From contig DAHVPC010000002.1 of assembly GCA_027318475.1 (NCBI GenBank), positions 1-46,089 of the forward strand: a stretch of DNA of 46,089 nucleotides, in the 5' to 3' direction. This document shows positions 1-46,089 of this stretch, piece after piece. A program made the translations under genes and the position numbers. The notes below the pieces were generated by a model that saw only the letters and a list, made by a program, of their open reading frames with translations, was not told the origin of the DNA and searched no databases. Source of the DNA: Candidatus Cloacimonadota bacterium (GTDB taxonomy: Bacteria > Cloacimonadota > Cloacimonadia > Cloacimonadales > Cloacimonadaceae). How positions within the stretch are numbered: position 1 is the first letter of the stretch; each line of letters starts with the position of its first letter.

Positions 1-2
1 GC

Positions 3-359
3 TGGACCCGCTACGAATATGATGAGATCAACCAAATCTTCTCCGGTGCGGACCTCCCCATCGTGCGCCTGGACAACAACTATTTGATCGCCAACGCCAC
101 GCTGGAATACACGCCCCGCGCCACGTTCAAGGTCTCTTTGGGCAGCGCGCTCAGCACCTATGAGCAGCCGGGAAGGTCCGCCGCACTCAGTTATTACGGT
201 AATCTGCGCTACGAGTTCCGCCCGGAGTATTTCCTATATCTGGGCTTCAAGTCCGCCCAAACCCAGCTTGAGCCCTCCACCCTTTCCGATCCTGTGGGAA
301 ATTTCCGCAAAGACCTGGCCACCGTCTATGCCAAGGTCAGCGCGACGTTTGGGCTGTAG
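3..359 (+). CDS. C-terminal part of a probable outer-membrane beta-barrel protein (5' truncated by window edge)
   Basis: Open frame from the window start (WTRYEYDEINQIF...) to TAG at 359; alternating beta-strand pattern ending in an aromatic-rich strand (AKVSATFGL). The listed ORF start at 63 is internal. Confidence 0.6.
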   Translation, partial: WTRYEYDEINQIFSGADLPIVRLDNNYLIANATLEYTPRATFKVSLGSALSTYEQPGRSAALSYYGNLRYEFRPEYFLYLGFKSAQTQLEPSTLSDPVGNFRKDLATVYAKVSATFGL

Positions 360-476
360 ATTACAGACATTGTGAGAGTGGAACATCGTAAGATTGAATC
401 CAGATTCGCGCTAATTCAGGTTTAGCCACCGAGGGCCTATTCCGTCTTCAGGCCTGGCCCCACATCCTTACGCGAA

Positions 477-546
477 GCTCCGCCGCGCCTCCCGCGGTTT
501 TCGCGGGGGATCCGGGAGTGGCCCGGGAGGGGAGGGCGGTCCAGCC
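477..546. repeat. Dispersed palindromic repeat family R2, copy a (GCCGCGCCTCCCGCGGTTTTCGCGGGGGATCCGGGAGTGG...)
   Basis: Related copies at about 9450-9521 (same orientation) and 26108-26160 (inverted); internal hairpin CCCGCG/CGCGGG. Confidence 0.75.
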
Positions 547-547
547 C

Positions 548-1573
548 TTAGAGCATATCCTTCAAGGTCTGCACAAATTCCGCGATCATCTCCGGCGTGG
601 TGTTGTAACTGCACATCAGGCGCACTTCGTTGAGGGCCTCGTTCCACATGTAGAAATGGAAGCGTTCCTGCAAGGCCGGCGTGATGGCGCGCGGCAGGAT
701 CACATAGACGGAATTGACGGCCACGGGCTGGGTAATGCGCAGCTGCGGAATTTCTGCCAGGCGCGAAGCCAGCAGCGCCGCCATGGCATTGGCGTGGAGA
801 GCGTTGACGCGCCACAGGTCACCTTCCAGATAGGCCTCGAACTGCGCGGCGATATAGCGCATCTTGCTGAAGAGCTGCGTGCATTGCTTGCGGTAGAAAC
901 GTATGTCCGCCGTAAACTCAGGCCGGAAACTGACCACCGCCTCGCCTAACAGCAGGCCGTTTTTGGCGCCGCCCAAGCTCACGATGTCCGCGCCGATATC
1001 TTTGGTCATGGCCTGCAGGGAGCAGTTCAGCGCGGCGGCGGCGTTGGCCAGCCGGGCACCGTCGATGTGCAGAAACATCCCGTTCTGATGGGCGAACGCC
1101 GCCAGCGCCTGCAGTTCTTCCAAGCTGTAGAGGGTGCCGTATTCGGTGCTTTGGGTGATGGAGACGACGCGCCCCTGGGAATGGTGCTGGTCGCGGTTGT
1201 TGAGCAGTTTGGGGTAGATCAGGGCGGGAGTGAGTTTGCCGTCCGGGGTGTCGATGACCTGGAGCCGGGCCTGGGTGAATTTCTGCACGGCGCCGCATTC
1301 ATCGACGTTGATGTGGGCGGTGGCGGCGCAGAAAACCGCGTGGAAGGAACGGACGTAATTCTGCAGGGAAACCACGTTGGCGCCGGTGCCGGTCATCACG
1401 AAGCAAGCCTCGCAGCCGCCACCGAAGAGGGTTTCTATCCTGGCCAGGACTTCCAGGGTCAGGGGATCGTCGCCATAAGCGGGGCAATAGCCCGAATCCG
1501 CTTTGCGCAAGGCTTCCCAGACCTGGGGATGCACTCCGGAATGATTATCGCTGCCAAAACTGACGGGAAACAT
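548..1573 (-). CDS. ltaE: Low-specificity L-threonine aldolase / beta-eliminating lyase family (PLP fold type I)
   Basis: MFPVSFGSDNHSGVHPQVWEAL..., GTGANVVSL, HIDGARLANAAAAL, SLGGAKNGL (Lys of PLP site). Start chosen at 1573 because an AGGAG Shine-Dalgarno precedes it. Confidence 0.82.
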   Translation of the reverse strand: MFPVSFGSDNHSGVHPQVWEALRKADSGYCPAYGDDPLTLEVLARIETLFGGGCEACFVMTGTGANVVSLQNYVRSFHAVFCAATAHINVDECGAVQKFTQARLQVIDTPDGKLTPALIYPKLLNNRDQHHSQGRVVSITQSTEYGTLYSLEELQALAAFAHQNGMFLHIDGARLANAAAALNCSLQAMTKDIGADIVSLGGAKNGLLLGEAVVSFRPEFTADIRFYRKQCTQLFSKMRYIAAQFEAYLEGDLWRVNALHANAMAALLASRLAEIPQLRITQPVAVNSVYVILPRAITPALQERFHFYMWNEALNEVRLMCSYNTTPEMIAEFVQTLKDML

Positions 1574-1645
1574 CTGAACTCCTATGTAATCGTATTCAAA
1601 ACCCACTTGCCGCGTGTTGCGTTTTGGGTCAACCAAAATCCGCGC

Positions 1646-2563
1646 TCAGCCTTCATCCTCCGGCTCTGCAATCTCTTCATCGCTGGGAGGAAGTGGCAGA
1701 TCTGGCAGTTCGCGCATCCTTTTCCGGTAGCGCAGCACGCCATAAATCACCAAAAAGGGCAGCAGGGCGAAGAGCAGGGAATTAGCGCCGATGACCAAGT
1801 AGATCCAGGCTTGGCGCTTGCTGGCCGCCGCAAACTCCAGATTGAAGGCGTAAAGGTTGGTGTGATAAGCGGCGCCAAAGGCTGAAGTGAAGCGTGTTTC
1901 GCGGCCTTGCCCGGCGTTTTCCGCCACGTTCTGCCAAAACTGCCGCCAGGCCTCCGGATCCTTGTCCTGCATGTATTTGACGGCGAAGTAAGACGAAAGG
2001 TAATACATCTCCCAATCTTTGCGCGCCTGCGGATACTCGTAAGCCAGGCTGAAGAGGTCCATTTTGTTGCCCCAAAAGCGTTCCCGGACATAGTAGAGGT
2101 AGCGGTCGAGTCCCAACTGGTTGCCGGCTTGGGTCGCCAGACCCTCGTGAAACCAGAGCGGAGCGCCCATCAGCAGCTGGTCCAGGTACCAGTGGGCGTA
2201 TTCGTGGAGGATGACACCGCCAAAGTTGGACCAGATCTGGTCGGAGCTGCGGATGTAGATGCGCTGTTCCTGCGAGGAGTAAAAGGCGTCGCTGAATTCC
2301 ACGAGGGCGCTTTTGCCGCGGGCCAGGTTCTGGTATCCGGCGCGGTCTGGCACCACATAGATCTCCGCTTTGGCGTCCAGATACACTCCGGTGCTCATCT
2401 GCAGGGCGTCGATGCGGCGGTTTAACGCGTCCAGGAATTCCTGACTCCCAGTAAATCTGCCGTCAACGCTGTGGACGGTGAAATTTGGCGTATCCGCCAC
2501 CACCTGATACTGCGCTCCCAGAACGCTCCAGCAGAGCAGAACCAGGAGCGGCAGGCTCCGCAT
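1646..2563 (-). CDS. Secreted/membrane peptidase MA-like gluzincin metallopeptidase with a C-terminal TM segment
   Basis: Signal peptide MRSLPLLVLLCWSVLGAQ; HEYAHW (HExxH) followed by WFHEGLAT; TM helix WIYLVIGANSLLFALLPFLVIYGV near the C-terminus. Confidence 0.75.
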   Translation of the reverse strand: MRSLPLLVLLCWSVLGAQYQVVADTPNFTVHSVDGRFTGSQEFLDALNRRIDALQMSTGVYLDAKAEIYVVPDRAGYQNLARGKSALVEFSDAFYSSQEQRIYIRSSDQIWSNFGGVILHEYAHWYLDQLLMGAPLWFHEGLATQAGNQLGLDRYLYYVRERFWGNKMDLFSLAYEYPQARKDWEMYYLSSYFAVKYMQDKDPEAWRQFWQNVAENAGQGRETRFTSAFGAAYHTNLYAFNLEFAAASKRQAWIYLVIGANSLLFALLPFLVIYGVLRYRKRMRELPDLPLPPSDEEIAEPEDEG

Positions 2564-2571
2564 AACGGGCC

Positions 2572-2835
2572 TCAGGATTCTATTTCGGCGCGGCTCAGCA
2601 GCGTGTAATATGTGGCGGCGTCCTTTTTGGCGACGTTGCCCGCGGGGACTTTCTCTACGCGGATCTCGTGGTCGAAGCCGTAGAGTTGGAAGTGGATGAG
2701 GTCGCCGGCTTTGACCTCGGACGAGGCCTTGGCGGTCTTGCCGTTGATGCCCACCAGGCCTTTGTCGCAGGCTGTCTTGGCGATGCTGCGGGTGCGTGTC
2801 AGGCAGAGTTTGTTCAGCAGCAGATCGATGCGCAT
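2572..2835 (-). CDS. S4-domain RNA-binding protein (Hsp15-like)
   Basis: MRIDLLLNKLCLTRTRSIAKTACDKGLVGINGKTAKASSEVKAGDLI is typical S4 domain sequence; small size. Confidence 0.85.
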   Translation of the reverse strand: MRIDLLLNKLCLTRTRSIAKTACDKGLVGINGKTAKASSEVKAGDLIHFQLYGFDHEIRVEKVPAGNVAKKDAATYYTLLSRAEIES

Positions 2836-2858
2836 GGCGGTTCCCAAATGTCTCCTGG

Positions 2859-4061
2859 TCAGGGGGTCAGCAGGCGTTTGGTTTCCAGGGCGATCATCAG
2901 TTCTTCGTCGGTGGGGATCTTGAGGACGGTCACGCGGGAATCCGGAGCGCTGATAAGTTCGATGCGGTCACTGTGGACGGCGTTGGCGGCGTGGTCTATG
3001 CGGATGCCCAGGGCTTCCAGGTTGGCGCAGGCCTGTTCGCGCATGATGGCCATGTTTTCGCCGACGCCGCCGGTGAAGATGAGGACGTCAAGGCCGTTCA
3101 GCGCTGCGAAGTAAGCGCCGATGTATTTCTTGATGCGGTAGCAATAGACGTCGTGGGCGGTGATGGCGGCGGGGTTGTTGTGGAGCACGATCTGGTCCTC
3201 GATCTCGCGCATGTCGTTCGAGATCTGGGAAAGGCCCAGCATGCCGCTTTTCTTGTTCAGGATGGAGTTCACTTCGTCCACGCTGAGGCCCAGGTTCTGC
3301 TGCATGTGGACGGGCAGGGCGGGATCGATGTCGCCGCAGCGGGTGCCCATCATTAAGCCTTCCAGGGGCGTGAGGCCCATCGAGGTGTCCACGCTTTTTC
3401 CGCCATCGATCGCGGTGATGGAAGCGCCGTTGCCCAGATGGCAGCTGATGATCTTCAGAGAGGAGATATCGCGCCCAAGATACTCCGCGGCCTTGAGGCT
3501 CACATACTTGTGCGAGGTGCCGTGGAAGCCGTAGCGGCGGATCTTGTGGGTGCTATAGAAATCCAGCGGCAGGGGATAGAGGTAGGCGTGCTCGGGCATG
3601 GTCTGGTGGAACGCGGTGTCGAACAAGCCGCACTGCGGGACTTCCGGCATGTTTTTCGTGACGGCCTCGATGCCCTTAAGGTTGGCGGGATTGTGCAGCG
3701 GAGCCAGCGAAATGCATTCCTTCATCACACCGGTCACATGGTCGGTGACGACCACGGCGTCCGAATAGTGCTCCCCGGCATGCACCAGGCGGTGTCCCAC
3801 GGCGTCGATCTCGCTTTTATCCACGATCACGCCGTTGACCTTGTCCAGCAGCGAATCGATGATCAGTTGCAGGCCCTGCTCATGGTTGTCGATCACCATT
3901 TCGCGCTTCTTCTTGGTGTACTTGGCGCTTTTGTAGGTGAAGAGGGCGATGTCTTCCCCGATCTTTTCGGCGATGCCTTCGGCGAGGACGTTCTGGGTGT
4001 CCATGTCCCGGAACTGGTACTTGATGGACGAACTGCCGCAATTGAGCACTAAAATCTTCAT
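2859..4061 (-). CDS. ackA: Acetate kinase
   Basis: MKILVLNCGSSSIKYQF, GHRLVHAGE, RRYGFHGTSHKYVS, HLGNGASI, DTSMGLTPLEGLMMGTRCGDIDP, FTGGVGEN; 400 aa. Confidence 0.98.
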   Translation of the reverse strand: MKILVLNCGSSSIKYQFRDMDTQNVLAEGIAEKIGEDIALFTYKSAKYTKKKREMVIDNHEQGLQLIIDSLLDKVNGVIVDKSEIDAVGHRLVHAGEHYSDAVVVTDHVTGVMKECISLAPLHNPANLKGIEAVTKNMPEVPQCGLFDTAFHQTMPEHAYLYPLPLDFYSTHKIRRYGFHGTSHKYVSLKAAEYLGRDISSLKIISCHLGNGASITAIDGGKSVDTSMGLTPLEGLMMGTRCGDIDPALPVHMQQNLGLSVDEVNSILNKKSGMLGLSQISNDMREIEDQIVLHNNPAAITAHDVYCYRIKKYIGAYFAALNGLDVLIFTGGVGENMAIMREQACANLEALGIRIDHAANAVHSDRIELISAPDSRVTVLKIPTDEELMIALETKRLLTP

Positions 4062-4191
4062 GGCTAACCTCGATGGTTGTTTTTCTGTGCAAGGCGCTGG
4101 AGGAGCGCGATATTGTCAACTGATTTGCCGGAACTGGTATTGGACGGGCGCGGACTTAATGCGATCCCGGCGCTGTATTCGCTCTCTGCGC

Positions 4192-5835
4192 CTAGGTCAG
4201 TTTTTTATCCTTCATCGAGTAGGTCAGGTTTACGTATCTCCGGTGCCATTTCAAGAGGTGCAGGGCGTTTTTGAGGTCCGACATCGTGATCTTGAGGGAG
4301 GCAAAATCGGCGGCACTTTCGTCATCGAGGCTGATGGCCTTGGTTTCGATCGCCTTTCTGATCGCCACCATAGCCGCTTCCCTGGCCAGGAACGTGATTT
4401 CCGCCGCGGAATACCCCATCACCGCTTCCGAAAAGGCAAACAGGTCCACGTCGTCGTCCAGGGGCATGCCTCTGGTCGCGATCTCCAGCACCCTTTTGCA
4501 GCCCGGCAGATTGGGCTTGCGGATCTCCAGCTTGTAGTCGAACCGTCCAGGCCTCAGCAACGCGGCATCCAGAAGGTCGGGCCGGTTGGTGGACGCCAGG
4601 ACGGTGACGTTTCCGTAGTCCTTGATGCCATCCATCAGGGACATCAGTTGGTTGACCACGGTCGAATACCATTTCGAGGATTCCCCGGAGAGCCTGGTTT
4701 GGGCGATGGAATCGATCTCGTCGATGAAGATGACCGAGGGTTGGTAGTCCCTGGCTTCATCGAAGATGTCGCGCAGGTTCTTTTCGGACTGGCCGAAGTT
4801 CTTGTTCAGGATATCGGGTCCGGAAACGGGGATGAAATGGGCGTTGACTTCGTGCGCGATGGCTTTGGCGATGAGGGTTTTGCCGTTGCCGGGGTCTCCC
4901 CAGAGCAAGATCCCCCGATAGGGCCTCACGCCCAGATGCTCGTACAACTGGGGCTTCACGATGGGCAGTTCGACCACGATCCGGATGTTCTGGATGATCT
5001 CGTCCACCCCTCCGATATCGGCAAAACTGGTTTCGGGAACGTATCTCAGGTTCTGGGCATCGGAGGTCTGGGCAACGTTTTTCTGCCTGCCTTCCAATCC
5101 AGATACGCCATGATCAAAGCCAGGCGTCGCGCCTTCAGTTTCCTCCGGGGAAGAGGTTCCCAAGTGCTGGATGCCAACGGGTTCCCAGCGTTTGGCGATG
5201 TTGCTGGCGTCGTTCAGATACACCAGGCCCCAGTTATGGGAATCCGCCAGATGCACCAGCGCCGGAAGTGCCGCCACATACCTGCGGAAAAACTGCAGCT
5301 GGAAAACCGGGCAGAAATCCAAACTCTGCTTCCCGACGATCTTTTCCAGATCCCGGGTGAGGGCTTCCTTGTCGATCCGCCAGGTGTTTTTATCCAGGAA
5401 TTCCCCGTATTGGTACCAGTATCTGGCGTTTTTATCAAAGGGGGTTTTGGCGTGGCGCAGGATGATCCCTTTGAACAGACGGCAGCCCCAGCATTGGGGG
5501 TTTTTGCTGTCGCAGTATTCCTCCTGGTTTTCCGTGGCCAGATATCCTTGATGGCAGGCTGCCACCGCGTATTTCTCCGGCAGTGAGAACTCCGCGGGCA
5601 GCATCTCTTTCTGGTCGTGGATCACTCGCGCGGAATCCCAGTCGCGGATGGTGTCCAGCAGTTTCCGGAACACCTCAAATTTGGCCAAAGCCTCGTGATT
5701 GCTGGTCTCCACGAGGTGCAGCCCCGATCCGGAACCAGCGGGCGTATACTTCCTGAATTTGGTAGCGTATTCCAACACTTTGAGGTAATCCGGAATATTG
5801 GGATTTCCAAAGCGGACAGCAAAATCAAAGTCCAT
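4192..5835 (-). CDS. AAA+ ATPase (CDC48/p97/PAN-like single motor domain) with a Cys-containing N-terminal region
   Basis: Walker A GDPGNGKT, Walker B VIFIDEIDS, SRH ASTNRPDLLDAALLRPGRFD; N-terminal C-x(13)-C-x6-C-x2-C-type cluster CHQGYLATENQEEYCDSKNPQCWGC. Start at 5835 (MDFDFAVRFG) preferred over the 6180 ORF start, which overlaps the divergent gene. Confidence 0.85.
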   Translation of the reverse strand: MDFDFAVRFGNPNIPDYLKVLEYATKFRKYTPAGSGSGLHLVETSNHEALAKFEVFRKLLDTIRDWDSARVIHDQKEMLPAEFSLPEKYAVAACHQGYLATENQEEYCDSKNPQCWGCRLFKGIILRHAKTPFDKNARYWYQYGEFLDKNTWRIDKEALTRDLEKIVGKQSLDFCPVFQLQFFRRYVAALPALVHLADSHNWGLVYLNDASNIAKRWEPVGIQHLGTSSPEETEGATPGFDHGVSGLEGRQKNVAQTSDAQNLRYVPETSFADIGGVDEIIQNIRIVVELPIVKPQLYEHLGVRPYRGILLWGDPGNGKTLIAKAIAHEVNAHFIPVSGPDILNKNFGQSEKNLRDIFDEARDYQPSVIFIDEIDSIAQTRLSGESSKWYSTVVNQLMSLMDGIKDYGNVTVLASTNRPDLLDAALLRPGRFDYKLEIRKPNLPGCKRVLEIATRGMPLDDDVDLFAFSEAVMGYSAAEITFLAREAAMVAIRKAIETKAISLDDESAADFASLKITMSDLKNALHLLKWHRRYVNLTYSMKDKKLT

Positions 5836-6055
5836 TGCCAACCATCCTGATGTTCTTTTCTTCCCTCTGAAACGGGGCGTCATCTTGTCAAGGACTATCT
5901 GGCCGGCCTTTGCCAGAGCGTCTGTTATTCCGGCGGCGGGAATTTTCGCTTGACAGAGTTTTATCGCCCGGTTTTCTGTTGCGGAGTTAGATTTGATGCC
6001 GGAGTCACACTCCGGACCCGTATTTGCAAACCTACGATACTTGAAGGAGTATGTT

Positions 6056-8341
6056 ATGAAAAACGTGGCACGGACATCCCTGCTCCTGCTGCTTGGTTTG
6101 ATGTTCTTCCTCAGCGCCTGCGACTGGCTGATGCCCTCCGACGACGAGGAAGCCCCCTCCCTGTTGATCAATACCCCCACATCCTATTTTTCCTGGGCGA
6201 CCACCAGCGCAACCCTCGATATTGCAGGCACCGCGACGGACAATGAAGAGATCAAATCCGTAAAAATCAGCGTCAACGGAGGCTCCTGGGTTTCCGCCGA
6301 AGGCAAAGCAGCCTGGTCGCTGGAAGACCTGTCTTTGCAGATGGGCGAAAACACCGTCGTCTGCGAAGCCAAGGACAAAGCCGGCAACGCAGCCAAAGAC
6401 ACCCTCTGGGTGACGCGGAACACGGACGTCGAATTCACCAGCGCGCCCACTTTCGCCCAAAGCAACTTCTTTGCCGGGCAAACCGGCTACACGGCAGTCA
6501 TCCAGGCTTTGCAGCCAGCAGCCGGAAAAGCCATCACCTCGGTCAAACTGGCCCGCCTCAATGCCGACCTGACCGTGCTTCAGGAAGTGGGCGACCTGTA
6601 TGACGACGGCAATTTGGGCAACAACGACGAGATCTCCGGAGACGGCCTGTACTCCGGCAACATCGGCATCTACGAGCAGGACCCCGGTTCCTTTCTCTAC
6701 CGCGTGGTGGCCTACACAGGAAGCAAGGTTGCGAACTACTCGCCGCTTTTCCGGGTCAACGTCTTCGAGCCCATGTCCACAGCCGACATCGCTGTGCTGA
6801 CAGATACTTACGACCAGATCGACGACGTCCTCAACGCCAGCACAGCCACCAGCTTGGACCAGGGCGTGACCGTGCTGAAGAACTGGTTTGAAGATCAGGA
6901 AGGCGTGGCTTCCGTCGAGGAAGTGGACGGCTCCCTGCAGATCACCTACACCAGCGGCATCACCAGCGGCGTCATCTTCTCCGAAACCGATGCCGACGGC
7001 TACATCATCACGAAAGGCGGCTCCGGAACTCCAGAACGCCAAAAGCCAAGCGTGCCCATGCACAAGCAGACCCGCGGAGTCAATCCCTACGCCGGTATGA
7101 CCCCCTACGTGAACTGGAGCCTGCCCAAAACTGTGGATCCCAATGCCATCCTGGACAAGGACGTGCTGATCTGGGCGCCCTTTGAAGACGCCTTCGGCAT
7201 CGATATGCGGCCTTCCCTGGAAACCATCTTCGGCAACAGCGACCTCGACCTCAACGTCGTCTCGCTCACCAATCAGGCCTGCACCATCGCCTCGCTGAAC
7301 AACCTCGCCGAATACGGCACCGTCATCTTCGATACCCATGGTTCCGGCGGCGAACACATCCTCACCGGAGAACTGATGACCGCCAGCAACTTGATCGAAC
7401 ATCTGCTGGACATCATCGGAAACAAGATTTCCTACTTCGAGAACATCACCTACAGCAACGTTGGCGGTTTCGTGAAGAAAGGCACGGTCTACAGCGTCCG
7501 CAGCGCCTACATTGCCAGCCTTGCCGGCACCATGCCCAACAGCCTGATCTTCAACGGCTCCTGCGAAAGCTCCAAGACCCTCAACCTCTCCAATGCCTTC
7601 CTGGGCAAAGGCGCCAAGGCCTACTTCGGCTTCAACAAGATCGTCAGCACCAGCTTCTGCAAGGCCAAATGCGACGAACTCTTCCAAAAGATGGCAGTGG
7701 AATTGAAGAACAACGGCCAGGCCTTCACCGCCGGCCAATCCGATCCCGGCAGCCACCACGCAACCTACACCATGAACGCCTCCACCAACGAACTGCACTA
7801 CTCCTTCGACCTCATCAACGGCGACTTCGAATTGGGCAACCTCACCGGATGGTCCAGGGAGGGCGATGGCCGCGTTATCACGCAATTGGCAGGCACGGCG
7901 CCCACGCAAGGCAACTTCATGGGCATCATTTCCACCGGACTGGGTTACACCACGAGCAGCGGCAGCATCGCCCAATCCTTCAAGGTGCCGGACTCCGTCT
8001 CCAACCTCAAGATCAAGTGGAACTTCATGTCCGAAGAGTTTATGGAATGGGTCGGCTCCCAATATCAGGACTACCTCACTTTCGCGCTGCGCGACAGCAA
8101 CGGCGTGGAACACGAACTCTTCCACAATACCATCGACAGCTTCGTCGGCTTTGGCCTGATCGACGTCTCGCCGCCCGTTTACTTCGACCACGGCGACTGC
8201 TACGGCACGGACTGGCGGGAGTTCGTGGCGGATATCGTGCCTTATCGTGGCCAGGTGGTGCGCTTGATCGTACGCATCGGCGATGTGGGCGACAGCGCCT
8301 ACGATTCCGCCTGTTTGCTGGACGAGATCTCGATTTATTGA
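6056..8341 (+). CDS. Large lipoprotein: Ig-like domain, putative clan CD (caspase/gingipain-fold) peptidase core, C-terminal beta-sandwich anchor-type domain
   Basis: Lipobox LFFLSAC-type (MKNVARTSLLLLLGLMFFLSAC); TVIFDTHGSGGEH (His-Gly) and SLIFNGSCESS (Gly-Ser-Cys) signatures; C-terminal NGDFELGNLTGWSREGDG... CLLDEISIY. Start moved from 5993 to 6056. Confidence 0.8.
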   Translation: MKNVARTSLLLLLGLMFFLSACDWLMPSDDEEAPSLLINTPTSYFSWATTSATLDIAGTATDNEEIKSVKISVNGGSWVSAEGKAAWSLEDLSLQMGENTVVCEAKDKAGNAAKDTLWVTRNTDVEFTSAPTFAQSNFFAGQTGYTAVIQALQPAAGKAITSVKLARLNADLTVLQEVGDLYDDGNLGNNDEISGDGLYSGNIGIYEQDPGSFLYRVVAYTGSKVANYSPLFRVNVFEPMSTADIAVLTDTYDQIDDVLNASTATSLDQGVTVLKNWFEDQEGVASVEEVDGSLQITYTSGITSGVIFSETDADGYIITKGGSGTPERQKPSVPMHKQTRGVNPYAGMTPYVNWSLPKTVDPNAILDKDVLIWAPFEDAFGIDMRPSLETIFGNSDLDLNVVSLTNQACTIASLNNLAEYGTVIFDTHGSGGEHILTGELMTASNLIEHLLDIIGNKISYFENITYSNVGGFVKKGTVYSVRSAYIASLAGTMPNSLIFNGSCESSKTLNLSNAFLGKGAKAYFGFNKIVSTSFCKAKCDELFQKMAVELKNNGQAFTAGQSDPGSHHATYTMNASTNELHYSFDLINGDFELGNLTGWSREGDGRVITQLAGTAPTQGNFMGIISTGLGYTTSSGSIAQSFKVPDSVSNLKIKWNFMSEEFMEWVGSQYQDYLTFALRDSNGVEHELFHNTIDSFVGFGLIDVSPPVYFDHGDCYGTDWREFVADIVPYRGQVVRLIVRIGDVGDSAYDSACLLDEISIY

Positions 8342-8351
8342 GGCGTTTGAG

Positions 8352-8816
8352 ATGCCACGGATGCTAGCGCTGCTTGCCCTGGTGGTTCTGATCGCCAGCT
8401 GCTGCGTGGCCAAATCCGCCCAAAAAAGCCAGGTAAAAGCCACGCTCTGGCAGGCTGGACAAGCCACGGAACCGGCTGAGCCCGATTCCCTGGCCGCCAT
8501 TGCTTTGCGCCTGCTGGCCTCTGCGGATGACGAACTGCGCTTGATCGTGACTCCGGAAATGGTGCAGGGCATCCTGGATCAGGACATCGCGCTGGAACTC
8601 GTCTGGTCCGAAACGTTCACGGCGGACACGGCGTTTGGAGTGAAACAGGAGATCGACCGCGTCCTCATCCCTCTCACCGGAGAATACGGGCCGCCAGATG
8701 ATCTGGCCTCCGCCGTCATCCTTTTCGGCGACGGCAAGGGCTATGTCACCGGCCCCAACCAAAACAACTTCGCCCGGCCGGACTTGTTGAAATTGCGGGA
8801 ATTGCTCAAACTGTAG
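8352..8816 (+). CDS. Small lipoprotein of unknown function
   Basis: MPRMLALLALVVLIASCCVAKSAQ lipobox; 154 aa; follows the 6056-8341 gene by about 10 bp. Confidence 0.65.
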   Translation: MPRMLALLALVVLIASCCVAKSAQKSQVKATLWQAGQATEPAEPDSLAAIALRLLASADDELRLIVTPEMVQGILDQDIALELVWSETFTADTAFGVKQEIDRVLIPLTGEYGPPDDLASAVILFGDGKGYVTGPNQNNFARPDLLKLRELLKL

Positions 8817-8838
8817 TTCCGGCGCAGGATATATCAAG

Positions 8839-8871
8839 AGGGAGCGGAACTGGTTTCCGCTCCCTTTTCTT
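8839..8871 (+). terminator. Rho-independent terminator
   Basis: Perfect 11-bp stem AGGGAGCGGAA-(ACTGG-type loop)-TTCCGCTCCCT followed by TTTCTT. Confidence 0.85.
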
Positions 8872-8980
8872 CGCCTTGATTTGTAGATTGAATAAGATTG
8901 TCGCATGCCCGGAACACTGCCTTTAGGCTTTCGGTCCGCCGCGTTTACGTGGTAAAAAGCAGAAATCACGATCTCAATTG

Positions 8981-9037
8981 TAAGCCCCGGAGGGTGCGAC
9001 ATATCATAGCCCAGGGTGGAGCGTAGCGGAACCCCGG
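8981..9037. repeat. Palindromic repeat family R1, copy 1 (left arm of large inverted repeat)
   Basis: TAAGCCCCGGAGGGTGCGACATATCATAGCCCAGGGTG (8981-9018) is the exact reverse complement of 9221-9258; it continues into GAGCGTAGCGGAACCCCGGG. Confidence 0.95.
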
Positions 9038-9070
9038 GTCAGGGACAAACATTACTTTGATGTGAATATA

Positions 9071-9126
9071 CCCCAACCCTCCCTTTGGAAACTGCCGAAT
9101 GGCAGTTACCAAAGGGAGGGTTGGGG
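9071..9126. repeat. Near-perfect long hairpin inside the R1 inverted repeat
   Basis: CCCCAACCCTCCCTTTGG (9071-9088) pairs perfectly with CCAAAGGGAGGGTTGGGG (9109-9126); inner AACTGCC (9090-9096) pairs with GGCAGTT (9101-9107), leaving a GAAT loop and one A/A mismatch. Confidence 0.97.
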
Positions 9127-9208
9127 ATTTCTGAGATTTAGTGCCGGCAGCTCATGCCCCAGGGTTCCGCAAACCACCCCGTCGCCATGCTCCGCATGAC
9201 GTCGAGGA

Positions 9209-9258
9209 CCCCGGTCGCTACACCCTGGGCTATGATATGTCGCACCCTCCGGGGCTTA
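9209..9258. repeat. Palindromic repeat family R1, copy 2 (right arm)
   Basis: CACCCTGGGCTATGATATGTCGCACCCTCCGGGGCTTA (9221-9258), exact inverse of 8981-9018; preceded by CCCCGGTCGCTA shared with copy 3. Confidence 0.95.
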
Positions 9259-9449
9259 CCCACTTGATTTGTAAGAGACTCTTTTATGACTGCTTGACCA
9301 GACACTGCCATCCCCGGACCGACCGCGTGAACGCAGTGTTCCGGCCATGCAAGGATTACCCGCTTGTCTTGATGTGCTCCGAGTAAGGGAATTCTTACCT
9401 TCCTACGTAACCGCGTCATCGAGGCTGGGCCTCGATATTCTCAGGCTCC

Positions 9450-9521
9450 ACTGCCGCGCCTCCCCCGGTTTTCACGGGTGGTCCGGGAGTGGTTCGCCGG
9501 AGGTAGGGGTGCCAGGCCTTA
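9450..9521. repeat. Dispersed repeat family R2, copy b
   Basis: CTGCCGCGCCTCCCCCGGTTTTCACGGGTGGTCCGGGAGTGG... matches 477-546, including the trailing GG/GC-CCTTAG. Confidence 0.75.
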
Positions 9522-9608
9522 GGGCGGCAAAAACACCAATTTCTGGCTCTTTTCCAAACTAAGTGGATGGAACGTGTCAGTACTACTCATCTCAATCCCA
9601 TTGATAAG

Positions 9609-9657
9609 CCCCGGTCGCTACACCCAGGGCTATGTTATATCGCAACCTCCGGGGCTA
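9609..9657. repeat. Palindromic repeat family R1, copy 3
   Basis: CCCCGGTCGCTACACCCAGGGCTATGTTATATCGCAACCTCCGGGGCTA matches 9209-9258 with a few substitutions. Confidence 0.9.
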
Positions 9658-9800
9658 CCCGCTCAAATTGAACTTGCGCCTTCTTTTCTTCTAGCCAATT
9701 ATGCCGCCCCAGCCCCTTCCGAACAAATCCTGCTTGACATATTTCAACTTGCCGGATTAACTGCAATAATACAGCGCAAAGTCTGATAAATGGAGGTCCA

Positions 9801-11156
9801 ATGCCGCGTAAAGCCCTGATTGTTTTGGCCGTGCTTATGTTGATGGCGCCTCTGGCTCTGTCTGCGGAGGAATGGGCCACGCATACGGATGGCCAGAAAG
9901 GCTACAGCGTCCGCCATCCCGTATCCTGGCAGGTCACGAGCGACTCCGCCACGGGCTTTTTCGAGGCGCGGACCCAGCCCGACAAAGCCGCTCCCGCCAG
10001 CACTTTCTCGGTGGTGGTGACTGAACTGAGCGAACTGGACCGCAACAGCGATTTTTACGATTACATGGCCAAGGGGCAGGCGGAACTGAAGCGCGAATTT
10101 GAGGCCAACGGCTTCCGGAACATCCGGGTTGTAAGTTCCGTGGCGGACACCCTGAACGGATCTGTAGTGCACAGGCTGGAACTGCGTTCCGACCAATACG
10201 GCAGCCTCGCCATGCGCACGCAGATCGTGCGGATCAGGCACAAGAACTGGCATTTCACGCTCACATGTTCTGCGGAAGACGGCTACTACTACGATCTGGC
10301 GAGGGACGACTTCGAGGGCATGATCTCCAGTTTCCGTTTCCAGGTCAACCTGCCAGCCTACCTGAAGGACTATGTTCGAGTGCGCGCCGATCTGGACGGC
10401 CGGGAAACGGTTTGGCACTGGCAGGGCACAGTCTATGGCCTGGTTCCAGGCGAAAAACGCCGTGAACTCTTCGCGCTGGAAGGCTACTACATCGTAAGGG
10501 CGGAATCCCGCGACAACGGCTATGTGCTCGTGGGACGCGAAGCCTCGCTGCTGCTAGACCACCGTACCGGCCTGATCGCCGAAACCTGGCGCAATCCCTA
10601 CACCGGCAAAGACGTCCCGGTGCTGCAGATCTTCAATGATCCGGTGAATCAGGACCTGACTTTCGAGGAGCAGGACTTCCCTTTCCTGCCCCAGATCCTG
10701 CCCCGGTCTGAATTGGGCGGCAAGCTGGCCTATTACAGCGAGATCTTTCCCTATTCCACCAATCCGCTGCAGCGCAAGGATTTTCCCCTCAATTCGCAAA
10801 ACAACACCTATCAGGCCGCGGAGTTCAGCCAATACCTGGTTGACGCCGCTGACCTTGCCGGCCCTGCTCTGACGGGGGTTCCGGCGGTATATACCTTCAC
10901 CAGGATCCAACCCTGGCTGCCCTTCATGCTGATGGGTGAACGGGCGGGAAACGTCGTGCTGGTGGGACGCGGCAGCAAGGTGCCGGAGGGCTTCTCCGGC
11001 TTGCCGCAGTATCTGCAGGACTATGTAACGCAGCGGCACCCGGAATTTGCCCACGCGCCGGAAACCTATACCCAGCCCAATGCCACGGCCTGGTCGTACT
11101 TCAAGAAATTGGCGGAGGCGGAGCGATCCACCACGCAGGAACTGCCAGAGCGGTGA
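9801..11156 (+). CDS. Secreted protein with an N-terminal PsbP/DUF1795-like region; function unknown
   Basis: Signal peptide MPRKALIVLAVLMLMAPLALSAEE; GYSVRHPVSWQV...GFFEA... pattern of PsbP-like domains. Confidence 0.65.
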   Translation: MPRKALIVLAVLMLMAPLALSAEEWATHTDGQKGYSVRHPVSWQVTSDSATGFFEARTQPDKAAPASTFSVVVTELSELDRNSDFYDYMAKGQAELKREFEANGFRNIRVVSSVADTLNGSVVHRLELRSDQYGSLAMRTQIVRIRHKNWHFTLTCSAEDGYYYDLARDDFEGMISSFRFQVNLPAYLKDYVRVRADLDGRETVWHWQGTVYGLVPGEKRRELFALEGYYIVRAESRDNGYVLVGREASLLLDHRTGLIAETWRNPYTGKDVPVLQIFNDPVNQDLTFEEQDFPFLPQILPRSELGGKLAYYSEIFPYSTNPLQRKDFPLNSQNNTYQAAEFSQYLVDAADLAGPALTGVPAVYTFTRIQPWLPFMLMGERAGNVVLVGRGSKVPEGFSGLPQYLQDYVTQRHPEFAHAPETYTQPNATAWSYFKKLAEAERSTTQELPER

Positions 11157-11206
11157 GGACGGGCATTGCCGGCTTGCTGGAGAAAACTTTTTACCATGGA
11201 GATGAG

Positions 11207-12697
11207 ATGAAAAGAACCATGCTTTTACTTGTTTTGGCGTTTCTGGGCGCGCTGTTGGCAGCCCAGGACTACAATCCCTATCTGAACATGATGCACAGCG
11301 CACGCTGCGCTGATGGCAACCTGAAGGTCCGATGGGACGATGTGAGCGGCAATTTCCTGGGCACCCAGTGCCTCTACAGCGCGGAAGGCTCGGCCTGGCA
11401 GCAAGCCGCTGTGGAGCAGCTCTCGGGCACCCAGATGCAAGCGCTGGTGCCTTACACCTATGGGCAGTCGCTGCGCTACCGTTTGCGCACTGAGATCACA
11501 TATCAGGGCGAGAGTTTGGTGTATATGCAGACGCCGTTTCTAAACGCCGATTCCTGGCCGCCGACGCTCAACTCGTTGGGGCAGATCGGCACCGATGCCA
11601 CGGGCGATTCGGTGACCGTGTACGACGACGTGCTGGATTTTACCGGCTCCTGGTTCGGCAGCACTCCGAACAAACTCTATTCAGCCCTGGGCAACGCCGC
11701 CAACTCTTTCCCGACAATGAACTCCATCACCTCCTACAACGTCTATGGCACCATCATCGCCAATCCAGCCAGCGTTGTGGACACCCTGGCTTTCGCGATG
11801 CTTTATACCTTCAACATCCCCGGAGTGATCTCGCCGGGGCTTTACAAAGCATCCATCGACGACACCGGGATGCCTTTCTACGAGCGCATCGGTGACATCC
11901 AAAGCCAGGTCCTGGGCGGAAAACTCTATCTGGCCTGCAATTGGGCCGACCTCACCGGGGATCCGGATTTCGGCGCCTGGCCCAACGCCTACAACGCCCT
12001 GGCCATATCCAGCCTGAGCATGCGCATGGCCTACAACATCGCCACCGGAGACATCGATTTCGGCATCGGCGACTACAGTCTGCCCGCCGCGCTGCTCTTT
12101 GCCGACAACCACTACGACGTGCCCGTAAACGACCTGCCCCAGGCCCTGAACCTCACAGTCAACTCCGGCTCCAATACGGTCAGCTTCGACTATCTGGATG
12201 CCAACGGCGATTTTCCCCTGCAAGCCGATTTCGTGATCACCGACGGCCCCACGGTCAGCCTGCTGCCGGAGTCTTACGACTACTCCCAAAGTGTTCATTT
12301 CACAGCGGTTCTGCCCTATTTGCCAGCCAGCGGCCAACTGCTGCTCAGCGATAACGGCGTGGACGTGGTGCAAGTGAATTGGGACGGCGTGGACGCTCCC
12401 ATGGAAACGGTTCCGGCGCCCATCCTGTCTTGCCGGATGGCCAATCCGCTGCGTTGGGGTTCCACGCCTTACAGCATCGCCTTGGATGGCTTGGAGCGAG
12501 GGCCTGTCAACGTCGAAGTGTTTAACCTCCGCGGGCAGAACCTGGGTTCGCTGTATGCTGGAACTGCGGATGCCGCTGGCCTGGAACTCAATTGGGACGG
12601 GCAATTGGGCGGCAACGCGCTGGATAGCGGCCTCTATTTCCTGAGGATCACGCAAAACGGCAAGGCGCTGAACCGCAAGTTCGTGCTGGCGAGATAA
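11207..12697 (+). CDS. Secreted protein with FlgD-like/T9SS-like C-terminal domain
   Basis: MKRTMLLLVLAFLGALLAAQDYNPY signal peptide; C-terminus VNVEVFNLRGQNLGSLYAG...LNWDGQLGGNALDSGLYFLRITQNGKALNRKFVLAR. Confidence 0.8.
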   Translation: MKRTMLLLVLAFLGALLAAQDYNPYLNMMHSARCADGNLKVRWDDVSGNFLGTQCLYSAEGSAWQQAAVEQLSGTQMQALVPYTYGQSLRYRLRTEITYQGESLVYMQTPFLNADSWPPTLNSLGQIGTDATGDSVTVYDDVLDFTGSWFGSTPNKLYSALGNAANSFPTMNSITSYNVYGTIIANPASVVDTLAFAMLYTFNIPGVISPGLYKASIDDTGMPFYERIGDIQSQVLGGKLYLACNWADLTGDPDFGAWPNAYNALAISSLSMRMAYNIATGDIDFGIGDYSLPAALLFADNHYDVPVNDLPQALNLTVNSGSNTVSFDYLDANGDFPLQADFVITDGPTVSLLPESYDYSQSVHFTAVLPYLPASGQLLLSDNGVDVVQVNWDGVDAPMETVPAPILSCRMANPLRWGSTPYSIALDGLERGPVNVEVFNLRGQNLGSLYAGTADAAGLELNWDGQLGGNALDSGLYFLRITQNGKALNRKFVLAR

Positions 12698-14814
<2,117 letters not shown>

Positions 14815-15002
14815 ATCATTCCGTGCGCAAATCTCTCACTCAATATAAGTAACAACTCTCCAGTTCTCTAGCGCAAACAGCGGCGTTTGCTCTTCAAGGC
14901 GCTTTCTTCAAACATATTGCTTGACACAAATCAGGCGATCATCAATTATGGCGAGGTGTTTTTACGGTCTATCGCACAACGCTAAGACAAAGGAGGTGGC
15001 TT

Positions 15003-15776
15003 ATGAGCAAAGCCTTGGTTATTGTCGCCTTGCTCGGCATCATGCCGGGCTTGTTTGCGGAGGTGGGTTTCGGGTATTCGAACATAGCCCAGTTCGATAC
15101 GATCGATCCCGTCCTCACGCTCACTTCGCCTGTAGGTAGCGAAATCTGGTATATCGGAGAAAATTACGACATCATGTGGACCGTGGCGGAAAACCACGTC
15201 CAGTTAAACTCGGTGGCCCTGTGGTACAGCACCGATGGCGGCAATTTGTTCACCAACATCAGCGAGTTCCAACCGCAATCCGGATCCTACGCCTGGACCA
15301 TTCCTCCCGATCCCAGCACCCAGGCGGTTGTCCGTGTGTATGTTTCCGACACCTTTGGCAACATTGGGATGGGGGAGAACGCTTCCTTTTTCGAAATCCG
15401 CTACATGCAGTTGAAGCCGCCGGAAGGCCTGCAGATCAGCATCGTGGACGATACCGACGCCTATCTTAGCTGGATGCCGGTAACGGAAACGGTCAACGCA
15501 GTCCCGCTTCCTGCAGACGGCTACTACATCTTCCACAACGACACCACCAACCTGGACGATTTTCTGTATCTGGACACCGTCAGCACCGCTTACTTCACCC
15601 ATGCCAACGCTGTGGGGCTGTTTCCCCGGTCGTTTTACTACGTCGTGGCCTTCACAGAAGATGACGCCAAACTGCCCCATGTCCAGGCTCTGATCAAGCA
15701 AGGCAAAGCTGGAGTCCAACCGCTATCCTTGCCCAGTTTGCTGAAGATTCTGGACGAACGCGCAGGAGGTAACTGA
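15003..15776 (+). CDS. Secreted Ig-like domain protein
   Basis: Signal peptide MSKALVIVALLGIMPGLFA; LTLTSPVGSEIWYIGENYDIMW resembles Kre9/Knh1-type Ig repeats; strong AAGGAGG SD. Confidence 0.7.
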   Translation: MSKALVIVALLGIMPGLFAEVGFGYSNIAQFDTIDPVLTLTSPVGSEIWYIGENYDIMWTVAENHVQLNSVALWYSTDGGNLFTNISEFQPQSGSYAWTIPPDPSTQAVVRVYVSDTFGNIGMGENASFFEIRYMQLKPPEGLQISIVDDTDAYLSWMPVTETVNAVPLPADGYYIFHNDTTNLDDFLYLDTVSTAYFTHANAVGLFPRSFYYVVAFTEDDAKLPHVQALIKQGKAGVQPLSLPSLLKILDERAGGN

Positions 15777-15778
15777 CC

Positions 15779-17740
15779 ATGAAAAAAGCGCTTCTTACTT
15801 TCCTGCCGCTTCTTTCCGCTTTGTTTCTGGCAGCCGTTCCACCCCAAGTGGACAACGTCTACACCTTCCAGCGCACCGACGGCTCAAAGATCATCGACAT
15901 CTACTACGACCTCTTTGATCTGGAAAGCGACCTCTGCGACATCAGCGTACTGCTTTCCGAAGACGGAGGGTTGAACTTCACGATCGCTCCGAATCCGGCG
16001 TTTATGACCGGCGACGTGGGCCTTGGCATAGTTCCCGGCCCGGGAAAACACATCGTCTGGGACGCCGGTTCGGAAGATTTCTTTCTGGATGGCGTAAATT
16101 ACGTCTTCCAAATCACCGCCGAGGACAACACGCTTCCTCCTCCGCCTGAATTCACCTGGGTGGAAGGCGGAATGTTCTCCAACGGGACCTCCAATGTGGT
16201 CGTAGGCAGTTTCGAACTCGGCGTCCACGAGGTCACGCAGGCCCAATTCACCGAAGTGATGGGCTACAATCCCGTGCTGAACTATCCTCCGCCTCAATGG
16301 CCGGATTACGGCGTGGGGGCCGATTACCCCGTTTACTATGTTTCCTGGTTCGATGCCGTCGAATACTGCAATCGCCGCAGCATGCTGGAAGGCCGCACGC
16401 CCTGCTACAGCTTCGGCGTCAGCGGCACCGACCCCAACACCTGGCCAGATGGCTGGAACGCCAGTTACGGCACCCACAGCCAGATCAGCTGCAATTGGAG
16501 CACCGACGGCTACCGTCTGCCAACTGAGGCGGAATGGCACTTCGCGGCACATGGCGGCATCAGTTCACTGGGCTATACCTACAGCGGCTCGAACAGCCTG
16601 CCCAGTGTCGGCTGGTATGCCGGCAATTCCGGCCTGGTCTCGCATCCAGTGATGCAGCTGGCTCCCAACGAGGTCGGCACTTTCGACATGAGCGGAAACG
16701 TCCGCGAATGGTGCTGGGACATCTACGGCCCCTATCAGAATGTGCCGCCCTTCAGCGATCCCCTCAGCGACCCGGATGGCGCTTTGACCGGTGATTTCCG
16801 GATCAACCGCGGCGGCTATTTCCAGGATCCCGCGGCGATCTGTGCCGTTGCAGCCAGGATGTGGGCCTATGCCAGCTTGCACGAGCCGGACCAGGGTTTC
16901 CGCCTGGTGCGCTCCGAATGGGATCCGGAGTTCATTCCTGTGGAAGGCGGTACTTTCTTCAACGGCAGCAGCGACGTGACCCTCTCCAGTTTCCAGCTGG
17001 GCATGCATGAGATCACCCAGAAGCAATACGTCTCCACCATGCACGCCAATCCATCCTTCACTTGGTATCCGCCGCCCTATTACGGCCTGGGCAATTATCA
17101 TCCGGAATACTACATCAGTTGGATGGACGCCGTGGCCTACTGCAACATGCGCAGTTACGACGAAAACCTCGCCCCCTGCTACAGCTACGTCGATTCCCAG
17201 GGATATGACTGGGGCAGCAATCCCGAGAGCTGGCCGGATGGCTGGAACAACGCCTATCCGCTGCCCAGGCACGACCTGAACATCGTCTGCAACTGGGATG
17301 CCAACGGCTATCGCCTGCCCACGGAAATGCAATGGCAGTTCGCAGCTCGCGGCGGCAACATGACCCAAAACTACACTTACAGCGGCTCCAACACCCTGGA
17401 TCCGGTCGGCTGGTACGCGAACAATTCCGGCGGCAGCACGCATCCCATTCAGCTGAAAATGCCCAATGAACTGGGCTTTTTCGATATGAGCGGCAATGTG
17501 CGCGAATGGTGCTGGGACCTCTATGGAACATTGCCCCCCGGTCCTTTCACCGATTACACCGGTCCGGTTACAGGCACCTATCGGGTTGCCAGAGGCGGCT
17601 GGGCTAACGATTTCGACCAATGGCCCTGGCCCCATGCCATCGCCACCCGTTTCTACGATTATTCAAACAAACACGAGCCGGATTTCGGCGCGCGCATCGT
17701 GCGGCCATTACCCCGAACCAGTAAAGATAAAAGCAAATAA
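15779..17740 (+). CDS. Secreted protein with two tandem SUMF1/formylglycine-generating-enzyme-type domains
   Basis: Two copies of the FGE scaffold: GYRLPTEAEWHFAAHGG...MSGNVREWCWDIYG...INRGGYF...GFRLVR and GYRLPTEMQWQFAARGG...MSGNVREWCWDLYG...VARGGW...GARIVR. Confidence 0.9.
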   Translation: MKKALLTFLPLLSALFLAAVPPQVDNVYTFQRTDGSKIIDIYYDLFDLESDLCDISVLLSEDGGLNFTIAPNPAFMTGDVGLGIVPGPGKHIVWDAGSEDFFLDGVNYVFQITAEDNTLPPPPEFTWVEGGMFSNGTSNVVVGSFELGVHEVTQAQFTEVMGYNPVLNYPPPQWPDYGVGADYPVYYVSWFDAVEYCNRRSMLEGRTPCYSFGVSGTDPNTWPDGWNASYGTHSQISCNWSTDGYRLPTEAEWHFAAHGGISSLGYTYSGSNSLPSVGWYAGNSGLVSHPVMQLAPNEVGTFDMSGNVREWCWDIYGPYQNVPPFSDPLSDPDGALTGDFRINRGGYFQDPAAICAVAARMWAYASLHEPDQGFRLVRSEWDPEFIPVEGGTFFNGSSDVTLSSFQLGMHEITQKQYVSTMHANPSFTWYPPPYYGLGNYHPEYYISWMDAVAYCNMRSYDENLAPCYSYVDSQGYDWGSNPESWPDGWNNAYPLPRHDLNIVCNWDANGYRLPTEMQWQFAARGGNMTQNYTYSGSNTLDPVGWYANNSGGSTHPIQLKMPNELGFFDMSGNVREWCWDLYGTLPPGPFTDYTGPVTGTYRVARGGWANDFDQWPWPHAIATRFYDYSNKHEPDFGARIVRPLPRTSKDKSK

Positions 17741-17752
17741 GACATCCGTTTG

Positions 17753-17819
17753 ACTCAGTCCGCGGCAGGCGCTTCCCGCCATATTGGAGGACCAATGCCG
17801 CGGCTGAGTTTTTTTTTCT
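17753..17819 (+). terminator. Probable rho-independent terminator after the SUMF1-domain gene
   Basis: ACTCAG-T-CCGCGGCA (17753-17767) pairs with TGCCGCGG-C-TGAGT (17796-17809), followed by a long T run. Confidence 0.7.
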
Positions 17820-17845
17820 CCTTGGTTCCTGCCTCGCTCCCGGCT

Positions 17846-17915
17846 TCTTTGCGCCATCACTGCGCGCTCATTACGGGCAAAGCGCGCAATGAGCCCGCAA
17901 TTACCGCGCAATGAA
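17846..17915. repeat. Dispersed palindromic repeat family R3 (CATTGCGCG/CGCGCAATG modules), copy 1
   Basis: CACTGCGCGCTCATTACGGGCAAAGCGCGCAATGAGCCCGCAATTACCGCGCAATGA; related copies at 31322-31412 and 39421-39502. Confidence 0.8.
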
Positions 17916-18198
17916 AAGGGTGGTGGTGGGGTCAATCCGACGCCGGTTTGATGAAGTAAATTCAGGGTTTGTGGGTGGTTTTAGATAACATCTGATCATA
18001 TTGCGGGGAAAGATATTATGGTGATGGTGTGAAGCAAATACACGCCGTGACCCCATATGTTATGGGGGGATGTTTCGGTCAGGAAGAAAGTATTGCTCAC
18101 GGCCGTAACACAGCATTTACGCGGTCGTTCCGCTGCCTTCAGGCGGTTTTTAAGAGTTAATAGACCTGAATCCTAAATTATGATTGAAGTAGATAAAA

Positions 18199-18220
18199 TA
18201 CCACGTAAACGCGGCGGACC
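18199..18220. repeat. 22-bp repeat (family R4 neighbourhood), inverted relative to 8933-8954
   Basis: TACCACGTAAACGCGGCGGACC is the exact reverse complement of GGTCCGCCGCGTTTACGTGGTA at 8933-8954. Confidence 0.8.
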
Positions 18221-18302
18221 GGCCCTGGGCAACGACATTCCTGATAGAGCCTAAACCCTGGCACAGCATCCCATAAAAACATCAACATAAGGAGACCAAA
18301 TT

Positions 18303-18752
18303 ATGCGAGCCACCCGGGCAAACCTTCTGGGCGAATTCACCGGACGCCTGGACAATCTCATCTACTATCGGCGCGCACCCGGAGGCAAGATCTACGTGCG
18401 CAAGCAGTTCAAACTACAGAACCACCCTTCCCACGTTGGTTTCGCCAACGCGCAAAGGGCGATCTACGCGCTCCAGCCTTCAGCCGGCTACATCCAAAAC
18501 CTTAAGGACTACCTGCCGCTCTACAACCAATTGCCGCAAAACGCCGCCAAGCGCTGCGAAACCTGGAACAACCTTTACAATAAGCTGATGTTCGCCCTGC
18601 AAAAGAAAATGCCGGAACAGGTGCTACTGGCCAATATCACGCGCGCCCAGATCAACGCGCAGGACCTGCCCTGCAAAACACTGAAAGATGCCGTGGAGGC
18701 GGATCTGCTGCCTGCGGTGAAGGGTTACGCGAGATTCACCCAGCCGCTCTGA
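18303..18752 (+). CDS. Hypothetical protein, possibly DUF6266-like
   Basis: 149 aa with a strong AAGGAG SD; N-terminus GEFTGRLDNLIYYRRAPGGKIYVRKQF recalls the GxxGNLVGYRR...IVR pattern of DUF6266-type proteins. Confidence 0.6.
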   Translation: MRATRANLLGEFTGRLDNLIYYRRAPGGKIYVRKQFKLQNHPSHVGFANAQRAIYALQPSAGYIQNLKDYLPLYNQLPQNAAKRCETWNNLYNKLMFALQKKMPEQVLLANITRAQINAQDLPCKTLKDAVEADLLPAVKGYARFTQPL

Positions 18753-18778
18753 AAATGGACAGCTTGTGCGGATGCGGC

Positions 18779-19342
18779 TCAGAGTTGGAAATCAAGGGCG
18801 TAGCGGTAGCCGAGGGAAAAGGTGAAGCGATTGATGCTGCCGATCTGGTAGCCTTGCTGTTCGAGGTCTTCCACGCGCTGGAACACTCCGGAGGAAACGA
18901 TGTAGAGGAGGTCGAGATCGAAGCCGTGCTTTTTGGCCTTGCCGAACATGAATTGCGAGCCCAGCCCAACTGTGAAGCCCCGGAAAGCCTCGGTGCGGTC
19001 GCCCGCCACTTCATCCTCGATCACCAAAACCTTGTTCACGCCGTAGAGCAGGGCGATCTGGGGCCGCCAGGTCTTGTTGGGAGAGCCATGAAAATACTTG
19101 CCGCCCACAGAGAATCCCGCCGCGCGTCCAAAAGATCCCACTCCGGCGGTAAGAGCCGCCGCATCGAAGAAATAGACGTCGGCATTGATGCCCAAACCTC
19201 CGTAGGGCAAGCCCCAGCCCAGGCCGATGCTGCCTCTCTTGGCTGGAGCGGCCAATACATCCGCGGGCAGTTCCTGTGCGAACGCGTTCTCGGCGAGCAA
19301 AGCCGCCAGCAACAGAAAGATGCCTGTTTTGATCACGGTCAT
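18779..19342 (-). CDS. Small outer-membrane beta-barrel protein
   Basis: MTVIKTGIFLLLAALLAENAFAQ signal peptide, repeated amphipathic strands, terminal aromatic strand FTFSLGYRYALDFQL. Start set at 19342, not 19759. Confidence 0.7.
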   Translation of the reverse strand: MTVIKTGIFLLLAALLAENAFAQELPADVLAAPAKRGSIGLGWGLPYGGLGINADVYFFDAAALTAGVGSFGRAAGFSVGGKYFHGSPNKTWRPQIALLYGVNKVLVIEDEVAGDRTEAFRGFTVGLGSQFMFGKAKKHGFDLDLLYIVSSGVFQRVEDLEQQGYQIGSINRFTFSLGYRYALDFQL

Positions 19343-19519
19343 GGTTGCCTCCTGGGCTGCGCTTATCTTTGCCGGCAAGGTATCCGGACACCAGCAGAAT
19401 GTCAAGGTTTTTGCGTTTTTCAGGCAGAGGCGTCCGGATTCATCAGAGGAAAACTTTTGCTTGACAAGTGCCCTTGCCTCAAAGAAAGTGCCGGGATAAT
19501 CAAATGAGAGGTTAGCAGT

Positions 19520-20002
19520 ATGGAACTCCGGCTTGAGCAGCTTCAATTCCCTTCCGACGCCAATATCATCTTGGGTCAGAGCCACTTCATCAAAAGTGTG
19601 GAAGACCTTTACGAGGCGCTGGTCAACAGCGTGCCGGGCATCAAGTTCGGCCTGGCGTTCAGCGAGGCGTCCGGACCCTGCCTGATCCGCAAAGACGGCA
19701 CGGATATGGAACTGATCGACTGCGCGGTGACCAACCTGTTGCGTCTGGCAGCCGGGCACACGTTTCTGATTGTGCTGCGCGACGCCTTTCCCATCAACGT
19801 TTTAAACGCCGTCAAGGACTGCCGGGAAGTGGCCCATGTGTTCTGCGCGACCGCCAATCCGGTGCAGGTGGTCCTGGCCCAAACCGAGCAGGGTAGCGGC
19901 ATTCTGGGGGTGATTGATGGTTCGCCGCCCCAGGAAATTGAATTGGATACCGACATATCCCATCGCAAGAAATTCCTGCGGGACATCGGCTACAAACGCT
20001 GA
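19520..20002 (+). CDS. Adenosine-specific kinase family protein
   Basis: VPGIKFGLAFSEASGPCLIRKDGTDMELIDCAVTNLLRLAAGHTFLIVLRDAFPINVLNAVK...CATANPVQVV is characteristic of the family. Confidence 0.88.
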   Translation: MELRLEQLQFPSDANIILGQSHFIKSVEDLYEALVNSVPGIKFGLAFSEASGPCLIRKDGTDMELIDCAVTNLLRLAAGHTFLIVLRDAFPINVLNAVKDCREVAHVFCATANPVQVVLAQTEQGSGILGVIDGSPPQEIELDTDISHRKKFLRDIGYKR

Positions 20003-20554
20003 ATGAATTATCGCTGCTTCATCGCCCTGGAAGCCCCTTCAGCCGTGCAATCCTGCCTGGCGGAACGTCTGCGCCTGCTGAGGTCGCAGCCCGGGGTGAA
20101 ATGGGTGGAGGAACGCAACCTGCACCTCACGCTGCTTTTTTTGGGCGATGTGGACAGCGTCCGCGTTCCCGAAATAGAAAGTTGCATCGAAAGTTGCACG
20201 GCGGACTGCCGGCCTTTCCAGCTGGCTTTGCGGGGCCTGGAGATCTTTCCGTCGCGCTCACCCCGTTTGGTTTGGGCTTCTTTAGCGCAGCAGGATGCAC
20301 AGCTCTTCGCCCTGCACAAGGAGCTGCTGGGAGCCTTGCGCCGCGAGGGGTTCACGCCGGATGCCAAGCCGCTGAAACTGCACATCACGCTGGGGCGGAT
20401 CAAGCATGCGCTGCCTGTTTCTTTGGAGCGGGAGATCCTGGCCAGCGCGCTGGACACGAGCGTCCAGGCCTATGACACGCTCACGCTTTACCGCAGCGTG
20501 CTGAAGCCCGAAGGCCCGGTCTATCACGTTTTAAAGCAATACAAACTTACATAA
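20003..20554 (+). CDS. thpR: RNA 2',3'-cyclic phosphodiesterase (2H phosphoesterase)
   Basis: Two HxTx motifs: [10 protein letters not shown] and [22 protein letters not shown] start. Confidence 0.92.
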
Positions 20555-20565
20555 AGGACGGAACA

Positions 20566-21621
20566 ATGCAAGACAAGAACAAAGAAGTCGCCCTGAAAAC
20601 CGCGATTTCGCAGCTGGAAAAGAAGTATGGCGTGGGGACCTTGATGCGCCTCGGTGACAGTCCGCAGGTGAAAGTGGACGTGATCCCCACCGGAGCGTTC
20701 AACCTGGATCTGGCTTTGGGCATCGGTGGAATTCCGCGCGGCAGGGTCACCGAGATCTATGGAGCCGAAGCCAGCGGCAAAACCACTCTGGCCTTGCACA
20801 TCGCCGCGGAAGCGCAAAAAATGGACGGCATCGTGGCCTTCATCGACGCGGAGCACGCGCTGGACACCGCCTACGCCAAGAAACTGGGCGTGCGGATCGA
20901 GGAACTGCTGCTTTCCCAACCCGACGGCGGCGAACAGGCCCTGGAAGTCTGCGAGACCCTGGTGCGCAGTTCCGCGGTGGACCTGGTGATTGTGGATTCG
21001 GTGGCGGCCCTGGTGCCTAAAGCGGAGATCGAAGGCGACATGGGCGACAGCCACGTGGGTTTGCAAGCCCGCCTGATGAGCCAGGCCCTGCGCAAACTGA
21101 CCGCCATCGTAGCCAAATCCAACACCGCCGTGGTGTTCATCAACCAGACCCGCATGAAGATCGGCGTCACGGCCTATATGAACCCCGAAACGACCACCGG
21201 CGGAGTCGCCCTCAAGTTTTACTCCTCGGTGCGCCTCGAAGTGCGCTTTGCCGGCGGGATCAAACTCGGCGGCACGGACAGCGACGTCATCGGCGCCAAG
21301 ACGCGCGTCAAGATCGTGAAAAACAAGCTCGCTCCGCCTTTCCGCACCGTGATCTTCCCCATCATCTTCGGCGAAGGAATCTCCAACCTGGACATCATCC
21401 TGGACATGGCGATCGACATGAACATCATCAAGAAAAGCGGCTCCTGGCTGTCTTATGGGGAGATCAAACTGGGCCAGGGCTCCGAAAAGACCAAGCAGTA
21501 CCTGAAGGAAAACCCCCAACTGCTGGAGGAGATCGAAGGCAAGGTGCGCGAGAAAGCCATTCCCGACGAGCTCTTCAACAGCGATAAAAAAGATGACGCT
21601 GAGGATCTGCCCCAAGACTAA
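20566..21621 (+). CDS. recA: Recombinase RecA
   Basis: [77 protein letters not shown]. Confidence 0.99.
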
Positions 21622-22201
21622 AGCATCCGTTTGCATCGAACTGGACGGCAGCATCCGCGGCACTTTGCCGCTGCGGGCGCTGCCGCAGTCCTTACCTTCA
21701 GGCTTTGAGGGGGAAATCGCGGCGGAGCAGTCCGAAGCGCTGCTGCAGCAATTGCGGGAATACGCCTTCAACCTGCTGCTGGACTATCTGGCCGCGGCTG
21801 AACACAGTGAGTGGCAATGCCGCAGCATGCTGCGCCGGAGGCAATTTGACGCTTCCCTCAGCCAGAACGCCATCGACCGCTGCAAGGAATTGAATTATCT
21901 GGACAATGCCCGCTTTTCCGAACTGCTCATCAATTCCTGGATCGCGCGCCGAGCCAGCAAACGCGCCATCATTGCCAAACTGCGCGAGCAGCGCATCCGC
22001 GCTTCGGTGTGGCAGCCTCTGTTAGAGGAACTCTATCCCCGCGAACTGGCCTCGGATAACATCGTGGAATTACTGCGGAAATTCTGCGTGGCGCACCGGG
22101 ATTTGCCACGTCCCAAACTCCGGGAAAAAGCCTTCACGTACCTTTATCGCAAGGGTTTTGACCTCGACGCCATCCAGTCGGCTTGGTCGGACCTGGACTG
22201 A
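21593..22201 (+). CDS. recX: Regulatory protein RecX
   Basis: Three-helix repeats; [33 protein letters not shown]; overlaps the recA 3' end. Confidence 0.88.
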
Positions 22202-22236
22202 GGCTCCGGGATCAGCCTTAAGAACTGTCCTGCCGT

Positions 22237-22530
22237 TTAGCTGAACTTGTTTACCATTCCTCCCATGGCAGCCATGATAGCGCCCCACATGAAGGCTACC
22301 AGGACCAGCGAAGCCGCCCACAGGATCAGCATGGCGATCGCCCAGTTCTTGCGGTTGGGGTTTTCGTTGTCGCTGACTGCCCAAACGATCATCAGGATGA
22401 TGTTCGCGATCGGGATCATCAGCAGCAGGTAGGTCACCAGCCATTTGCCCACGGTCATCACAGGCGCGGATGGTTCCGGAGGCAAGGGACGGGAATACTG
22501 CGAAAACTGAGAATAGGGTTGTTGTTCCAT
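22237..22530 (-). CDS. Small two-TM membrane protein
   Basis: VGKWLVTYLLLMIPIANIILMIVWAV and WAIAMLILWAASLVLVAFMWGAIMAAM hydrophobic segments; GGAGG-type SD upstream. Confidence 0.7.
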   Translation of the reverse strand: MEQQPYSQFSQYSRPLPPEPSAPVMTVGKWLVTYLLLMIPIANIILMIVWAVSDNENPNRKNWAIAMLILWAASLVLVAFMWGAIMAAMGGMVNKFS

Positions 22531-22608
22531 AAGGAACCTCCAGAGAAGTTTTGGCTACTCTCTGGCTGCCGATTTTCCAGTCAAGGAATATTTGGGGGGA
22601 GTGCTCCA

Positions 22609-22660
22609 GGGGGTTAATAGGTTAGTGGGTTAATGGGTTAATAGGTTTATGGGGTGAGGT
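22609..22660. repeat. Short degenerate tandem repeat (GGGTTAATAGGTTAGT-like units)
   Basis: gggttaataggttagtgggttaatgggttaataggtttatgggg. Confidence 0.7.
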
Positions 22661-22858
22661 GTTAAAGGTTAGAAGTGAGGCTGCGCTGTGTCTGGAATCT
22701 TGTGCCTCAGTATGCTTAGCCCGTTTATCCTGTTGACGTTGCTTCCGTCCCTCTGTTTTACTCAGGTTTTTCAGACAAATCGAGGGATTCAGGCTGAGCT
22801 GGCCATTAAACCGCTATGCGTCAGCCCCTTTTGCCATATCGCCCTTGTACCCTTAATT

Positions 22859-23503
22859 TCAGACCCCCACACGCTTGCAATGCTGGCTGATCGGGCACTC
22901 CCGGCATCTGGGTTTGCGGGGCGTGCAGAGGGTTTGGCCGAAAGCCACGATATAGGAATTGTAAATGAGCCAATGCTTTTCCGGCAGGATGCTCCTCAGC
23001 GCCATCTCGCTTTCCAGAGGGTTTGTGGTGCGGATATAGCCCCAGCGGTTGCTGATCCGGTGCACATGGACGTCCACACATATGGCGGGCAGTCCAAAGG
23101 CCACGGAACGCACCAGATTGGCGGTTTTGCGTCCCACTCCGGGCAATTCCAGCAGTTCGTCGATCTCGGATGGAACCTTGCCGCCGAAGCGCTCCTTCAG
23201 CACTTGGGGCAGTTGTTTCAGGTGCTTGGTCTTCTCGTTGTGGAAGCCCACCTGGCGGATGATGGCGTCCAATTCGGCGGCGCTGAGTGCGTCAAAATCG
23301 TCCGCTGTCCCCACTACTTTGAAGAGTTCGGTCACCGCCCGGGATGTGGTTTCATCCTTGGTGCGCGCGCTCAGGATCGTGGCGACGAGCACTTTGAAGG
23401 GGTCTTTGGTCTGGGCCTGGATCAGGTCCACGATCGGGGTTTTCACGCTGTGGAAATACTCCCCCAGTTCCTTCATCACTGCATCGATAGCGAATTTTGG
23501 CAT
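22859..23503 (-). CDS. nth: Endonuclease III (HhH-GPD glycosylase with C-terminal 4Fe-4S motif)
   Basis: ILSARTKDETT, ELPGVGRKTANLVRSVAFGLPAICVDVHVHRISNR, C-terminal CTPRKPRCRECPISQHC. Start at 23503 (MPKFAID) with AAGGA SD. Confidence 0.95.
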   Translation of the reverse strand: MPKFAIDAVMKELGEYFHSVKTPIVDLIQAQTKDPFKVLVATILSARTKDETTSRAVTELFKVVGTADDFDALSAAELDAIIRQVGFHNEKTKHLKQLPQVLKERFGGKVPSEIDELLELPGVGRKTANLVRSVAFGLPAICVDVHVHRISNRWGYIRTTNPLESEMALRSILPEKHWLIYNSYIVAFGQTLCTPRKPRCRECPISQHCKRVGV

Positions 23504-23602
23504 GGTCACGTCCTTTGTGTAGCGTCGGAATGCTACCCTACCTGAAATATATGTTGCCGAATTTCGCGGCACGCTCATTTTGTCAACCATAAGGAGAATG
23601 CC

Positions 23603-24280
23603 ATGTGCGGAAGATTTGCCCAGGTAGTCAAATACGATCAGCTACAAAAACTGGAGAGAGAACTGCGCCTGACCCAGTCAACCGGCCAGCTCGAATTGAA
23701 TTTCAACGTGGCACCCACTCAAACAGTATCCGCGGCGATCAGCCAAACTGCCGGACGCTATCTGGGATCGTTTCGCTGGGGCCTGATCCCATCCTGGAGC
23801 AAGGAAATCCCCGCCTATTCCCTGATCAACGTCCGTGCGGAGACCATCACCGAAAAGCCCTCTTTCCGCGGCGGTTTGCAGCGCCGCAGATGCCTGATCC
23901 CCGCCACCGGATTCTATGAATGGCGCCAAAGCGACAAACAGCCCTTCTTCATCCACGCCGCTGACGGCGATCTGCTTTATCTGGCGGGCATCTACGACGC
24001 CTGGACGGATCCCAACGGTTCTTTCATCCCTTCCCTGGCCATCATTACCACCGACGCCAACCACGCCATGCAGGCCTTGCACCACCGCATGCCCGTGCTG
24101 CTCTTCGGGGATGAACGCCTGGCCTGGCTGGAAAACGAAAGAACTGACGCCCTGGACTTCCTGCCCCTGCTCAAACCCTCTGCCGACGAAGCCATCGCCA
24201 TGCATCCCGTGAGCAAGTTCGTGAACAAGGTGGGTAACAACGCCGAGGAGTGCCTGCAGCCGGTCAATTCTGCTGGCTGA
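23603..24280 (+). CDS. yedK: SOS response-associated peptidase family (SRAP; YedK/HMCES)
   Basis: MCGRFAQ (catalytic Cys2), RWGLIPSWSKE, NVRAETITEKPSFR, RCLIPATGFYEWR, HHRMPVLL. Confidence 0.95.
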   Translation: MCGRFAQVVKYDQLQKLERELRLTQSTGQLELNFNVAPTQTVSAAISQTAGRYLGSFRWGLIPSWSKEIPAYSLINVRAETITEKPSFRGGLQRRRCLIPATGFYEWRQSDKQPFFIHAADGDLLYLAGIYDAWTDPNGSFIPSLAIITTDANHAMQALHHRMPVLLFGDERLAWLENERTDALDFLPLLKPSADEAIAMHPVSKFVNKVGNNAEECLQPVNSAG

Positions 24281-24476
24281 ACGCTCTTTTACTCTCTTTG
24301 GGTGTTTCCCGCAGGTCCCGCGGATGAACAGGCGGATTGCGCGGATTTACCGCAGACGCAGTAAGCGCGTATCATATTGCCCCGTTTTTCCTTATACCCA
24401 TAGACAGCCCCTTTTTTGGGAACACCCCAAAAACGTCTTCACGCTCTTCAATAGCCCCCCTCCGTATCGCCCGGCT

Positions 24477-25883
24477 TCAGTCGTTAGATTGCAGTACTTC
24501 CAGCACTCTTTCGAAGATGTAGCCCACATGGATGCGGTTGGTGAGGTCGAGTTTTTCCACGTCGATTTCCAAGACGGGGCCATTGTGAAAGCCGAGTTTG
24601 GCAACGTTCGCCCCGTAGGATTTGTACCAGTGGTTCAGGTTGTTGATCTCCGTAGCATTCCAGCCGCCCTCCATTTCCATTTCCCGGCCGCGCTGCTGAA
24701 TGCGTTCCCAGGCCAAAGACGGGCTTCCCTGCAGAAGAATGATCAAGTCCGAGGAAGGCAGTTGCCTGTTTACGGTCTGGAATTGGGTGCCAAGGTTGTC
24801 CAGTTCGTCATCGGTGAGCAGGCCGTCGGCATGGAACTGATTGCAGAAAACCAGTAAATCCTCGGGTAGGGAACGGTCCTTCACATAGCTGCCGGTTCCG
24901 CTTTTACCCAGCCGCCGTTGCTGCGCCCGCATTTCCAGAAAATGCAACTGCAACTCATAACACCATGTTTTCTTATCGCCCAGAAACTTCTCCAGCAGCG
25001 GGTTCTCTTCCGGCTTTTCGTAGAGCGTGTTGATCTTCAGGCTGCGACCCATGATGGCCGCCAGGGTCGATTTCCCCAATCCGACGTTGCCGGCTATGGT
25101 GATCAGTTTCGGGTGTTCGGCGAGGTATGTTTCCAGTTGGCGCTCGACGTCGATGGCCTTGAGCGTGGCTTCGGTTTGAGGCAGGGTGACCCATTCGCTG
25201 ATGCCCGGGCTGGATACGCGCAGTTCCAAAGTTTTGACCTGCTCCGCGATGATATTTACGGTGCGCCGCAGCCACTCCATCTTCTCCACCGCTCTTTCCG
25301 CGTTTATGACCAGGACCGGGCAGTGGACGTGATTGGCGATGAAGTCCTCATACAGATTGTTCAGCAGTTCGAGGTATTCCGCTGAAATCGCCAGTTCGCT
25401 GGCGCGGCCTCGTTCCCGGATCCTTTCCTGGAGGATGGGGACGTCCGCCTTGAAATACACCAGCAGGTCGGGCTCCTTGATCTGTTCCGTCATCAGCCGG
25501 TAGGTGCGCTGATAGGCGATGAACTCCGGCTCGGACATGTTTTGCAGGATGCGCTGGGCTTTGCCGAAGATATGATAATCCTCCGCGAGGGTCCTGTCTT
25601 CCAGCACGATCCCCCGGCAGGTCTGGATCAGTTTCTGGCGGTCCAGCCGGCCGTTGAAGAATTCGATCTGGGCCATGAACGCGTTGGCCACTGGATCTTT
25701 GTAAAAGGAATCCAGCACGATGGGATTGAATTTCTCCGGAAAGGCGAACACCCCTTCGGTGCCGTTGGGTTTGGGATACACGGAGGTCAGGACCTTGTTC
25801 AGGGGCGCGGAACTGGCCGCTTCGATGAAGGTGGATTTGCCCACCCCGATGTTTCCCACGATGCCGATGCGGATGTTCTCCAT
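24477..25883 (-). CDS. Tandem-fused deoxynucleoside kinase (two dNK domains)
   Basis: Domain 1: GIVGNIGVGKST, EDRTLAED, RIRERGR; domain 2: TIAGNVGLGKST, KDRSLPED, RIQQRGRE. Start at 25883 (MENIRIG). Confidence 0.9.
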   Translation of the reverse strand: MENIRIGIVGNIGVGKSTFIEAASSAPLNKVLTSVYPKPNGTEGVFAFPEKFNPIVLDSFYKDPVANAFMAQIEFFNGRLDRQKLIQTCRGIVLEDRTLAEDYHIFGKAQRILQNMSEPEFIAYQRTYRLMTEQIKEPDLLVYFKADVPILQERIRERGRASELAISAEYLELLNNLYEDFIANHVHCPVLVINAERAVEKMEWLRRTVNIIAEQVKTLELRVSSPGISEWVTLPQTEATLKAIDVERQLETYLAEHPKLITIAGNVGLGKSTLAAIMGRSLKINTLYEKPEENPLLEKFLGDKKTWCYELQLHFLEMRAQQRRLGKSGTGSYVKDRSLPEDLLVFCNQFHADGLLTDDELDNLGTQFQTVNRQLPSSDLIILLQGSPSLAWERIQQRGREMEMEGGWNATEINNLNHWYKSYGANVAKLGFHNGPVLEIDVEKLDLTNRIHVGYIFERVLEVLQSND

Positions 25884-26107
25884 TTTTATTCCTTCCAACT
25901 TCAAATTTCTCTTGGCCCAGAGATATATTACGCCTTGTTAATCCACTTGCTGATCACGTCTCTAGCTTCCAGTAATTTATCCTGGCGCATCTGGTCAAGA
26001 CAATCTTTTTGGGAAGTATCCAGCCGGACTCTCGCGTGAAGAGTAATAGCATTGTCATCCCGGGCTTGACTGTACAAAGCTTGGGGTTTAGCGACCCGGC
26101 CATCCGC

Positions 26108-26160
26108 ACGCCTCTCCCGGACCTCTCCCGGAAACCGCGGGAGGCGCGGCGGAGGATCGG
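26108..26160. repeat. Dispersed repeat family R2, copy c (inverted)
   Basis: ACGCCTCTCCCGGACCTCTCCCGGAAACCGCGGGAGGCGCGGCGGAGG is near the reverse complement of 477-546. Confidence 0.75.
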
Positions 26161-26215
26161 GAGCGGGTGGCGGGCCAGCCTCCGGGGCGTCTTGCCGGAG
26201 CGGCGTAAAAATTGC

Positions 26216-26244
26216 TTGACGTATCTAGCCTATTCCCTGATAAT
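26216..26244 (+). promoter_or_regulatory. Candidate sigma70-type promoter for the C25 peptidase gene
   Basis: TTGACG - 17 bp - GATAAT. Confidence 0.45.
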
Positions 26245-26285
26245 GATTATACTGGCAAAAACTATAGGAAAAATGCATCCCAAGG

Positions 26286-29200
26286 ATGAACCATATGCGT
26301 AAAATGCTTGTATTAATGGGGCTTATCGCCCTTTGTGGAGTAGCCCCAGCGCTCACTCTGAACGTCAATGTGCCGGCCGGCGCTTTCACCGGCCACACCC
26401 GCGGAACGGAAACCGCGCCTCTGCTGGAACCTGGAGTTCCAGCCCTCAATTACCTACCGGTGCGCGTGCTGCTGCCCTTCGGCGAAACCGTGCAGAGCGT
26501 GAGCGTGACTTGCTCCGCGCCGGAAACCCAGCGCGGCGTGAGCCTGGACTATGTGCGGGCGCAGCAGCGGATTTCGCTTCCGGCTCCGGATCTCACCCAG
26601 CCGGATCCCGCCGTCTGGAACCTGGACGCGCCTTATCCCGCCAAAGATTTCGATTATCTGGGCATCCAAACCATGCGCGGCTTCCAAATCGCCGTCATCA
26701 ACCTCTATCCCTGGAAATACAATCCCCTGCGCCGCGAGATCCTGGCCAGCGGCAGCGTGGAAATCCGGGTCGAGACCGTCCGTGACGCTGACGTGGCGCG
26801 GTCGTCCGCCAATTTCTACGCGCCCGCCCGTTCCGACTCCGACATCCGCGCTCTGGTGCTGAATCCGGAAACCGCGGCCACCTACGCCGCCGCCCCTGCC
26901 TGGCGCGACCACACTCCGCAAAGCCGCCTGATCGACCTCAGCGTACCCAAACAGATGATCATCATCACCAATACCGCCAGCGCGCCGCTCTTCCAGAACT
27001 ACATCCAGTGGCGCAGCGCCCAGAACGTGAGCACCGCGGTGTATCTGACCCCCGATATCTACAGCGCTTATCCTGGCGCGGACAATGCCGCCAAGGTGCG
27101 CAACTTCATCAGCGACGCCTATCAGACCTGGGCCGCCACCTCCACGCCCCTGGAATATGTGATCCTGGGCGGTGACGACGAGATCGTGCCGGAACGCGGA
27201 TGTTATGGCCAGGTGGGCGACACGGTGGACAACCGCATGCCCGTGGACCTCTATTTCAGCAACCTGGACGGAAACTGGAACGCCGACGGAGACGAACTTT
27301 TCGGCGAACAACTGGACCAGACGGACATGCTTCCGGAAGTGCACATCGGCAGATTCCCGGCTGAAACGGCGGCCGAGTTTGGCAACATCCTCCGCAAGAT
27401 CCAATACTACGTGGATTACGATACTTTCAGCAACAACATCGCCGTGATGTTCGGCGAAAATCTGAACATGAACCCCGTTACCTGGGGCGGCGACTACAAG
27501 GACGACGTAGCGCTGCACATCCCCGAAACCTATTTCCTGCGCACGATGTACCAGCGCGACGGCACCTACAGCCCGGAAGGCGTATGGCACGCCATCAACG
27601 AAGGCGCGCATGTGATGAACCACATGGGCCATGCCAACGAAACCTTCCTGCTGGGACAGGGGAACAACACCATCGAGCAACTACAGAACACCGAATACGG
27701 CTTCCTCTATTCCCAGGGCTGCTATCCAGCCGCCTTTGACCAAAGGACCAGCGGCGACGGCGAATCCATCGCGGAACACATGGTCACGACCTCCGGCGGC
27801 CTCTTTTCCTTCATCGGGAACACCCGCTACGGATGGTACGCGCCGGGCAGCATCAACGGCGCTTCGCAGTTCTACGACCGGGAGTATTTCATCGGGCTTT
27901 ACGAGACCCTGAACACCAGGCTGGGCCAGGCTCTCAGCTACTCCCGCCTGCAAAACCTGAACGCCGCGCTGAGCAACGACGTGATGCGCTGGTGCTACTA
28001 TGAAGTGGTGCTTTTCGGGGATCCCTCCATCGAGATTAAATACCCCGATCCTGCCTTGCCGCTCCTCACTTTGGAGGACTACAGCATCAGCGACGTGGAA
28101 GGCGATAACGATGGCAGCATCAACCCCGGCGAGATCATCCGCGTCTACCCCGTGATCCGCAACCATCAGGACTGGGCTACGGCTTACAACGTCAGCGTGC
28201 GCCTGGAAAACCTGCCCGCCGGCGTGCAAAACCTGAGCGGCGACCAGGTGCTGGCGCAGCTCCTGCCCGGCCAGACCAACCCGGCGGATTTCTTTCTGCG
28301 CGTGCAATTGCCTGCCGCTGGAACCTATGGGAACTATACCTTCCAACTGGCATTGGAATCCGTGCATCCCAGCACCAACCTGGGCACGGGCATCCGGAAG
28401 TTTGACCTGAACTACAACATCACCCTCATCGACAACCGCTTTCCCTGGGATTGCCAGGTGGGAACAAAATCCGCGCCCATCGTCCATGACCTGGATGGCG
28501 ACGGCAGCCTGGACATCCTGTATCAGGACGTGTTCGGCGAGGCCTATTTCATTGACAGTGAGGGCGAGGATTTCGACGGCTTTTTCTTCGGGCCGCAGAT
28601 GGACATCATGCGCAGCTCCGCTTTGGGCGACATCACCGGCGACGGCAGCCCGGAAATCGTTTTCGCCAGCCGCACCGGTCGCCTTTCCGCTGCTTCCGCT
28701 GCTGGAACCCAAGTCCTGAATTACCAGGCCGGCAGCCCCTTCCTCTTCACCCCCGTGATCGCCCGCATCGACAACTCCGGCACTGACAAAGTGATAGCCG
28801 GTTCCCTGAACGGAAACCTACACGCCGTCAATGCCGACGGCACGCCGGTCAACGGATTTCCGGTCAATCTGGGCGCCGCGTTCTACTCCGAACTGGCAGC
28901 CGCGGACCTCGACTCCGACGGCCTGCTGGAGATCATCGCCGGCACCCAGGACGGCAAACTGCACATCATCAATGGCGACGGCAGCGAAGCGCCCGGATTC
29001 CCCATCCAACTGGACGCCCCGATCACCGGCTCGCCCGTGATTCTGGACAACAACGACATCCTGGTGGGCACGAACAGCCACGCGCTGCTGCTTTCCCACC
29101 AGGGCTACATCCATTTCAACGAACCGATCGCTTCGCCCATGGCTGGTGGAGCGGTGTTGGCGGATATGAACGGCAACGGCGACCTGGAACTGGTGTTCGT

Positions 29201-29906
29201 CACGCTGAACGGAATGCTCTATGTGATGTACCAGAACGGCGATGTGGCGCCAGGCTTCCCGGTTGAGTTGGGCGCCAATTTCAACACTCCGCCGCTGATC
29301 GCCAACCTGGACGGCGACTATTACCCGGAGATCCTGCTCAGTTCCTACGTGAACTCCGTGTATGGCTACAATCAAGACGGCACTCCGCTCGCGGGATTTC
29401 CCTTCATCACCTCCTACAATGGCTGCACGCCCGCCACGCTCTGCGATTTCGACGGCGACGGCATGCTCAAACTGGTGAGCGGTTACTCCACCGGAGTGCT
29501 GATGCTCAATCTGCGCCGCCCGGAAACACCCATCATGCCTTGGGTCACATACAGGGGTTCGCTGAAACGCCAGGGCAGTTATGCCGGCACCGGCTATGTT
29601 TCCGGCGACGATCCCGCCGTTCCAGCAATTTCAACGCAACTGGCGCAGAACTACCCCAATCCCTTCAAGCCCAGCACCACCATCGCCTATCAGACCGCCA
29701 AAGACGGCTCTGCCAAACTCTGCGTTTACAACCTCAAGGGCCAGTTGGTGCGCGTGCTGCAGGACGGCAACCTCGCCAAAGGCGCGCACAGCGTGGTTTG
29801 GGACGGGCGCGACGCCAATGGCAACGCCGTTTCCAGCGGAGTGTACCTTTACCGCCTGCAGAACGGCGGCACGGAACTCACGCGGCGCATGCTGCTGTTG
29901 AAATGA
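26286..29906 (+). CDS. Peptidase C25 (gingipain-like) with FG-GAP/VCBS-type propeller repeats and FlgD-like C-terminal domain
   Basis: MIIITNTASAPLFQNYIQWRSAQNV, YVILGGDDEIVPER, HIGRFPAET, HMGHANETF and FLYSQGCYPAAFD catalytic region, SFIGNTRYGWYAPG; repeated D-x-DGDG propeller motifs; YPNPFKPST...YNLKGQLVRVL...VWDGRDANGNAVSSGVYLYRL terminus. Confidence 0.93.
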   Translation: MNHMRKMLVLMGLIALCGVAPALTLNVNVPAGAFTGHTRGTETAPLLEPGVPALNYLPVRVLLPFGETVQSVSVTCSAPETQRGVSLDYVRAQQRISLPAPDLTQPDPAVWNLDAPYPAKDFDYLGIQTMRGFQIAVINLYPWKYNPLRREILASGSVEIRVETVRDADVARSSANFYAPARSDSDIRALVLNPETAATYAAAPAWRDHTPQSRLIDLSVPKQMIIITNTASAPLFQNYIQWRSAQNVSTAVYLTPDIYSAYPGADNAAKVRNFISDAYQTWAATSTPLEYVILGGDDEIVPERGCYGQVGDTVDNRMPVDLYFSNLDGNWNADGDELFGEQLDQTDMLPEVHIGRFPAETAAEFGNILRKIQYYVDYDTFSNNIAVMFGENLNMNPVTWGGDYKDDVALHIPETYFLRTMYQRDGTYSPEGVWHAINEGAHVMNHMGHANETFLLGQGNNTIEQLQNTEYGFLYSQGCYPAAFDQRTSGDGESIAEHMVTTSGGLFSFIGNTRYGWYAPGSINGASQFYDREYFIGLYETLNTRLGQALSYSRLQNLNAALSNDVMRWCYYEVVLFGDPSIEIKYPDPALPLLTLEDYSISDVEGDNDGSINPGEIIRVYPVIRNHQDWATAYNVSVRLENLPAGVQNLSGDQVLAQLLPGQTNPADFFLRVQLPAAGTYGNYTFQLALESVHPSTNLGTGIRKFDLNYNITLIDNRFPWDCQVGTKSAPIVHDLDGDGSLDILYQDVFGEAYFIDSEGEDFDGFFFGPQMDIMRSSALGDITGDGSPEIVFASRTGRLSAASAAGTQVLNYQAGSPFLFTPVIARIDNSGTDKVIAGSLNGNLHAVNADGTPVNGFPVNLGAAFYSELAAADLDSDGLLEIIAGTQDGKLHIINGDGSEAPGFPIQLDAPITGSPVILDNNDILVGTNSHALLLSHQGYIHFNEPIASPMAGGAVLADMNGNGDLELVFVTLNGMLYVMYQNGDVAPGFPVELGANFNTPPLIANLDGDYYPEILLSSYVNSVYGYNQDGTPLAGFPFITSYNGCTPATLCDFDGDGMLKLVSGYSTGVLMLNLRRPETPIMPWVTYRGSLKRQGSYAGTGYVSGDDPAVPAISTQLAQNYPNPFKPSTTIAYQTAKDGSAKLCVYNLKGQLVRVLQDGNLAKGAHSVVWDGRDANGNAVSSGVYLYRLQNGGTELTRRMLLLK

Positions 29907-30076
29907 AGAATACAACCTGGTTCCAAGATCTGAATAAGCCGCGGAAAAACACGGCAAAGCGCGATTTTACACGGATCTCCAGCAGGCTGTCTGTTTCCGC
30001 GGGAATCGACTTTTTCCGGGTGTTTCCGCGTTCCCATCAAGGTTTGAATACACAATAAACATATAAGGAGACTACC

Positions 30077-30997
30077 ATGCCCAAAGTATTGATCGCCACC
30101 GAGAAACCCTTCGCCGCGGAAGCGGTGCAACTGATCAAGGCCGAATTGGACGCCGCCGGATATCCCCATGCCTGGCTGGAAAACTACACGGACGTGAATG
30201 ACTTCCATGCCGCCGTAGCCGACGCTGAGGCCCTCATCATCCGCAGCGACATTGTGGACGAAGCCGTCCTCAACGCCGCCAAACTGCTCAAGATCGTGGT
30301 CCGTGCCGGAGCCGGATATGACAACATCGACCTCAAAGCCGCCACAGCGCACGACGTCGTGGCCATGAACACCCCCGGCCAAAACTCCAACGCCGTGGCC
30401 GAACTGGCGCTGGCCATGATGATCTACATGGCGCGCGGCAAATTCAACGGCAAGAGCGGCACCGAACTCGCCGGCAAGAAACTGGTGCTCTACGGCTTCG
30501 GCTTCGTCGCCCGCTACCTTGCCAAAATGGCCCGGGGCATCGGCATGGACGTCTATGCCTACGATCCCTACCTGAGCGCCGAAATCATGACCAAGGAAGG
30601 CGTAACGGCCCTTTCCACGGTTGAGGACATCTTCAAGACCGGCGACTTCATCTCCCTGCACATTCCCGCCACAGCCGAAACCAAGAAATCCATCAACTGG
30701 AACCTGCTCAGCCTCGTGAAACCCGGCTGCATCCTGGTGAATACCGCGCGTAAGGAAGTCATCGACGAGGAAGCGCTGCTCAAGGCCTTCGCCGAAAAGA
30801 AGAAGTTCCGCTATGTGAGCGACGTCGAGCCGGAATGCCACGCCCAACTCCTGGAAACCTACGCCGACCGCTATTACTGCACCCCCAAGAAAATGGGCGC
30901 CCAGACCGAGGAAGCCAACATCAACGCCGGAGTCGCCGCCGCCAAACAGATCGTGGCCTTCTTCGAGAAAGGTGACAAGACCTACAAAGTGAACTGA
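30077..30997 (+). CDS. serA: D-3-phosphoglycerate dehydrogenase-like D-2-hydroxyacid dehydrogenase, no ACT domain
   Basis: VRAGAGYDNIDLKAA, NTPGQNSNAVAELA, YGFGFVARYLAKMA (Rossmann), KPGCILVNTARKEVIDEEAL, CTPKKMGAQTEEAN (Lys in place of the usual His). Confidence 0.85.
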   Translation: MPKVLIATEKPFAAEAVQLIKAELDAAGYPHAWLENYTDVNDFHAAVADAEALIIRSDIVDEAVLNAAKLLKIVVRAGAGYDNIDLKAATAHDVVAMNTPGQNSNAVAELALAMMIYMARGKFNGKSGTELAGKKLVLYGFGFVARYLAKMARGIGMDVYAYDPYLSAEIMTKEGVTALSTVEDIFKTGDFISLHIPATAETKKSINWNLLSLVKPGCILVNTARKEVIDEEALLKAFAEKKKFRYVSDVEPECHAQLLETYADRYYCTPKKMGAQTEEANINAGVAAAKQIVAFFEKGDKTYKVN

Positions 30998-31023
30998 ACC
31001 CCGGTTTCCGGAGTATAAGCATC

Positions 31024-31053
31024 AAACCCCCGTTGGTAAACGGGGTTTTTTTT
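31024..31053 (+). terminator. Rho-independent terminator after serA-like gene
   Basis: AAACCCCCGTTGGTAAACGGGGTTTTTTTT. Confidence 0.85.
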
Positions 31054-31321
31054 CAGAGCAAAGAGCAAAGATGATGTCCACGAATTGAACGAACTTAAGG
31101 GAGAGGCGGAAGAGTGGAAAGGTGAAGCAGTGTTCCGGTCTGTGTTTCCCCTTTCCATCTTTCCACTTTCTCCGTCTTTTTCTACCTCAGTGTCTCTGTG
31201 TTGAATAGTCTTTTCCTCTGCCTTTCTCCGCTTTGGCTCCACTATTCTCTGTGTTAAAAAAACCGCGTGAACGCATTGTTCCTGCCATGTGCAACGCATT
31301 TTTGCAGTAAAAAAACCGCTG

Positions 31322-31412
31322 CGCTCCCGTCATCACTGCGGTATCACTGCGCGGTCATTGCGCGCTTTGCCCGTAATGACCGCGCAATCATCGCGCAATG
31401 GTAACGGGAGCC
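31322..31412. repeat. Dispersed palindromic repeat family R3, copy 2
   Basis: GCTCCCGT...CACTGCGCGGTCATTGCGCGCTTTGCCCGTAATGACCGCGCAATCATCGCGCAATGGTAACGGGAGC; outer arms GCTCCCGT/ACGGGAGC and inner TCATTGCGCG/CGCGCAATCA. Confidence 0.85.
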
Positions 31413-31712
31413 GGTTGACGGGTGAACAGGACTGGAAGGCTGAACTTACGTTTCATGCATGGCCTATAATGCTGCCCAATATGCGGAAGGCATGGCCGGG
31501 ATGAATCCAGGCAAGATTAAATAAAATAATTCTTGACATTTTGCGCCAAGCGCACAAGTTGCGAACGGTTTTCTTCCGTCATAGTTGTCTGCGTGGCGGA
31601 TGTTTTGAGAATCCTCAAGGCCAGACAGGCAGTTCTGCCGGCGCTCCTCTGCGTTGTGTGGCGGGATTCGCAGGCGTTGTATCAACCGAGTCGCGAGCGT
31701 ATGGAGGTTCAA

Positions 31713-34490
31713 ATGAAATACGTAAGCCTGGCACTTGTTGTTGTATTTTCCCTGGCAGGCAGTCTGCTTTATGCCCAGCAAACCGGCAAGGACCAATCCG
31801 CGGTCAATTCAGCAAACAGCACTTTGAGATATCCGGCGGTCGATCCCGATGCCTATGAAAACGACGATACATCCAACACCGCCCAAGCCATCCAGATCTA
31901 TTCCACCCTGCACACCCAGAACCACACGATCGATTCTCCACCTCCTGCTGCGGACCTCGATTGGTTCAGGTTTTACGCGGAACCGGGCAGGACCTATTAC
32001 TTCTGGTCCACCGGCTCCACCAACACCGGCATCGGTTTGCTCGAGGATAACGGAACCACCCAGCTCGATTCGGATGACGACAGCGGGGACGGCAATAACT
32101 TCTTCCTGCAGTTCGAGCCTGTAAGCGCCGGGTATTACAAACTGCTCGTTTCCGGTTACGCCGCGGGCTCCTATGTGTTTGCCGCCCTCTACACCAACGC
32201 TGATCCCTTTGAGCCGGATGACCTGCCCACCCAATATACGGAACTGGCGTTGACCCCCTCTGCGCAAACCCAAGCCCACACCCTGCATTGGAAATCCGAT
32301 GCCGATTGGTTCGGTTTCCAGGCTGAAGTGGGCAAACTGAGCATCTTCCTGACCACTGGATTCACCAATACCAGCGCCTGGATCTATGCCGACGACGGCG
32401 TAACCCTGCTGGCTTCTGCAGAAAGCGGAGGCACGGAGAGCAATTTCTCATTGGTGTTTGATCCCGGCTACTCCGGCCACTATCTGCTCAAGATCGGCAG
32501 CAACAGTGCCGCGGAAGTAGGACCCTATTTGCTCAGTTACAGATGGGGCATGTTGCCGGATGCCTATGAGCCGGACGATACGATCGCGCAAGCCTACGCC
32601 CTGGACATCCAGGCCGCGGAACAGTCTCAGCCCCGCAACCTGCAATCCGACACCGACCAGGATTGGTGCGCGTTCACGGTCCAGGTTGGCTACACCTATT
32701 CGTTCTGGTCCACTGGGCCGACCGATACCCAGATCTGGATTCACGACACCAGCGGCTACTGGATGCTCGATTATGATGACAACGACGGCGAGGGCTCCAA
32801 CTTCCGTTTACGTTACACCGCCACCACCAACGAAGATCTCATGCTCAAGATCGCAGGCGTTTCCGGTTCTGCGGGCCCCTATTGGTTTCATTACGCCAGA
32901 TCACGGACTTGGGGCAACGATTGGGTTTGGGCGGCCAACGCTCCAGGCAGCGGAGAAGTGCGCGCGTCAGCCACGGATCCCGTCTCCGGCTGCACTTACG
33001 TGACCGGCAGTTTCACAGGAGCGGCGACCTTCAGCGCCACAACCCTCTATGATCTGAACCTCGGCGATATCTTCATCGCCAAGATCGATCCCGCGGGAAA
33101 CTGGCTGTGGGCGGTCCGAGCCGGAGGGTATTATCCGGATTCGGGCACGGATATCGCGGTAAGCTCGGATGGCAGTTATATCTACGTCAGCGGATACTTT
33201 CAGGGAGCTGCCGATTTCGGGCCTTTCGCGCTATCCAGCAACGGTTACTATTCTGATTCCTTTGTCGCCAAACTAAGCAGTTCCGGCAATTGGATTTGGG
33301 TTGCCCAAGCGGGTGGTAACGGCACAGGTAGAGCCGAAACACTGTGTTTGGGCTCTGGTGGCGATATCATCGTGGCTGGGCAGTGTTCCGCCGGCACTTA
33401 TTTCGGGACGGCATACATGGCTTATAACTGCAAATACATCGCCAAACTGTTCCCGGACGGTAACTGGTTCGGAGCGGCGCCAGCCGTCTATACAGACAAT
33501 AGCGGCGGCAACGACATGAATCTGTGCGCGGGTTCAGACGGCTGCTTCTATCTTGCCGCGGCCTTTCACGGCACTGCCCATTTCGGAAGCATCACGCTGG
33601 TCAGCACGGCAACCGGCACGGACACCTTCGTTGCCAAATTCGACTCCAACGGAATTTGGCAATGGGCTGTCGATTCAAACGCGCTTGGCACCTGCTTGCC
33701 GATGAGTATTTGTTTCCAGGGTGACGCCTGCTACTTAACGGGATCTTATGATGGATCGACCTATTTTGGAGATTATGCTCACCTTAGCGGCGATAACGAT
33801 GTTTTTGTGGCGAAGATCGATACCGCCGGCAACTGGATCTGGGCTGTCGGAACAGGTGACTGGGAATATGACTATGGCTACGATATCTGCGCCGATGCCA
33901 ACGGAGTTGTGGTGGTGGGGCACTTTAAGGGCACAGCCCAATTTGGAGCAGTTGAACTGGTCGCCGACGTTGATTGGGGCGATGTCTTCGCGGCCAAACT
34001 CAATTCCTCCGGAAATTGGATCTGGGCAACTCAAGCCGGAGGATCAGGATCTGACGAGGCAAAAGCGGTCAGTTACCATCCTGCCTCGGGGAAACTATCT
34101 GTTGCAGGACGCCACACCGAGACCTGCGATTTCGACACTTTTTCGGTGACCGGCAGCGGATTCTTCGTTGCCCAACTCAGCGATCTCGCTGCGCCTCCAG
34201 GAACGCCACTGGCGCCGCAAAACCTGGATGTATCCTGGTATTCCGTGTTCGATCCCTGGACTCATACTTCGTTCGTGTATGAAAAAGTGACTTGGAATCC
34301 GGTGACGCTGGATACCAACGGGCTGCCTCTGACGCCGAGTTTTTACAACGTCTATTACGCGGACCTGCCTTACGTAACCTACTCCATGCTGGGAACGACC
34401 ACCGTCTGTGAGTTTTCCCGCTTGCTGGGTTCCGCCCATATGCCCATGCCGGCTCGTGGATTCTACTACATTAAGGCGGTCGCGCCGTAA
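31713..34490 (+). CDS. Secreted protein with three PPC-type domains and SBBP-type beta-propeller repeats
   Basis: MKYVSLALVVVFSLAGSLLYAQ; DAYENDDTSNTAQAI...DLDWFRFYAEPGRTYYF repeated as EPDDLPTQYTEL...DADWFGFQAEVG and DAYEPDDTIAQAYAL...DQDWCAFTVQVG; repeated GNWxWAxxAGG...YVSGYFQGAADFG...DxFVAKL. Start at 31713. Confidence 0.85.
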   Translation: MKYVSLALVVVFSLAGSLLYAQQTGKDQSAVNSANSTLRYPAVDPDAYENDDTSNTAQAIQIYSTLHTQNHTIDSPPPAADLDWFRFYAEPGRTYYFWSTGSTNTGIGLLEDNGTTQLDSDDDSGDGNNFFLQFEPVSAGYYKLLVSGYAAGSYVFAALYTNADPFEPDDLPTQYTELALTPSAQTQAHTLHWKSDADWFGFQAEVGKLSIFLTTGFTNTSAWIYADDGVTLLASAESGGTESNFSLVFDPGYSGHYLLKIGSNSAAEVGPYLLSYRWGMLPDAYEPDDTIAQAYALDIQAAEQSQPRNLQSDTDQDWCAFTVQVGYTYSFWSTGPTDTQIWIHDTSGYWMLDYDDNDGEGSNFRLRYTATTNEDLMLKIAGVSGSAGPYWFHYARSRTWGNDWVWAANAPGSGEVRASATDPVSGCTYVTGSFTGAATFSATTLYDLNLGDIFIAKIDPAGNWLWAVRAGGYYPDSGTDIAVSSDGSYIYVSGYFQGAADFGPFALSSNGYYSDSFVAKLSSSGNWIWVAQAGGNGTGRAETLCLGSGGDIIVAGQCSAGTYFGTAYMAYNCKYIAKLFPDGNWFGAAPAVYTDNSGGNDMNLCAGSDGCFYLAAAFHGTAHFGSITLVSTATGTDTFVAKFDSNGIWQWAVDSNALGTCLPMSICFQGDACYLTGSYDGSTYFGDYAHLSGDNDVFVAKIDTAGNWIWAVGTGDWEYDYGYDICADANGVVVVGHFKGTAQFGAVELVADVDWGDVFAAKLNSSGNWIWATQAGGSGSDEAKAVSYHPASGKLSVAGRHTETCDFDTFSVTGSGFFVAQLSDLAAPPGTPLAPQNLDVSWYSVFDPWTHTSFVYEKVTWNPVTLDTNGLPLTPSFYNVYYADLPYVTYSMLGTTTVCEFSRLLGSAHMPMPARGFYYIKAVAP

Positions 34491-34564
34491 GGTGCCTCAT
34501 TTGAACAGGCCTTGCACGCCACCTCTGCTCCGTTTCCTCTGAGGTGAAAGATGCTTTTGCTGCC

Positions 34565-35731
34565 TCACTCTCCGTAGATGGAAGTAACCTTGTAAAACCT
34601 GTAGACTCCGCTCTCAGGAGCCGACCACTCGCTCGGGCCGAAAGTGCCGCCGAGGTCTTCCGCCCAGGTTCCTTCCGGAAGCGGAGCCGAATAGACCTTG
34701 TAGGTTTCGATGCCGTAGAGGTCTTGCCAGGCCAGGGAAACCACGCCATCGGCAACGCTGATGGTCAGGAAAGCCGGAACGCCGTCGGAGAACTGGCAAC
34801 TGGCGGGAAAGCCCCAGGCTCCTTCGCTGTTTTGGCAGCGGATGTAGAGCGTGTGGTTGCCGTGCTCGACCGGTCCGATGTAGAGGGGCAGGTTCACGCT
34901 TAGGGAAGCGCCGTTGGCCACCTCCACTCCGGTCCCGTTGCCGAAGCCGGGGTCGCTGTCGATGAAGTATTCCAGCCGGGTGATCTGTGCTGCCGGCGCC
35001 ATTGCGGGGTAGGGGATGAAGAACACCAGTTTCTGCGGCATGCTCCAGCGCCCTCCATTGTCGCGGGCGCGCACCAAGATACGGTGAATGCCGGGGACCA
35101 GCGCGGCGGTGCCGATCAGTTGGTCCAATTCCACAGCGTTGCGGCTGTAGATCGGAGTTCCGTTGCCAGCGCCGGGATCGGCGTCGAAGAAGTACTCGAC
35201 CTCAGCCACTGTCCCTTCCTCAAAAGGTGGAGCGTCATAGGGGATGTAAAAGACCTGGCTGCGGGGCAGGCTCCAAACTCCCCCGTCATCTTTGGCGCGC
35301 ACGTAGAGACGGTGGATCCCGGGAACCAGCGCGGCGGTGGCGATCACTTCATCCAGTTCCAACGTGTTGCGTCCATAGAGCGGGATTCCGTTGCCCGGTC
35401 CGGGATCGGCGTCGAAGTAGTATTCGAGTTCCGCCACGGTCCTGGGTTCGAAGGGCGGAGCGTCGTAGGGGATGAAGAAGACCTGGCTGCGGGGCAGGCT
35501 CCAGAATCCTTCGTCGCTGCGGGAGCGCACATAGAGGCGGTGGATCCCGGCGTTGAGCGAGGCGGTGCTGATCGACTGATCGATGTCCACGGCGCTGCGC
35601 CCATAGATCTGGATTCCGTTGCCGGGACCGGGATCGGCGTCAAAAAAGTACTCGATGTGGTCCACCACTGCCAGGCAGAGCGCCATCCCGCCCAGCCAGA
35701 GAACCAGCGCGGCTAATAGCGGCAGTTTCAT
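34565..35731 (-). CDS. Secreted protein with about four tandem 76-aa repeats (EYFFDADPGPGNG...GIHRLYVRxxDxGGxWSLPRSQVFFIPYDAPPFE) and a C-terminal Fn3-like segment
   Basis: Repeat visible in protein and DNA with 228-bp period (CCGGGATCGGCGTC at about 35172, 35400, 35628). Start set to 35731 (MKLPLLAALVLWLGGMALCLA). Confidence 0.85.
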   Translation of the reverse strand: MKLPLLAALVLWLGGMALCLAVVDHIEYFFDADPGPGNGIQIYGRSAVDIDQSISTASLNAGIHRLYVRSRSDEGFWSLPRSQVFFIPYDAPPFEPRTVAELEYYFDADPGPGNGIPLYGRNTLELDEVIATAALVPGIHRLYVRAKDDGGVWSLPRSQVFYIPYDAPPFEEGTVAEVEYFFDADPGAGNGTPIYSRNAVELDQLIGTAALVPGIHRILVRARDNGGRWSMPQKLVFFIPYPAMAPAAQITRLEYFIDSDPGFGNGTGVEVANGASLSVNLPLYIGPVEHGNHTLYIRCQNSEGAWGFPASCQFSDGVPAFLTISVADGVVSLAWQDLYGIETYKVYSAPLPEGTWAEDLGGTFGPSEWSAPESGVYRFYKVTSIYGE

Positions 35732-35753
35732 GGTCATTCCTTCGCCACGGAAC

Positions 35754-36803
35754 TCAGTTTCCGCTTTGGGCTTCGATATGCACGTCCAGGTTGCCGTCTT
35801 CGTCCACCACCGGGGGACACGTAAACTCGGTGATGCTGGGCAGGCGCGTGAGGTACCAGAGATCGTTGAAGGGCGTGGCGCCGCCGTAGATGCCGATGTC
35901 CTCGCCGTTAAAACCTGCTCCAATGGCGGGGGATCCAGCGACCAAGTGATAATCCCCGGCGTTGACATCCTCCATCACGGTGGATAGATCCACGTTCTGC
36001 AGGTTGCCGGTGCCGCTGATGTTGGTGGAACTGCCTTCGAAGATACAGTATTGGAAATCGTAATAAGAGGCGTTGATCGCGATGACCTCCATGATGCAAT
36101 TCACAAAGTGCAGATCGACGGGGCCGCTATAACCGCCATGCAGCGTATGGCTGCCTTCGCCGCTATTGACAAAGAGGCAATTTGTCAGATAGCAGCTGAG
36201 ATTGTTGTTACCGCCAGTATCGATATGGTTCACATTGCCGCTGAACACGCAGTTGGCGCAAGTGGCGTCGGTCCGTGAGGCAGGCTGAAAGAAACCATTC
36301 AGAGTGCAGCCATGGATCAGAAATCCCGTGGTGTTTGTCGATCCGGCTCCCACATACACCGCACTTTTGCACAGACAGTCTTTCAGCTCGGAATTGGAGG
36401 CCTGTAAACTTATATAGCTGTCAAACCGGCAATTCACATAGTAGGCCTGATAAGTGTTGGTGATCCCATTGTACAGGTGCAAACCGCTGAAAACGCTGCC
36501 TACTCCTCCCGCCTGGTTCACATACAGATTGATCCGGGAGGTGGGCAATGCAGGATTGTCGGGATTGAAACCGCCTCCGATCACGGTAAGCCGTTTCCCC
36601 AGCCCGCCTTCGTTCCAGCCGGGGCCGTAGTCGTAGGGCGAGGGATACAGATAGATGGTATCGCCGTCCGCGGCGGCGTTGTAGGCGGAGATCCAGGTGC
36701 TGTACTGGCCGGTGGGCCGGATGTTGTTATCCACGGTAAAACTGGCTGCGGATAGCGAAATTACCGCGAGGGTGGCGATGAGGGCAAAGACGAAAACTTT
36801 CAT
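35754..36803 (-). CDS. Secreted right-handed beta-helix-like protein
   Basis: MKVFVFALIATLAVISLSAASF; N-C/L-F ladder (YYVNCRFDSYISL, LIHGCTLNG, CANCVFSGN, YLTNCLFVNS, HFVNCIMEVI, FQYCIFEGSS). Confidence 0.75.
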   Translation of the reverse strand: MKVFVFALIATLAVISLSAASFTVDNNIRPTGQYSTWISAYNAAADGDTIYLYPSPYDYGPGWNEGGLGKRLTVIGGGFNPDNPALPTSRINLYVNQAGGVGSVFSGLHLYNGITNTYQAYYVNCRFDSYISLQASNSELKDCLCKSAVYVGAGSTNTTGFLIHGCTLNGFFQPASRTDATCANCVFSGNVNHIDTGGNNNLSCYLTNCLFVNSGEGSHTLHGGYSGPVDLHFVNCIMEVIAINASYYDFQYCIFEGSSTNISGTGNLQNVDLSTVMEDVNAGDYHLVAGSPAIGAGFNGEDIGIYGGATPFNDLWYLTRLPSITEFTCPPVVDEDGNLDVHIEAQSGN

Positions 36804-36933
36804 GGTGCAACTCCTTACAAGGTGTTGGTGGGCTCAGGCGCAAGCCCCAAGGTGTTCCTGCCATTTCCTGAGCCCTGGGGCAAAGACAGCGGTTACGAAT
36901 GTCTTTGTCAAGGTTTTTATTTGCTTATTCCCG

Positions 36934-39093
36934 CTACTTAAGCAGAACCATCCGTTTAGTGATCGCTGTTCCTTTCGCTGAAAGCCTGTAGAGGTAAACT
37001 CCGCTGGCCACCGCTCTGCCAAGTTCGTCTGTGCCGTCCCAGTTGAAGGTATGGATGCCCTGGTGCAGATCGCCGGACCAGACAGCGCGGACCTTTTGAC
37101 CCCGGAGGTTGTATATCTGCAAGTCAACGGACATGGCGTCCGGAAGACTGATCCGCAGCGTTGTGGATGGATTGAATGGATTGGGGTAGTTCTCCAGAGC
37201 GATGCCGTTCGGTGCGGGCACGCCAGGGTCGTTGCCAGCCAGGACACTTAGGTCGTGGATGCCGATGCCTGTAGTTTCCCGGTGCGTGGCGTAGAGCAGG
37301 TTTCCGTCCGTGAACATATCCCAGGTATTGTAGTTATTGGGATAGCGCTTGTAGAGCAGTGGCGCTGCGGGATCGGAGATATCATAGACCAATATCTCAT
37401 GCCAATAGTAGTCCGCGGTGTAGAGCCGGTTTCCCTGCACCTGGCAACGGAGAAAGGAGTTCACCGCGTGGGGTGTGAGCGTGCCCAGTAGAAAGGGGTT
37501 ATCCGGATCGGCAATGTCGATCATCAGCACGCCAGAACTATCCACCACATAAGCCACGGAACCGGACACCGCCACGGATTGACCGTTGTCGAGGTAGAAC
37601 AAGCCCCTCTGGGCAGGATTGTGAGGATTGGAAACATCGATCAGGCGTAGCGATTGCCATCCCACGAGGCAGACGATGTTGCCGGCCAGGGCAAGCGCGA
37701 AGTGATACCCCGGGGGATTGTAAGAGCCGATCAGGGCAGGATTTGTGGGAACAGCCACATCGAACACCTTCAGGCCGTAGAAGTGATCAGTTACATAGGC
37801 GTAGTTGCCGCTTACAGCCAATTCATCCGCTTGATCCTGGACGGGCAGATACCCCATGAGTACTGGATTGGCGGGATTTGCCACGTTCACGATCTCCAAG
37901 CCTCCCGCATTGTCCCAATAACCGCTGGAGAGATAAAGCAGATCGCCCACTTTCACGATGTCGTTCAGGCGGCGCCCGGTGTTTAGGGTTCCGAGGGGCA
38001 GAGGATTGGCGGGGTCGGCCACGTTATAAGTGCGCAGTCCCGCGCTTTGATCGGTCACATAGGCGATCCCGTTTTCTGCAATGACCGCGCCGGCTTCGCC
38101 ATCAGTCTGGATGGTGCCTGCCAAGGTGGCGTCATGGGGCTGCGTCACGTCGATGATGTACAGGCCTCTTTGCGAGTGCGGAATGTAGGCGTAGCGGCTT
38201 GTCGTGCTTAGATATCCGCATCCGAGTACAAAGAAGTATCCTTCCAAAACGGGGTTCTGGGGATCGCCGACATCGACGGAGCGCAGGCCGAAGGCGTTCT
38301 GGATCATACCATACAGGATGTTTCCCTCAAGGGACAGGGTATCCAGCCAAACGCCGGCAAGTTGACTAAGCAACACAGGATTGGAGGCATTACTGAGATC
38401 GAATATGTACAAGGCGTAGGAACTGACGTAAGCCAGACCATCCCGCACCAGCACGTCGTAGGCCCAATTGGGAAGGGGATAGTCAAACAATTGTTGCGGC
38501 GCCAGCGGATTGCTCACGTCAAAGACCTTCAAGCCCTGGATGTCCGCTACGTAGAGCCTGTTCCCGGCCGCGCAGATGCCATTGGTACAGACCGGCAGGG
38601 CATGCCGGTGCAGCAGGAACGGCGCGCCGGGATCGGAGATATCCATGATGTCTACACTGTAATAGGAATTGTATTCGTCCTCGTAACTCCAGAGCAGATA
38701 GAGCCGGTCGCCCTCCAGCGCCATATCCAAAACATAGCCGGGGCAATCGGTAGTGCTGGACAGGAACAGGTTTTCGGGCTGTGCAATCTGGAAAGCCTGC
38801 AGGACATAACTGAAGTATCCAGTTGATCCCAGAGCGTAAATATGGTCTCCGTGGATCTGGACCCTGAACATTTGATAGCCGGTGGAGACGGTGGTGAGGG
38901 TGAAGGGGTTGATGGGATCAGTCAGGTCCAGCACGCGCAGTCCATCATTTCCTACGGCCAGATAGCCGATGTTTCCGTTGATGGCGATCTCACCGGTATA
39001 GCCGGTTCCGGGATAGTATCCCGCCACATGGAACACAGCGCCAAGCGGCAACATCACCGCAAGCAGGAACAAGCACAGGGCTGGCTTTCTCAT
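36934..39093 (-). CDS. Secreted LVIVD-repeat beta-propeller protein with FlgD-like C-terminal domain
   Basis: Repeated LxVLDLTDPxNPxxL..., IDVSNPHNPAQ...VVDSSGVLMIDIADPDNPFLLG; terminus ENYPNPFNPSTTLRISLPD...IYNLRGQKVRAVW...WDGTDELGRAVASGVYLYRLSAKGTAITKRMVLLK. Confidence 0.9.
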   Translation of the reverse strand: MRKPALCLFLLAVMLPLGAVFHVAGYYPGTGYTGEIAINGNIGYLAVGNDGLRVLDLTDPINPFTLTTVSTGYQMFRVQIHGDHIYALGSTGYFSYVLQAFQIAQPENLFLSSTTDCPGYVLDMALEGDRLYLLWSYEDEYNSYYSVDIMDISDPGAPFLLHRHALPVCTNGICAAGNRLYVADIQGLKVFDVSNPLAPQQLFDYPLPNWAYDVLVRDGLAYVSSYALYIFDLSNASNPVLLSQLAGVWLDTLSLEGNILYGMIQNAFGLRSVDVGDPQNPVLEGYFFVLGCGYLSTTSRYAYIPHSQRGLYIIDVTQPHDATLAGTIQTDGEAGAVIAENGIAYVTDQSAGLRTYNVADPANPLPLGTLNTGRRLNDIVKVGDLLYLSSGYWDNAGGLEIVNVANPANPVLMGYLPVQDQADELAVSGNYAYVTDHFYGLKVFDVAVPTNPALIGSYNPPGYHFALALAGNIVCLVGWQSLRLIDVSNPHNPAQRGLFYLDNGQSVAVSGSVAYVVDSSGVLMIDIADPDNPFLLGTLTPHAVNSFLRCQVQGNRLYTADYYWHEILVYDISDPAAPLLYKRYPNNYNTWDMFTDGNLLYATHRETTGIGIHDLSVLAGNDPGVPAPNGIALENYPNPFNPSTTLRISLPDAMSVDLQIYNLRGQKVRAVWSGDLHQGIHTFNWDGTDELGRAVASGVYLYRLSAKGTAITKRMVLLK

Positions 39094-39420
39094 CGTATCC
39101 TCGCAGGCTGGTCTATTGTATCCAGCAGAATATCAGCGGCGATTATTTGTCAATATATATTTCCAGTGGTTGTTGCTCAACGCTGAGGCGCAATATTGGA
39201 GCGACGGTTTCGGCGGGTTGTTTCACCGCAAATTAGGGATAAGGAGTTTTCCGCGAATCGCACGCTGGAATGTGTTCAAAATGCGTAGTAGGGATAGGGG
39301 TTGAGGTCGGAACACTGGCCTGCTTCCTTCTAAGTCAGCCATCTGCCTGGCGAGGTTCTTCGTAGCGGTCGTTCCCTGGCCAGCAAACGTTTTTCGCCGG
39401 GAGGAAGGGATCGCTCCGGC

Positions 39421-39502
39421 GACCATTGCGGGGTCATTGCGCGCTCATTGCGCGCTTCGCCCGTAATGACCGCGCAATGATGGCGTAATGGTAACGGGAG
39501 CC
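39421..39502. repeat. Dispersed palindromic repeat family R3, copy 3
   Basis: GTCATTGCGCGCTCATTGCGCGCTTCGCCCGTAATGACCGCGCAATGATGGCGTAATGGTAACGGGAGCCG, close match to copy 2. Confidence 0.85.
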
Positions 39503-39618
39503 GCGATGGAAGTTAGTTTTGATTTCGGTTGGAAAGAGCCCCAGAGGGAGCGTCAGATCATAGCGGCGGGTGCGTGCAACGAAGGAGCGAAGCCCCCCGA
39601 TACTTGCGTCTCTCACAC

Positions 39619-39647
39619 AAAAAAACCCCGGCACGAAAACCGGGGTT
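39619..39647 (-). terminator. Rho-independent terminator for rplU-rpmA
   Basis: On the minus strand: AACCCCGG TTTTCGTG CCGGGGTT TTTTTGTG. Confidence 0.88.
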
Positions 39648-39674
39648 CGCTATCTAAACTGATTACTCTTTGAA

Positions 39675-39941
39675 CTACTCGCTGGCCGTGATGGGTTCCA
39701 CGGACACGAATTTGCGGTCGGCGCCGCGGGTCTCGAATTTCACATGGCCTTCCACCAGGCTGAACAGGGTGAAGTCCCGTCCCATGCCGACGTTGGCGCC
39801 GGGGTGGATTTTGGTGCCTTTCTGGCGGACGATGATGCTGCCGGCCTGGACGTACTCACTGCCGTGCTTCTTCACTCCGCGGTATTTGGGATTGCTGTTG
39901 CGGCCGTTACGGCTGCTGCCAACACCTTTCTTGTGTGCCAT
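39675..39941 (-). CDS. rpmA: 50S ribosomal protein L27
   Basis: [61 protein letters not shown]. Confidence 0.99.
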
Positions 39942-39952
39942 TTCAAATCCTC

Positions 39953-40267
39953 CTAAACCCGGATTCCGGTGACTTTGATGCTGGTGTATTGCTCACGGTA
40001 ACCTTTCTTCACGCGGTAACCTTTCCGTCTGTGGGTGTGGAAGATCACCTTCTTCTTGCCTTTACCGTGTTCGATCACTTCGGCAAGGACTGCTGCGCCT
40101 TCTACTACGGGTTGCCCGACCTTGATCTCCTCTTCGTCGCGAAGCAGGAGCACCCTGTCAAATTCCAGGGTCTGGCCAGGTTCCGCCGTATTCAGCAGGG
40201 GAACGCGCAGGATGGCGTTGGCTTCGGCCCTGAACTGAAATCCTTTGATATCAACGATGGCGTACAT
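39953..40267 (-). CDS. rplU: 50S ribosomal protein L21
   Basis: [25 protein letters not shown]...[63 protein letters not shown]. Confidence 0.97.
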
Positions 40268-40339
40268 CTTGACTCCTTGTATTTTTACATAAGAAGTCAC
40301 CTTTTTTGGCGGCCGGATATCCGTCAAGCGGAAAGTTCC

Positions 40340-40568
40340 GCCTGGGCAGTTTGGAGTTCAAGGCGCTTGGGAAAGTATGCTCGAATCCGAAAAGCCCAAG
40401 AGCGCCTTGGACTTCAAACAGGCAAAGATATGGCTCACTATGCATTTCATTGCCTGGCAACTGCTTGAAGTCCAAGCCGGCCCTGAGCATAAGTGAGGCG
40501 ACGAAAGCAGCTTAGCCGGCTTGAACTCCAAGGCTGCGAGAAAGTTGCGCTCCGGCGTTTGGAGAATA
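40340..40568. repeat. Cluster of related inverted repeats in the divergent rplU / secreted-protein intergenic region
   Basis: A: GTTTGGAGTTCAAGGCGCTTGGG (40349-40371) vs CCCAAGAGCGCCTTGGACTTCAAAC (40395-40419); B: CTTGAAGTCCAAGCCGGC (40464-40481) vs GCCGGCTTGAACTCCAAG (40515-40532). Confidence 0.85.
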
Positions 40569-40643
40569 TCATAAAGATTGGAATAAATAATGCAAAGATA
40601 TAAAAACATCCTTGTCAAAGACAAGGAAACCCCGGGAGGAACG

Positions 40644-43478
40644 ATGCGAGTATTTGTGTTTTCGATCCTGGCTGCCATGCTGTTTGGCGTGGCTGGAGCG
40701 GTGATCACGCCATTCACGCAACTTGGCGGCGGGCATTTCGCCGGCAAAATGGGGACCTACGCGCAAGGCGACACGCTGGCGCTGGTCTATTACAGCAAAC
40801 TCAGCCCCAATCCGGATGATCCCGGGCTCATATCCTTCAAGATCAGCACGGATGGCGGCACAAGTTGGAACTACAGTCCGGTCGCCTCGGCTGAAGATTG
40901 CCTCACTCAACCCACGCTGTTTTACTCGCCGGAAGAGATAATCGTTACTTATACCAACGGGATGGAACGCAGATTGGCCAGATCGACGGACGGCGGTTCT
41001 TCCTGGCAGGCGTATCCCACCGATCCGGAATATGTGCCGGCGCGGACCTTTGAGAACAGCCCCTATATTGAGCGGCGGGATGGCGAACTGAAACTCTTCG
41101 CGCTGGATCTGCCCTATCCGGAATACGCGCAGGATGAATACAGCCATCCGGACTATCCGGACCTGTTGCTGGCGCCGCAATACTACTCCGCCACGGAAGA
41201 ATCCCCGAACGAGACCCCCGTCTATTTCTGGGGTCCGGATGTGATCGGCGGGATCGTGCGCAGCAACAGCGACATCTGGATCAAACAGGCTGGAGGGGGC
41301 ACGAACAACGGCTGGCCCACCTTCCAGGCTCCGGTGATCACCAGCGGCGAGATTCAAATTTTCAACGGCGCTTATGATGAAGATCAAGTCTTCCAGGGCG
41401 GATTGATCGAACACGCGCCGGCTCTGGAATGGGAAATCCCTTATGGCAGCGACGTGGCCCAGATCGTGGGCCCGCTGACCTACGATCCCGACCGGATCGT
41501 GATGGTGACGGTCAATGGCGGCACATACGAAGCCATGTTGGGCCAGATCTCTGATCCTTACCGGATATTCGCCGACGTTTATTATCCTTATCCGCCCGGA
41601 GATACGGAGGACTACCTCTTCCGCAACAACTACGATGTCCGCGACACGGTCTGGACCCCTTTGCCCGGTGGAAACTGCGGCAGCAGGACCCTGTGGGTGA
41701 ACAGCAAGCTGTGGATCCGGGGAACCTTTGCCACTAGGCAGACTTGGGCGTCCGCGGATACGATCTGCATCATCGGCGATATCCTGCTCACCGGCACTCC
41801 TCCCGGCACAGATCCCGCCACCAATACCAGCGACCTGGTCAACCTCGTTTCGGAAAAGAGCATCGTGCTCAAATATGGTTATAAGGACCCCGTCGATTCC
41901 CTGCGCTACCATCCGCTTTGCCGTCCAGACACCGAGCCCTCGCGCATCTATGCCAACCTTTACGCATTGGGCGATGGAGCCGGAAATCCGCGCCGGGACG
42001 GTGTTTTCACCTTCGAATACCAGCATCCGCATCCATCGGTGCCGGCAGTTTATTACCTCCAAAACAATGTGCCCACCTATTACGACAATATCGACCTGCA
42101 CCGCTACAGCTTTCCGCAAACTGCTGCCAATCCCTGGCCTTCTGCTCCGGGCAACCCCAATCCGCCCAACATCATCGACTACCCCTGGTATAATCCGCTC
42201 TGGCCGGAACGCACGCCTTACCTGGAACGCGGAACCCTCCAGCTGTGGGGCAGCGTGAACCAACGGCGGCGCGGATTTATGCACCGCACTTACTACGATA
42301 CGGAATACCCCAATCCCAACGGTGTTTGGAACCAGGAACTGGATCTATGCGGTACAACCAGCGCGCCCAACTCTTCCTACACCGATCCGGTATTCGGAAT
42401 ACCGCTGACCACCACGAACTATCCCGGCGCCACTGGTTCCGGCATCGGCTACAAAAAGGATTTCCGCCTGGATAGCCGCCACACTCTCGACGATCTGGAC
42501 AATGGTCCGGCAGCTGACCAGCAGAGCCTGTGGAGGCTGGGCTTGAACCTGAGTTCCTGGGATGGCCTGGCTGAAGAATTCGCCAGCTACCACCGCAAAT
42601 CCCAGAACCTCCGCAGCCGCAGCAAATGCTTTGCCCGCCGGGGTAACAACGCCCTCTACAGCGTGAACGACCTGCTGCTTTTTGCCGCCGGAGATTCGGT
42701 CGCCGATTGGTCCGCCAGCACTGTGGAGGATGGAGAGATACGCGGCCTGGCCTTGTCCGTAGAAGGCGCGGCGCTGGTCTATCAGCACCAGACAACTGCC
42801 ACGGGCTCCACAATGCTGGTCCGCGATCTCGCTGCTGGCACTGGCAGCGTTGCTTATGAATACACGTACCCCGTCAGCACCTCGCTTAACGATGTTGCCA
42901 TTTCGGAGCCCTGGAACAGGATCTGGGCTTTTTACGAAACCAGCGGGCAGATCAGTGTGTGGAAGACGGAGTTTGGCGAATATTTAGCACAGGTGGATAG
43001 TTGGCCGCTGAACGGAATCGACACCAGCCTCTACGATCTGGCCAATTCCCGGCTGTATGTGGCTCCGTCAGGTCCGTACACCTACGAGGTTTTCCTCTGG
43101 TTGCGCGCCTTGGGAAATGAACCCAACCTGCCGGGAACGCTATTCTATGCCCGGGCTTATTTTACGACCGCCAACGTCGATCCCGCGGTTCCTTCCGTTC
43201 CCTCCGCGCAACTGGCCGCCTGGCCCAATCCGGCCTCGCAATTCCTGAACGTGAAAGTGCAAGGTTCCGGAGCCGCGGTTCCCGTTGTGGAAGTGTATAA
43301 CCTCCGGGGCCAATTGGTGCGCCGTCTGGAACTGACTGGTGGCAAGGCGTCCGGCGAGTTTGATAGCAGCTGGGATGGACGCGACTCTGGCGGAATGCAG
43401 GTTGGCCGGGGTATCTACGTCCTGCGTTTAAAACTTGACAGCCTGCCCGTGCTCAGTAAGAGAGTGTGTTGGCTGTAG
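40644..43478 (+). CDS. Large secreted protein with FlgD-like C-terminal domain
   Basis: MRVFVFSILAAMLFGVAGAV signal peptide after GGGAGGA SD; terminus AAWPNPASQFLNVKVQ...VYNLRGQLVRRLELTGG...SWDGRDSGGMQVGRGIYVLRLKLDSLPVLSKRVCWL. Confidence 0.82.
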   Translation: MRVFVFSILAAMLFGVAGAVITPFTQLGGGHFAGKMGTYAQGDTLALVYYSKLSPNPDDPGLISFKISTDGGTSWNYSPVASAEDCLTQPTLFYSPEEIIVTYTNGMERRLARSTDGGSSWQAYPTDPEYVPARTFENSPYIERRDGELKLFALDLPYPEYAQDEYSHPDYPDLLLAPQYYSATEESPNETPVYFWGPDVIGGIVRSNSDIWIKQAGGGTNNGWPTFQAPVITSGEIQIFNGAYDEDQVFQGGLIEHAPALEWEIPYGSDVAQIVGPLTYDPDRIVMVTVNGGTYEAMLGQISDPYRIFADVYYPYPPGDTEDYLFRNNYDVRDTVWTPLPGGNCGSRTLWVNSKLWIRGTFATRQTWASADTICIIGDILLTGTPPGTDPATNTSDLVNLVSEKSIVLKYGYKDPVDSLRYHPLCRPDTEPSRIYANLYALGDGAGNPRRDGVFTFEYQHPHPSVPAVYYLQNNVPTYYDNIDLHRYSFPQTAANPWPSAPGNPNPPNIIDYPWYNPLWPERTPYLERGTLQLWGSVNQRRRGFMHRTYYDTEYPNPNGVWNQELDLCGTTSAPNSSYTDPVFGIPLTTTNYPGATGSGIGYKKDFRLDSRHTLDDLDNGPAADQQSLWRLGLNLSSWDGLAEEFASYHRKSQNLRSRSKCFARRGNNALYSVNDLLLFAAGDSVADWSASTVEDGEIRGLALSVEGAALVYQHQTTATGSTMLVRDLAAGTGSVAYEYTYPVSTSLNDVAISEPWNRIWAFYETSGQISVWKTEFGEYLAQVDSWPLNGIDTSLYDLANSRLYVAPSGPYTYEVFLWLRALGNEPNLPGTLFYARAYFTTANVDPAVPSVPSAQLAAWPNPASQFLNVKVQGSGAAVPVVEVYNLRGQLVRRLELTGGKASGEFDSSWDGRDSGGMQVGRGIYVLRLKLDSLPVLSKRVCWL

Positions 43479-43519
43479 AATACCAGGCAACGCCTGACCA
43501 TGATAAAGTGAGGTTTAAG

Positions 43520-44563
43520 ATGAAAAAAGTGGTTTTGCTCTGCGGCTTGCTGCTTGTTACATTAGCGGCATCCGCCAATCCTGTGATTGCCCGGATGATC
43601 GCCCGGGTTTGGTTCGACGCCGCCGATAACTTCTACCTAATGGTCGGCGAAGAATCCGTATATTATCCTTCGCTGGCCACCATGACCGTGAGTACCATGG
43701 CGGGGATGTATGCCTTTCCCGCGAACTACACTCCGCCTCCAACAGATGTGTATGTGGTCAACCTCTCCCAAGTGATCCCCGGTTTAACGGTCCAGCGGGA
43801 TTCCGACTACTTCAGCCTGAGTTGGGATGGGTATTCCGAAACTGTGCATTGGGGTCCGGAAGTGAACCTGATCAACGACCTGCACGCCCTCACATCCGGC
43901 CAGTCCGCAGTCCAGGTCAGAGTTTACATCTATCCAGGCTGGGCCTACAATTCCTGGGCCAAGGACAACAGCACCACGGGAACCAGCGCCTATGAACCGG
44001 CATTGAACTGCTCCCTCAGCGTGCATGTGCAGGATCCCATGGGAAATCCCGCCGCCAACATCCCCGTGTATATGAGCCCCCTGGCCAGCATTGACACCAA
44101 CTTCACGCCCTATTATACGGATACGAACGGCGATTGGACCGGTGTCAGCGAAGCGGTGCGCACCCGTCTTATGATCTACGATCCGGCGACCTCCAATCCC
44201 GTCGCGGATGAGATCCTCTTTCCGGAGCCAGGCCAGACTTGCCAGATCAACACTGTGGTAAGCGCAGTGGCGGCTGACGATCCGGTGCAGGTGCCTTCCG
44301 GAGTTATGCAACTCTATCCCTCGGTCCTGAACCGCTCATCCGGAAGCACGCTCCACCTCAAGTATGAGGGCAGCCAATCCCTGCATCAGCCTGGCGAACT
44401 GGCGCTTTATGATCTGCGCGGCAGAATGCTGGCCAACGCGCTGCTGCCTGTTTCCGGTGAGGTGGAATGGGTTTTACCCCCTCTTTCCAATGGCATCTAC
44501 TTCGTCGCCCTGAGGGATTCCGGCATGCAACTTGCCAGGCAGCGCCTGACCGTCATCAAATGA
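43520..44563 (+). CDS. Secreted protein with degenerate FlgD-like C-terminal domain
   Basis: MKKVVLLCGLLLVTLAASANP signal peptide; terminus LYPSVLNRSSGSTLHLKYEG...LALYDLRGRMLANALLP...NGIYFVALRDSGMQLARQRLTVIK. Confidence 0.78.
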   Translation: MKKVVLLCGLLLVTLAASANPVIARMIARVWFDAADNFYLMVGEESVYYPSLATMTVSTMAGMYAFPANYTPPPTDVYVVNLSQVIPGLTVQRDSDYFSLSWDGYSETVHWGPEVNLINDLHALTSGQSAVQVRVYIYPGWAYNSWAKDNSTTGTSAYEPALNCSLSVHVQDPMGNPAANIPVYMSPLASIDTNFTPYYTDTNGDWTGVSEAVRTRLMIYDPATSNPVADEILFPEPGQTCQINTVVSAVAADDPVQVPSGVMQLYPSVLNRSSGSTLHLKYEGSQSLHQPGELALYDLRGRMLANALLPVSGEVEWVLPPLSNGIYFVALRDSGMQLARQRLTVIK

Positions 44564-45165
44564 AGCATTGCCCGCTGCTCGTCCTGCTGGCGTTGCTGCC
44601 GGTACTGCTTTTGGCCCAGCCGCAGTTGAGTTTTGAGGGCGAGGTGCTGGATTTCGCGCTCATCAGTTCGCTGGCCGGAGGCGACACCTTGCTGTGGAAT
44701 GTGAGCGGGGATTATTACTTCAGCAACCTGTCCGACGCGGCGATCAGCCAGGTGATCGGCTTTCCCGTGCCCTCATCGGATTCGGCATCGGTTGCCGAGA
44801 TCACGGAACTCAGCCTCATCGACCCTGCGGACAGCATGCGCGTGGAACTGCTGCGGCAAACCAACGACGGCTTCGCTTTCCGGCTGGATCTGCCGCCGCG
44901 CAGTTTCGTGGGCGCGCGCATCTCCTACACGCAAAAGATCAGCGGCAACCAGGCCGGCTACGTGCTGCTGACCGCCAATTCCTGGGGGCGTCCTCTGCCT
45001 TCCTGCGAGATCACCCTGTTCGTGGAAGGCGGCCTGGAACTCCGGGATTATCCCCTGCCCGATCCTGTGATCTTCCCTTCCAGCCTCGGTGATACCTATC
45101 ACTGGCAGTTAACTGGTTTCCGGCCCGCAACCGACTTCATGGTAAACCTGGTGGAGAGATTATGA
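44560..45165 (+). CDS. Secreted protein of unknown function
   Basis: MKHCPLLVLLALLPVLLLAQPQ signal peptide; start overlaps the previous stop (ATGA). Confidence 0.72.
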   Translation: MKHCPLLVLLALLPVLLLAQPQLSFEGEVLDFALISSLAGGDTLLWNVSGDYYFSNLSDAAISQVIGFPVPSSDSASVAEITELSLIDPADSMRVELLRQTNDGFAFRLDLPPRSFVGARISYTQKISGNQAGYVLLTANSWGRPLPSCEITLFVEGGLELRDYPLPDPVIFPSSLGDTYHWQLTGFRPATDFMVNLVERL

Positions 45166-46089
45166 AACATTTGCTGCTATCAATCGTTCTGCTGGGGGCA
45201 AGCCTGGCTTTGTGCGCCCAGCCCCAATGGCAATGGGCAAAGGCCGCGGGAGGCGAATACGCGGATCATGCCCGGGGAGTGGCTTGCGATTCCGAGGGGA
45301 ACACCTACGTGACCGGCTTCTTCATCAGCAGCGCCGATTTCGACAGCGTGCATGTGGTTGGTAATGGCGGGCAGGATATCTTTGTGGCCAAATACGATGC
45401 CCAGGGCAAGGTCGATTGGGTCGTCCAAGCCGGAAGCAGCGCGAACGATTCGGGATATTCGCTGGCGGTTGACGCTGCGGGCAACATCTACGTGGCGGGC
45501 TACATTGGCGGACCCGCGGTTTTTGGCGGCAGCAGCCTTTCCTGCACTGGCAGCGCGAACGCTTTCGTGGGGCAACTGAATCCGGAAGGCGTCTGGAATT
45601 GGGTTTGCTCGGGAAATGGAGCGGCCGGAACGATGATCAAGAGTTTGGACCTGGTTTTGGGAGGCGATGGCTATCTGTACACCTGCGGCGAGTACCAAGG
45701 ATTGGTAAGTTTTGGCGGGCAGCTGCTCACTCCGCTCGCCTTAAACGACATCTGGGCGGCCAAATTGGATCTGGACGGCACCTGCCTTTGGGCTGCCAGC
45801 GCTGGCGGTACGGATCAAGACCAGGCCAAGGCCCTGGCTTGGGAACCCGTCGGCGGTGTGGTCCTCACCGGCCTGTGCCGCGGCACTTTGACTTTTGGCA
45901 CCGACACCCTGAACGTCGGGCCGAACTTCGCCGGGTATCTGGCCTGGCTCAGTGAGGAAGGGATCTGGGTCGGCAGCGTAGGATTGAGGGCGATGAGTTC
46001 CGCCGATTGCACCGATGTGGCCGTGAATGCGGACAGCGAGGTGTATGTAACCGGCATAACCCATGGCAACCTCTATGCCGGAAGCATCG
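45162..46089 (+). CDS. Secreted SBBP-type beta-propeller protein (3' truncated by window edge)
   Basis: Not in the ORF track because no stop is reached. Frame from ATG 45162: MKHLLLSIVLLGASLALCAQPQWQWAKAAGGEYADHARGVACDSEGNTYVTGFFISSADF... open to the window end; overlaps the previous stop. Confidence 0.85.
   Translation, partial: MKHLLLSIVLLGASLALCAQPQWQWAKAAGGEYADHARGVACDSEGNTYVTGFFISSADFDSVHVVGNGGQDIFVAKYDAQGKVDWVVQAGSSANDSGYSLAVDAAGNIYVAGYIGGPAVFGGSSLSCTGSANAFVGQLNPEGVWNWVCSGNGAAGTMIKSLDLVLGGDGYLYTCGEYQGLVSFGGQLLTPLALNDIWAAKLDLDGTCLWAASAGGTDQDQAKALAWEPVGGVVLTGLCRGTLTFGTDTLNVGPNFAGYLAWLSEEGIWVGSVGLRAMSSADCTDVAVNADSEVYVTGITHGNLYAGSI

Follow-up and report, generated by a model that had tools for sequence, protein, structure and literature searches.

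A predicted Cloacimonadota lipoprotein with a cryptic C25-related candidate cysteine peptidase domain, encoded next to a small lipoprotein

In a 46,089-nucleotide stretch of Cloacimonadota DNA (the window, part of a 2.34 Mb draft genome in 251 contigs), we found a gene whose product is likely a peptidase of clan CD, related to family C25 (gingipains), with a His428-Cys503 catalytic dyad and standing in a family of its own. Judged by profile comparison, the relation to C25 is distant but specific and involves the Cys half of the domain; the family is new to the profile libraries searched and lies outside C25 membership. The protein is a predicted bacterial lipoprotein, presumably lipidated at the lipobox cysteine Cys22, and its gene is followed directly by one for a second, small lipoprotein. 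The features of this two-gene unit are as follows.

6043-6049, 5′ of the peptidase ORF: ribosome-binding-site-like GAAGGAG
6056..8341, + strand: lipoprotein with a cryptic C25-like (clan CD) candidate cysteine peptidase domain, 761 aa, from an ATG start to a stop codon
6056..6121, + strand: predicted signal peptide and lipobox LSAC (Cys22 codon 6119-6121)
6155..6421, + strand: Ig-like domain, residues 34-122 (Pfam PF09136, 7.5e-07)
6425..6760, + strand: second beta-sandwich, residues 124-235, kept in 7/7 family members
6761..6991, + strand: small alpha/beta domain, residues 236-312, directly before the peptidase domain
7142..7810, + strand: cryptic candidate peptidase domain, residues 363-585 (hhalign to C25, score 33.4, p = 3.7e-4)
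7337..7339, + strand: His428, proposed catalytic histidine, in VIFDTHGSGG (HG motif after a hydrophobic strand)
7406..7528, + strand: variable stretch between His and Cys, residues 451-491, the least conserved part of the domain
7562..7564, + strand: Cys503, proposed nucleophile, in SLIFNGSCESS, aligned to the C25 position where 98% of 61 sequences have Cys
7811..8338, + strand: choice-of-anchor L type beta-sandwich, residues 586-761 (NCBIfam NF038133)
8352..8816, + strand: small lipoprotein P0005, 154 aa, lipobox IASC17
8840..8868, + strand: weak terminator-like hairpin after the two-gene unit

The arrangement of the two candidate residues is that of clan CD: histidine comes before cysteine, glycine follows the histidine, a small residue precedes the cysteine, and both motifs stand after a hydrophobic strand (VIFDTHG and SLIFNGSC). 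Both motifs, and the 75 residues between them, had been pointed out in an earlier note on this DNA, and translation of the two codons confirms them. The spacing is 75 residues instead of the 30-36 of C25 because of the variable stretch at residues 451-491. The same note had placed the domain behind a lipobox and an Ig-like domain and in front of a C-terminal beta-sandwich, an architecture borne out by LSAC22, by the Pfam match at residues 34-122 (to Glucodextran_B/Big families), and by the choice-of-anchor L model (32.3 bits; model cut-off, 27), which matches all seven family members at E ≤ 1.

Among the other domains, residues 124-235 carry a conserved DDG..GDE..GDG..S stretch and form strands in a low-confidence AlphaFold model. 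The small alpha/beta domain is the best-predicted part of the two AlphaFold models (pLDDT up to 85, against mean values of 40 and 46), and genome searches found no relatives of it beyond the peptidase-lipoprotein family; weak genome matches (L114-L135) look on inspection like chance. It is a possible prodomain. The AAA+ ATPase gene that is divergent to the peptidase gene (4192-6180, − strand) encodes an AAA domain near residues 424-554 and an uncharacterized N-terminal half. Elsewhere in the window (15779-17740, + strand), two FGE-sulfatase (formylglycine-generating-enzyme-like) domain stretches follow a signal-peptide-like start.

The lipobox cysteine is aligned in five homologs from the same genus, and the most remote homolog has its own lipobox (MISC); all of these lipoboxes were read by eye. 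A K/S-DDE run (window 6122-6151) follows the lipobox in 5/7 homologs and resembles the Bacteroidetes lipoprotein export signal, but its K/S stands at about +7 instead of +3 (PMC5080379), roughly four positions too distant from the Cys, so that exposure at the cell surface is only a possibility.

We found full-length homologs in five other genomes of the same genus (54-67% identity) and a remote one, G092, in a genome of another family (42% identity). The gene is thus carried by seven of 125 Cloacimonadota genomes, and many members of its genus lack it. Scans of genomes and viral contigs for further homologs gave three loci only, all from the same genus; weak genome matches to the peptidase domain (L102 and L103) were inspected and look like chance. 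The Ig-like domain is missing from G092 and is therefore dispensable.

All seven members, down to 42% identity, keep His428 and Cys503 unchanged, which is the outcome sought by the conservation check proposed in the earlier note. This invariance is informative, since only 2/10 His and 2/8 Cys of the whole protein are invariant across the seven members, the two candidate residues included. Gly429, Ser502, Asp563, and His581 are invariant as well. Other residues near the histidine vary: Asp426, ahead of His428, is Tyr in one homolog, and the GGEH that follows His428 is altered in G092. Identity to G092 is 47% around His428 and 58% around Cys503, falling to 22% in residues 451-491. Strict conservation of the dyad and its flanks, with a divergent stretch between them, is the pattern of an active site, and the domain is probably active. 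This pattern argues against a catalytically dead clan CD fold that acts in the cell envelope as a module for binding or adhesion, a reading for which the neighboring Ig-like, beta-sandwich, and choice-of-anchor domains speak and which we consider improbable.

Searches with single sequences and library profiles did not reveal the relation to C25. For residues 355-585 there is no convincing match in Pfam, NCBIfam, or PDB sequences: Pfam, PHROGs, and PADLOC give no match in the peptidase domain, phmmer and hmmsearch against the PDB find no relative of it, Pfam peptidase models match none of the seven members, and the C25 model PF01364 matches none at E ≤ 10. We compared the domain with large C25, C14, and C11 alignments built from the same phylum. 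Large C25 alignments are possible because all 41 Cloacimonadota genomes searched carry C25 domains (four to 21 per genome; 14 in the genome of the window), and none was found in 14 control genomes.

Against C25 (61 sequences), hhalign gives the query domain a score of 33.4 (p = 3.7e-4), and the Cys half alone gives p = 1.7e-4. The score grows with the depth of the C25 profile: 20.5, 29.7, and 33.4 with 14, 41, and 61 sequences, respectively (p = 0.047, 0.0016, and 0.00037). In comparison, the maximum against C25 among 120 column-shuffled decoys is 23.4, and the reversed query scores 16.7. The alignment places Cys503 on the catalytic Cys, the following helix in register, and the GAKAYFGF strand on the GAIA..G strand of C25. 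The HH-suite probability for the match is only 36-50%. In an unbiased comparison, every ORF of the fetched loci was assigned to a cluster, and the clusters were compared with the query; of 25 clusters, the two best apart from the query's own are the two C25 clusters.

Accepted clan CD pairs calibrate these scores. With the same tool, C14 against C25 scores 33.2, both catalytic residues being correctly placed, and C11 against C14 scores 32.5. The query is therefore about as distant from C25 as C14 is (33.4 vs. 33.2), so that a profile relation of clan-level strength is found, in the Cys half only. The query scores no better than noise against C14 (16.9) and C11 (15.2). None of C25, C14, and C11 gives a significant profile match in the His half of the domain; residues 124-362 give no signal against the C25 profile; and none of the peptidase profiles matches the sequence on either side of the peptidase domain.

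The same comparison bears on a different assignment of the invariant residues. Asp563 and His581 are conserved like Cys503, and Gly-x-Cys-x-Ser (GSCES) fits the small-x-nucleophile-x-small pattern of a nucleophile elbow, so that the protein might have an alpha/beta-hydrolase (dienelactone-hydrolase-like) or amidotransferase-like fold with a Cys503-Asp563-His581 triad and a structural His428. However, with the query an alpha/beta-hydrolase (DLH-like) profile of comparable depth reaches 15.9, which is noise, and does not place its nucleophile on Cys503; the C25 profile reaches 33.4 and has its Cys there. With the alpha/beta-hydrolase profile as the control, we consider such a hydrolase unlikely and favor the clan CD dyad.

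Position-specific matrices of the C25 motifs rank His428 and Cys503 first among all positions of the protein. Shuffled proteins reach the observed score in 21/500 cases (4%) for the His motif and 56/500 for the Cys motif, so the motifs taken alone are weak evidence. Conservation of the residues, together with the extended C25 profile match, raises the case above chance. For His428, the case draws on its invariance, on the HG motif after a strand, and on its first rank with the C25 His-motif matrix.

The predicted structures are too poor to show the fold. AlphaFold models of the domain and of the full-length protein, made from four sequences, have mean pLDDT values of 40 and 46. The element order in the domain model, b-a-b-a-b(His)-...-b(Cys)-a-b-a, is the same as that described for the caspase/haemoglobinase fold (PMC4357240), and Foldseek with the low-confidence domain model returned only unrelated noise. 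The clan CD proposal of the earlier note is thus supported in its assignment and choice of dyad, by residue invariance and the C25 profile; the caspase-like fold, which the element order fits, is a prediction.

A role in type IX secretion (T9SS), as a sortase or processing peptidase, had also been suggested. The sortase PorU is likewise a C25 enzyme, and T9SS-type cargo is present in the window (for example, the C25 protein at 26286-29906, + strand). However, the genome has a separate PorU of its own (L018; NF033707, 588.8 bits, above the curated cut-off), and the protein described here has a lipobox and matches neither the PorU models nor a T9SS C-terminal signal model. In addition, its gene occurs in 7/125 Cloacimonadota genomes, against 41/41 searched for C25 peptidases; since many members of its genus and almost the whole phylum lack it, it cannot be a core part of the T9SS. 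The suggestion runs against these data, and we regard this role as very improbable.

The gene for P0005 starts 10 bp past the peptidase stop codon. A P0005 homolog lies directly 3′ of the peptidase gene in six of the seven genomes, including G092, where identity has dropped to 22% and both lipobox and position are retained; the other neighbors tested are mostly not common to the seven loci. In the exception (G001), the partner is missing and a Ser/Thr kinase-like gene follows the peptidase gene. P0005 has no relative in Pfam or PDB sequences. The hairpin after the unit is called weak because such matches are about as frequent in shuffles of the region.

Relatives of P0005 also occur apart from the peptidase gene. 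One stands alone in genome G024 (L196, 7578-8135). Another lies at a contig end in genome G006 (L195, G006:C1:78000-86410) with the same gene order as the window: homologs of 9801-11156, 11153-12697, 12716-13726, and 13723-14814 follow the partner gene. The peptidase gene was not found in this genome, which may reflect its loss or a location outside the contig.

In Bacteroides, lipoprotein proteases share a transcript with small exported inhibitors, and one of these inhibitors is encoded 5 bp downstream (PMC3462683). By analogy with these operons, P0005 may be an inhibitor or regulator of the peptidase. More tentatively, the two genes could represent a new clan CD family of lipid-anchored peptidases in which every member has a dedicated lipid-anchored protein inhibitor, although we think this less probable than not.

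A likely working order can be outlined. The protein would be exported and then lipidated at Cys22, with the catalytic domain kept off the membrane by the beta-sandwich domains and by the small alpha/beta domain, the latter perhaps acting as a prodomain. Cys503, at the end of a sheet strand, would be activated by His428, which ends the neighboring strand, and would cleave polypeptides at the cell envelope or close to it. Control of the enzyme would probably fall to the small downstream lipoprotein.

The assignment would add a peptidase family missed by the profile libraries searched to a clan of great importance in biology and medicine. A further implication is that Cloacimonadota may hold more envelope proteases than annotation shows, in addition to the four to 21 C25 domains per genome searched. 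The linked small lipoprotein, if its proposed role is true, may exemplify a class of endogenous inhibitor that is new for gingipain-like enzymes.

The closest known systems are the C25 peptidases, or gingipains (PF01364). With these the candidate shares, with profile support, the Cys motif, the following helix, and the GA..G strand, as well as an HG motif at the end of a hydrophobic strand, a signal peptide, and accessory beta-sandwich domains. It differs in the distance from His to Cys, which is 30-36 residues (one at 53) in 48 C25 domains, and in the residues of the domain ahead of His (about 65 here, compared with a median of 226 in C25). The N-terminal subdomain of C25 is undetectable here by sequence, although a structural equivalent is possible. 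A lipobox and a choice-of-anchor L domain stand in place of the T9SS C-terminal signal, and PF01364 does not match.

PorU (NF033707) is a cell-envelope protein with a catalytic domain of C25 type, as proposed here, but the present protein has no NF033707 match at E ≤ 10, is rare rather than universal, and is found in the same genome as a separate PorU. The C14 caspases and metacaspases and the C11 clostripains share the clan CD layout, with His-Gly before small-Cys, and differ in that their profiles score against the query only at noise level.

For the two-gene unit, the known counterparts are staphopain with staphostatin and the Bacteroides C10 proteases Bfp/Btp with Bfi/Bti (PMC3462683), each a protease with a co-operonic inhibitor. 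The Bacteroides pairs share with our unit a lipoprotein protease whose gene is followed within a few bases by that of a small, exported protein resembling a lipoprotein. In contrast, the staphopain and Bacteroides C10 proteases are papain-like (clan CA), and P0005, for which inhibition is proposed by analogy, differs from the known co-operonic inhibitors in lacking a Pfam or PDB sequence relative. If the proposal is true, such a unit would be for gingipain-type peptidases what the staphopain-staphostatin and Bacteroides Bfp-Bfi systems are for papain-like ones.
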